Assembly: GCA_037043015.1 (NCBI GenBank)
Contig: CM073322.1
Coordinates: 12,721,601-12,785,600 of the forward strand
Direction: 5' to 3'
DNA from: Bryum argenteum
Taxonomy: Eukaryota; Streptophyta; Bryopsida; Bryales; Bryaceae
Length of the DNA: 64,000 bases
Within the stretch, counting starts at the first letter, position 1. Every line of letters starts with the position of its first letter. A program made the position numbers and the translations under genes. The notes beneath the pieces are model-generated. The model did not search any database, had not been told where the DNA came from, and saw nothing but the letters and a program-made list of their open reading frames with translations. Shown here in pieces: positions 1 to 64,000 of this stretch.

Positions 1-814
1 TACGATGGGTAATGATTGGTCCAGCTATCGATCCACGGCCTCTGCCATGCATTGGCGATGCTCTGTCCTGTGATGTCGAGGCCCTGCCACGCGATGGTCG
101 TCGAACAGAACCTGAAGCTATGTTGCCTTCGTCATGTCGTGGCCGCTTAGATGGACGACCAATTGTTGATGTACGAACATTCGATGCTCGCAATGTAGTG
201 GATGGCCGCCAATCCAATTGTGTCGGCCTTGCTAACGCACGATAAATAGGTTCGGTCTCCTCTGGATCAGCCGGTAAACTTGCATGTTCAACTCTTGCAT
301 GTTCTGGCTCCGACCGCTGTAATGCCTCATACGAGATATGAGCACGCATAAATCTTCTAGCTCGTACCACATCCTCTTCAGATAACGCTAAACATGCCGA
401 CACATGCTCATGTCTAGCAGTACGCACCGCAAGATCTGTGTTGAGCCAAAACGTCTGCAACGAGGTTATGTTATTCAATCGCCCTGGATTTTGAAGAAGA
501 TCTGTAGGAATAGGTGCGAGAAGCAACTTTTTTGAAAGGGAAGTCTTTGTCGGCCTCTGACCAACCCCCGGTACGCAAATTGCATAGATCATATCGCCTG
601 GTCGGAGATTAATTGCCCGAAGTTCGGCGAAGGGCTTCCCCAATGCCGATGTGCGCTTCCCGATTTGAAATGGATGTTCTGTGAGCCATAATATTGGCCT
701 TGATTCCGCGTCCACTGCGATCCACCATCCGTACTGCTCCCAGACCTTGTCGATTGGAAGCGTTGGTGCCATGATGTCTCCAACAAGAAACCTGACTTGA
801 ATCACACAATACAT
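1..814 (-). CDS. Unrecognised protein, partial (runs off the left edge)
   Basis: An uninterrupted minus-strand frame runs from an ATG at 814-812 (first ATG after an in-frame stop) to the window edge, about 271 codons with no stop; a second ATG lies at 772-770. The first half is globular, with motifs such as WEQYGWWIAVDAESRP and LRPGDMIYAICVPGVGQRP. From about residue 180 it turns low-complexity and basic, rich in Arg, Ser, Thr and Pro (RPSKRPRHDEGN, RRPSRGRAS). I do not recognise the family. The length of the open frame and the shift from folded to disordered composition argue for real coding sequence. Position in a repeat-rich block suggests a transposon-encoded or transposon-adjacent gene, but this is inference. 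The C-terminus is outside the window. Confidence 0.5.
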   Translation of the reverse strand, partial: MYCVIQVRFLVGDIMAPTLPIDKVWEQYGWWIAVDAESRPILWLTEHPFQIGKRTSALGKPFAELRAINLRPGDMIYAICVPGVGQRPTKTSLSKKLLLAPIPTDLLQNPGRLNNITSLQTFWLNTDLAVRTARHEHVSACLALSEEDVVRARRFMRAHISYEALQRSEPEHARVEHASLPADPEETEPIYRALARPTQLDWRPSTTLRASNVRTSTIGRPSKRPRHDEGNIASGSVRRPSRGRASTSQDRASPMHGRGRGSIAGPIITHR

Positions 815-3261
815 ATAGAATTGTAAATACGAGTATTAAAAAAAAAACCTCTAGCTCTTTTGTGCTTTCTTAAAATTCATATCGTAAAATGTTCTTTGTA
901 TAAAATATCTATGCCGGTTGAAATGTCGGGTTTCATAAAATTATGAACATCATATCAGAGTTGATAACATGGTCACCAATGTTTTGCAAAATGTTAATGG
1001 TTACTAGAAGACAATTTATACGATCACTTATTTTATCCTAAACCATATAAAATTTTATTCAAATTCAGAAAACATTGAATATTCTACGACTAATACCTTT
1101 CATTTTAGAGTAATTTCAATATATAAACTTTATCACGCTCAAATACGATGCCATACATGGCACTTTTTTAGCTACTTTGAAGCATGTACTAGGAGATGCA
1201 ATATTGTAATAAATCATAAGTATTACTTGTCATTACATTGGGCTTATAACAAATACGAATTCTTGTAACTATCATACATCTTGTCAAGATATGGTATCTT
1301 ACATGATGTCTTCGATAAGTAAGTGCTTGGGAAGAAAGCCTAACCGTTAAGTAAGCAAGCTTGATGTGGTTCAAAATTCTTATGAGAGCAATATCCATCC
1401 TACCGAAATAAAGCAAAAAGTATCAATTTTATCAATGTGAATTAGATTATTGGAAACTCATAAAATATTTAGGGAATCTGAAAAATACTATTTTATAGAG
1501 CCTTCAAATGATCATGTTTAAATTCTAATACATTATGAAATGAAGGATAAATTGACACTCAAATACTTCCTCAAAAATCAATATCACACACAAATGTGAA
1601 TGTTAAATTTAGGAGTTTATAATAGTATTTATAAAGCCATGCCTTGACAAGATAATCATCATATAAAAAAATTGAAACTCCACCACCCCCTCCGTTGAAC
1701 TCTTCTATAGAGACAAACTACGAACCCTAAAAAACTAGGTGTAAAAGTATCTGCAAAGAAGCTATAGATGCTACTCGGTATGATACAGATATCAAGACAT
1801 AGTAGTGCTAACCTCAACAAGGTAGAGGGTGGAGTAATATAGAGCATGGTTTAATTTTTCAGGATTGAAGTGATTGTTGCCCATTCTTGCTTTGTTTAAC
1901 CCCTAAATTTCCTTGTTGCAAAACGGTGTAAGTCACAAAATTTGACCTTCCTTTAGATTAAGCTCAAAAAATCTCAATCTAAGCAATATTCAAAAATTCA
2001 ACCGTAAGATCTCAAATTTCACTTGACATTCTTCTCACATACCAAATTTGAACCGTTCATTCTTCCTCATTTGTGAGATTATAATGATCAAAGTTGGCTG
2101 ATTTTTCTCCTGCGGAAACCTCCAAAACCCGTTTCGGGTTTTAAGAAAAGTTAGGGTTAAGAAATCTTGCAAGCCTTGGAAAAATTTTCCCTCATTATTA
2201 AAGTCGCCATATTTGAGAGATTCCTCCCGGATAGCTTCAACCATGAGAATCAGGGCATCAAGCGGGACAGTGCTACAAACTGCACTTAAACTTATCAACT
2301 TATTATGGTTAACTTATAATGGTCTGCTCTTATTGCTACTTACGTGCAAAGTCTCACATTTCTCTTACGTAGGAATTGACCGAGGAGTGGAACACAAACT
2401 TACTAGTCTTTTTGCAGCTAGTTGGGATGCAGCTTGCAACTCATGAGTGAAATGCCCCAAACACAAGTAATTGAGCTTGCGCAATGCTGCTAGAAGAAAA
2501 CAAGTCACCGCAACAAGAGTATGAGAAAGAAGACTATATTTGAAAACTCACCATAATTGGTTCTCTACATTAATTTTTAAGAGTGATTTGAGAAAAAGGA
2601 AGACACGGAAGGACCACTATAACGCCTACTCATTATCAACTCATAAACATATGTAGGCCACGACGATAATTAAAATGATACCACACCATTGTGTTTTTGA
2701 AAAATGGGGTTCGATCTTTGAAGACTAAAGCTCTATTGAAAGCTACTGAAATTGGAATGTTCTGTTTCGTCCCGTGCACAAGAGCATCCTGCAATAATTT
2801 ATCTCCGACTATATCTCTCTTCGACTATTTACTGAAATACTTTATTCATGCCGCAAGTGCATGCAATCTTGAAATTTTCTCGATCAATCGATCAACTAAA
2901 TCACAAACAAAGAACGTAATGGCAAGATTATAACTCCGTTATCCAATAACCTGAACTTCCTTGTGACCTAAAGCATGAATCAAGAAACATCGGGTTACTT
3001 GATTTGTCTAGAAGATATAATGAGATAAACATTACAAGATATTTTCTTTAGAAAAAGAGATATTGAAATTTCATCACATCATCAAAAGTTTCGTCGAAAT
3101 ATGGCCACCAACGCCACGCATGAAATAATACAGAGATTTTGACATTTTGTATTTCGATATCATGCACCCACAGCGTACTTTGCTAACTTGTTCAATTCAA
3201 GGCTCGTAATTCGTCGTTCGGACATCTTGTAACTATCTTTTCTTTTTCTTCTTTCTTTCTA

Positions 3262-3300
<39 letters not shown>
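815..3300. other. AT-rich spacer, no gene seen
   Basis: Strongly AT-rich sequence with short spurious reading frames only. A homopolymer T run of about 32 bases (about 3266-3297) abuts the TIR element that starts at 3301. No RNA gene or recognisable transposon protein was found. Confidence 0.5.
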
Positions 3301-4145
3301 CGGCGCTGCCTTGGGGGGGGTGCGTGCGCACGGGGTGTAAGGAGGGAGGCGGAGGGAAAGATTAGGGGAAGAGGGGATGTGATTAGGGTTTAGAAAGAAA
3401 GGCAACTCACGTGCGGATCTCAGTGCGGGGCCGCGCCGAGGGACGCGCCGAGGACTCGATCGGCACTCGTATCGGCACTCGTATCCGAACTTGTAGTGGA
3501 ACATTGAGTAACTCCCGGCGGGACAAAGCTCGCATCCCCGCGATACGAAAATCTCGGACGAAAGATCACAATATTGTCTTTGAGACTCCCGATTCGAACG
3601 CTAGAGTGTGTGAGGGTCAATCCCCAATTGTTGTCGGAGCCATTGTTCTCTTTCCTCGGGCGTTTCTGAGCTCGGCAATGTATGCGGCTTGTTCGCGCAG
3701 CCCTTTGAGCTCGCTCCTCAATGACTTTGGGGCTCGACGCTTTTTGTAGGCCGCTTCTTCAGGTGCGACCTATGTGCTCGATCCTCGGGCGACTCTGCGG
3801 CTCTCACTTTGGCTACGTATTCCCCTTCTTTGTTGCGGCCGTTGCGCCTTGGCCTCCGGAGTTTCGAGTTTTCGTGACCGAGCACGATTGGCTGATTCTT
3901 CCTACCGTCGTTGTGATGACTCCTGTGCTGACTCTGCTGCACGTACGCCGGCTCTGAAGTCACCGAGACTTTGAAACCTTGTGAATGTCTACGTTCCAAA
4001 GCTGCAAAACAAGTATCTCTGCAACGTTACGACTGGGGACTCATGGCTGGACACTGAGTGACACTGAGCGACTCGTGGCGGGACACTGAGGAACGCGCTG
4101 CAGATCTCGTACCCCGTGCGTACGCACCCCCCCCAGGCAGCGCCG
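3301..4145. mobile_element. TIR DNA element, about 845 bp, GC-rich ends
   Basis: The two ends are inverted copies of about 35 bases: the left arm (3301-3336) begins CGGCGCTGCCTTGGGGGGGG and the right arm (4111-4145) is its reverse complement with few mismatches. Both arms include a G8 tract and GTGCGT-CGCACGGGGT. Subterminal tandem motifs are visible: CGGCACTCGTAT twice near 3459-3484 and GACACTGAG-like units at 4049-4090. The interior is much more GC-rich than its flanks. On the minus strand a helical, charged frame (about 3760-3640, containing KSLRSELKGLREQAAYIAEL) looks like a coding remnant but is broken by stops and frame changes. No clear target-site duplication is visible; the left flank is poly-T. 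Superfamily not assigned. Confidence 0.6.
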
Positions 4146-6697
4146 CTCAAGAAATGCCGAGTCTTCAGGGAAGAGGCACACATTGATTGAAAAGGTGCTA
4201 ATCTCCTGTAACCCGAACGAACGTGCACAAGAACGAAGTTTGTGTACTGACCACCGAGCTACAAGTCAGGAATGGTTTTAGGCATGGTTGTGAGCATCAA
4301 GCTACAAGTCAACACCTAGAAAAAGGACTCTAATCTTTGATTATCTTCACTTCGTCCGACTCACTTAAGCAATACTAGAATCAAGAACACGCAGCTGATA
4401 TTCTGCCTCTGTTGTTAATTCTGATAATTCTCTATTACTCTTACAAAAAAAATTGTATAGCCTTGTCAGTTAAGGTCAGATAGAAAAAATAGTAATGGCT
4501 AGGAATACACATATATGGCAGGTAGTAACTTGGGAAAATAGTCGGACTGAAACTCCGATGTCTGTCGCATGAACGTCCTAGTTGATATGGATGCCGCTAC
4601 AAAGAGCACAATAAAAACCTTAAGAAGTATACTCCAGAACTACAAAGCTTTAAAATACTATTTGGAATTTGCCCAAAACTGCCCATACTATGGTTTATGC
4701 TGTTTATCTACCCAAAATATATAAGATCGCAGGAACTTCAAAATTCACCAAACTACGGAAATTTAACTTTTTTCCAAGTTTTGTTTTTGGTACTTGGACA
4801 TAAGGTTTTAAGGCATGATCTCACCGTTTTGGATCTTTCATCCAATTATTATTCACATGCCATTTTTATCATAAAAGAAGGGCCTTTGAAGTTGAATTAC
4901 TTATGTTTGACCAAGGTCTTAGGCTTGTACTAGGCCAACCATGATAAAATTTGAATTGCCTGCATGAAGTTAAGGGAAGCAATATAGTTAGCAACACAGA
5001 AGTGAACATTCCAACATTTGATCCTAAACAACGTAAACTCTACATGGTGAATGTACCCATAAAAACGATGTAAGACCATCACTAGCACGAACAGATTAAG
5101 CTCAATCATGGCCACTTAGAACCACTTGCGGCTCAATATCGGTGTTACTAAAAGAAAAACAAAAATGTCTCGTGAATGTATCAAATCGCCAATTGAAATT
5201 AAGAGTAAAGGAAAGTAGAACGTAATCAAATTAGCATACTTTAAGTGGTGAAAACATCGGTTAAAAACTTGGTGTTGTTGATGGTCACAAATGCTTGTCG
5301 ATTGTGAAACCACCATATCCAAAGATGTGTTGTCTCGGAGACAGCAATTGAATGTCATTCAAAGTACGCTAGACTCTCACAAGTTTTGTCTTTAAAGTGT
5401 TCATAGTCGTGTCAACAAGTCACATGTTACATTAGCCTCGATAGTTAACGAGCATGTTGTTCGGAGCTTTTATCTCTTTTTCCCCCAATTTCCTAGATTT
5501 TAGGTTGTTTTCATCATGTGTTACATATTGACACCAATGTGTTTCTTATGATTGTATAGATTTTGAAAGAAAGAGAAGACCAAATATTTTGGCAACGAAG
5601 ATTGATTGGTGATATTGTCATACTACACAGTGTTGAATCCCGATACCACGCCTCTAGATACTTATACTTGAAATTGAGGTCAGAATTACCTTCTACTCCC
5701 AATCTAATGGCTTTTAGGACGTATCTTATTTACCGTGGATTTCATCGAATCGCTTAAAATTATAATTTTCTTCAATGAGCTCTAATTGACAATCTTTAAA
5801 ATAATTAATCTTCATACTTGGAAGTGTAAGTATATATCTATCATTGGATAGTTTATTGGATTAATGATGCTTTTAAATTCAAAAACTATAAATAGTTGAA
5901 GTATGATGAACAATACCAGACCAAGTGAATCCGGTATTTCCCGTATGAGGACGTGGCTTTAAGTAAACCAAATAGGGTTATAGGAGGATGGTAGCCGCTT
6001 ACAAATGAAACATAGAGATCTTAATGTTTTGTGGTTTTGGTTTTTTCTATTCCAAAATGTAATACAAACTTCCTTTTTTTCCATTTAGATTTTCTTTGTA
6101 GAACATATTAGATTCACAAAAAAATAAAACATGATTTGACAACGTTTAAACCTAAAATGTTTAAACCTCCAAAGTTTGCACAAATTTTTCAATATGCTAA
6201 AAAAAACACATAATTATAGTATATTTTTTTACTACAAGATGTGGTGTCGAACTTCCATTTGGTCGTTTAGGGGTTTGGGAGAACCAATAGTATAGGTTTT
6301 GACATATAATTATAAAACCTTTGTACGAAATTCAACATCCGGTAGTGGGATAGACGTGATTTTGTTATACTCTAATAGTACGTAGAAATAAGTACATTCA
6401 TATGTTTCTAATGTCCATACATTGTGACAATTATATAAATCTAATGGATCTTCAAATTAAATTTTCTATCTTAGAAGTTCAAATAAAAAATAAATCACTA
6501 GTGCTCACTACACGTGACCAGGTAACATAAAATCTAATATATGTACAATAAAACTCGAATTGTAGCAGAAGGTGAACACTTGGTAGTTTGTCCAAAATGA
6601 AGCTTGTTACATAATTTATATACTACCACGTTGACCGATTCTTACCCTTTTATTACTATTTTCTGAATATCAGGTTGATAGTCAAGCGATAGCAACT
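4146..6697. other. AT-rich spacer, no gene seen
   Basis: No supported gene. The last few hundred bases are the 5' flank of the transposon coding region below. I looked for a terminal inverted repeat partner to the sequence beyond 9895 and found no convincing one. Confidence 0.4.
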
Positions 6698-6997
6698 ATG
6701 ATGGAAAACAATACAATAGAAACTCATGTCCCAATCGGAGACATCCCAAGAGGTGATATCTTGTTCAATAGTTCAATAGGTTCACGATTCTCGCGGGCGG
6801 CTCGAGCGAGACAACTACATGATGGATTAGATGAGATATGTATATCTCAACAAAATAGTAGGGTCGAATTGCTTTCTAGTACGGGAGCGGTGGTGGGCAT
6901 GGCGCTAATGGACAATGCATTCAAAAGTGGCATGGAATTGAACGGAATGAGATTGTTTCCTCTCGAGGTGGCGATGACGTGTCACTCAAGTAGATGA
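6698..6997 (+). CDS. Transposon ORF, N-terminal piece (99 aa)
   Basis: A 99-codon frame just upstream of the two larger transposon frames. It has no recognised domain. The next frame (from 6978) overlaps it by 20 bases and has no ATG until 7143, so this piece probably supplied the N-terminus of the same protein before a frameshift. The interval is too short for a normal intron. Alternatively it is a small separate ORF. Confidence 0.35.
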   Translation: MMENNTIETHVPIGDIPRGDILFNSSIGSRFSRAARARQLHDGLDEICISQQNSRVELLSSTGAVVGMALMDNAFKSGMELNGMRLFPLEVAMTCHSSR

Positions 6998-7898
6998 TGA
7001 ATTACACTGGACAGAGAGAGATGTAGTTGGAGAACGATTAGGATTGTCTAGGGGACTAACGATTCGTTGGGACCGCTCTTTGGTACGTGTAGTGGCTTTG
7101 GATTCCAATATTCTACACGCACGAGGTGAAGAGGGATCTCAAATGCCGCATGTACCGATGATGACTCCGATATTTGATTTCCATGAGGAGTTTCACACAC
7201 CAAGCTCCAATGAGACATCACGAAGAAGTAGTCAAGCTTCAAATCCCGTACATGAAAATTCACCATTTTCCCAGCCTCCTTCTAACAACATCCGAGATCT
7301 ACCACATGTAGATGGGCTGGCATTTGTAAGACAAACGCGCCGACGTTATTCTATGCAGAATCGGACAAGGCGAGTCGCAAGGGAAAGAAGACCGGCCGAT
7401 GGTGCAAAAGCAAAAGTTACATTGATAAGCGTGCAAGATGCAATAGCAAAAGGTGGATGCAAGAGAAATTGTCTAACAGATATTCCGGCAAGGTACATCT
7501 TGGACATGCGGTATAATGCATGGGGGTCTAAGTATTCAATCCGGAGTACATGGGTGAGGCAGATGTTGGTTTCATTCTATACACAAACCGATGGAAATCG
7601 TAGAGATAAGTTTGTGACAAAGTTGGACGGCAAAGAGGTTTGCAATGCATGCTACGCTGTAGCGGTCGGATATTCACAACGGCGTTTCAAGGACTTGAAA
7701 AAAGATTGTTTGATATATGGTAGGGTGACAGCTGTTCACGGAAATACCCTTTCAGATCCAGTTAGAGAGAGTACTAGAATGTCTGCCGCCGAGGCATGCT
7801 TTAAGTGCTTCGTGGATGAAGCCGGTTGTCCTCAACCCCACCGATCCATTCGACGCAAGAGTGACAACGAAGTCGTGCGCTTATTCTTCTCCCCATGA
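6978..7898 (+). CDS. Transposon ORF, middle piece with Cys/His-rich region
   Basis: Open from 6978 to a TGA at 7896-7898; the first ATG is at 7143, so the start is uncertain. The N-terminal part is Ser/Asn-rich and disordered. A basic segment (RRRYSMQNRTRRVARERR) resembles a nuclear localisation signal. The distal half has spaced cysteines (KGGCKRNCL, KEVCNACYAV, EACFKCFVDEAGC) that could bind zinc. Its stop overlaps the ATG of the next frame as ATGA. In related proteins known to me these regions and the catalytic domain lie in one polypeptide, so this piece and the next are probably one gene split by a one-base shift, or coupled by reinitiation or a -1 slip at the C4 run. Confidence 0.6.
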   Translation, partial: RVTQVDDELHWTERDVVGERLGLSRGLTIRWDRSLVRVVALDSNILHARGEEGSQMPHVPMMTPIFDFHEEFHTPSSNETSRRSSQASNPVHENSPFSQPPSNNIRDLPHVDGLAFVRQTRRRYSMQNRTRRVARERRPADGAKAKVTLISVQDAIAKGGCKRNCLTDIPARYILDMRYNAWGSKYSIRSTWVRQMLVSFYTQTDGNRRDKFVTKLDGKEVCNACYAVAVGYSQRRFKDLKKDCLIYGRVTAVHGNTLSDPVRESTRMSAAEACFKCFVDEAGCPQPHRSIRRKSDNEVVRLFFSP

Positions 7899-9898
7899 AC
7901 ACAAAAAAAATCGATGTATTCAATTACGTGAACGAGGAGGTGAAGAGAATTTGCAATGGCGAAACCATATCCATGAGCTCATTTCGGAGGATGTGGCGCC
8001 TAAGGTATCCTCATGTTCAAGTACCCCCATTCTCTAGGTTCTCAAAATGTTATCATTGTTGGGAGTACAAATGTGCCATGGAAGGGACAACCAATGCGGA
8101 TGCCAAGATAAGGATTAAAGAGGTGTTCATGTTACATTTGCTCAATCAAATGGAGGAACGTAGACATTATTGGATATTCAAGAGGTCTTGTTATATCAAC
8201 CCTGAAATGTACATGTGTATCATAGTAGATGGCATGGATCAGAATACAACCATGGTACCCCGAATACGTCAGACCGTGAAGAATATCGAGAACCGGTTCG
8301 TGAAGACCCATCTATGCGGGGCGTTGGTGCATGGGATTGGATTGTACTGTGATGTGTGGTTCGGAGCTCACCACAAGCATGATAGCAACCAAGTCGTGAG
8401 CACATTATTACATGTGATAGGGGACGTATTACGGAGGAAGGGATTCTTGCCACCAACATTACGCATTCAAGCGGACAACTGCACACGCGAGAAAAAAAAT
8501 ATTTATATGTTCGCAATGTGTGCAACTTTGGTTGGATTGGGATTTTTTCAGGAAGTGGAACTATCCTTCCTCATCGTGGGTCATACGCACGAAGATATCG
8601 ATCAACGGTTTAGTTGTATCTCAAACACCTTGAAGAGGTCAGACGTGAACTCTTTAAAGGAAATGTTTACTCTCATTGAACGAGGAACGTCCCCCACCGA
8701 GGCATTTGTAAGCGTACGACTATTAGAGAATGTATGGGATTGGAAGAAGTTCGTAACTCCGCACCTATTGACGGGATCGGATTCATTGATTGGCATTACA
8801 TTTCCACACCACATGAGATTCTATTCTAGCAATCGCGAGGGTGCTTGTAAGGTCAGGGTCCAACATAAGCACTATTGCAAGGATGCTTGGGGACCGGAGA
8901 GAGGGGATCAAACTTTGAGATCCATCTCAAATAGGGTCGAACGACCGGATTTTGCGACTGTATATGCAGCGGATGAGCGGGAGCTCAAGGCGTTAGACGA
9001 TTTTATTGCGTACAAGGATAGGTGTATTCAAAGATTGCAACACGTGGAAGTCAACCGTGATGCAAAACATGAGGCACAGAGGTTGAAACAATATTTAGCA
9101 GAGTTTCCAAGAAAGGACCGCAACGCCGATCACGAGTCATCACCGTTTTGGCCATCCTATGAGTCCAACGCCCAACCTTCAGGGTGCTTCTCTTCGATAC
9201 CGAGAGAGAATACTATTGCTGAAACTCGCGAGATAACCGTTGTTGATCAGATTGTGGGCATGCTCCCGAGTGCAGAGGCTCGTGGATACTTTGGACCACG
9301 AAGGGAGAGACCATCAAATCAAGGAGTGCATACTGCACGACGAACTAGTCGACATTGCGTCTACGAAGAAATCTCAGTACGAGACCAAGAAGGAGGTAGC
9401 AACGATCCGTTTCCAACATTTAATCCCGAAACGGACATTAATACTGATCAATTTGTTGCACTGAGTGTTGTTCGAGATGAGGTAGAAGCAGGCATACCCT
9501 TTTACCTAGGAAAGGTGATTGAAGAGGGGAAAAACTCATGGAGGTTAAAGATTAAAGTATGTTGGTATTGCCCCATTATGAGAGAAGGGGTCGTTGAAGA
9601 AACGGGGTCCAACAGACAACGCTATGTAAATTGCATGGAGTCGTTGTGGGAGCCATCTGGTGAGAGGCACAGTTGGGTACCGAAGGAGGCGTGTATCTTT
9701 TCATGGTTTGACAAACAACCTGTATCGGAGAATGTCGTTCAACCGTCGGAGAAGCGCATTGTACACGGAGTGCAGGTAGAGAAGAGAGTTCGTATTCCTC
9801 AATCCACAAAGGCACACATTCTGGAATATATAGCCATGCAAACGGAAGCTATTGACGACGAACGCTTACAGGCAGACTTAAATACCAAGGAGTAGGTT
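7895..9898 (+). CDS. Transposase-like protein, DUF7869-type, 666 aa
   Basis: An intact 666-codon frame. Residues 51-60 form a CxxC-type knuckle (KCYHCWEYKC). A probable RNase H-like catalytic core follows: VDGMDQNTT at 111-119 (D112/D115), IQADNCTREKKN at 191-202 (D194), and GHTHEDIDQRFS at 229-240 (E233, D234, D236). The D...DN...HTHEDID order matches proteins that databases label DUF7869, which are multicopy in many eukaryote genomes and thought to be transposon-derived (from memory, not checked). A linker at about 380-480 is disordered. A C-terminal beta-rich region (about 520-600, with YLGKVIEEGKNSWRLKIKVCWY) resembles small chromo/BAH-like modules. Cut-and-paste or related DNA transfer is inferred. 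The missing in-frame N-terminus suggests this copy is no longer autonomous, though the catalytic region is intact. Confidence 0.75.
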
Positions 9899-10056
9899 AT
9901 TATCATAGTACATTGACCGTGGTTTGTATGGTAATTGATATGAAGTGTTCATGTATGAACGAGTTAAATTTATCCAGTGAAGGTATAGTGGTAGACGTAG
10001 AGTGAGAAATGATTAAAAGGATTGGGAAAATACCAATATTTATATCTACAAATATA

Positions 10057-10188
10057 CTTACAAATGTATCATGTTTATTATTGTCCGGGTACTATGTATG
10101 CTTACAAATGTATCATGTTTATTATTTTCCGGGTACTATGTATGCTTACAAATGTATCATGTTTATTATTTTCCGTGTATTATGTCTC
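10057..10188. repeat. 44-bp tandem repeat, 3 copies
   Basis: Three head-to-tail 44-bp units start at 10057, 10101 and 10145, each beginning CTTACAAATGTATCATG. The first two differ by one base; the third has several changes. They lie just beyond the transposon coding region. Confidence 0.9.
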
Positions 10189-10438
10189 TTGTTGCAAGTA
10201 GGGCTTCACCATATTATTAAGTGACAAATATTACAAATGATTCTTGAGGACATTGGGTAAAACTATTTATTATCTTACATGTATCATTGTACAAAAACTA
10301 TATGGTTTTTAAATTTTAACTAGTGGAATTTTTTACCAAAGAACCCATTCTCCAAACCATATATTTGGGTTTTAAAGTGCACATTGAAGACTACTTACAG
10401 AAGTGCACTTTTATACATACAAGTGCACAATTGCTTAA

Positions 10439-10690
10439 TTGAGTGTTAATTCTGTTAAATTTGGTTGTACTTTTGTGCCATTTGGCTACCTTCTAAAAGT
10501 GCCATTCTGCAGGTATGTTTTACGGTTGAGGAACATTTCACACTTACAGAATGGCACTTATAGAAGGTATGTTTTTGAACGTGGTCAAAGGTCAACGGTT
10601 GAGGAACATTTCATTTTGAGCGGGTAGAAAAAAACCAAAGAAAGGCAAATATTTATGTACGGCCGTTCCAATACATTTTAAAATCCTTCA
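10439..10690. repeat. Fragment of the TTAAAATGGCG-type MITE family
   Basis: Diverged partial copy of the repeat at 12873, 15644 and 19330: it shares the blocks TTCTAAAAGTGCCAT, CTGCAGGTATGTTTT and the later GAACATTTCA segment. It holds no gene. The rest of 10190-11014 is AT-rich spacer with a short AT microsatellite near 10727. Confidence 0.5.
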
Positions 10691-11014
10691 AACTCTAGAA
10701 ATTACTGACAGAATGGAAAATTTCATATATATATATATGAGAGCGTAAAAATCAAATATTGACAGAATGGAAAAGTTCAAATACTGAGAGCGTAAAAATC
10801 AATAAACATTTTCGAGAAGAGCGTAAATACAGACTTACTTTTGGACATATAAGTCAAAAGAAGATTCTCTTGAACAAACTCTTACCTTGGGATGTAATAA
10901 AATGTATACATTTGCTATCTTCGCAAGAATTATAACAATAATCTTACATGCAATCCGACATGGCCATATTATTATCACAATTAATATTTAGAACACACTC
11001 GTTTTATGTATTGC

Positions 11015-11160
11015 CTAGACTTGACAAGGTATCCCCCAAAGGGAAGGACCTCCCACAATAGTTGGGTCGACTATAGTGGTGAGCACCACGCCGGCATGGG
11101 GAATAGAACCCACAACCTCCTCATTGGAGGTCTAAGTCCTAACCACCAAGCCAAGGCTTC
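11015..11160 (-). mobile_element. tRNA-derived SINE, short copy
   Basis: On the minus strand this segment carries a Pol III type 2 promoter. The A box TGGCTTGGTGG is at 11153-11143 and the B box GGTTCTATTCC at 11110-11100, about 30 bases apart as in tRNA genes. The body matches the copies at 38.2-38.5 kb and 51.7-52.0 kb, but part of the 3' region is deleted. Confidence 0.65.
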
Positions 11161-12872
11161 TGGTGCCAGAATTATGAGTACATTCTATTTACGTTACCTA
11201 ATCATGTGTGCTCTACGTCATGATGCGTCCACCACCTTCCTTTCAGAGGGGTCTATTGTGGGAGCTCATTTCACTTGGTTGTTTGTTCTGCTCTCAGACT
11301 TCGTGTATGCAGTTGTTGTACCTCGCCTTTGTAGCTACGCAATTTTTTTCTTTTCCTCGATCTACGGTGTGTGTTTCATGTGCACATTTCTTACTTTAGA
11401 ACTCATTGCATTATGAATACTGAAGCCCATTTTGTTCTTGAGAGGTTGTTCATTTCCGTGAGAGCGACTCAAGGCTACGACTGACTTCAGTTAACAATGA
11501 GAGAACTTTGAAGGAAGTTGTTCCGTATGTTTCAAGTAATATTAGAAAGTGATTTCTACCGGGAGAGTGAAGTACAGTTGTGAAGTCGGTACCTTGAGTG
11601 ATAGTCGTTCTTACTACTGCTACTTGGGTTGTAGTGAAGCAGAAAGGCGGACGCACTTACAGAGAATTTAGTTGCGGGGTCCAGGGTTAGTTTAGTCGAT
11701 TTAGTTTAGTGAGGGAGCCGTCGGTGCTGAGCTATCGAGTAGAATGAAGGACAAGGGGGAAACTGAGGTGGCGTGTGAAGATGATACCGTTGTAGTGCTC
11801 ATCAAGTAGGTAGACAACTCCTATCGAGGGGAGGCTCCGAAGGCTTCTGATCTTGTTCAGTCAAACGATGTAAAAACTTTTAATTGAAAAATTCAAATAC
11901 CCATGTGGCACTTCAGTATTTGCCAGAGATTATAAATGTATTTGCATGTATGTGAGTTCTTATGTTACAAGTGCCACTTATTATTGCATTAGCCTACAGT
12001 AAGCTCCAGTATCCAAAGTAAATGACCGAGGTAATAAATAAAAACCAAACTTACTACAGTATATACTGAAAGCAAATATGAATACGGCTGTTAGGAGGTG
12101 AAACCCAAAAATAAAAATAACATATTAGGTCACTTTTATCAATGGTAAGATTGAATTTTATGGCAATGTAAATTACCCAAAACTACCCCGTGACTTGCGC
12201 GATAGTAAGTGTAAATCAGTTTTCACATGGTCAGCCCTCAATATTATTGAGTTTTAGAGGGAACGCGATGATAAAGGAAACTTAGCGTTCCCAATTTGAA
12301 CTCCATACGTAACTCCACCTACACCCCAACGTAGCTAAATTTTTAATTTCTTTTGGCTAAACTATTATTGTGATTTATGGACGGCAACGTTAGTATACAA
12401 TGTAAATAGCTACGTTTTTGGCATAGCTAGTAGTGATGAATCCTAGTAGTGAATTGGAAATCATATGTAAGCATGGTGAGTGACATTGGTTGTGTTTTTA
12501 CCAATACGTTCATTATCTCCTCCAGCACACTTTTATGAAGTAGATCTTTTTTCCCTTTCAAAGAGTCCCACTTTGGCTTATTTGCCCTTGCGATTGCATA
12601 TTTATCTAAGGCTCAAATTTTTGTCTTCAAGCCTCTTGTATAGACAGATACAAGACAACCCAAGACAACATCACAAATATTGTGCAAGATTATTTTGTAA
12701 TTCCATTAAGTCTTAGACACATACAAAATTTAGTTCGGCTATGATCGCAAAATGATCAAAAAAGGGAGTGATAATTGAAAGGAATATGATTGTGTCACTT
12801 CAATGTAATTAGACTTTACTACTTTACCTTACCACCATGCCACGCGCCCACGCCACGAATTGATCCCAAAAC
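11161..12872. other. Spacer with no recognised gene
   Basis: The part at about 11440-11870 is less AT-rich and could be an old retroelement fragment, but no gag or pol motif is readable. Short reading frames here show no family features. Confidence 0.35.
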
Positions 12873-14205
12873 CTTAATTCCATTAAAATGACGCTATTCT
12901 TTGTGCTATTTTGCCAACGCCTTGCTGTGCCATTATGGCTGCGTTCTAAAAGTGCCATACTGCAAGCATATTTTTGAACTCAAAATGCACGTCCTCATAA
13001 ATATCAACCAATTTCTGTAATATCACCAAAATTCCATAACATCACAATTATTTATGGTTTTTGACTTTTGAACATGGTCAAAAGGCAATTTTTCTTGAAG
13101 AACTGTTCAGAAACATTTCAATTTGAGCTGGAGTGCACTTCGGAAAATTTCGTCAAAAGATAAATATTTTTGAACAACCATTTAGAACAATTTTGTTTTA
13201 GAATGACACTTTAACCCTTTCATGACCACTCCTTTTGGAAGTCGAGGTTTTTTTGAGGTGTCTGGATGTATTTTGGAATGCATGGAACAAATGAAGGGTC
13301 AAAATTAAGATTCGACCGTATAAATGTGTAGTGAACTTCATATACATGCTAGTAGCCAAACATGGGTCAGATCTACCGTATGAACTAGAGTATTATGATG
13401 TTCCGAGTCAAGTGTAGTACATAGCGTATACATGACCTCGAAGCTTTTTACCAGAATTAGAGACCAGAATATCCAGATTTGGGCAAAACACATGTGGTCA
13501 ATATTGTAGAGAGTTTGAAGATCTATCCAACAACACCATGAGCGTTGCATTTCGAGCATTTATGAAACTTGAATTGTGAAAAGAGACCAAGAACCCAGTT
13601 CCTTGTATACGGTAGCGTATGAGAAATACATGGGATATTGTAGCAAATATGGTCAGATTGAAAAATCAGACATGGTCACATTCATCAGACGCCGAGCCTT
13701 GACGTAGAATCAGTGTGCAAACAACATGTGGTTGATTCTTTTTGGGGAGGATTTCAGGTTGTACAAACGTATACGCTTTGATAGACGGTGTTGGGTTGCC
13801 AAAAGAAATCAACTCTTCTTTTGTCGATAGAGCCAATTGAGTAGTACCCCCATGTTCCCATGTTCCCAAGGGACCCTTAGAATTGGTGTCATGTGTCCTC
13901 GACAACCGTATTTCCTGAATCTTTCTCACTTCTTTCCAGACCAGCTACCGTATCGCATACTCATCCCCATGTATAGACAGCTCTACCACGCGGTGTACGA
14001 GTCCAAATGCATCGTTGTTTTGTGTAGTAGATCTAGTACACACTCCTCTTCCGACGTTGTTCTCTAACATTTTGCTCTTTCTACACAGATTCTACTCAAT
14101 CATGGAATAACCACACTTCAGCGACCATATTTGGTTGATTGGTCATGAAAGGGTTAAAATATTTTCCCTCTGATGTCTGAAATTGACCAAATCCAATGTT
14201 AATTT
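12873..14205. mobile_element. TTAAAATGGCG-family MITE, split by a TTAA element
   Basis: The repeat runs from about 12873 to 13214 and resumes at 14154 to about 14205, interrupted by the element at 13215-14153. The two halves align with the uninterrupted inverted copy at 15644-16048 and with the copy at 19330-19850. No gene inside. Confidence 0.65.
13215..14153. mobile_element. piggyBac-like non-autonomous element, 939 bp
   Basis: Flanked by TTAA on both sides (13211-13214 and 14154-14157), with perfect 14-bp inverted ends CCCTTTCATGACCA. TTAA duplication plus CCC...GGG termini is the hallmark of the piggyBac superfamily. The end sequence differs from the CCCTTAAACG family elsewhere in the window, so this is a second subfamily. 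Interior reading frames are under 90 codons and unrecognised; no transposase. Confidence 0.8.
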
Positions 14206-14699
14206 TCTTTATCTTTTCCCATTGAAGTATCAGCTTCGCCTGTGGAGGTTATAGCGAGTACTTGTGCTCGTTTGTTAGATAATTATCACAATAGCCTCAA
14301 CTTTCCCATGGCCCAACAACGTGTGCAAATTGGTGAGTTTTGACTTCATGTATAGCATGTAAGGTCAACCTGCCTATTCCCGAGCATTTAAGGGGTTCTT
14401 GTAGTTCTTCATAAAATTAGAACATGAACTTTTTCCCTCAGATTAGCAAATACGGTAGAAAATTAGTCCAAGTTGAATCATAATTTTCTCAATAATTTTC
14501 CATTTATTATAAATTTCCAAAGTGGGAGACAAGTAGACCCCTATAATGGGGCATAGGTGGGGCATTAAACCGTGCGTTTCATTCCTTAATGTCCATCACA
14601 CACCAACCCACATGTGAACAAGAACCACCCTGTTGGAGGAAAGCACCTGGCATTTGTGTAAGAGGCAAGTTATTAATCAGCTCCACTTCGGGGGGGTGA

Positions 14700-14987
14700 G
14701 CTTAGAGCTAGCCAGCGAGTTGGTCTCGGAGCCCCTCGACCCTACATGCCCGCCTGATCCCCTGCCCGGCCGGAAAATCCATTTTTTCTGTTTTTTGCAT
14801 TTTGGAATGCCCTTTTGTGTAAAAATGGGGTCTACGACCCCATTTTACCCTGGGGGTGTCCCATGGAACAATGGGTGACATCAACCATTAAAAAATTAGG
14901 GGGCAAATATACCCCAATTTTTATTTGGGGCAGGGATTATTTGCCCCACGAGAGGCTCCGTGACCAGCTCGCTGGCCAACTTTAAGC
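14700..14987. mobile_element. MITE-like inverted-repeat element, about 288 bp
   Basis: Arms of about 39 bases: left 14700-14738 contains CTAGCCAGCGAGTTGGTCTC, and right 14949-14987 is its reverse complement with several mismatches. Near the right arm, TTTGCCCC and GGGGCAAAT blocks can form a further hairpin. Not coding. Flanking spacer (14206-14699 and 14988-15643) holds nothing recognised except the palindrome at 15274. Confidence 0.6.
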
Positions 14988-15273
14988 AGATCCCACTTTG
15001 GATGGTCGGATGTTCGGTTTAATATGGGCCTGAAGAGTTCGGTTTAGGAAGGCGCTCGGAAATAGGTTGTTCAACCGTATGTCCTCATTCTATCGTTGGA
15101 AACAAGTTCCAACATTGGAATGATATCCTCCTCACCCACACAACCAACTTTACGAGCATGGCCCTACAATACCATAGTTACCTTCCCTAATCATGCTTCC
15201 ACAATATCTTGATCACAAAGGAATAAGAGTTTCAACGTTGGAAATGTGGAAAACGTGGATGATACATCGGTTT

Positions 15274-15300
15274 GAGTGCGCAACTGTAGGTTGCGCACTC
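15274..15300. repeat. Perfect 11-bp palindrome with 5-nt loop
   Basis: GAGTGCGCAAC, loop TGTAG, then GTTGCGCACTC. No T-run follows directly and no gene ends here, so a terminator role is not supported. Confidence 0.8.
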
Positions 15301-15643
15301 GATTGAGTGCAAGAGAAGAAATAATAGCATCTCAAGGATTTAACCTCTATCCTCCACCCTCAATCGTAATTTGTAATTTGGACTCAAAGTATGTGTACAA
15401 CCCACTTAACACAACACTATCATGATCGTATTGTGCTACAACAACATAATACCATCTCATTTATAGATTATGAGTCGGTGAAAAGCTTAGATTATGCACC
15501 TCAATGTCGTCCAATCCAAAGCGGAACCTTCTTGTTTCCTTCCCTATTGGCATAGTGAACACCAATTTGTGCCATAGCTATCACAATCAACAAATAATTA
15601 ACAACATCAAAGAATCAAGAAGTTACAAATAACCTCAAGTTTG

Positions 15644-16048
15644 TTAAAATGGCGTCATTCTGGTAAAATGGCGCTTTTTGGGGTGCTTAAAATGAAAAAA
15701 ATAACGTTGATTTTTGTCGAGTTTTGACATGATAGGATAAATATTTTAAACCGCATTTCAAAAACAACAATGTTTTTGAACGACCGTTCAAAAATATTGC
15801 CCTTTGACTATATCCAAAGGTCAAAAACCATAAAAATTTGTGATATTATTGAAATTTTGGTGATATTACAAAAATTGTTTTATATTACCGAGTACATGTG
15901 TAATATTAATAAACATGCTACTTTGCAAGCATAAATACTTCTCAACTTCAATTCAGAAATGTGCTTGTAAAATGTCATGTTTTAAAATGCGACCAAAATG
16001 GCTCATAGGGGATTTGGCAAAATGCACAAAGAATATCGCCATTTTAAC
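15644..16048 (-). mobile_element. Uninterrupted copy of the TTAAAATGGCG MITE, 405 bp
   Basis: Ends are inverted repeats: GTTAAAATGGCG (15644-15655) and CGCCATTTTAAC (16037-16048). The interior includes a near-palindrome around GAACGACCGTTC. It is inverted relative to the copies at 12873 and 19330. It keeps TTAA at 15746-15749, where the copy at 12873 carries the 939-bp insertion, so it serves as the empty-site reference. Confidence 0.7.
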
Positions 16049-16437
16049 GTAATGGAGGTTAAATGTGATGACAAGTGGAGAGATCTGAATGTGTTTTAGA
16101 GAAGGAAGACTCAATTATCATGATTAAGAATCAATAAGCAATAAGAATTAAGGAGAGTTTCGGGGGCATCATTACAAGAAAGACTTGTCGTGGCAAATTA
16201 TGCCCTGCATAGCTTGGCCGGTATTGAGGTGAACTCTAGAGAAACCTTGGAATACATGAAATATGAGGCTACCAGAGAGTACCAAATTACAATGAGCACA
16301 AGAAGGAGGACTTCTTAAGAAGTGTGTGCAAGCGGAAATAGCATTGCAAAAAATTTGTGGATGGCAAAGACAAAGGCGTGCATTGCACAAACGGCTCCTA
16401 TGGATAGCAATTGATCAACCGCAATCTACTATTTACC

Positions 16438-18534
16438 TAGATAGAGCTTGTTCACCAATTTCTGCATTGTTTGTTGCATACTCATGAGTAAAGTCATCTT
16501 TATGTCCTCAGTGGCCTTCTGACTTTCCATAAGACTCTTGCTACTCTCTCTAATTTCACCTATGCAAGGCTCTATGAAAGTTTTTTCCTTCCGCTTTGGT
16601 TCTGAAGACATCAATGTACTCTCACACTTCAATGTGCTCTCACCACGCCTTAGCTATGTTGTGTTTGTATCCGATGTCACCGTGAACTTCAATCCATTTG
16701 CATTCATGGCAATCACGTGTGCATGAGAAAGAACATTAGCTTTATCAAACATAAACTCATTCACCAATTGGTACCAACGGCATTTCTCAGACCGTTGAGA
16801 GCTACACTTTAAATTCATGGCCTTGTCCTCCTTAAAATCGTTGTAAATAGCACTCCATTTCTTCGTGCAAGCCTCACTATCCTTCGTGAAATGTGGGCTT
16901 AGAGACAAAATGTGAGAAGAAATTACATGTAGGCAAAATGCAAGAAGAAATTTGGAATAAACCATATAATGATAATAAAAACAATCATACCAAACCAACA
17001 TAACTTGAAAACTAAAAGAAGCCTCATGTACTGAAAATGACTTTTGTTTGAGCAAGGGTAATATCTACCATCAAAAAGAAAACAACAGCAAGTGAGTTTG
17101 TAATATTGAAGTGACCACAAAGGAAAACTTTCCTTCACTCACGAACATTGTAATTTTCTCTACTTACTCTATTTACTCTATTTTACATTTTCAAAAATTT
17201 AAGTTTCAGATTTTCCATGAAACTTGAGGGCACAATTAAGCTAAGGGTGTCCAAAAAAGTTGTCCCCAGTACAATTTCAGCTCATGCAAGTGTGTCAAAC
17301 ATGTCCATCTTCTAAATAAAGTTAAGTATGAGAACACCAAATGTGGTTTCAATTTATAGCACTTATAGCCTACTCAAAAAAATAAAAATCATTCGCATTG
17401 AAGAATATTAAGATTTTTTATTAGGTATTTTAATTGAAAAAGTAAGTTTTGTCCTAATGACACAAAATCCTAAGAAACAATCATTCGATACATCAAATGA
17501 TCACATTTCAATACCATTTTTGGATATGACTTACATGTACTTGTGCATTATATAAAATAGTTAGTTTGACAAATAAAAAATTAATAATGTTTGCACCATG
17601 ATGCCTGCAAATCCCACCAATATGCAATTTACTGTGGAGGGTTCAAAGATCCAAAAATAAAAAATTTGAATAATTTTTTTCTTAGGAATGTGCATCTTGA
17701 TCCCAGTTACATACATGATATTTTAGAATGATTTTGTACTCTTTGTAATTGACAAAAATGGGAAAAAATGATGAACTTTGGATGTTTCAACCAAAAATCA
17801 CCTAATTAGTCTTGACAAAAAGTGATACCTTGGCCGTGCCCTTGAGAATAATTTCCTTCATTTTCACAGCCTCAAAAAGTTTACCGATTTGAAACACTTA
17901 TAGCAAGGTATCAGTCAATAGTGAGTGTTCCAGTCCGAATACAAAGAATACTAATGGAACCACAATACTACATCAGAATAAGTGAAGCACATTGAAGCTC
18001 TAACTTACTTAGGTTTACAATATGTTCACAATCCTCAATGTGCTATCTCGAAAGTCAAACAAATTGACAATGTGTTCACTATCTGCAATTTGCTCATCTT
18101 TTTCAATGTACCCCACATCATCAATTTTTACTTTGCAATGGTGTGAAGCACAAAGGCGTATCACAACAAGAAAATCAAATGAATGGCATGTACAAGCAAA
18201 AGTACATAGCTTCAGTGGCATGGAGAAAATATCGTGCATCTCTCCACAAATAGTAATCAACTGGATGACCTAGTCATTCTTCCGATGTCGAGCGCTCTTA
18301 AGGACCTCAACTTTGTCCTTCTTGTCATCCAACTCAACAATTGCAGCTTTTTTTTTCTTGGGCCTCCTCTCTCTTTCTTTTTGCTTGTCGATGCTTGTCG
18401 ACGCACTCATGTGAACCACACTTTTGCAAACCTATCGTGAGATCGATGGTGGTGGCTCGTGCCTTCGACAAAGGAGGTGCAAACTCGAGCCCTTGAAGTG
18501 AAGGCATGAAAGAATGTGGGAATAAAAAAGGCAT
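16438..18534 (-). pseudogene. Decayed Myb/SANT-like (trihelix-type) gene
   Basis: Minus-strand fragments in the expected order. 18534-18360 has a basic run ending AKRKREEAQEKK. The frame then shifts at a 9-A tract (about 18349-18357) into KAAIVELDDKKDKVEVLKSA. A TAG at 18272-18270 interrupts the frame just before VIQLITICGEMHDIFSMPLK. About 1.1 kb downstream, 16890-16654 encodes a DNA-binding-like helix segment (DSEACTKKWSAIYNDFKEDK, then SEKCRWYQLVNEFM). After another break, 16632-16432 gives a Gln/Met-rich helical tail (MTLLMSMQQTMQKLVNKL). The C..KW......Y and WY.L pattern is typical of Myb/SANT-like proteins, which occur both as host trihelix factors and as accessory proteins of PIF/Harbinger transposons. 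At least three breaks make a functional product unlikely. Confidence 0.55.
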
Positions 18535-18540
18535 TTGGCT

Positions 18541-19329
18541 AGAAAGCGAAGGGAAATCCTAGAAAAATGGCAGAGGAGAAATGTCGCCTCGCTTGAAGAC
18601 TGAATTTGCTGCACCTGGTAGGAGGATTGGTAGTAGAGACATTGTTCGCATTGGCATCTCTCGTTTGTAACGAATATCCCTGCAAATCCATGGAGCGAAG
18701 TGCGTGGAAGAGAAGGAGAGTACGAGCGGGTAAAATGAAGTGAACGCCGACGAAGGTCGTCGCAAGTTGAGCAAGGAAAACAAAATGGAAAGAGCCGCCA
18801 ACAAAGTGTGAATTGAGGGTGCTTACAGGGCTGGAACACGAGCATTTCCAAGCACTAGCTAGCCAGCTGCCAAGCCACGTCATACTTCCTACCACAAAAC
18901 TACCTCTCGTGTGGAGACAGCGTTGCTGCATCAACCAATCGCATTCCTCGCATGTGCTCTCCTATCGGCCCTGTGGAACGCCTCTTTGAATGACACACAA
19001 GACTGCGGGAAACAAATTGACCACACAAGTGAGACTTTTTTAGCTCTTTTTTGAGCCACTAAAATCATGGATACACGTTATTCATGATCACGGACAATCT
19101 ACCAATCCGGTTGAACTTTTAGTCGTGGTTACTTACAAAACCTAGCTAATATGAAAACTTGCATTGTGTTCTGTGGAGATAATACCCTACATCCTCAGGT
19201 TTTGGATTGCCATTGGCACTCAGATCTCAGCATAATGCTCGTTTTTGTCATAATGATGATAGCAAGGCGACGTTCATATCAACAAGTAGTATCTTTAAAC
19301 TACAAACCCATAAAGTAAGACAATATTAC
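18541..19329. other. Spacer, possibly the 5' flank of the trihelix-like relic
   Basis: Three minus-strand frames overlap at 18432-18934 because the stretch is GC-richer, but none shows a recognisable domain. This may be the old promoter or first-exon area of the pseudogene. Confidence 0.3.
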
Positions 19330-19850
19330 CTTAATTTTGTTAAAATAGCGGTATATTTTGTGTCATTTTGCCAAAGCCTTAACCCTTAAACGTCCAAGCA
19401 TGCCCCTCGGGCTTGGTTTCGAGTGTATTTTCAGAGGGGCTTGACATTTAAGGGTTAATGTGCCATTTTGGCCCCATTCTAAAACGTCTTATTTTGCACC
19501 CTTATATTTGAACTATCATCTTATATTTGATGGGTGCAAAGATAGATAGATGATAGATGATGATTATTTATGGTTTATGACCTTTGAACTTTGATATCGT
19601 GCACATCCTCTCTAATATTAACCAACTTTTATAATATCACACTTATTTATGGTTTATGACCTTTGAATGTGGTCGAAGGGTGATATTTCTCAACGGCCGT
19701 TTACAAACATTTCTGATTTTGGACGGTTGTTTAAAATGAGAAATGGTCGAAAGGTAAGTACTTTTGAATGGCCATTCAAAAACATTGATCTTTTTGAACC
19801 GGAGTTCAAAAAATTTGTCCTTTGATGTCAGAATTAACGAATCCAAGGTT
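19330..19850. mobile_element. TTAAAATGGCG-family MITE with a 72-bp TTAA insert
   Basis: Host repeat copy at 19330-19382 and 19455-about 19850, matching the 12873 copy. The unoccupied site is seen there near 12920-12932, where CGCCTT runs straight into GCTGTGCCAT. Confidence 0.65.
19383..19454. mobile_element. 72-bp TTAA mini-element (piggyBac-like ends)
   Basis: TTAA at 19379-19382 and 19455-19458 flanks a 72-bp unit that begins CCCTTAAACGTCCAAGC and ends GACATTTAAGGG. A GC-rich block of the GCCCCTCGGGC type lies near each end. A same-length relative is at 53531-53602. It is almost nothing but its two ends. Confidence 0.8.
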
Positions 19851-20581
19851 ATTTTTTTGTCATCTTGCCCGCTCGTACTCAACAAATTTGACGATGCTTT
19901 CTGCGGACTCAGATTTCATGATCTTTAATCACCGGGGGAAGATTTTCTTACCTGAACTTATAGAAGCTAAATTTTCAGGAGTAGCGGTAGTCTTTTAATT
20001 TCATTGAGACCCTCGTCGTTGCTACTCTTAGTCGTTCTAAGTAGGGTTCTGATGTGTACAATCTTTTGATGATACTGATCATTTATGCTCTTTTTATTTT
20101 GTCATCTCATTGAAAAGGATTAGTCATCTCATTTCTAATTAGGATACATCCTTGTGTAGCTGTTACCTATGTTTCTCTCCAGAAAACAATATCCCCTGTA
20201 TGTCCAGTGTATTATTAGCCAAAAACACAGAGGTCTAGAGAGGAATTTTCAGTAGAATACAGTGGATCTGACCACAGCATGCAAGCAGACAGCCCTTTAA
20301 GCCTCCCAAAGCCCAAAAGTCATCCTTGAAACGTTGGCATTTCTACCCAAACTCAACACAAGGTGAAAGTTATCAGCACAGTCACCTGACAATCTCCAGA
20401 AGAAAATGATCGTACAATAAAACAATGTTTTATTTTGCCAGATTTCGCTGTGTTACAGCAGCTCCAGAAAATATGCACAATAACTTCAAAATCAGTAAAA
20501 AGCTTAAGAGGTTCTGGAACTTCAATAGTAGCACAGAAATGACGATATCGAACCAATACAAAGTGGTGGGTGATTGTCCAG

Positions 20582-23467
20582 TCAATCCACGACCTCAATC
20601 AATGTAGGCTCGTAGTCGCTTGGAGCTTCAAATCCATGCAGGTTAATGAACGTGGACGCGACATTCGCAAGCCCAGCGTTGGGAAGATCAGTTCTGAATT
20701 GTACACCTTTCGGCAGACCTGGGCCTCCGATTGCAATGGGAACCTGCACAAAATCATTTCAGTTTATTGTTATCGAATTTACATTCACATCATTCACCCC
20801 CTTTTTGAAATTAGTGAGCAATTTGCAACGTACCGGAGCACAAGTGTGTGATGTAAGTATTTGATAGTTTCCTTGCTTGTCTTTGATAGGTGCACCCGTC
20901 TTAGCATTTCGCTTCACCATATCTTCAGCGTTTCCGTGATCAGCTGTAATCAAGAAAATTCCTCCCACTTCCTCGGTGGCGTCTAGCATTATCTGCACGT
21001 CAAGGACACCCGTTTATATGCCAGGAAGCTACAAAAATGAGAATATTAAACCAGGTGCAATGCTTTCACTCTTGTACACGAGCTTTGGTGTTACCTTGAT
21101 AGCCTTGTCAGTGATGGTACAGCCAGCAATTGTGGCATCAAGATTGCCTGTGTGCCCAATCATATCACCATTTGCAATGTTCACCCGAACCTGTAAACAC
21201 AGCAGCCACCACGTCAATTATGTTGAAGAGCTGAATGGCATAAGTCACGTGTGTGAGGGGAGAGACGTATACCTGGTCCCATTCGCCACTACGAAGAGCT
21301 TCGGCAGCTTTCTCAGCTATGGCAATGGCTTTCATCTCTGGTTTCTTATCGAAGCTGATGCCTTGATCGCTTGGAATCTCCACGTACTTCTCAAGGGTCT
21401 TGCTGAACTGGCCAGAGCGATTTCCGTTCCAAACAAATGTGACGTGACCAAATTTCACGGTTTCACTGCAGAGCATACGACGATGTGGAAAATATCAGCA
21501 ACTGAAGCCCAACTTATCGCAGTTCAACCCAACGATTTCCCTCATCCTGCACCCTCGAATGAATATTTAAGCTTATAACTACCGCCACAAGTACCTCAGA
21601 GCAATCTAAGGTACACGGAAGCATAAATGCGCGTAACTATATTATAAATCAACCGTGGTGTCTATAAGCGACACCCTGGATGCATCAATTAAAAGAGATG
21701 AATATGATCCTCACCTGCATACCCAGGACTTGACGCCGTTGTGGACCAAGTATTCACCCGAGGTTTCTGTGAACTCTGGAGGGGATACCAGGTAGTGGGT
21801 GGGGAGCTTGAGATCGGCATCGTATAACAGCATGCCGGCATACTTGATTTTAGGGTATCGTACTCGGTCGAATTTGTCGAAGTCTTCGTGTTCAAAAGCC
21901 TTGGCAAGCATGACCATGCGATCTGCTCGAAAGTTGAAGGTGACGACAGCATCGCCATCTACAATCGGTCCAACAGGTTTACCAGAATCATCAACAACTA
22001 CGAAAGGAGGATAGTACTGATCGTTCACACTAGGATCCTCCTCCTTCAGTTTCTTCAAAGCTTCGAGACAGCTTGTGAAGCGGTGGGGAGCTTCTCCAAG
22101 CACTTGAGCATTCCAGCCATTTTTCACAACGTTCCAGTCATTCTGCACACAATTTGTGAGCCCTGATTCTTGTCAGAAAAATCACACTTCTTCACCTATT
22201 GAAAGAGGACTTCCGAATGACGAACTTGATTAAGAAACACTCCTCTTTGTTCCGGAATTTCCATATGAGATGAAGGACAAGCTCAGATACCTCGTATCGA
22301 TCCATGGTAACCTTCATGCGACCACCGCCTGAAGCTATCAATGCATCGCAACCTCCGTCACGAACTTCTTTTAACGTGTCCTCTAGCATCTGCACAAATT
22401 TCAGACTTGAGCCGTCTGCAACATCTCGCCCGTCCGTCAGGACATGAACTCGGATTCTTTTAAACCCCTGCTTGGCAGATCCTTTGATAAGAAGCTGCAG
22501 AAACAAACCATTTCACATTCTCAGAAAGGTACAAAATTTATCGGCGAGATACTTGAAACATGCGAAACTTGATCATGTGCAAGCTTCACCACACCCCCAT
22601 TCATATGTCCTTAATGAGTTTCTTCAGTCAATGTCGAGTGTGATAGCACGTACCTGGAGTTGGTCAAACCGAGAATGTACTCCACCGTCGCTGAGGAGAC
22701 CTATCAAGTGCAGTGTGCCATTCGGCAACGCTTCTTTTATGTACTTGAAACCCTCGCCCTCGAAAATGGAACCAGTCTCCAAAGCGGAGTCAACTAGACC
22801 TGCCCTGCACAGACGAACTCTCTCGTACACATCAAGCTGCAGCTGATCCTCACAAAATTGACCGTAGCGGGATTCTATCCATATTTCACACGACACTAGT
22901 TACAAACTTAAGTCTTAGTCTCAGTGCTTCATAAGCTTCATCGATGTCATATCAAGCACGAATCTTCATTACTGGCACCTTCGTACATTAACTCTGACAT
23001 GGTAAGCACTTTCCGAAGCCAAAACGTAACAAAACTATGCTTAGAAATCATACCCTTGCTTGAAGATGCGTCCTGCACCAAGGGCATTGTGGCCAACCTC
23101 GCTGTTGCCCATATCCTCCTCGGTAGGAAGCCCCACGGCAGATCCATGGGCTTTGAGCAGCCTCCACTTCTCTGGAGCAGTCTGCACATGAAACAGTTTC
23201 AAGAAACGCATTTCGAATATACAATAGCCTAGCCACATGCTAAGATATAGGCCATATGGCTTCAATCTGCTAAGGGATGATATAAAAGCAGCAAATGGAG
23301 CTTACCGTTTTCAAGTAATCCATAATTGGAGTTTCGGCACGATGAATGGCATTGAATTCATCCGGGATCTGTTCGCCCCAGCCATCCAGGATAATGAGCA
23401 TGAGCTTCTTGCCCTTGGGCAGCTTAGGATGAGGAGCAAGCTTGAATCCATCCGCTCCTGCTGGCAT
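20582..23467 (-). CDS. PGM1: 2,3-bisphosphoglycerate-independent phosphoglycerate mutase
   Basis: Interconverts 3- and 2-phosphoglycerate in cytosolic glycolysis, using two Mn ions and a phosphoserine intermediate. Nine exons on the minus strand: 23467-23306, 23181-23054, 22804-22654, 22494-22291, 22142-21715, 21465-21273, 21190-21095, 20992-20834, 20743-20582. All introns are GT-AG (82-249 bases) and the joined frame gives 560 aa, the usual plant length. Catalytic features are present: ILDGWG (D28), the nucleophile in [16 protein letters not shown] (S81), NGDMIGHTG (D431, H435), TADHGNAED (D472, H473) and LTSHT (H503). No transit peptide, which fits a cytosolic enzyme. A possible 5' UTR acceptor lies 10 bases before the ATG, and the GC-richer stretch at 24380-24860 may hold an upstream non-coding exon (inference). 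No frame break. The gene symbol follows Arabidopsis usage. Confidence 0.97.
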
Positions 23468-24867
23468 TTTGAAAGACCTGATATATCCTCTTCGGTCAAT
23501 AGTCTTCTTCCATAATGCACCAGTAGAAGGACTAAGACATGATTGAATCCTATGAGATCGTCGAATGGCAGATCCATTCCACCACAAACGTTCACCACAA
23601 CGACAGATAGGCGAATTTGGAAAAGGAAAGCCCATCCATCTCAATTCACAACGCGAGCAGCCGGTACTTAATGCAAACATGCCACGAATTGGACCTGACT
23701 TGCTAATTTTCACCCAGTTTCTGCCGATCATTCTCATGAGCGATCAACCTCAGAAGCATGGTCGGGTTTTGCATGCCCGCACTCTGCAGCTTTCATTACC
23801 TGATCTTTCAAACAGCGCTACATGCAGCCAGAATGTTGCTCCTTTCCCGCTTAAAACGTCTACATTATGGTAACTGCTAACTGCTGACAGCAAGTAAAAG
23901 CGGGAAATTAAGGCGCGGGTGCATGATAGCGATCGATCTTTTAATTTCAAACTGATATTTGTCTGATCGCGCCACTTTGTCGCATGATTAGGGTTCAAGA
24001 ACGACACAATTCATTTGCTAACGATCTTGTGAGGTGCCAGCAAAAGCCCATTTCGAAGGTCACGAGCAACATTTAGATTCTGGGAATATGAGCCCCACGA
24101 GTAAAATTCGCAAACGGCATGACGAAGATTGGTCCAAATTTCGATGTCAAACATCGAGGACTTCCAGCTAAGTGGGAACGCTTACGTACAGCAGCATAAG
24201 GTACTCTGCACCAACGCAAGATGAGAACGCACTGAAAGTCTAAAAATGAGCCATGGCCGGTGTCCTCTCGACACCGACTGGGTCACATATCGCACAGAAT
24301 TTCCTGTTAAAGAATCAGCAAACTACAGGAGACAAGCGCACCTCGAATGAAGTCGGGAATTTTTACCACAGAGACGACAATTAATTCAATTGGAGGCTGT
24401 AGAGACAAAAGGGAGCAGACGATGATGATACAGAACAATCAGAGGTGGTTCAGACAAGCTATCGATAGAGATTGTGGGTCGTGATGGAGATGGGGAGGGG
24501 GGACCTGCTCCCGATCGACTCAGTGACGCACCTGGAAGAATTGAGAGATTGATTGATCGGACTGGAGAGCGGCTGTGACGATAATTGGAAGGAGAAACGA
24601 GCGTGAAGGCAAACAGGGCCGGGAGGAATTTGTCGAGCAGGAAGGGCGGGTATGCGATGGAATTGAAAGCACGCTGGTGCTCTTTCGGAAGGAGACGAGG
24701 GTGCCACTTGTGAAGCGAACACACGACGCTGGTGGTGCAGAGAATTGTGTGAGGTGGCGGCCGATCCTTGCACCTCGCGATCGACACTGTCAGCTGCGTC
24801 GTCGCGGCAGCCACCCTGTCGGATGGGGCACAGGGAGAGGCACCCTCAAAGGAAACAAGTGATGCAA
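23468..24867 (-). promoter_or_regulatory. Probable promoter/5' UTR region of the phosphoglycerate mutase gene
   Basis: The sequence becomes GC-richer at about 24380-24860 and contains a plausible minus-strand donor (CTTCCAG|GTGCGT near 24530). Together with the acceptor 10 bases before the ATG this suggests a 5' UTR intron. Minus-strand frames here are open but lack a convincing ATG or domain. Transcript evidence would be needed to place the start site. Confidence 0.35.
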
Positions 24868-24955
24868 GGATATTAACTGAGGATATCAGCGACGGATATC
24901 AGCGACGGATATCAACGAAGGATATCAGCGGAGGATATCAGCGGAGGATATCGAG
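24868..24955. repeat. 13-bp tandem repeat, about 6.8 copies
   Basis: Units of GGATATCAGCGAC with 1-4 changes start at 24868, 24881, 24894, 24907, 24920, 24933 and 24946. Each unit contains GATATC. The array sits upstream of the phosphoglycerate mutase gene. Confidence 0.9.
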
Positions 24956-26057
24956 AAACTTAGCATAGTAGGTTCTAAAATTAACCAGAAGTTACTACCT
25001 TCGGCTGCCCGCCAAATAGGGGTAAGCGTTCATAGCAGCTACCAAGAAGGATGGAGGAGGGGTAATGAGCCCCCTAATTTTTTGATGTATAGACATTAAA
25101 TGTCAAGGAGTAGGCTTCCAACGGAAATACGGGGTCGCAGACCTTAAATTTGAATTCAAAATTATCAAAAACGGCCTTTGGAGGTCCTCACGGATTCTAG
25201 GGTGCCTCCTTGGTAGCTCCCACGAACCATTGCCCGCCAAATAGAGGCTCTTGACCCGCTAAGATCATTTCCGACGGAATGGGTAAAGGACAGTCTACAT
25301 ATAGGACCTCTTTAAATCCACACCCTTTTCCAATAGGCCAAATCACCTTGCAATACGTAGTCTTCTACTAGGCTATGACTAGTATTTAAAAGTATTTGAA
25401 GTTTAAAAATTTAAAAGTTTTGAGGTTTTTAAGCCACATGAAATCTTCCAAATGTCAAGTTAACTCGATCTAAAGGTAGTGTGTAAGTGGGAGTTGGAAG
25501 GGTAGCTCAGGGTTTTGGCGGGCCGCCTACCTTTTGCAGGTCTAGAGTGTTTCTTTGGTAGGCCTTTAAAGGTCATATAATGAGTTTATTAGGGATGTTC
25601 ACAACCTTGTGTCTCTCCAAACCATACGATTTGTTTTGATACCAACCCAACTCTCATTCAAACGAATACTTTACTTCACTTGACTTTTAAAAGATTTTAG
25701 ACATGATTTTTTAAAGATTTCATAACACTTCTTCAAGAAACTTAAAATTTTGAACTTTTAAACTCCAAGTACTTGTGACTATAGAAATTAGAAAGGTGTG
25801 GAAGGGTGTGAATTTAAAAAGGTGTTAAATTCAACAACTCGTCTTCCCTACACTTGGTTATTTCGGTCACTAATCTCGTAGGGATGTTTTAAAGGTCTTA
25901 TGGGTTTAAATAAAGACTTTGATGTATCATAAAACACAAATTCTACCTCTTGTAAAGTATTGCTCAAAAAAGAATATGAAGACATTAATGCTCTAAGACA
26001 ATTTATGTAGAAAGTCAAGCCGATCATCAGGCCAAAGAATAAAAACTTCCTTATTAA
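24956..26057. other. Spacer, no gene seen
   Basis: Moderately AT-rich sequence with no supported reading frame or RNA gene. Confidence 0.4.
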
Positions 26058-27396
26058 CCCCTATACGCCCGAGCCTATTTTTAGCAGAAAAGCACATTTC
26101 CATAGAAATCGTCATAGATGAAAATCAAGAGAAGCTATTAAGATCTCAACCGTACAAACTTGTAATAGACTTATTGAAGATCATGTGGACCAAAATTTGA
26201 GTCATGAGGCCTTATAGATCGGGAGATCGTAACATATTAATATCAAAAACAAACTGCAAAATTTCGTCATTTTCACTTTGAGGTGGAAATGCTACCAATA
26301 TACCTATTGCAATGAAAAAATCACCAACTAGAAAGATGTTCACCTTCATCTTAATAAGTCCTTTACCCAACAAAAATTCATCAAAAAAATTTCTTGGCTC
26401 AAATAAAAGCCATGCAATGGTAAAAACTACCGAACATTTTACAAAGGACAAATAGTACAAAACTAGACCCTTTGCATTCAATCTCATGCCTTATCTTCAA
26501 AACATCTTCGATCTTGTTACGGTTTCTACCACTTAGACTAGACTTTAATTGGAGGCCATCCCAAAAAATTAAGTTGAAATCCAATGGTGGATGAGGGAGA
26601 TATAGCTCCTCAAATATCATCCATTTTCTCACTTTTTCTGTTGACAAAACATCATTGCAAATCCAATAGCAAAATCATTTGGATCAAAAAACTTCTCACT
26701 ACAAAGTTGTTAACCCTTAAACGCCCAAGCAAGCCCGAGGGGCTTGATTCCAACAGAATCTTCCCTGTAGCTCTCACTGTACTCAACTTTTCACTTATAT
26801 TTTGATGTCAAACTGGTCACCATCTTATGATGCATTCAAAAAGTGAATTTTTACAATTCAAAACACAATTTGTATGAAGGATTTTGTGCTTTGAAACGAT
26901 TGTGGCAGGTAGGTTGGGGTGGTACATAACCTTGTAGGAGGTTGCAAGCTCATCATCGATTGGTCCATTCATGATGCCCAAGTTCAAAAAGTGCACTATT
27001 CATGATGCCCAAGTCCAAAAGATGCTGTGATCCAATTTTGGGCTGCCCGTTTTAGACCCCAAGGGCGTTTAAGGGTTAAGAATCACCTTAAGATCATGAC
27101 CATGAAAAAAAAAATCATGAAAAACTATTTTTAATTTCACATAATTGGCTTGCAATGGTAATACATGCCCCATGCTTGGAAACCCAAAAACAAGAGTTGT
27201 CTTCACTAAAGTGCATTCCACTAATTCATACTTTATTGTATGGGCTTGAAAAATTTACAACACAAACTAGACTTGATTTGAAACCTAATCCAAGTGATTT
27301 CATCCAAAACGAACCTTTAATGAAGAAGATATGGCTCTTGAAAGTTTTTGATGTACATCCAAAATGTCGTTTTTCGACATCGTGGGCGTTTAAGGG
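26058..27396 (-). mobile_element. About 1-kb TTAA-family element with a nested 362-bp copy
   Basis: TTAA at 26054-26057 and 27397-27400. Left end CCCCTATACGCCC (diverged); right end GGGCGTTTAAGGG. Without the nested insert the element is 973 bp, close to the copies at 39273-40256 (984 bp, opposite orientation) and 49637-50627 (991 bp, same orientation). On the minus strand at 26487-26212 it carries a 91-codon frame conserved in the 39-kb copy. No transposase domain recognised. Confidence 0.8.
26714..27075. mobile_element. 362-bp piggyBac-like MITE nested in the 1-kb element
   Basis: TTAA at 26710-26713 and 27076-27079; termini CCCTTAAACGCCC and GGGCGTTTAAGGG are perfect 13-bp inverted repeats. 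Next to the left end is the palindrome CAAGCCCGAGGGGCTTG (26730-26746). It is about 94% identical by eye to 32371-32742, which differs mainly by an extra 10-bp CCCAAGCAAG unit. Confidence 0.9.
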
Positions 27397-27400
27397 TTAA

Positions 27401-28305
27401 GGAAGTTTGATCACATATTAAGGAATATTGTACATTAGGAGTAAAGTCATACATGGGATCGCAAGCTTGCAAAATTCTACTTCCTAACTTTGTTTAATAA
27501 AATTAGACTTGATTTAGGTTCCAACCTAACAAATTTTGTAAAAAAAAACTAAACATAACAAAGTTGTGACTCTTCAAAGTGTTAGCTTATCATTCAAAAT
27601 ATTGAAATTTGAAATTCCAAGCACTTGGGAGTTGATGCTGTAACTTCATTACTAAAATCTAGTGTTTATGTTTAAAATATTATTAACACACTAGATTTCA
27701 AATTTTGTGTGTATACAATCTAAACCTCTTCCCATCATGCTAATTTTCTAATAACCAAAAGCAAGTTTTTATTTGTACCTATTTCAGTCACTATTTCAAG
27801 TGTATGGGAATGGATTTTGCTGATGCTTGTGAGCCCCCAACTACCACACCAAAGACCCTTGAGAGGTGCAATTGCAATGTGAGGTTCCCAAGGGGGAATA
27901 ATAAAAGAGATAAAAAGGGAAGAAAGCCTTTCAGAAGAGCATATTGGGAAGTTTTGGACGTGCATGAGAAGCGGATGTGGTCGAAGGTCGACGAACGACA
28001 ACGAATCTTCCACCACAGATTCGTCGTCAGGATGCGGCCAGATGCATCGCGACCGATGCATCCATAGCGGCCCATCGCCCTCTCCTTCCCGCTCGACGCG
28101 GAACCTTCACCTGCAAGGGGGTGCAGTGTGCCTCCTGCGTGCCCCAGTCGCCGCCTCACCCATTTCATCATCATCACCTGCTCAAAACCACCCCCCATCT
28201 CCCCACACTGCACTGTGTGGTGAGTGCGCAGCGGGATTCTCCCAACCCGGTCGCTTTTTGGAGCAGAGATTCAAGCTTGGTTGCGCCTCTAGATTCTGTG
28301 CAGAG
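27401..28305. other. Spacer and 5' region of the sulfite reductase gene
   Basis: AT-rich to about 27780, then GC-richer toward the sulfite reductase start, consistent with promoter and 5' UTR. Overlapping small frames on both strands at 27790-28300 carry no domain. Confidence 0.4.
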
Positions 28306-30861
28306 ATGAACTCGCTCAAGGAAATGGCGATGGCCTCGTCGCCTTTCTCGCAATTTGATGGGTTGCGGGTCAGCACCTCCGGCGCGCGCTCCTCCGCTGG
28401 TGCTCAGCTCGGAACTCGCACTCAACCTACTTCGTTGCGCGTCCAGGCTGTGGCTACGGTATGGCACTACAATCCCTGCACTAATTTGCTTTTTGGTAAT
28501 TGCGATTCGAGGTTTTGAATTTTGGGGGTTTATGGGTCGCAGCCTGTGAAGCCGCCGACGACATTGCCGCCCAAGCGCAGCAAGGTGGAGATCATCAAGC
28601 AGAACAGCGAGTTTCTGCGGTACCCGTTAGTGCAGGAGCTTGAGACCGAGGCGCCGAATGTGAATGAGGATGCAGTGCAGCTCATCAAGTTTCACGGAAG
28701 TTACCAGCAAGACAACCGTGAGCTTCGAGGGCCTGGAAAGAAGGCGTACCAATTCATGTTGCGGACAAAGAATCCGTCTGGTATCGTCCCCAATCGGTTG
28801 TATCTTGTTATGGACGAGCTCGCAGACAAATACGGCATTGGGACTCTGCGTCTCACCACGCGCCAGACATTTCAGCTCCATGGAGTCTTGAAGACGGACT
28901 TGAAAACTGTCATGAGCAGCATCATTCACAACTTGGGCTCCACTCTCGGCGCGTGCGGTGATGTGAACCGAAATGTTCTCGCCCCTGCTGCGCCGTACAA
29001 GACCACTGAATACATGCACGCGACTGAGCTTTCTCAAAAGATAGCATCATTGTTGGCGCCCCAAGCTGGAGCCTACTATGACATCTGGGTGGATGGGGAG
29101 AAGATCACTGACGAAGAGCCAGAGGATGTCACCATCGCAAGAAACGACAACTCACACGGAACCAATTTTGAAAATTCTCCTGAGCCGATCTACGGCGTGC
29201 AATTCTTGCCGAGGAAGTTCAAGATCGCAGTCACTGTCCCCGGAGACAACTCGGTGGATGTGCTCACGAACGATATCGGCATTGTTGTGATCAGTGACGA
29301 GCACGGTGAAGTCGAGGGTTACAATATCTACGTAAGTTTGCAGCACCTATCTTGTATTCGAATTTGTGAGTTGAGCACGGAGGATTGAGACGGGCTTTTC
29401 GTCTTTATAGGTGGGAGGAGGCATGGGAAGGACCCATCGCAACGAAGCTACGTTTCCTCGATTAGCTGATGAGCTCGGCTTCGTCGCGAAGGACGATATC
29501 TTGTACGCAGTGAAAGCCATTGTCGCCACACAGCGCGACTATGGTCGTCGTGATGACCGAAGAATGTCTCGTATGAAATACGTCGTTGAGTCATGGGGAA
29601 TCGACAAATTCAGGACAGTCGTGGAGCAGTACTTCGGCAAGAAAATTCAGCCTTTCAAGCCGATCGTCCCGTTCAAGTTCCAGAGTTACTTGGGCTGGCA
29701 CGAGCAGGTATGTCTCAATCTTTTAGGGTTAGGGTTCAGCGGAATTTACTGGACTTTAAGCTGAGTTGGGTCCATCAATTTTTCAGGGAGATGGTCAATT
29801 GTTCTTCGGCGTGCACGTTGAGAATGGGCGTATCAAGGGCGAGGCGAAGAAGGCTCTGAGGGAAGTCATTGAGAAGTACAATCTGAATGTTCGGATCACC
29901 CCGAACCAGAACATGATCTTGACCGACATTCGTCGTTCATGGCGACCCAAGATCAGCAAGGCTCTTGCTGTAGTTGGATTAGTGGTGAGTCCCACGCCCT
30001 CCATACTAAAGTAAATTCCTATCTTCTTCGTCGTGTGGTGTTTTAAACTGGTCCTTTCCTTCGCAGTCGCCGAGATTCGTCGACCCATTGAACGTAACAG
30101 CAATGGCGTGCCCGGCGTTGCCACTGTGCCCGCTTGCCATCGCCGAAGCTGAACGAGGAGCACCGGATATCCTCAAGCGAATCCGTAACATGTTCGAGAA
30201 AGTGGGATTGCGCGCCACCGAGTCACTCGTGGTTCGCATTACTGGTTGCCCCAATGGCTGCGCAAGGCCGTACATGGGCGAGCTCGGATTAGTTGGCGAT
30301 GGACCAAACATGTACCAGGTACACATCGATTGCTGAATACTCTCTGATCGATGGAATCCTCAAGCTGCCCCCACATTGTACTCAGCAGAATTCTCATTCG
30401 GTATTGCAGATATGGCTAGGAGGAGCTGCGAACCAGACTAGATTAGCGGAGGTATTCATGGATAGAGTGAAGCTCGACAAGTTGGAGTCCGTGCTTGAGC
30501 CTCTCTTGTACATGTGGAGAACGCAGCGACAAGAAGGGGAGTCTTTCGGTGATTTCTCATTCAGACAGGTCCGAAATCCTAACAGAGATTGATTGATCAG
30601 GTTCGAATGTTTCGATTGAAGAGTATGGGGTTTTGAGCGAGTGGTGGTGGTGTTGTGCAGGGTTTTGAGACATTGAAGACTTACATTGAGAATTACACGG
30701 GTCCTCGCAAGTCGCCGCGCAAGGTCGGCCTCTACTTGGAGCCAGAGATGGCTGAGAAGCTAGCGAAAGCAGCTGAAAGCCAAGGCATCAGCACTCAAAA
30801 GCTTGCTGCCGAAGCTTTTGCTGCGTACTTTAGGAAGGGGGAGGAGTCGGAGAAGCAGTAG
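28306..30861 (+). CDS. SIR: Ferredoxin-dependent sulfite reductase
   Basis: Reduces sulfite to sulfide with six electrons from ferredoxin, using siroheme coupled to a [4Fe-4S] cluster, in the plastid. Seven exons: 28306-28458, 28543-29331, 29411-29707, 29787-29984, 30067-30318, 30410-30568, 30661-30861. All six introns are GT-AG, 71-92 bases and phase 0, giving 682 aa. The N-terminal ~50 residues are Ser/Thr/Arg-rich with few acidic residues, like a transit peptide. The siroheme/cluster cysteines are ACPALPLCP (C494, C500) and [10 protein letters not shown] (C540, C544). Conserved blocks include [14 protein letters not shown] and [13 protein letters not shown]. The C-terminal tail after the catalytic part (about 40 residues, Lys/Ala-rich) resembles the extension in other plant sulfite reductases. 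Earlier upstream ATGs are not in a supported coding context. Confidence 0.97.
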
Positions 30862-31199
30862 ATCTTGTGCTCACCATGCGGCGTAGACCGATCATTGATT
30901 GATAGTAGAGATAGACAAAATTTTGACTTTTAGAAGAATCGTGACCGTTCCTTGTACAGCTTCTCAACAAGCGAGGGCTCTGGGGCTGTAGAATGTGATC
31001 TCCTTTTGTAGTCTCGATGATATCTTACGTTTTAGTGCTGAACTTTTTCAGAGTCATTTGAATATACAGCAAGTAATAATCTGTGTACCATGTTCCTTCA
31101 GAATTCTCTGCAGCTTTACCAATATTTCATGAGTTGCGACCATCATCACTCGTACCGATGTTTCGAATGTGGGGTCACCAGATAGTGATATATCTTTTA
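30862..31199. other. 3' UTR and spacer of the sulfite reductase gene
   Basis: T-rich downstream sequence consistent with a plant 3' UTR. No gene. Confidence 0.4.
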
Positions 31200-31203
31200 T
31201 TAA

Positions 31204-31436
31204 CCCTTAAAAGTCATATGCTTTCCTGATACCACACCCAAAATCTCTTTTAAACTCCATTTTTAGCATTATTATATTTTTAATTTGCTTGAGCTCTATT
31301 CTAAGAAAGTATAGATCTCTTTGAGGTGCTCAGTTTGGAACTCTAAAATTCCATTTGGTATAATGGAGTGTAAGTTATGAGCAAGATTCTCTCAAAAAAA
31401 AACCCAACCCCTCGGGCTGGGTCTGACGTTTAAGGG
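31204..31436. mobile_element. 233-bp TTAA-family MITE
   Basis: TTAA at 31200-31203 and 31437-31440; ends CCCTTAAAAG and GACGTTTAAGGG. A GC-rich CCCAACCCCTCGGGCTGGG hairpin precedes the right end, like the subterminal blocks of related copies. Confidence 0.8.
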
Positions 31437-31440
31437 TTAA

Positions 31441-32359
31441 CATCTATTAGCAAGCTACCGGAGTTTGATTGTTGTCGGAAACGCTGAGGGTTACTGATAG
31501 TGGAGCTGTCGGAGACAATGGCAAAGGCGGCTGAATGACGAGAGCTATGAGCAAGCAGAGCATTGATTGTATTCGACGAATCGGGGCGAAATGATGGGAG
31601 TACGTTTGTGATGCGTCATACTCACCGTGATGATTATCTCGTATTTTCAGTGCGTGTCGTTGCTGGAACGTATTTGTTCCCTGGGTACGGACTTGATCGG
31701 GTCAAAGAAAAAGTGGAAGTGCACACTTTACAGTCCACGCATGACGTATCCGATCGCAGCCAGGATCAACAGATTCAGGCGTCTGCGGACGAGCAGAGTT
31801 CAGGAAAGGAATGCGAAGAGCTCGGACGTTTGGACGCGCAGAAGTCCTTGCCAAATCTCACCGGACGGGAAATTTGGCAGATCGAGAGCGGCATTCCGAG
31901 GGGACAGGGAAGCCCAAGATGCTCAGATGCTCGCATTACCAGAGCTTGCCCATGAAGCTATCAGCGCTTCATCTCAGTTCCTGCTCAGAGTGATCCGCAG
32001 GATTTTTAACTAGAGTATGTGGGTCCATAATAAAGGAACTCTTATGGATCATTAAGGCTAGAGCTCGTGGATGATTGCATCTGAATGACGAGGAAGAAGA
32101 GGCAAACGAGGATAGCACAGGCTGAAAAAGGTCATTTCAACTGATTGGTTTTTTACCAGTTCGTTCTAATGTCGATGTGATCAAGCTTGATGGGTCATGG
32201 CTGCGGGATCTTGTGTTTCGATGGTTGATGCCTGCCTGCTTTGAAACTGGACAATCAAGCCGAGAGTGTCACATGTTCTTCCCACGGAATTTGACATGCA
32301 TCTAAGCAGAGTATTTAGAGGTGTATATTCAAGGTCTCAAGAGTATTCAAAGCTCATTC
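31441..32359. other. Spacer with unrecognised open frames
   Basis: Two overlapping plus-strand frames of about 130 codons (31563-31955 and 31627-32013) occur here, but neither shows a domain, and two frames open over the same bases argues for chance. It could be an old gene fragment. Confidence 0.3.
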
Positions 32360-32363
32360 TTAA

Positions 32364-33417
32364 CCCTTAACCCTTAAACGCCCAAGCAAGCCCAAGCAAG
32401 CCCGAGGGGCTTGATTCCAACAGAATCTTCTCTGTAGCTCTCACTATAATCGACTTTTCACTTATATTTTGATGTCAAACTGGTCACCGTCTTGTGATGC
32501 ATTCAAAAAATGAAATTTTACAATTCAAATCACAATTTGTATGTATGATTTTATGGTTTGAAAGGATTGTGGTAGGTAGGTTGGGGTTGTACATAACCTT
32601 GTAGGAGGTTGCAAGCTCATCATTGATTGGTTCATTCATAGTGCCCAAGTTCAAAAAGTGCACTATTCATGATGCCCAAGTCCAAAAGATGCTGTGATCC
32701 AATTTTGGGCTGCCCGTTTTAGACCCCATGGGCGTTTAAGGGTTAAACGCCTAAGCGTGCCCCTGGGGCACGTTCTGAAAGTTTGAGCAACTGTAGCTCC
32801 GGCTTCGTCGGAGGGAATCGCACGAGGCTTGAGGCTTGGGTCAAACTGGTCGGGCGAGGACCGTCTCCGACCTCCAACAATCCGTAAGAGCAATTCGGTT
32901 GTGGTTCAATTGCGATTTGCGTACCGCCGGTTGCGGGAGAAGAGAGAGTGCGTTTTGTTGCTGCCCGATGTTGGCAAGCTTCGGTGGAAGCTTGATTTCT
33001 TGGTTCAGTCTGTGCAAGCCGGGTCTCTTTTGAGAGATCATCTGTCAGAGCCGTTGTTGTATTTTTAGGTGTTCCGCTTCTTGTGACTTCCGTTGAACCG
33101 TTGGGCAACGGGCTGCAAAAACGGCATGATGGTACCTGAGTGGTTTTGACAACGACGGGAGAGTTGCGGAGAGGATTTTTGCAAAGAATTGCAACGTTGG
33201 CTTGTTCACGAGCAAAATCAACCACAATCAATAGTCGATGAGTGCTTACGATTCTTGGACGAAGACTATCTGCTTTCACTTCCGCTCCTACCTGGTGTTG
33301 TCTTGCCGCGAATTCGCGCAGTCTCTTGCACTGTTTGTTCTCCGTCTCCTACTGCCCATATTATTCTCACAAATATGCTTCAGGCTGCCCGGAAAATAGA
33401 CCATGGGCGTTTAAGGG
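32364..33417. mobile_element. TTAA-family element, split in its own left end by another copy
   Basis: Outer TTAA duplication at 32360-32363 and 33418-33421. The left end reads CCC (32364-32366), is interrupted by a 372-bp copy plus duplicated TTAA, then resumes with ACGCCTAAGCGTGCCCC at 32747. The right end is GGGCGTTTAAGGG. Restored length is 678 bp. The body is more GC-rich than its flanks; open frames on both strands (up to 178 codons on the minus strand) are unrecognised. Confidence 0.85.
32371..32742. mobile_element. 372-bp piggyBac-like MITE nested in another element's terminal repeat
   Basis: Perfect 13-bp ends CCCTTAAACGCCC / GGGCGTTTAAGGG, with TTAA at 32367-32370 and 32743-32746. 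These TTAAs are the internal TTAA of the outer element's CCCTTAAACGCC terminus. It is a near-duplicate of 26714-27075. Confidence 0.9.
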
Positions 33418-33679
33418 TTAAACAAATAGCAGGAGCGTGCGCAACTGGCACGAGATTGCATGTAGTTACAGTATGTACTAGGTATACATTGAAGTATACA
33501 AGAGACTGGGTGCAACTACATTCAACAAAAACAACATATATGAAAATGCCTGGAAGTGGGCCTGTCACTCTTCATATCAAATTCATACATGCATATGCTG
33601 TAGACTGGGGCATGACAGTCTAATCAGGAGTGGTTACTAATATTCTCAATGGGTCGTGATACGCCATAAATATTGTCAA

Positions 33680-34610
33680 CCCTTAACCGGTTCAAATGTC
33701 GAAAAACGACATTTTGGATGACTGCACCAACTTTGAAGAGCCGTGTTTTCTTCATTTGGAATCCGTTTTGGATGAAATTACTTGGGTTGGGTCATAAATT
33801 AAGACTAGTTTGTGTGGTCCAATTTTCAAACCCATACAATAAATCATGAGTAAATGACATACATTTTAGTGAAGGCAGCTCTTGTTTTTGAGTTTTCAAA
33901 CATTGGGCATGCTTTATCATTATGAGGCAATTATGGGAAATTGAGAAAATGTTTTCATGAAAGAAATTCATAGCCATGATGTTTAAATGAAGCCTAACAA
34001 CATTTTAGCTGGAAGATTTTTGATCCAAATATTTTTGGTATTGAATTTGCAAGGATGTTTTCTCTTGAAGAAAAGAGAATAAATGGATTATTTTTGAGGA
34101 GCTATATCTTCTTCATCCACAATTGGATTTTGACCTTATTTTCTAGGATGGATTCCAATTAGAGTCTTATTTTAGTATTAGAAACCCTGAGAGAATGGAA
34201 GATGTATTGGAGATAAGGCATAGATTTTAGTGCAAAAGGTTGAGTTTTGGACATAGTATTTGTTTGTAAATTTTTTGACAAGTTTTACCATCGCAAGGTC
34301 ATTATCTATGCAATGAAAGTTTTCTCATGGATTTTTCTTGTTCAAGGGTGGTTCAAAGATGAAGGTATACATCTTTGTAGTTGGTGATTTCTTGATTGCA
34401 ATAAGCATATTGATAGCATTTTCACTTCAAAGTGAAAATTTTGAGATTTTGTGATGTTATTTGAAAACTAATAAGGTATGGTATTGCAATCTATGAGACC
34501 TCATTAGTCAAAATTGGACCCACATGATGTAAAAGGCCTCTACCACAAGTATGTACCGGTATGCTTGAGATGTGGATAACTTACCTTTATTTTCATTTAC
34601 GACTGTTTTT
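33680..34610 (+). mobile_element. Eroded copy of the 1-kb TTAA family
   Basis: The left end CCCTTAACCGG follows TCAA (a decayed TTAA, 33676-33679). The sequence is colinear with 39273-40256 up to about 34610, where a T16 run replaces the right end. The internal frame conserved in other copies is here broken by stops. Confidence 0.65.
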
Positions 34611-35360
34611 TTTTTTTTTTTGGCAATGTGTTCTTTTTTCTACCAATGAGTCAAACCATTTCGGTGTAAACCCATAAAGGAGAAGTTTTACAAGGCACCT
34701 CCAGATGAAAATATCTGAGATCTATGAAGAACTCTTGTTAAAATTGGATTAAGAGAAATCCAACCTCATGATCTAGTGTACAAGTCTAATTTGTCTACCC
34801 CAAATTTATTATTATATCTCACTAAAAGGATCTTGAGATGTTTTGAGTCAAAGTTTTAATTTTTGCAGAAACAACATTTTTTTTTTTATGAGTTAAGGTT
34901 GTCATCACCACATTCATGAGTTGTGAAAAAGGTCATTTATCACCATACGCAACTCAAGCTTATCCTTCAACATCGTGAAACCATGTAACTGACAACAACA
35001 TGATTGCCATATACCTCAACTCGGAACAGGCTTCTCCTTAAATATTCCAATCCCCTACACGAGAATCGCATGCGCAAGTACCGAACAGGGATGAGACACT
35101 TTGACGATGTTGATGTCGGCGACCAGAAGCTGAGGGAGGGAGAATGCCTACACAGCACAACAGTTTCTACACATAATCGAGAATACCTAGAAACTGATAG
35201 GCTGGTAAAAGGAAGACAACAAGAGAGATCTGTTACCACTAGATTCGATTATCTATGCACAATGAAGTATCAGTGATCGTTTTATTACAAGTATGGTACT
35301 CTGCAGACATTGGTGATGCACTGCCTACAACTTTGATGATCTTGTGGCAGACGGGTATGA
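34611..35360. other. Spacer and metacaspase 3' region
   Basis: AT-rich to about 34970, then mixed composition next to the metacaspase stop, probably its 3' UTR. Short frames on both strands at 34967-35276 have no domain. Confidence 0.35.
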
Positions 35361-36935
35361 CTAATATTGAGGGCAGATGAAGGGCGCGTCGGCATTCTCG
35401 TCTGTGCAAAACAAGCAAGGGTGTTGCTTGAATCCGGACTTCGCCAAAGTTTCTCGGATCTGCAACACGAGATCCCGGTTGGAGATGGGTCCATTGGTCT
35501 GGTTCATCACAGTGATCAGAGCGTTGCTGAACGCGCCGTAAGACTGCGAGTGATCACCCGCCGGCGTGGCATCCGCCGACGTTTCGTTGTGCTGACACCC
35601 GCTCAGCAAAATGCCCGCGTCCTCGCGCGCGCGGTGGTCGGCCGTTGGTCGCACTCCCCCGTACGCCGCTCGCGCCGACGAGGGATGCACGCTCGTCGCT
35701 GCCGACGTGTAGCTCCCCGCAGAATCCGAATCTAGCTTCGATTTCAGGAATTGGCCTGCCATCCCGGATACCATGCCCATGAACCCGCCTTGGGCACCCG
35801 AACCCTGCAACCCCATCACGAATAATCAGCGAAAAACTCTCAGGAATCAGACTAGAATGTGCGAGAATAAGCAAGGATGCAACGGACCTGGAGTTGTTGG
35901 AGGATGACGTTCACGAAGGTCTTCACTTTAGGGCTGGAATCTTCCCCGAACATGTCGAAGATGGTCGTTCGGATGTTTCCGACCTGGACATCGTGTCCAG
36001 TCCGTTGGCTCAGAATCTCAGTGAGGGTATTGATGTCGAGATTTTTGTTCTTCACCGCCTGTCCTGTTTCCTGCAAGTACTGTGATTCGAAGTCGAAATT
36101 CTCAGTGTCGGGCCTAGGTTCCTCATCACGTTGTTGTCGTGATGATGCGTGGTCCTTGAGCTTGTTCTTGGCCTTGGATAACAAGCCTCGGAATCCCGAC
36201 TTCTTTGGCTGCTCTCCTTCTTCCTCATCGCCATCGAAGGCATCAATGCCCTTGCCAATCAATCCGAAAAGGCTGCCGTCGTCACTGACTTCGGTGTAAT
36301 TCACCACACTGTTGCCGATCTGCTCCTTCGTGGAGTCGATTAGACCACCACTGTGGCAGGAGTCCGACAAAAACGTGAACGTCACTCCCCTTGGAATCTT
36401 GTTGACCAAATCTCGGAAATCGTCATCTGCAACGCACTTTTCTTGGTTAGGCAACATTCCTTTCTAAGCTCAGGCACAATGATCCAACTCGGCTACCACT
36501 CAAATGTTCCAGACCTGTGAGAAGATTCATGTCTGTGGGTACAATGGCTTCATCGGATCCAGTGTCGTCCGGCTCGCCGGACTCGGCAGGAACCTGTGGA
36601 ACAGAACGTCAGATGAGAACCGACTCATCGTGGCACAAGTAGAAAAAGAATAGGTCACCAGTACATACCTGTGTGCCATGGCCACTGTAATGGAATACCA
36701 ACACGTCTCCGGCCTGCGTGTTATCGATCAGCTTGGCCAAGCAGCGACGAATGTTCTTCCCTGTGGGTTGGGGTAAGCTTTCATCAGTATCCAACATCAC
36801 CAGAATGTCTTCTTCCTGGAAACCGAAGCGCTCCTGCAGCAACGCCTTCATGCGCCTCACGTCATTGGCACATCCGTGGAGCTCACACTTGGTACCGGGG
36901 TAATTGCACCCGACTAACAACGCGCGCCTCGACAT
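35361..36935 (-). CDS. Type II metacaspase
   Basis: Caspase-fold cysteine protease that cuts after Arg/Lys, usually calcium-activated by self-cleavage, with roles in damage response and programmed cell death. Four exons on the minus strand: 36935-36669, 36593-36515, 36426-35888, 35804-35361, giving 442 aa (Arabidopsis MC4 is about 420). The p20-like part has the catalytic His in HYSGHGTQ (H86) and the catalytic Cys in SDSCHSGG (C139), the same numbering as Arabidopsis MC4. The type II linker is a long Lys/Arg/Glu-rich stretch (about 165-235) that contains likely autoprocessing sites. The p10-like part follows with VNVILQQLQ and ends at CPQY. There is no N-terminal prodomain or LSD1 zinc finger, which excludes type I. 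No frame break. Confidence 0.96.
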
Positions 36936-38164
36936 TATGCGATCGCGTCTTCTAACTCACTCCCCCTGCAACCACATTAACAACAGGCTCGTTAAATTCG
37001 CATCCGCTGCCCTGAATGCAAATGCTGATGCCAATCCAAACTAAATTCCAAGCCAGAATCGTCGGTGGCTTCTCCACAACCTGCCAACAATTCCTACACA
37101 ACAAAGCGAGCTTCACGATCCTATTCAACTCAGATCAAGCTTCCTCACACCAACAACTCAAGGCGATGGTGATAATCAACAAGATGTTCGCCATGGCTAG
37201 CCCTAGGCTCATCGGAACGTGTCAGTTGCTGGACTCCAGGCGATTACTACATCTTTACGTCAGTATAATTCCACAGGCCGATCAAACAGGATGATGAGCA
37301 GCACCTGAAAGTTGCGGTGTTCGGCACACGATGACAAGAAGCGGCAATGACCCAAAGTGAGTTCGAGAGGCCTGATTCTAGAGCTGAAGCTTGCAAGAGA
37401 GACAGAAAATGGCGAATCGTCCGAGTGAACTTGTAGAAACTAGGAGCGCGAAGGAGAAGGACCCAGTCAATCAGTCACACGCGGCAATGGAGTGGAGCGA
37501 TTCGGCAAGGGTGCAGTGGACGCGGATGCCGGCCACGGAGGTGTAAAGGAGTACCTTTGCTGGCAGCAGATCGAGGCCAGAAGCCCAGAACCAAGCCCGG
37601 GCCCGGTCGACGCGGTCGGTGGAAGGGATGTAAAGTCCCCACCTTTGGATGAAATCCCACCATTTGGGCGGCTTTGGATGCTTATCGTCCATTTGAGGAA
37701 GGGCAGTATGCGGTCAAAATATTCGATTGATATTTTTGTAGATCGCTTTTCTATGCAAGAAACCGCCCATATATAATCTCTTGGCGTTCTCAGGTCGGTC
37801 TTCTTCATACGACCCATTCACTCATATTGCCCTACGGCTGGCTTTCATAGAGCACAATCAGCACACACATGAAAATGGCGCTTCATTAAAGAAATAATTA
37901 AATTAGATCAGCATACCCTTGTGGGGTTGGCTTGAATAGAATGCCCGTTCGACATACCCTTAATGATATGCCCATTCTCAGCATCGGACTTCCCAGGAGT
38001 GACGCTTCATTCACATTGCTCCACACAAGGACCTCTCGGTTGTTGTGAGCACACATGAATTTGGCACTTTCAGTGTCATTAGTTCATGCAAAGATCAAAC
38101 GCAATCGTTAAACTCTAGAGTCAAAAGGAGTCAAATTATGGTTGTTTTGCCTTCCATGAGATTC
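36936..38164. other. Metacaspase 5' region and spacer
   Basis: The first few hundred bases are the probable promoter and 5' UTR of the metacaspase gene. A 116-codon minus-strand frame at 37817-37467 and overlapping shorter frames lie in a GC-richer patch but have no recognised domain. Two related GACATACCCTT / AGCATACCCTT phrases at about 37910-37960 suggest an old repeat. Confidence 0.35.
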
Positions 38165-38523
38165 AATTTTCTAAGTGTGAAGCTAAAGAAGAAGAGGACC
38201 AACTCCAACCTATTTAGAGGTGGGTGTGAATAGTTTGTTTCTTTGACCTATTCTTGAAAGTATGTCCGGTCGTCGCCCCACTTTTAGGATTACTACCCTT
38301 TCTTCGAGTGAACTCTATGCTAGTTCCTAGCCAACCACTAGTGCCTTCGAGATATCTGACGTGGTTTTCCTTCCATGGGGCTTTGAGATACCCATACAAC
38401 AAGTCCAAGAACCTCCCATCACAGTTGGGTGGTTTATGGTGGTGAGCACCATGATGGCATGGGGAGTAGAACCAACAACCTCCCTCGTCAGGGGCCATGA
38501 GCCCTAACCACCAAACCAAGCTT
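38165..38523 (-). mobile_element. tRNA-derived SINE, near full length
   Basis: Minus-strand tRNA-like head with A box TGGTTTGGTGG (38518-38508) and B box GGTTCTACTCC (38473-38463). The body continues through about 38205 (CTCTAAATAGGTTGGAG) and perhaps to 38165. The body matches 51735-51985 and the head matches 11015-11160. It lacks any coding capacity, so it would depend on a LINE partner. Confidence 0.7.
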
Positions 38524-38525
38524 AG

Positions 38526-39268
38526 TGTAAAGCTACACGTTCTGCAATTTGTAGAATTTTCCTACAACTTCTTAAGAAGATCATATGCTCCCTCTATCTC
38601 ATTATAATTGTCTCCTAGATTTTCTCAATTTTACCTCAATATGTAGAATTGAGAGAACCCTCTGAACAGTTGTAATGGAACATAGGGAGTATAGGTACAT
38701 CATTCCTCATAGTAGTTATGCACTCTCAAAGTAAGGAAATGTAGTTTCCAAAGTGTGACAATCTACCCCGATGCAAATAAATCATAGAAACTTCAAAAAA
38801 GATCACCATAATTTGGGAATTTCATTTTTTCCAATTTGGAAATTACCTACATGTAAAAGAGGTACTAAAGCATGAGTTTGTCATTTTGATATACGAAAGA
38901 CTCCATTTCCTTCTTTGTCGTCAAGAACTTGTCTTTATATTTGATGATGAGCATACCTCCATGTTAATTTTCCCTAGATTCCTTCGGTACTATGTGTAGT
39001 AATATAACAAAAACATAAATTTAATCACTTAGGGACAAGCATTTGAAGAGCCTCAAGTAATATATACTTTCCAAAACATCTTCCTACTCCACAACAAGGA
39101 AAGGGAATATTTTATCTCATTTTTGAATATTATGATCCCCAAATGGTGAAAATGTTCAATCTAAGATTTGATTTACAAGTACATGTGCAAGTTGAGTACT
39201 AGATCCTATAATTACATACTATAGAATGTGTCAAAAATTGAAATCCTTTACCTTGCATCGAGAAGTTT
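38526..39268. other. AT-rich spacer, no gene seen
   Basis: No supported gene or repeat beyond low-complexity AT sequence. Confidence 0.4.
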
Positions 39269-39272
39269 TTAA

Positions 39273-40256
39273 CCCTTAAACACATGCTAAATGTAGAAAA
39301 ATCACATTTTGGATGGAAGCCAACAACTTTGAAGAGCCACAATTTCTTCATCCGATATTTGTTTCGGATGAAAATACTTGGTGTAGGCCCTAAATCAAGT
39401 CTAGTTTGTGTGGTAGAAATTTCAGAACCCAAAAATAAAGTATGACTACATTGCATGCATTTTAGTGAAGACAACTTTTGTTTTTGGGTTTCCAAGCATG
39501 GAGCATGTTCTACCATTGCAAGGCAATCATGTGAAACCAAAAATGAATTTTCATGATTTAGTTTTCATGATCATGATGTTAAGGTGGTATTGACAACATT
39601 CTAGTTGGAATTTTTTTGATCCTAATACTTTTTCTATTGGATTTGCAATGACGTTTTGTCAATGAAAAAAGTGAAGAATTGGATGATATTTGAGGAGCTA
39701 TATCTTCTCTATATTTGAGGAGCTATATCACTGTTGGATTTCAACTAAATATTTTGAGATGGCTTCCAATTAGAGTATGGTTTTAGTGGTAGAAATCTTG
39801 ACAAGATGGAAGATGCTCTAAAATAAGGCATGAATTTGAGTGCAAAGGGTATAGTTTTTAACAATTTTTCCTTTGTAAGATTTCTGGCAGTTTTCACCAT
39901 TGCGAGGCTAGTATTTGAGTCAAGAAATTCTTTTTATGATTTTATGGGCAAAGGTTCTATTGAGTTGAAGGTGAACAACTTCGTAGTTGGTGATTTTTTC
40001 ATTGCAATTGATTTGTTGGTAGAATTTCCACAACAAAGTGAAAATGATGAAAATTTGCAGTTTGTTTTTAGTACCAATGCATTACGATTTCCCAGTCCAT
40101 GAGGCTTTATGACTTAGTTTTTGGTCCACATGACTTACTACAATTCTATTACAAGTTTGTACGGTTGAGATTTTAATAGCTTATATTCATTTTCATCTAC
40201 AACATTTTTATTGAAAATATGTTTTTGGCTTAAAAATGATCTAGGACGTTTAAGGG
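39273..40256 (+). mobile_element. 984-bp TTAA-family element
   Basis: TTAA at 39269-39272 and 40257-40260; ends CCCTTAAACAC and GGACGTTTAAGGG. Opposite orientation to the 26-kb and 50-kb copies. At 39830-40102 it has a 90-codon frame (AKGIVFNNFSFVRFLAVFT..., later KVNNFVVGDFFIAI) that aligns throughout with the frame at 26487-26212. No known domain. Confidence 0.85.
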
Positions 40257-40260
40257 TTAA

Positions 40261-40763
40261 ACTTTATGGTGATTTTAAGGTCTTTGAACTTGAGGGTTCA
40301 AGAGATTACCATTGGCTTGTTAATTAACTTAATAGGACTATATGTAATTGGTTAACGGTCAAAATACATGAAATGATATCAAGGATACTTTACACAAGGA
40401 GGCTAGCCATTCATGGGGCCAAAGGAGGGCAACATCTCCTCTCACCTCATTGAGATATATTTTTCCTTCTTTGTGCTTCATAAACAACTCAGCTCCCCAT
40501 GTGAAGTGTCCCTTAGGTATATGAAAAGTGATGAGTGAACCCACCCGAGAAAGTTAGCTAGCTCAATACCGAAAATGCTCCACCCCAAACTAAACTTCCC
40601 ATGTAGTATATACACACTAACCCCCTTATTGTCCCATCAAGGGACACAACTTCTTTGTAATATTACACCTTTGGAGTGTAACAATTGTATATTAATCTAT
40701 CAAAGATGCACTCCTTAACTTCAATGATTTGAACATACCCCCAATGTGAGATCATGGAAAGTG
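40261..40763. other. AT-rich spacer, no gene seen
   Basis: No supported gene; it runs up to the tandem duplication. Confidence 0.4.
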
Positions 40764-41600
40764 TATTAAATAGGGTTTTAGTGTAATAGCTCTTAAGACT
40801 AATTTTCTATGTACTGAGTGAAATCATTCAAGATTGCCTCACTTTAAGAACACCAACAAATCCAACTACAAAATTTCATAAGAAATCTTAAAAGGACCCA
40901 AGAATGACTATCTCCTTCTTTGAGGGCTTTTTCTTCCATACTCACACGCATCATCGGAATTTAAATATTCCACTACCCAAGCAAGCATTTGTGACCTACT
41001 GTTGTCCCACCCAAGGCAATGTCATTCATACTCATGTTGTACTATCGTAATAGGAATCTACACTAATGACTGTTGTAGCTAAATCAAGTTGTAGCTTTGG
41101 CCGTGTATTGGAATGTGTAATAAAGAGGGTTTGAGTGTGATAGCTCTTAAGACTAATTTTCTATGTACTCATTGAAATCATTCAAAATTGCCTCTCTTTA
41201 AAAACACCTACAAATCCAACTATAAAATTTCATAAGAAATTTAGAAGGACCCACATATGATGATTTCAAAAGGTACATTTTTCAACTCTGCCCACGCACA
41301 AAAATGCTAATATCCCTACACATGTGTAGTGTTGAGAAATACGCCATTATTGAGCAGGATAAGAGAATGTGGCACTACCTCCTTCTTTCGGGGCTCTTTT
41401 TTCCATACTCACACCCATCATCGCAATTTAAATATTCCACTCCCTAAGCAAGCCACTCGTCGATGTGAGACCCACTGTTGTCCCACCCAAGGCAATGCCA
41501 TTCATACTCATGTCGTACTACCGTAATAGGAATCTACATTGCTGACTTGTTGGTTATAGCAATAACTTAATCAAGCTGCAGCTTTGGCGGTGTTTCGTAA
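40764..41600. repeat. Direct tandem duplication, about 350-480 bp per copy
   Basis: Copy 1 is about 40764-41112 and copy 2 about 41118-41600. Shared blocks in order: ATAGCTCTTAAGACTAATTT, CAAATCCAACTA, TTTAAATATTCCACT, CTGTTGTCCCACCCAAGGCA and GTAATAGGAATCTACA. Copy 2 has roughly 120 extra bases near 41255-41375. Non-coding. Confidence 0.85.
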
Positions 41601-41948
41601 TCAATGCCACGTTCTAACACTGTACAAGTACATTGTCACGCTTGATTTCAGGGCCAGGCACATGAGCCCTCGAAGGTTTGACTGATAGTTAGGGTTTCCT
41701 GGTTTCCATACGCAATTTTTGTCGACCCAAATCGGCATTACATTTGCAGGATCGGTTTCAGGAGCCTCATCGAAGTGCGATCACACACACAATTCACTGG
41801 AAGCAGTGAACGAGTCAGATGGCTACAATCAGATGTAAAATCTGACAGGAACGATGTTGCATTTGCAGTTGTCGTGAAAAATTAGGGTTTCGCATTTTAT
41901 TTTTTTGGAATGAGATTGTAGTGGAAATTGTATCGCAATCGGTGAACC

Positions 41949-43054
41949 ATGAGTGCTGCCGAGCCGGTGGCTGTTGTTGTTGTTGAGGCGCCGAAGGTTG
42001 TGCCAGTGTCAGCTCCAATGAGCAGACTGGCCACTCCTACCGCCATACTGGCTCGTCAATCTCAACCGTGGAGCTCCAGCATCTTCGCCTGCTACGATGA
42101 CATTGGCATCTGTAAGCAAGCAATCATCCCAATCTCGATCCTTGTCTTAAGTAGTTTCTCTCGGATTGATTTCAGTTCAGAGGTTTGATCGGGTGCAGGT
42201 TGTTGGACGATGTTTTGCCCTGCATTGATGTTTGGAACGATGGCCAATGCATTGACTCGTGCAAGTATAACTCAGATCGTCCACTTTTGCATTGATTGTA
42301 ATCTGTTTTGGTCCTGAATGTAGCAGACCTAAAACTTGACTCCAGATTTTCCGTAACGTATTCAATGTGTATGTTTTGGATCATCGATTCATTACACTTC
42401 TGCATGACAGACATTGCATACCAATTCTGTAAATGGTGATGTATGAAGTGCTGAGTGTTGCATTTGAGGTGTGATGGCACTCGAAAAGATTTGATAAATG
42501 GCGATTTGAGGAGCTGAGATTGAATTCTGGGCGGTGATGTGTGGGAAGGGAAGCGGCTGAAGCTGGAAGCAGCGATGCAGGCTGCTGTGCTTACTTCATG
42601 AGGCAATTGTGCTGCGCAAGCGCCTCAGTGTCCTCCAGGCTCCGCACCAGGATTCGGGAGAAGTACAACTTGGTGGAGGCTCCCTGCTCCGATTTCGTCA
42701 CCCACTGCTTCCTCTCGTCCTGTGCGCTTTGCCAGGAGTATCGAGAGCTCGAACGCAACAATGTCGACCTCAGTAAGTACAGGGCCTCATCAAAGCTACA
42801 TCTCGTTCAATGTTTGTGTATCTGCTACTAAGATCATGTTAATGTCTGCAGGGCGTAAAGCTAAACCCTCAGCGATTAAGAAGAAAAGCTTAAGACACCA
42901 GTTGCTGTACAAGAGTGTTACTCGTGCCTTGAAGGAATCCACCGTTGCCGAAGATGGCTCTCTGGTGTGGCTCACCACTCGCCCTGGTGGCCCCCTTGTC
43001 AAACCTCCCGAAGCCCCTTCAAGCTCATCTGGCCTTCGACCTTCTACAAGCTAG
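41949..43054 (+). CDS. PLAC8-family Cys-rich protein (PCR/cell number regulator-like)
   Basis: Small membrane-associated Cys-rich family linked in plants to metal transport or organ size; the function here is not predictable. Four exons: 41949-42111, 42199-42264, about 42554-42772, 42852-43054, giving about 216 aa. The third exon's acceptor could also be 9 bases downstream (both keep frame). Family features: WSSSIFACYDDIGIC, then the split motif CCWTMFCPALMFGTMANAL, a second Cys-rich hydrophobic segment (GCCAYFMRQLCCA), and the terminal motif CSDFVTHCFLSSCALCQEYR followed by EL. The ~35-residue N-terminus is Val/Pro/Ala-rich. The C-terminus carries an extra ~70 residues, basic then Pro/Ser-rich (RRKAKPSAIKKK...), longer than usual for this family. 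Convergent with the ethylene receptor, 224 bases apart. Confidence 0.85.
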
Positions 43055-43278
43055 GCTCCAGCTTCTCATATCATCGGCAACTCACTCGCTCTTACAGTGG
43101 ATTTGACGACTTCAATAGTGTTCACAAATGTAGGACTGTGGCTTATAAGAGCTTACCTGGCTCTAATGGCACTTGATGTAGATTATTACCTTATCAAGAT
43201 CGAGGGTACCAGCTATTTGGGGTTTGAGCCCCTTTCAATTATCATTCGGATTTTGTAACCTAAAACGCAATGGTTCTT

Positions 43279-46200
43279 TTACAAGCCAGGCGGAGGTTCT
43301 TGTTGTGACGACGATGCACCGCCTTTGTTTTGAACCATGTCACTGATTTGGGGAAGGCGGAGTTGAGGCGCTGGGGGGAATCCCTCGTTGCTGCTGGAGT
43401 CTGTGCTTGATTCCGCTTCGGAATCGGCCGACGTGCGACTTGCAGAGTCTACTCGAGCTAACGATTCGAGCTGGACTTCGTGAAAGTCGAGAAGCTTGGC
43501 CAACTCTGTTCGCAGCAACTCCAAGTTGATTGGCTTCATGAGAACGTGATCCATTCCCACTTCGTAACAACGCTCTCGCGTCTTCGTGTCGGAGTTCGCC
43601 GTCAGCGCCGAAATCGCTGGTCTCCTCGCCCTCCCGTACTTTTTGATGATCTCGGTTGCAACTGTAAACCCATCCATCTGCCACATTCCAATCATTATCA
43701 AAACGAGTATTTTTAGTTTAAGAACTAGGACTGTGGAAGACAAAAAAACCATGTGACTTCTGTAGATGCACCTCGGGCATGCAGAGATCGAGAAGGATGA
43801 CTTGAAACTCCGTGGGTCCTTTCTCTTCAAGAACGTCCAAGCACTTCTGGCCGGAGTCCAATATTGTCGACTTGCATCCAATCGTGTCGAGCAGTCGCCT
43901 TGTGACAATCCGGTTGATGGGGTTGTCATCAACAACCATAACCTGACAAGAAGTATTGTCAGTCATGTTTTAAAATCTTGACTCAACAATGTTGCAAGTA
44001 CAGCCTTTCGCTACAAATATTGGGATTCAAACCTTCAAGTCCTTCAAATCGAGTTGATGGAGCTCCAAGCGAGGACTAATCAGCAACTTCTTCGTGTTAT
44101 CAGGTATGCCAAGAGAAACGTACATCTTGCACGAAGTTCCCTTCCCGAGTCCCTCGCTCTCCAGCCACACTTTCCCACCCATCAACTGCACAACCCTGAT
44201 TGTAAGTTTGCTTAAGAATCTGCAGTAGAGGTTTATGAAAGTGTATGCAGAGATGTGGGGTGAGCAATAGACCTCCACGAATTTTCTGGAAATGACAAGA
44301 CCCAAACCGGTGCCTCCGAAGTTGCGAGTGGTGCTGCTATCAGCTTGAACGAACTTGTTGAACAACTTCGGCACGTCCATGGCTTTGATTCCGATGCCGG
44401 TGTCGACGATATCAACGTGCATGTATCGATACTCCGCGGCCATTCTCGGTGTAATTGACTGGGTGGGTGAGCCCGCCATTTTGTAAGGAGGAGGACATTT
44501 CTCGCCCATGTAGACCGTCACTCGTACTTCACCCGCCAATGTAAATTTGATCGCATTCCCAATCTGCACATCTCAAAAGTAACTGAGAACTGTCGGTGAA
44601 TTATCACTGCCGATCGAGGTGGGGGCTTGAGGCTCACCACATTGAGCATGATTTGTAAGATGCGGTTGCTGTCGCCCAAGACATTTTCGGCGAGGTCAGG
44701 CGGCAACTGGAAGACCAAGCCGATCCCCTTCGCGGTGGCCAAAGGACGAACAATGTTCTCGATTTCCCGCAAGAGACTTGGGAGCTTGAAGAAGTTGAGG
44801 TCGAGTGCGAACTTCCCCGTTTCCAAGCGCGAGAAGTCGAGGATGTCGTTGATCAAGGACGAGAGGAGGCCACTGCTCTTGCTCATGGTCTCGATCATGG
44901 CGTGTTGGTCGTCAGTGAGGTCCGTTTTCAAGAGAATGGACGTGAGCGCGATGAGTGAGTGCATTGGCGTCCGCATCTCATGGTTCATGACGGCCAGAAA
45001 GTCGTTCCGTGCTGCCACTGCTTCCTCGGCTTCCATCCTCGCCTTCTCCAACGCCTTGTTCTGCTCCATCAGCAGGTCGCGTGACTTGATCGACTCCTCG
45101 AGGACTGTGGCGTGAGAAAGCGCCACTGCGACCTGGAAACAACTCATGAACGTGAGGAGATCAACTCGTTTGCTCCGATTCGAAATGTAGTGTCTAAGTT
45201 CGGTGCAAACCTGGCCTGTGATGGCGGTCACCACGTCCAGTTCTTCACTCTCCCAGGTTCTCTCGGGAATGCAAGGCAAGACGAGAACCAGTAAGGCGTT
45301 CGAGGCCTTTCCTGGATCGATTTGACCCATCGTCAGATCCTTTTGTTTGGCCTCTTCGTAGCTCGAGGTGCTCATGTAAGGCAGCTTCACCGCCACCACG
45401 CGATCAACCCAACTGACACCCTCGGTATCTGGACAATTGTGCCGTCCTAAGTGAGAGTCGCGAGGAACCAGGACCGCTCCATTCTCTCTCAGAACCTACA
45501 CAGAAGCCCACTACACGAAATCTCAACATAACTGTACGATTTGAAATTCTACAAGAGCATGTGAGCAGGGGCTTTACATGTTGGACGCCGGAGTCGGTAC
45601 GAGGAACGGAGGTATCAGAGGCAGCGGACGAGAAGAGCTTCTCATCGAGCTCGTGCATGAGCTTGTAGTTTTCGCCATCGGCAGTGGGCATCCAGATGTT
45701 GCAGTTGTCGAGCTTGAGAGTCTGGGCGAGCTCCACGAGCGTGGTTTTCAGAATCGTGTGCCGGTTGAGCGTGCTCCGAATCTCGCTCGTTAGCGTGCAC
45801 ACGTATTCTCCCGTCTCCGCCTTCTTCTTCATGGCTCCCACTTGCATATGGAGCTCTTTAGTCTAGGTACACCCCACCCCACCCCGCCCCTCCCCGCTCT
45901 CAGCTCGAAGCTCCCACAAAAGGAGAACATAACTGACTGGGATTGATTGATTGATTAATACCTTTCCAACGAGATATATTTCGCGTTTTTTCACACTTAG
46001 GACATCAGGAATTACCCAGCTGAGCGTCACAGCTGTGGCGCACGACACAAACGCAGTGGTGACCTTGAAGAATGTCATAGTTCGGATTGCATTCGCTGCA
46101 CTTTCTTGGTAAGTCCACAGGTTGATAATATGTGTGAGCCCGCAGAGGACGATGAAGGCTCCGAATTCGGCCACCACCCACTTGTATGGAAACACCTGCA

Positions 46201-46676
46201 GGCACACCAACTCCGTTTAGAAACACATGCGACTAAAGAATGCACATGCGATGTGAGGATTCAGAGCATGGATGTGTGGGGTGAGAATATATGTATTACC
46301 TCATGCATACCTGTGCTTTATAGATGAAAAAAAGGAGCTCTACAGGGATGGAGAAGTAGGCGAGGGCGATGAGCACGTCGGAGACGAGCTGCCACTCAAC
46401 CATCTCCATGTACTGGGGGATGAGAGGGTGAGCAAGAACGCATCTATGACATTTGCTGGAGGCTTCCAGGACCATGGTGGTGCAAGGCTCAACACAGTAC
46501 TTGTCACTTGCATGGCTTTCCAGCTGGTGCCATGGAAGTGTTATTTGCTCGTCCTTCACGATATTGCCACCTTCCGGGTAGAACTTCCTCCTCATCACGG
46601 CTGTTGCACACCGACTCAACAGCAACAAGTGAACGCAGCACGTCCACAGTCTCACTTCTCTACGCCCCATCGCCAT
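43279..46676 (-). CDS. ETR1-like: Ethylene receptor, ETR1-type hybrid histidine kinase
   Basis: ER/Golgi membrane receptor binding ethylene through a copper ion; signals to CTR1-type kinases. Nine exons (minus): 46676-46311, 46195-45962, 45862-45578, 45495-45211, 45132-44638, 44563-44273, 44185-44033, 43942-43772, 43677-43279; 892 aa, all eight introns phase 0. Three membrane helices lie at about 98-118, 132-150 and 164-186, with ethylene/copper residues D100, I137, C140 and H144 (FIVLCGLTH). A GAF domain spans about 220-390. The kinase has H441 in MNHEMRTPMH, N-box GNAIKFT (N558), G1 DTGIGI and G2 GGTGLGL, so all catalytic boxes are intact. The receiver has D708/D709, phosphoacceptor D755 (LLDLCMPE), T786 and K808. 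The N-terminus before the first helix is long (about 97 residues, with a CHRC pair at 76-79), unlike the short one of ETR1. The C-terminal ~85 residues are Ser/Pro-rich. Confidence 0.96.
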
Positions 46677-49573
46677 TCAAGAAACCCTAAACTCTCAACA
46701 GGTTTGTAACCGTAAACCCCAAGTTTTCCTACAGATCTTTCAAGCTACCCTGCAGGCCAGGGTTCAGCAAAATGCTCCAAAAATTAGTCCAGGAATGTGC
46801 ACAAGACACTCTTCCGAGATCAGTTCAGTTAATGCACCCATCTTGCTACCATTTGAGAGCTAACTCGTAAACGAAAACGAAAACTGGTATCAATTCATGT
46901 TCACCAAAATTCATGAAGTCATCGATGTCCCGAGGTGTTTGTCTTCGGAAACTTGAACGATTGAACTCCAGGAGTGTATCAGAGAAAGTAGACGTGAGCA
47001 TCTTGGATACCCTGATTTCCCCCCTGCAGCAGCTTCTTTCGAGTTTGTCCTTTCTAATTAGGTCGTGAGAAGGGCTCATGACATAAACATTTTGCTGCTT
47101 GCTTGTACTTCACTATTCATATTGCATGAAATGAAAGCTTTCACTCTCAAGGTATACTCCTGCTGAAATTCAGATGCGTAGCTGCTGCAAGAATGGCTTT
47201 CGCGAACGCTGCTGGTTCATGAGTTGTTGAAACTCGGAGTTCTTCCAGGGTGCAAGCATAAACTCCAGCATAATTGGTTGGGGCGCATCGCCAGCAGGTA
47301 TGCACAAAACATACACAACATCAGGAGGAGGATATGAAGAAGAGATTGTTAACCCACCCATCGATGTACTCAAGTTAATTGACTGTGAGTGAGTTCGCCA
47401 TTGCGGGTTAACCAGCTTCGTGCCCCATTACAAAGGTGCAACGGAGCTGTCGCAGATTGCATACAAAAGTCTTACTAGTTCATGCTTATCGTAACGGAGG
47501 GTTCCCTCGTAACCACATTCAGTTATAGAGCTGCTAAACGGAAACCAACCGACGACGAGGAGCTGTTGAAGCTAGTTCTCAGCCTATCAGTAGACTCACT
47601 TTAGCTTTTTGTGGAGAAAAGGGCATGTGAATCTAAAGCACTTTCTTCTTCTCTTTCCTTTTTCATCACTTGTGTAGTTAAAATTTATGGTGCAAAAATA
47701 ATGAGGGCTCATTCTTGGACAAGTGCACATAGAGTTTTGGATTTCCTCTTTAGGTGTGTACACTATAACTACCAGCTATTAGCAAGAATAAGGCATATTT
47801 TAGCCGACAGTAGACTCTTTTCTATATGAACATTCATGCGTAAGGGTAGATTTAGATTACAAGTAGGGGTTTAAATTGGAGCTTGGGTGATTGGAATCAA
47901 CTTACTCAGTAGCTGAGAGATCAAGACCAACCCATGTATATTTATATTGTGAATGGAGGTGAAATATATTTCGTTATAGTTTTCTTACACCCACATGAGT
48001 TTTATTTTTCATGGTTGAGTCATTAGCATGGAAAAAAGCTCCTAGAGTGATTAGCCAATTTTACCACCTTGGGGCTACATTGGGTCATATCAATAAGTAG
48101 GGGATGTGGGGCTTGGAAGCCAAGAATGGCCTTTGATGGCCTTGCAACCTCCATGGCCTCCACCTCATGTTTAAAGCAGCATTTATGTGTTGATGGACTT
48201 CAAAAGTACATTAAATTTACAACTTCGTATTATAGTTGAATGAACTATGGTCATCACAACATGGGGATAGGAATTAACAACCACTCAAGAGTGACCATGA
48301 TCACATTCATCACAAAGTATGTATGTACTTTAAAGAGATACTTGCATGCCCCCTAGGGCGTCATCACATGGAAAAAAATATTTGGAAATTGGTGATTTCT
48401 ATGCATGTCTCTATTTCTATACCTTCTTCATGTCCCAAACCTTGTTCCTCTCCCCTCCTACACCATGACCCCCAGCTTGTCTTTGTTCCTACGCCTCCGC
48501 CCCAAGGTTGCTAAGATAGAAAGGCAAAAAGGCTTCTCAATCCACTTTTTCTATTTTTTGTAACTTTTGGAAACTAGTTCACTTTTGCAATTTCCAAAAA
48601 ACATTGGGACTATAATAACTTCTAAATTACATATATTACAACCCGCACATCAATTAAATAACATATATATTGCATCTATTTATTTAAGGCACATATTTGG
48701 TTGGCTGCTTGGGTGATTGTGTTTTCAACAAGATCTTGGAAACCTTTATTCCGAATAGGGCGCCTAACATATCATTGGAAGTGCGTAGTTTATTGAAGTG
48801 CCATCAACAATTGGATTGGTTGAGAATGGAATGGTTTTTGTTTTTCTTAATACTTATTTTTTACTACCGAAAACACTAATTAGAGACTACTAATAGGGAC
48901 TACGCTAATTTAATACTTCTACTAACACACGATTCTTTCTCAAGCATACCTTATTATGTTTGTTTATATCTTTTCTTTAGAAATAAACATACAAATCCTT
49001 CCAAAGAAAACAACAATTTTGAATCAAACCATGCGTGGATCCCTTTATAAAACACGTTTCAAATCCTAAATTCTCCGGAACAAAATCACCAAGAGATCCC
49101 CTCATGGAATGCAAATGCACAATTAAATTCCACAAACTTTAATCACATCATCAAATACTACAATATATATTTTTATTTTTATTTCTTCTAAATCTTAAAA
49201 ATGACATTTTCCACCACCATTCACATAAATGTTGCAAGTACAAATGTACTTTGTGATCATCTGAAAAAGTGAATAAAAACACAGAGAGCAATGATCCAGT
49301 GTGATTGAGGGAACAATTGTGGAAAGAAAGATATTGGCAGGCAAATCTCAAGCTCAGAAAGTAGTAAGATAGTAGTTGACCATGGTCACCGCAGGCTTGA
49401 ATGGGGAAACTCACTGCCCCCTCCCTTCCCTTCACTGACATGCCCTTCTTCTTCTTCCGCTCCTGTTCACACTGTCAGCTTATGTGGGGCCCAATCATTA
49501 TTCCCCTTTGACCAAGCCATAGATTTGCTTCCTACTCATACCCACTTTGACTACTGTACTGTACTAAGGGCGA
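46677..49573. other. Ethylene receptor upstream region and AT-rich spacer
   Basis: 46677-about 47100 is the likely promoter and 5' UTR of the receptor gene. The rest is AT-rich with only short frames and no recognisable RNA gene or transposon protein. Confidence 0.35.
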
Positions 49574-50957
49574 GTCTCCATGCTTGAACCGACCCGTCAT
49601 ATTGAAAGGTTCGTCCTGTAGCAAACCTTCATTTAACCCCTAAATGTTCCAGCCTATTTTTAGCCAAAAATCACATTTTCAAAAAAAGTGTCATAGATGA
49701 AAATGAATATAAGCTATTTAGATCTCAACCGTACAAACTTGTAATAGACTTGTTGTAGGTCATGTGGACCAAAACTTGAGTCATGAGACCTTATAGATTG
49801 CAAGACCATAACATATTAGTGCGCAAAACAAGCTACAAAATTTCATCATTTTCACTTTAGAGTGAAAAATCTACCAGCAAAGCGACTCCAATGAAAAAAT
49901 CTCCAACTAGAAAGTTGTTCATCTTCATTTCAATAGTACCCCTCTGTATAAAAAAAAAATAAAAAAATAAAAAAAATCATCAAAATAATTACTTGGCTCA
50001 AAAAATACCCTTGCAATGCTCAAAACTACCCAAAAATTTACGAAGGGAAGATAGTCCAAAACTAGTCCCTATGCACTCTAATCTACGCCTTATCTACGAA
50101 ACATCTTCGATTTGGTCAAGATTTGTACTACTGAGAGTAGACTCTAATTAGAATCCATCCAGAAAAATAAAGTTGAAATCTAACGGTGGATGAAAAAGAT
50201 ATAGTTGTTCAAAAATCATCTATTTTTTCACTTTTTTCATTGTAGAAACATCATTGAAAATGTAATACCAAAAGTATTTGGATCAAAAATCTTCCAAGTA
50301 GAAAATTGTTAGAATTCATCTAAAGACCATGTTCATGTAAAAAAATTTCATCAAAAACTATTTTTGGTTCACATAATTGGCTTGTAATGATAAAACATGC
50401 CTAATATCTGAAAACCCAAAACCAAAAGCTGCCTTCACTAAAATGCATGCCATTAATTCATAGTTGATTTTATGGCTGTGAAAGTTTTACCATGCACACT
50501 AGACTTGATTTGGAACCCAACCCAAGTGATTTCATCCAAAACGGAGTTTGGATGAAGGCGTTATGGCTCTTCAAAGTTTCTGCCCTCCATCCAAAATGTA
50601 GGAAACGACATTGGGGACGTTTAAGGGTTAAAATTAGGGAGGAGAAATGATGGGTTGTCCTCATGTGAGGACCGTGCCGTGATAATCCTTCATTCGATTT
50701 AGATAAATGACAGAAAACAATTATTGCAAGCTCCTCAAACAAAGAAATTCCAAAAAGCATCCTAAATTGAGAGAAGAATAATCCAAGATAAGAATGAGAG
50801 TCTCCCATATTATTGAGAGGGCTTGCCAAGCCTTCTTGGTAGACCCGTCATTTAAAAAAAAAAAAACCGCTTCTATTAATACAGGTCGGGTGTCTCCAAA
50901 TTACATGCAAGCCACCCTCACCTTCAAATAAATACGGGTCGGTTCAAGCATGGGGAC
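49574..50957. mobile_element. Inverted-repeat element interrupted by a TTAA element
   Basis: A perfect 20-bp inverted repeat, CCATGCTTGAACCGACCCGT, lies at 49578-49597 and 50934-50953. Subtracting the TTAA element between them leaves about 390 bp, a typical MITE size. Extra GACCCGTCAT / GGTCGGG motifs inside the right part suggest a rearranged or double copy. Confidence 0.55.
49637..50627 (-). mobile_element. 991-bp TTAA-family element
   Basis: TTAA at 49633-49636 and 50628-50631; ends CCCCTAAATG and GGACGTTTAAGGG. Colinear with the 26-kb copy. At the position where that copy holds the 362-bp insert, this one reads TTGTTAGAATTC (near 50310), a slightly mutated unoccupied site. Confidence 0.85.
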
Positions 50958-51734
50958 AGGCTATAAGGCCCACCGCTACAACACAACCATGTCTTTTCCA
51001 AACAACCCCGTATGACGATCAACAAAACCAACCTTTTACTTTTATACAGCAGAATACACCCCAAACAACCACTCTACAGCCCAAGTCATGTCATAACTTT
51101 TCTCACCTGGGCATTAAACTTCACTTTCATAAAATTAGCCTTGACTCCCCATGTAAGGCCTTTACGGTCAATTTCAAGAAATAAACATATCACATGAGAG
51201 GATTATGCCCTCTAGAGGCCCATGAACTACTTGACCCCCATTATAAAGCAACCATAATGAACGGTACAAATTGATAGAACATTCACATATTTCGCAAGTC
51301 ACCAATTCAATAATGTAATGAATTATAAAAATCAATAGAATGAATCGTCACAAATTGAACTCACGAGCATTTAGGTGTTGACCCCAAAGTGTCAATTCCA
51401 ACACGAAGTGTTTATGAGTTTTTTCAATCTGCATAACTTTTGATGCATAACTTAGTACCACATTACAAGAGTACATAGGATATACCATATTTGTTCGAGG
51501 AATCTTTCACATACATATAATTTTTTTGCATTTCTGAAGTATTTAGAATCGTCTGAAGATAGATATACACAAGAGAATAATCTATAAATATGTATAGACT
51601 CAGCTAAAATTTGAAAATACATGAATGTTCTTGTACTCCGGTAACCTTACATAGTACATGGTGTGCACTAGGGATATTTTTTGGGGGAAGTATGTGACCT
51701 TCACCTACTCGTTTGCTCATTTATCCACAACTAC
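50958..51734. other. AT-rich spacer, no gene seen
   Basis: No supported gene. Confidence 0.4.
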
Positions 51735-51985
51735 TCTTGGTAGGAGGTTCTTGGACCTCATTGTATGGGTACCTCAAAGTCCTTTGGGAGGATACCTTGT
51801 CGGGTATCTTTAAGGCACTAGTGGCTAGGTGGGAACTAGCATAGTGTTCACCCCAAGAGGGGTTAGTGGTCCCGCTATTGGTGTGATGACTTCTGGGCAT
51901 ACATCCAAGGATAAGTCGAACGAACACTCTATCCACGACGGCCTCTAAATAGGTTGGAGTTTCTCTTTTGTTTCATACTTAGAAT
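51735..51985 (+). mobile_element. SINE, 5'-truncated copy
   Basis: Matches the 3' body of the 38-kb SINE on the opposite strand (GGAGGTTCTTGGAC, later GGCACTAGTGG, and CTCTAAATAGGTTGGAG near 51944-51960) but lacks the tRNA-like head with its A and B boxes. Confidence 0.6.
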
Positions 51986-53530
51986 TATTACATGCTCAAT
52001 TTGCACTATAAATTTCATTATACTTTCTATTATTAACTTCTATTTTGGAGTATTTTCTCCTACACGTTATAAAAAATGGCTTCATGTTTTTTTTCCCCAA
52101 TACTCACAATCTCATGTGGGTGCTTAGAAGGACGGTTATGAGTGAACCATGTTACAATTCCAAGTGACAAGCTTTTTTCAGAAATTTATTTATTATTCCT
52201 TGAAATGAATAATATTGTTTTTTCTCGAAATTACCAAGAATGTTTATCTGTTGTGATTCCGGTTAATAATAAGGGCAAGCTTAGCAGTTATCCAGAATTC
52301 GTGTTGATTCTGCCTTAGCTCTTATCACAACAAAGATAGCAAGTCCCAAAGCATCCTGCCATGGATGCTACCCTATCACTCCGAATATTCCATTTTAATC
52401 CAATCCCTGTTACTCACCCTTGCTAACTGGAATATGCTGCAACACCAAAGTTATCTTACAAGGTACACTAAATAGGTAAATTAGTGTTAGATTTTGAAAG
52501 ATTTGAAATTGCAGTTTTTGCTCTTGATAAAACAAATTACGAAGATTATTGATTCTAATACTATGGAAGGATCTACATCTTGGCTGATGTAGAGGGTAAA
52601 TATATTGACCAACAGTAAAAAATTATAGCATGTTTATACAAATTATTGTATCGACCTATTTGGTGTAGTGAATAAATCCGTGGATATAAATCTACGAAAT
52701 AAAAAAGGAATCAATGGTTGATTTATGGGAAGTCAATGACTTGCATTTTAGCAACAAGAGTCAGAGTTGTAGTTAGCTTCTCCTTCTTCAAAAGCTTTGA
52801 TTAGGTGTACATTTAGCCCGTTTCACATACGTTGGAATGACGTCCATGTGTAGGAACCTAGATATGGCAGGGTCTCGAGGTCCCAAATGAACCTAAGATC
52901 AACGTCAGAATTACATTGCACCTCTCCATTAATTCAATCGGAAAAACCCTTTCATGGTTTTGAATGCATCTCACCTCTCAAAAAGGGAATCAAATGATCT
53001 TAAATGCAACTTAACGAGGAGAATAAAAAGTGCAAATTTTGATTTCTATACTCCCCAAATAATGATGAAGCGATAGATCCTACCAATAGGTTCAGGTGCT
53101 AGAGGGTTGTCGTCGTGAGTGGAAGGAAATGGCTCTGGGAGGTTTCTATACAAATGTTGAGAGATGTTTTTGTCAATTTGCTTCAGTTAATGAAATCTTT
53201 TCGAAGAATATGTAAGGTGCACATTGATTGCATTTCCCATACTTGATAGCTACTAGTAAATTGTTGATGAATTTGTGATTTGAAGTATTTGTGAAATAAT
53301 TTCAGAGCCTTCCACTAGTAGAAAAATACGTTTTTTTTTTTTTTTTTTTTAAAAAAATTTTTTTTTATAGAAAATGTGAGTAGTTTTTCATAACCTTTCC
53401 CTTGATAGTGGCTCACGATTTTTCAAGGGTTTTTATGGTAGAATTATGGGGAGGGGTCTCACATGTGACTGCGCCCTTAGAGAGTGGTTTTGAATTTAGG
53501 CATGACTTCATCGAACAAAAATTTCTTAAA
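51986..53530. other. AT-rich spacer, no gene seen
   Basis: No supported gene. An interrupted T/A homopolymer stretch lies at about 53331-53368. Confidence 0.4.
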
Positions 53531-53602
53531 CCCTTAAACGCACAAGCATGCCCCTCCAACTTGCTTTTTAGTGTATTTTCAGAGGGGCTGTGCGTTTAAG
53601 GG
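53531..53602. mobile_element. 72-bp TTAA mini-element, second copy
   Basis: Same 72-bp length and layout as 19383-19454: starts CCCTTAAACGCACAAGC, contains GTGTATTTTCAGAGGGGCT, ends TGCGTTTAAGGG. The left flank is TTAA plus one extra A (53526-53530). The right flank has lost TTAA and instead repeats CTGTGCGTTAAAG, as if the end was partly duplicated. Confidence 0.7.
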
Positions 53603-54198
53603 CTGTGCGTTAAAGCCCTTGGAGTGCAAAGGACCACATGCAAATGGCAAAAAGAGAACCACATGCAAATGGCAAAAGGAGAATATTCATAGCCCCCAGA
53701 AACGCCAAAGCAACTGCCACATGAAACGAAAAGCAAAGAAAGGAAACGATCAGAATGAGAAAAAACGATTCGAACGAGAGAATGGCGCCGCAGGAAAATG
53801 ACAGGAGAATCAGCCAGCCCTCCGCTCTTCCCTCTTAAACCCTAAACCCCTCAACTCTGGGGTGGAGAGAGAACCCAGCATTCCACAGTCGGGGAATATT
53901 ACGTTGATGAGGCCTATTACACATTGACAGGGCAGAGCGCAGTTGCTCCAGAGCTTCAGAGCTCGTCCAGAGCTTGAGAGAGAGAGAGAAGAGAAGGAGA
54001 AAGGAAAGGGGGTGAGAGAAAGAGAAAAGAGATAGAGAAAGAGAGAGGAGAGATTTGTTACAGACAGACAGGCAGGCGCCCTTTGGTCTCTGCTGTAAGT
54101 ACTTACCCCTCCTTCCCTCCTTCCCTCCCTCTGCCCCCGTTGAAGGAGGCCTCTAAACATTGTCCAGCCCCCTGCCTGCCCCGTAGACCTTCAGGGCC
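53603..54198. promoter_or_regulatory. Promoter/5' UTR of the purine gene, with GA-rich tract
   Basis: A GA-rich (GAGA-type) tract covers about 53970-54055, and a CCCTCC-rich tract at about 54105-54140 sits 60-95 bases before the ATG. Polypurine and CT tracts close to start codons are common in plant core promoters and 5' UTRs; the assignment is by position only. Confidence 0.4.
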
Positions 54199-57122
54199 AT
54201 GGCGATGCTTGCCATTTCCTCCACCACTTCCGCCATAGCCATAGTCGCTTCTTGCTCCTCTTCTGCTGCTTCCCTTCGCTCTCGTAGCAGCAATCTCCTC
54301 ATGGCCGCTTCCCGAAGCTCCCATGGTCGGGACCATGTGGGTTCGAAGCCTGCTCGTCTCTCCTCGCCTTCTTCTTCTGTGAAAGCTGTTCGCGCTTCTT
54401 CCTCCGTTACCGCTACTTCCCCTTCCGCTTCTAGCCCCGGCGCTACCAGCCAAGGTGAGTGAGCTTGCTTGCTTGCTTTTTGCGATTGGATTCTAAGCGA
54501 ATTGTGTGCATTGGTTGATGGTTTTGGCGCTTTTTGTGTGCAGGTGCTCTTAAGCAGGCGTTGATATCGCTATCTGACAAGCGTAACCTGGAATTGCTCG
54601 CGAAGGGACTTGGTGACCTCGGGTGAGTTCACCCTGTATTGTTTTTGTTATGGAATGTGGAGGTTCTCTGGTGAATTGCGTCATTGATTGCTCGGATTAT
54701 TGCAGATACAAGCTAGTGTCTACTGGTGGCACTGCTACTGCGCTTGAGAAGGCTGGCTTTCCTGTTACTAGGGTTGAAGAGCTCACTTCGTTCCCGGAAA
54801 TGGTAACCTTCTCCGAACGATGTGTTACTTTTTTCGATACAGAATTCTTGGAGCCTGTTGTGATTAGCCGAGTGGATTCGATGTCTGTAGCTGATCGAGT
54901 TTCTTTTGCTGTGATCAGCTCGATGGGCGTGTGAAAACATTGCATCCAGCAGTTCATGGCGGTATTCTGGCAAGGCGTGATATGCAGCCTCACATGGAAG
55001 CACTCCAGCAACACGGAATTGGTGCGCAAACTTGTAGATTTTCTTGCTTGCATGGATTTATGAATACATTAAGAAACATACTTCCTTTTGGCTCTTTACG
55101 GAAAAATTTCCTTACCTCTTTTTGGTTTGGTTCTACAGGAACAATCGATGTGGTAGTTGTGAACCTGTACCCTTTCTACAGCACCGTGACTTCCGCAAAT
55201 GTAGAGTTCGACAAAGGAGTAGAGAATATCGACATCGGAGGACCTTCCATGATCAGAGCTGCCGCAAAGGTAAGGTAGGTCTCGTGTCTCGGGTATGTTA
55301 CGATTGGGTCTACAATCGTTCATATCTGGTGATTCACTGGATCTCCGAAATCTACCACTTCTTTACTCATTCATCTGTTACGATGTCTTGATTGACCGAT
55401 GAAGTGAACGAGTTTCTTGATGAGGTTACTATGGCATTACGTTCTACGGTTGACTTTGCGGCAATTCATCAGAACTCAGAACCGCAAATTGGTCGGTGTT
55501 GCAGAACCACAAGGACGTGATGGTCGTCGTGGATCCCGAGGATTATTCAGAGGTACTAGCGAATTTGCAGGGTGGTGGTGATGATAGCTTCCGGAGAAGA
55601 TTGGCATGGAAAGCATTCCAGCACTGCTCATCCTACGATTCTGCAGTTGCCGAGTGGCTGTGGAAGCATCAAAAGGATGGTGGTATGTTATTCTTTATTT
55701 TTGTATTTTTTCTCCCCCCATGAGGTTCCACATTCTAGCTGAAGTTTGGGGATCTGCAGATTGCCTTTCTCACATTCGTAACACAATTTTGGTGGCGAAT
55801 CTTGCAGAGGAATCAACCGAGTTCCCTCCGAGTCTGACGGTACCTTTGAGTCTTAAACAAAAGCTGAGGTATGGTGAGAATCCACACCAGAGGGCTGCTT
55901 TCTATGAAGACAAGTCTCTTTGCGAGTTCGGAGCAGGAGGCATCGCCACAGCAGTCCAGTACCATGGCAAGGTAAGCGCCTGCGCCTTTCCGTGATCTAT
56001 TGAGGATCAGGGTGCTCGGAAGTGGATGCTGAACTCTTTCGCAATTGCAGGAGATGTCATACAACAATTATCTGGACACCGACGCAGCCTGGAACTGTGT
56101 ATGTGAATTCAACAACCCCACATGCGTGGTAGTGAAGCACACAAACCCTTGTGGAGTTGCTTCTGTTGGTCCAAACCAGGGACTCCTAGAAGCCTACCGT
56201 CTCGCAGTGAGGGCTGATCCTGTCAGTGCATTCGGAGGCATCGTCGCTTTCAATGTAGAAGTGGACGAGGTAAACATCTCTTGGCTCACCTCTTTAGGTT
56301 TGTGACTTCTTGCTCCTGCAATCTAACGTTCTCTGCCTTTTTCTCAGACACTTGCAAGGGAGATTCGAGAGTTCCGTAGTCCCACCGATGGTGAGACTCG
56401 CATGTTTTATGAGATTGTGGTAGCGCCTAGCTACACTGAGAAGGGTTTGGAGATATTGAAAGGCAAATCAAAGACGCTTCGTATACTGAAAGCTGAACAC
56501 ACGAAGAAGGGCCGACGATCCCTGCGACAAGTTGGAGGTGGTTGGTTGCTCCAAGACTCTGATGATAAGACACCCGAAGACCTTGGATTCAGGGTGGTAA
56601 CGAGCAAAGTGCCAACCTTGGAGCTTGTTGATGACGCGCAATTCGCTTGGCTCTGCTGCAAGCACGTCAAGAGCAACGCCATTGTCGTCGCCAAGGTATG
56701 GCACACTTCTAAGCTCCCAATATCACCTTGCTTTACCAATGTTCTTTGTCACCCTGATAGCATTACTATCGGTTACACTGATCGTTACTATCTTGCTTTT
56801 CAGTAAGACAGCCTCATTAAGCTTTTCGGTTGATGATTTGCAGGACAATCGGATGCTGGGAATGGGAAGCGGGCAACCCAACCGGGTGAAGAGTTTGCAG
56901 ATCGCATTAGAGAAAGCCGGAGAAGAAGCCAAGGGTGCTGCATTAGCCAGTGATGCATTCTTCCCATTCGCATGGAACGATGCAGTGGAGGATGCTTGCA
57001 AGGCAGGTGTGAAGGTGATTGCACAGCCTGGAGGCAGCATGCGTGACCAGGACGCCATTGACTGCTGCAACAAGTATGGAGTGTCGATGCTGTTTACTGA
57101 AGTACGTCACTTCCGACATTAA
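54199..57122 (+). CDS. PURH (ATIC): Bifunctional AICAR transformylase / IMP cyclohydrolase
   Basis: Catalyses the last two steps of de novo purine synthesis, AICAR to FAICAR (10-formyl-THF donor) and FAICAR to IMP; in plants expected in the plastid. Ten exons: 54199-54454, 54544-54622, 54706-54802, 54919-55021, 55139-55269, 55505-55682, 55808-55971, 56051-56269, 56348-56695, 56844-57122, all GT-AG, 617 aa. The first ~80 residues are Ser/Ala/Arg-rich with almost no acids, like a transit peptide. The cyclohydrolase (MGS-like) domain starts at about 86 ([15 protein letters not shown]) and includes [16 protein letters not shown] and the block around NLYPFY. The transformylase part has the catalytic Lys-His in [12 protein letters not shown] (K365, H366), [19 protein letters not shown] and the C-terminal block ending VRHFRH. 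Length and motif order are normal. The 5' neighbour is a GA-rich tract. No frame break. Confidence 0.97.
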
Positions 57123-59086
57123 CAGGGATTAACTATTCTGGCTTGCTACTTACATCTGGGAAGACAAGAACTGCTCAAACAAATGCATATTGGGTCTCAC
57201 TCTTCCAGATTTTTTCATTAGTTCACTAACGCAAGCAATTAGCTCGTCGCATTGTCTGCTTTTGTGACACTCCAGGATGAGAAGCATCTTATTTTGGGTC
57301 GATAGAGGTCTTGAATGGGAACAGATCTTCAGACTGCGTGCCTGAAGGAGAGTTAATCCACGCGGCTACTTTTTTTTTGCCCTCTCAAACTTCGTCTGTG
57401 ATTTGTCGTTTGAAGTTCTTGGTTTACCGGTTCCCTCCTGTATTGGGGCCGAATAAATTCTGTGGTCAGTCTAAACTGCGCAGTAGGCATTATGCTAGTA
57501 TTTCAATGTAAATGTTCATGGCATGTTCATAACTTGGGCACCAGTTTCCTCAATCGCTCACTGAGAATTGTCTTGTTGGAAATGTCTTGACAAAAAAAAC
57601 TCCCTGAAAAAAAATGATAAAAAGAAAGTAATTACTGAGAGGAACTTGCCCAGAATCAGTAAGTTCATGTTTTGGGTTGCATAGGCACTTAGGAGTGGAG
57701 GTATAATTTGGGGAAAAAATTAGCTTTATGTGGGTTCTTGTTTTTATTGGTGATTCTATTATGCAAAAGTGTTTCTTTCTCAAATTGTTCATGCTCAACT
57801 TCTTTCCATCTTCACTTTCTATACATCACCTTTTTATACATCACGCTCAAAAAACGCAGTTGTGTATGTTTTCCACTGTATTTGAATTGCAATTATAGCT
57901 GTGTTCATCTATAATTATTGATAAACGTCTTGTGTTCATTAAGAAGTTTCCGTTGTTATCTAATGTAAGTAATGTAATATGTATCAAGCAAGGAGCTTTC
58001 TACTGTTGATGTTGTTTTATTTCTAAAGCCGAGATGGATCAATGGTGGTGTCTAACCCCAAGATGTCCTTGGTGTCAAAAACAACCATTTTGGATGAAAC
58101 TCTATTCAAATCTAGTTTCTACGCCAAAAAGTGCAGAGTCATCCCAACATAGTACAAATTTAAGGCATGTATTGTATTAAAGGTAAATGTTAGTTTTTGG
58201 TTTCCAAATATGGGGCATGTTGTACCAATGCAAGCCAATTATGTGAAATTAAAACTCCTTTATGAGAATTGTTTAACATATGTATAGTTCTGACACAAAT
58301 ATTAACAACATCAGAATCTAATGTACCCATCTTGTACCTTTCGAAGAGTGTGGTTTATTCCAGTTGTTCCAATCTCTCACATACACTGCACATCATTCAA
58401 AATTGATTCAGATGGGCACTCTCTAATGTATTTGCCAATTTAATAATCAAGCTATCATAATACCTTTGACAAGTATGAAGAAAGAGTCTGTTGCAAGTAA
58501 CTCAACTTTGTAGATTTCCGACAACCTAGGTAGATAGATAGAAACTCCGGTCCCTTTCTAAGGGGGCCGGCGTGAATGAAGTGTCCGTTCGTAATGCTAA
58601 TATCCCGATGGCCACCAGACAAGGGGAAATTGGATACAACCTAGGTACTGTAGTGTAGCTCAAGCTGTAACAAATGAATCGGATAGCATGGTGAGGAAAG
58701 CACAGGTTACGTCACTAGAGCGTGAAAGCTAGTAAGTCATCGTCACCAGGTGAAGCGCGTCCGCGATTGAGGTTTTAGCAGAATCGCGTACGAGTCCGAG
58801 TGTTAGCACATTCGATCGGCTCTGCACTGGCTGCCGGAAGTTTCCGTTGCACGAGACCAAGTCTGCTGCGGATTGGCACCTCCACTTGGCCAGTGTAGGT
58901 GGCGTCTCGTCCTATTTTGCACGGATTGCCTGCTTGCTTGCTTGCTTGCTTGGAGTGCGGACGATCGAGTGTTTTTCAGCCCATTGTTCTTGCAGCTCTT
59001 GTTCGTGTGCTAGGAGCAGGAGCAATCTTGGTCGTGCGATGCTGGGCTCGCACCCGTGGGTGATGGTTTTAGGGTAGGAGCAGGCG
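57123..59086. other. Purine gene 3' UTR, TTAA-family relic, and CCCH-WD40 promoter
   Basis: 57123-about 57520 is the probable 3' UTR. At about 58050-58270 a weak relic of the 1-kb TTAA family remains (AACCATTTTGGATGAAACT, then TTTTTGGTTTCCAAATATGG). A CTTG microsatellite (5 units) lies at 58930-58952 in the GC-richer 5' region of the next gene. Confidence 0.45.
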
Positions 59087-61171
59087 ATGGCGGGCATGGA
59101 GGTGGACGATGGGCCCGCGCGGGTGGGCAGCAAGCGCAACTACACGCGCTCGGGCTACACGGGGGCTGGCGCGCGCCCGCAGAGCTCGCAGGTGTGCCGG
59201 TTCTGGCAGGAGGGGCGGTGCTACAAGGGCGAGGACTGCCAGTGGCTGCATCCCGGGAGCGCCGGCACGACGGGGCGCGGGAGCAACGGCAAGCGCACGG
59301 ATAGGGAAGGCTTTCGGGACGCGAGGGAGCAGATCAACCAAGCGCACAACAACCAAGCGTGGGATTACTCTGGTGGAGGTGGGTTCTCGAGCGGCAGTCA
59401 CCAGGGGCAGAGTCGGCAGCGAAACTCCTCGTCCGCGCGATGGGGCAGGCCGCGCGGGGGTGGTCGCGGGAGCGGGAACAATAGGGTTCTGGACTTGAGG
59501 CCGCACGCGCCGAAGCAGAAGCAGTGCACGTACTGGTTGAAGGGCAATTGCAACAGGGGAGACACTTGCAATTTCTTGCACGCGCACACGACGGCCCCGG
59601 ACGTGGAGATGACGACGCAGCTGCTGGGGCACGAGAAGGCGATCCGGGCGATCGTGCTCCCCGAGGGGCACACGCAGCTCTACACCGGGAGCCAGGACGA
59701 GTCCATGCGGGTGTGGGACTGCGGGACGGGCCAATGCACGAGCGTGGCGCCCATGGGCGGGGACGTGGGCGCGCTCATCTGCGCGGCGGGGTGGCTGTTC
59801 GTGGGGCTTCCGAACGAGGTGAAGGTGAGGGGGCGGATCTCAAATTTCTTCGTGATTTTCGGGTCTTTTGGATCGCGGCATCGGCCATGGAGACCCCGCG
59901 AGCCTGGATTTTAATTAGGGTTTTGGAGTGGAACGACGACGGGTTTTGGCAGTGATGGGAGTGGCTTGATGGGAGTGGCAGGTATGGAACATGGCGACGT
60001 TGCAGCAGCAGAGTCTAGGGGGCCCGAAAGGGCAAGTACACGCGCTCGCAGTGACAGAGGAGGGACTCTTATTCGCGGGCACTCAGGTGAGAGCGCGTCC
60101 GGACACACATCCTTGGAAATTCTGGCATTTGCACTACTTTTAAGCACACTTGTGAGGTCGTGGGTGCGGACCCGTTGCATTGTCTGACGCTGGTTGTGGG
60201 TATTTCGCGGGCAGGATGGGTCGATACTAGTTTGGCGGTTCAGTCCCGCGACAAATCAGTTCGAGCCATTAGCATCCATGTTAGGGCACACAGGCCCCGT
60301 GGTGACACTGATGTTGATTGCGAATCGGCTCTACTCGGGTTCCATGGACAAGACGATACGGGTAAGTGTTCACACGTCTTAATGTACATCAGTGTCTTTC
60401 TTCCCATCCTCTTGACTTCGGTGTTGGATGGAGTGGCGTAATTATTCCGCAGGAAGGTGCTAAAGCTTGTGATTTTGAACAACAGGTATGGGAGATCGCA
60501 AGCGTGCAGTGCGTGCAAACGTTGGAAGGCCACACGAACGTGGTGATGGATCTTCTGTGCTGGGACTCGTTTCTGCTGTCGTGTTCATTGGACGGCACCG
60601 TGAAGGCAAGTGTGGCTATCTTCTTGACGTTGCAGAGTGAGGTGCCATCATGAGAACCCGAGGGCTGACATGTTTGTGGGATGTGCAGATCTGGGCCGTG
60701 AACGCAGCGGGTCAGCTGGAGTTGGCGTTTACGTATCCGGAGGAGGAGGATACTCGCAGCGTAAGTGTCTAAACCCGGACGTGGTTGTTACAGGCGCGGG
60801 ATTGGGAGCTGACGAGTGTACGCAAACTTGTGCAGGTGACGTTGACAGGTGCACTGAAAATGTGTGGGTGCACCGACAGGGCCGGGAAGCCAATACTCCT
60901 GGTTTCACACAACGACAACACGGTCCGCCTCTACGACTTACCGACGTAAGTGCAAGCATCCGATGTGTGGAGTTAGGGGTCGTTGCGGGGGATGATTCTG
61001 AACGATGTGGGTTCGTGTGACAGGTTCACGGAGCGCGGGCAGCTCTATTCGAAGGAAGAGGTGCGTGCTCTGCAAGTGGGGCCGAACTCTCTGGTGTTCA
61101 CAGGAGACAGCAGCGGCGAGGTGAAGGTGTGGAGGTGGACGGATGCCCCTGCGGAGGCAGTGGCAGAGTAG
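59087..61171 (+). CDS. ZFWD-like: CCCH zinc finger and WD40 repeat protein (ZFWD type)
   Basis: Plant-specific combination of RNA-binding-type CCCH fingers with a WD40 propeller; molecular role poorly known. Seven exons: 59087-59824, 59982-60086, 60215-60361, 60486-60605, 60689-60760, 60836-60945, 61024-61171, giving 479 aa. Finger 1 is CRFWQEGRCYKGEDCQWLH and finger 2 CTYWLKGNCNRGDTCNFLH, both C-x7-C-x5-C-x3-H. They are separated by a Gly/Ser/Arg/Asn-rich linker. WD-type repeats follow: GHEKAIRAI...SMRVWD, GHTGPVVTLM...DKTIRVWE, GHTNVVMDLL...DGTVKIWA, DNTVRLYD and GEVKVWRW. The fourth intron (60606-60688) uses a GC-AG border (AAG|GCAAGT), needed to keep the WD repeat in frame. The first exon is very GC-rich and gives spurious long frames on the other strand. 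Confidence 0.95.
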
Positions 61172-63020
61172 CGAGGAGCGGGGTCCTGGCCGCGTAAATG
61201 TAAAGCGTCCACAATTTGGGAGACATGACGGGCCCCGGAGCTCGAGCCAGGGTGAGGCGCAGCGTAGGTAGCATCGACGGCCAGGGTGACACAAATTGGT
61301 CACCGTGGGCTGTTAGTGTAGATGGAGAGTGCATTTCAAAGTGGAGTGCCGAATCACGGCAATTTCGTAACTTATGAAGGTCGATGAAAGAGAGGTGGAA
61401 CAGTATTTGAATGGGGTGCGCTCTTTGTGCATGGCCGCTTTGAGGATGCTACTCTCGTTGTAGTGGTAGGCTTGGATGATCATCACTCCTTTGTATGTAG
61501 TTTGATCTCCCCATCAGTAATTTGAATTGGGGTTTCTTGGAAATTCTTGAAAATGATTTGAAGGGCTTTGTTAACCCAAAAAACCACCTCGGCTTGTTCT
61601 CTCCGATTTTTAAGGCAATCTTGGTTCGAGTTTTGAGTTTCTACAGCATTTTGTAATGATGATTATCTTTTCCCCGTAAAATTCAGAAACGCCTATCTCA
61701 ATTTCAGTTACCTCGCATCAAAAACAGGTAGCTGGCAATTCCAATACGGTAGCTCACCAGTTTCATCACATTTGATACAAGTTATCGTGTCTATTGAAAC
61801 AAATGTCTCCACTTTGGACTTTCTTGTATGTTCCCTTCAGGTATTTTCGCTGTAACAGAGAATATCAACTGAACTTAACAACCTCAGAATTGCTAACTGG
61901 TTTTATTTCGGTACAGGAGTAGGCATTGTTGGATAAGTACACAAAGAGTTGTTGATTACTATTGTACAAAGGTTGCCGTTATTTATGAACGCTTTTGAGA
62001 TCAGTCTTCAAATTGGACCACCATTGTAATCAATATTTTTTGCTTTTTTTTTTGATGTCACAGATTGCACGAAAGTGCAATGTCACACAGCTGTAGACTC
62101 TGATACACAGTGTCCAGAAAGCTCAAGAGAATTCAGACACGATCGTAACTTCAGAAATTTTGAGAATTCGGCAACAACAAGCATCCTTACATTGCACTCG
62201 TCAGATCAACATAGAAGAGATGATCAATGTAAGAGAAACCGCTCAGGAAATGCTAATTCGCTAACCCTATTCCAAGGCAAGAAACGTAACCCTAATCAAA
62301 CCGGACGACATGATGGGGTGACCGTGTGATAATATGGAGGTCGTGTAGAGCTGCTAACGTTAAGGAACAGACATCCATTTGGTTGACTCAATGTTCAGAA
62401 AAATCCGAAAAAACAAAACTTCGCACCGTAGTGGGAGAATGAGTACACGGGGTTAAGTAGGGGTGTACTCATTGCTTATACTCAAGCATATATGCAGTGG
62501 TGTTATGGTATTAAACATTGACCTTTCATCTACGCTGCCCCAAATAGCAAAAAGCCTTGCACACGCAAGAACAATAATATCAATGATTCAACAAGAGATA
62601 TCAGTAATGCCACCCTTCTTGTTGTTAGGACCTCCCACCTCAAACACTCGAGGAGAGGTTCATGCCACCCACAAAATACCGTTGCGTTCTTCTACAGTAA
62701 CCCCACGACTTTGCTGCTTTACTTAACTCCCAGTGGAATAGTATAGAGTTCCCTACAATGGTCTATGACCTTCCATGTATAAAGAGCACTGATCTTGAAA
62801 GTTTCATTCTCACCGGATACAGCAATACAGACCTCTCACAACTCTATACACCTTCCAAAATGGACACAAATGGCATCCTTATGCTAAAAACCTCACTAAC
62901 CTGTGAATGCGAAACGCTAAAGAGGCCCCTATTATGAAAGTACGATACTTCCCTGTCTATCCATCAGAGAGATTGTTATTTCTCAGTTTCAATGGGGCTC
63001 AATCATTTGGTTCTTAACTA
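61172..63020. other. Spacer between convergent genes
   Basis: The 3' UTR of the CCCH-WD40 gene followed by AT-rich sequence with only short frames (62075-62329, 62463-62726) lacking domains. 62700-63020 is probably the shikimate kinase 3' UTR. Nothing else recognised. Confidence 0.4.
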
Positions 63021-63968
63021 CTAGTAGCCAACTGGTGGAGGAATGAATTTCCCCTCTTTCAACACCTGCTTAATCTCCTCCAGCGCCTGCAAAAAGTCTT
63101 GCGCGTCAGACATGCCATCAAAATGATGAAAAGCAAGCAAGGCAACGAGAGAGTCAAGCATTTGGTACCTGAACTGCAATGGCAGTGGGTGTAAGGGCAC
63201 TAATTTCTGTCAAGCCAAGATTTGATGCCAAATCTGCACACGAGAATGCAGCTTAAAATACCCATGTACTGTGCAATGCCATATATGCAGAGAAGAAGAA
63301 AGGCTTGTTTTAAGCCAGCAAGAGTTTTGTGCAATCATGGGCAGAAAAATTAGAGTTTCATCTCTCCTTACAAAGACTAGGCCCTTCACTGAATACTTCA
63401 CAAACAACTATTGGTGCTTAGTAAACAATGAACATGACATCTCAAAAAACTTCGCTAGTAGCTTGATTCTATGCAATCATAAGTAAGAGAGCATGAGATT
63501 CTTTCTACTCTAAGGCCCTTCCCCATAAACTTTCGAGTTAATGATGCTTCCCGATCTACTTCCTATTTCATTGTTACTGCCTTAAAAAAAAAAAAAACCA
63601 TGTCCTTCTCAAAGGTTGCTTATGAGAGCACTCATACAACAAGGTCATGTGACGGTACCCTTACAACAAGGTCCTCTGAGACTCGGACTCCCAACCACCT
63701 CCAACTCAGCATGCAAGCGACATTGATAAGGAGAGGGCGAGTGCGTGCAGTACCTCGAAAGCATAACCTACAGTGCGCTCGGGCGTAGTGTTGCTCTCTG
63801 GCATCCATCAGTTGCGAGAGCTTCGAGAAGGCATTCTCAAAGTCCGTGCAGTCTCCACCCAACAAAGGGCGTGACTCCGTTTCGCGTTTGCTCACCTCGG
63901 TCACCCGCCTCGCTAGATCCTCCACTGGCACGTCCAACCACACCACGATACCGTCCCGCAAATACGAC
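63021..63968 (-). CDS. SK: Shikimate kinase, C-terminal part (5' end beyond the right edge)
   Basis: Phosphorylates shikimate with ATP in the plastid pathway to aromatic amino acids. Three 3' exons (minus): 63968-63754, 63233-63169 and 63086-63021, joined in frame at GT-AG borders, about 115 aa ending KFIPPPVGY. Family features: DGIVVWLDVPVEDLARRV, the lid/substrate Arg block ESRPLLGG, LMDAREQHYARAH and the distal LTPTAIAVQ. The N-terminal half with the P-loop and transit peptide lies outside the window; an acceptor at 63969-63970 (TTTGCAG) marks the upstream intron. The divergent last ~20 residues are family-typical in being poorly conserved. Confidence 0.9.
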
Positions 63969-64000
63969 CTGCAAAGGTCGACAGTGTAAGGATCTGGAAC

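Follow-up and report, generated by a model that had tools for sequence, protein, structure and literature searches.

A piggyBac-type MITE inserted into the terminal-repeat TTAA of another piggyBac-type element

Introduction

Nested MITEs of grasses were reportedly used by Jiang and Wessler in 2001 to read insertion preference and to define element ends and targets; those elements are said to be of the Tourist and Stowaway types, with target sequences other than the one considered here. In the piggyBac superfamily, the Pokey and mPok elements of Daphnia take as their target the TTAA next to other copies (PMC3849761), and the coral (Acropora) CMITE elements form arrays for which the authors regard replication slippage as the likely cause (PMC2872659). 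In human cells, autointegration of piggyBac is directed at TTAA sites of the inserting element itself (PMC3952818).

Two reviews list piggyBac among the angiosperm MITE superfamilies (PMC10004981) and among the plant class II superfamilies (PMC10794571), and two surveys describe it as isolated from plants (PMC10813416, an animal survey) and as present in all taxonomic groups studied (PMC4438587). A table in a fern genome paper gives 1230 piggyBac copies, at 0.00% (PMC6890710). Among the titles listed in literature searches, none reports piggyBac elements in a bryophyte, and a moss genome paper (PMC10619864) has the word only as "piggybacking."

Here, we describe a locus within a 64,000-nucleotide stretch of DNA (the window, meaning the whole stretch that was analyzed) at which a single junction yields the target, the ends, and the target duplication of a piggyBac-type family and from which the order of events can be read.

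Results

Anatomy of the nested locus

A 372-bp element lies inside the TTAA of the left terminal repeat of an outer element, with exact junctions and exact TTAA duplications (Table 1). The first-pass annotation of the window had described the left side as TTAA-CCC-TTAA-inner-TTAA-outer, and the sequence between 32360 and 33421 follows that description base by base. The ends of the inner element are CCCTTAAACGCCCA and TGGGCGTTTAAGGG. To its right the outer remainder begins ACGCCTAAGCGTGCCCC; the outer body after the second inner-flanking TTAA starts ACGCCTAAGC and reaches 33417, where it ends in TGGGCGTTTAAGGG. The outer element spans 32364-33417, and taking out the inner copy and one TTAA, as that annotation had proposed, reproduces a 678-bp element starting CCCTTAAACGCC, with a normal terminus and TTAA on both sides. 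Its further claim, that the one junction gives the TTAA target, the exact ends, and the duplication of TTAA, is borne out by the window sequence, in which all three are exact.

The left nest junction (TTAACCCTTAACCCTTAAACG) occurs 136 times in the genome, compared with 0 for a reversed control pattern, and the right nest junction (CGTTTAAGGGTTAAACG) occurs 114 times, compared with 0 for the control pattern. Both are present at the window locus, on the same strand and 373 bases apart, and the arrangement is thus not a matter of chance. An Rfam search of the window gave 0 matches.

Table 1. Coordinates of the nested locus and of related elements in the window
Feature	Position	Strand	Basis
Outer target-site duplication TTAA, left	32360..32363	.	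Sequence
CCC, displaced terminal three bases of the outer left end	32364..32366	+	Sequence; in 12/13 other copies CCC lies directly on TTAA
Outer terminal-repeat TTAA, the target, duplicated (left copy)	32367..32370	.	Sequence
Inner non-autonomous piggyBac-type MITE, 372 bp here, family ~362 bp	32371..32742	+	Genome matches, exact ends 7/7
Private tandem duplication in the inner copy, 10-bp unit AAGCAAGCCC twice	32384..32403	+	Sequence; absent from 7 copies of 362 bp
Outer terminal-repeat TTAA, right copy of the duplication	32743..32746	.	Sequence
Remaining outer element, left ~570 bp and right ~100 bp of a larger piggyBac-type element, joined by internal deletion	32747..33417	+	Genome matches, L036
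Outer target-site duplication TTAA, right	33418..33421	.	Sequence
Second inner-family copy, 362 bp, inside another repeat, TTAA both sides	26714..27075	+	Empty site in L036, L080, L081
Related 233-bp MITE, ends CCCTTAAAAG / CGTTTAAGGG, TTAA both sides	31204..31436	+	Sequence
Related 72-bp MITE, TTAA both sides	19383..19454	+	Sequence
984-bp stretch, ends CCCTTAAACA / CGTTTAAGGG, TTAA both sides	39273..40256	+	Sequence

The inner MITE family

A first look for the inner sequence in the 258.8-Mb, 25-contig genome gave 3196 candidates, of which the 40 scored yielded 49 matches, mostly 97 to 98% identical. Seven other copies were fetched (loci L002 to L008), all of them 362 bp long, with the same end bases and TTAA on both sides, and 96.7 to 97.0% identical to the window copy; their 300-bp flanks are 42 to 49% identical to the window flanks, the level of unrelated sequence. 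The inner element is therefore a complete MITE, and the possibility raised in the first-pass annotation, that it is part of a longer conserved unit, falls away. The annotated length of 372 bp is exact for the window copy, although the family length is 362 bp and the extra is the private 10-bp tandem duplication. Its size (362/372 bp), its many near-identical copies, and its ends, which are common to piggyBac elements, are those of a MITE. No source transposase element was found for it among the fetched transposase elements, none of which matches the MITE body.

The second window copy of this family sits in a repeat that is contiguous without the MITE in L036, L080, and L081 at 95 to 96% identity, providing a within-genome empty site; L080 and L081 are near-identical neighbors 7 kb apart and are thus counted as one. 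Four related copies of another repeat are present in the window, the last three (33678-34107, 39269-39703, and 50199-50631) being 76 to 81% identical to the first (26600-27410), and the repeat corresponds to one end of the 984-bp type of element. The 72-bp element recurs in L076, L078, L082, and L088 and is very short for a mobile element. Two window proteins suggest a plant-like host, one matching a chloroplast sulfite reductase (5h8v; E = 2.1e-121) and the other an ethylene response sensor (4mt8; E = 5.2e-36).

The outer element

Beyond the inner copy the outer element continues for 671 bp. This body has 27 matches in the genome, and the only full-length one is itself; the other 26 comprise 13 to the left ~570 bp only, 7 to the right ~100 bp only, and 6 that are short and weak. 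Both halves are present in L036, which measures 3.85 kb between its terminal TTAAs and is 92.7% identical over the left 576 bp and 91% identical over the right 113 bp; the 3.16 kb that separates the halves there is missing from the outer element of the window. With a single joined match, and with L036 carrying both halves, the outer 678-bp element is therefore a larger piggyBac-type element that underwent an internal deletion once, and there is no 678-bp family. Nor is it a MITE family of its own, the two halves being joined at one place only. We looked for clear microhomology at the internal deletion and found none.

These comparisons qualify the description of the two as sister elements, which fits the shared end type but not the outer element, a single deletion derivative and no repeated family. 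The first-pass annotation had also suggested that a 678-bp element with an intact left end might be found elsewhere; none is present among the 27 genome matches, and the arrangement is seen at the window only. A different left end in other outer copies, named there as evidence that would speak against the reading, was not seen: all 13 other outer left ends are uninterrupted (12 CCCTTAA and 1 TCCTTAA), and 11 of them adjoin an exact TTAA. No copy with both outer ends and an open transposase gene was found among the fetched loci, and L036, the closest two-ended relative, has no stop-to-stop frame of ≥220 codons between its ends. The sequence shared by the inner and outer elements is limited to ~14 to 35 bp at the ends, and a single transposase for both is for that reason presumed only.

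Transposase genes between the same ends

Both window insertions and all seven of the other inner copies have TTAA target duplications, and the ends carry the terminal CC[C/T]T motif and short inverted repeats (CCCTTAAACGCC...GGCGTTTAAGGG). The CC[C/T]T terminal motif is given as a piggyBac criterion (PMC2872659), and CCCTT-type ends are described as in piggyBac (PMC2872659 and PMC10813416). The inner and outer elements of the window are themselves non-autonomous, and the transposase genes are found in larger elements with the same ends; elements at the loci with these ends range from 1.2 to 6.1 kb in size, or from 4.6 to 6.1 kb where a long transposase frame is present.

These larger elements code for a piggyBac transposase. 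PF13843 (DDE_Tnp_1_7) is present in L047, L039, L053, and L037 (E = 2.6e-78 to 2.6e-66), with the L037 match covering part of the profile. The 875-codon frame of L047 (L047:2927-5551, minus strand) matches DDE_Tnp_1_7 (E = 2e-76) and can be aligned to two solved structures, piggyBac transposase 6x67 (E = 6.6e-30) and piggyBat 9c0f (E = 4.2e-26). Its residues D551, D630, and D742 fall on D268, D346, and D447 of piggyBac, with positions counted by hand along the alignment, and these are the catalytic triad named in PMC7351741. Cysteines 844, 847, 855, and 858 lie in the C-terminal stretch and may belong to a cysteine-rich domain. Genome-wide, all 116 of the PF13843 places scored (of 775 candidates) are above the cutoff, compared with 0 of 14 control genomes, and by our own count 93 of the 116 have no stop within the matched stretch.

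A 666-codon open frame in the window (7895-9892, plus strand) matches DUF7869 (E = 8.5e-51) and was rejected as the source of the enzyme; there is no TTAACCC or GGGTTAA between 5000 and 12000, and the PF13843 genes explain the elements. A telomere-like origin of CCCTTAA was also set aside, the pattern being located at element ends with TTAA duplications.

A two-step insertion

Two successive piggyBac-type cut-and-paste insertions almost certainly account for the locus, at which the ends and TTAA duplications are exact and the order of nesting is legible, in a genome where both elements also exist uninterrupted and where transposase genes are bounded by these ends. In the first step, an internally deleted piggyBac-type element of 678 bp would have entered a TTAA. 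The outer terminal repeat begins CCCTTAAACG, which puts a TTAA three bases inside each end. Later, a MITE of the 362-bp family, presumably moved in trans by piggyBac transposase from larger same-end elements, would have inserted into this internal TTAA and duplicated it, with the outer CCC being shifted 376 bases from the remaining outer end. Presumably a same-end piggyBac transposase, rather than another TTAA-specific one, performed the insertion, and the split left end presumably no longer allows the outer element to be moved from that side. As a mechanism this is ordinary piggyBac-type transposition following known rules, and the locus is one of many in the genome.

Nest junctions across the genome

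The exact end sequence TTAACCCTTAAACG is found at 5945 places, counting the two strands together, compared with 4 for the control, which is enough for ~3000 elements if paired, and insertions sharing a flanking TTAA are present at 34 places. Among the junctions listed, pairing of left and right junctions on one strand gives at least 26 exact two-sided cases including the window, with an inner length of exactly 362 bp in 16 of the 26. The pairing covers 100 of the 136 left and 77 of the 114 right junctions (contig C1 to C7:6.48 Mb) and accepted inner lengths of 30 to 8000; one pair with a 5526-bp inner segment could be due to chance.

Unpaired among the junctions listed are 74 of the 100 left and 51 right junctions, and the first 20 of each kind were read against seven reference elements. 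Among the right-only junctions, 12 of the 20 adjoin a known element minus exactly three terminal bases (L075, L077, L080, L081, L084, L085, and L089 to L094), 6 have apparent chance TTAAACG flanks (L076, L078, L082, L083, L087, and L088), and the remaining 2 are a variant end (L079) and one assigned to no class (L086). The left-only junctions include 5 of 20 at a known element minus its terminal three bases (L058, L059, L065, L067, and L072, that of L059 being the second along), 10 of 20 with no recognized far-side element (L055, L056, L057, L060, L062, L066, L068, L070, L071, and L073), and 5 of 20 that are mixed or unassigned (L061, L063, L064, L069, and L074). The far sides of L057, L060, and L071 look element-like by eye, though without a match to the seven reference elements. 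An extra TTAACCC alone is therefore no proof of nesting and both sides are needed, as at the window locus, which has both and is left untouched by the unpaired left junctions.

We note that L056, L062, L066, L068, and L073 have an extra TTAACCC on one side and no recognized element on the other; slippage, decay of an outer element, or loss of a composite that left a footprint may be responsible.

Target preference

One explanation for this nesting, which we regard as unlikely, is tethered self-targeting, in which the terminal-repeat TTAA is preferred because the incoming element is captured by transposase already bound to sister ends. The strict two-sided cases scale to ~35 genome-wide (26 per 100 listed of the 136 left junctions), whereas 7 to 9 are expected if ~2970 elements hit 1.0 to 1.2 million TTAA sites uniformly; with 1.5 times as many elements the expectation is 16 to 20, and the 34 insertions sharing a flanking TTAA are similarly raised. 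An internal control using exact matches only gives 4 terminal versus 0 interior TTAA hits. With one mismatch allowed in control patterns of differing lengths, however, the terminal TTAA of the 233-bp MITE family is occupied in 7 cases and intact in 447, and the interior TTAA is occupied in 3 and intact in 350. The occupancies of 1.5% (7/454) and 0.85% (3/353) do not differ significantly, on few events (Fisher P = 0.53), two of the 7 terminal hits (CGTCATA and CGTCCGA) may be other ends, and a preference for terminal-repeat over interior TTAA is thus not supported in this family control.

The general excess of nest junctions can instead stem from elements sharing the same regions, which is enough to explain it. 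Contig C1 (44.1 of the 258.8 Mb) holds only 94 of the 5945 exact ends, ~1/10 of the genome-wide density, and the element distribution is therefore far from uniform. Our guess is that C1 may be a distinct compartment, for example a sex chromosome or heterochromatic. A table of target contexts from 60 ends, with C before TTAA at 37% of the ends versus 21% of all TTAA contexts, was dropped because nested and adjacent copies weigh heavily in this sample.

Arrays and composites

In each of the three arrays that we dissected, every displaced CCC or GGG matches one element lacking the triplet, showing growth by insertion. L002 reads TTAA-CCC-TTAA, element A (95%), TTAA, element B (83%), TTAA, and element C without CCC (85%), with one displaced CCC and one element lacking it. 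L006 is the mirror case, in which GGG is displaced to the right and one element is without GGG (86%), beside inserted copies at 84%, 95%, and 94%, and in L059 CCC is displaced twice and missing from two elements. The percentages are identities to one reference copy, and both L002 and L006 contain an inserted copy that has diverged slightly more than the element that must have received it; identity does not order the events, and the order is thus taken from the junctions alone.

Three TTAACCC in a row occur at six ends genome-wide, L059 among them and two on C9. Among the right junctions listed, the triple at C6:14197857 is followed by two downstream, as expected; among the junctions listed, the triple at C5:2001029 has only one exact right junction nearby, and that at C7:5297705 has none. 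We tentatively suggest, as a possibility, that elements build arrays by repeated insertion into each other's ends, because the terminal repeat contains a target site of its own, CCC-TTAA-ACG. Each round would displace one TTAACCC outward and leave one element three bases shorter, heptamer counts would record the rounds, and the arrays could seed satellite-like repeats.

Growth of arrays through composites, in which the left end of a nested inner element and the right end of the outer one would work together as a single larger transposon and spread, seems to us doubtful. In L079, L085, and L091 the inner element is followed by an outer end that lacks its CCC (in L079 the end is a variant), and there is no displaced CCC on the other side, which is consistent with re-inserted composites, but loss of one TTAACCC heptamer produces the same picture, and the far ends of these candidates lie outside the fetched stretches.

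Slippage duplication of the end heptamer, with an extra TTAACCC and no nesting, is extremely improbable as an account of the window locus. Slippage could occur at TTAA-CCC-TTAA, a direct repeat, and half of the 20 left-only junctions that were read are without a recognized far-side element. At the window, however, the far side is the continuing outer end (ACGCCTAAGCGTGCCCC...), which in all 13 other copies directly adjoins that copy's own terminus, and slippage is unable to place a 372-bp element there. The heptamer-only explanation is thus rejected for the window locus, though it may hold for part of the unpaired junctions. Kolobok elements, of another TTAA-specific superfamily, likewise make TTAA duplications, but they are most unlikely to have moved the inner and outer elements, whose ends are CCCTT-type as in piggyBac and whose kind of ends flank PF13843 genes.

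Discussion

The value of the nested locus lies in its clean anatomy and in the array bookkeeping, which rest on a target site built into the terminal repeat. The more notable result is a side one: piggyBac genes are abundant in this plant-like host, with 116 places scored among 775 candidates and many open frames. The 5945 exact element ends and these many transposase genes are present in a single plant-like genome, and piggyBac in plants is already in print generally.

Three described piggyBac systems come close to the locus. Pokey and mPok resemble the elements described here in comprising piggyBac-type elements and derived MITEs, and flank-sharing pairs in their style are present here too, at 34 places. 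They share a flanking TTAA, however, whereas at the window locus the TTAA is within the terminal repeat, the outer end is split, and the CCC is displaced. piggyBac autointegration is likewise an insertion into TTAA, at sites of the element's own sequence, with single-ended events as well (PMC3952818), in contrast to the window in that one molecule inserts into itself in engineered plasmids, whereas here the insertion is genomic and of one element into another. The coral CMITEs have the same TTAA target, CC[C/T]T ends, and tandem arrays, and CMITE-IN is similarly a new element from a MITE inserted into the TTAA of another sequence (PMC2872659). Slippage was proposed for those coral piggyBac MITE arrays, whereas in three arrays here insertion is evident from the displaced CCC triplets and from the elements left without one, and the bookkeeping explains these three by successive insertion.
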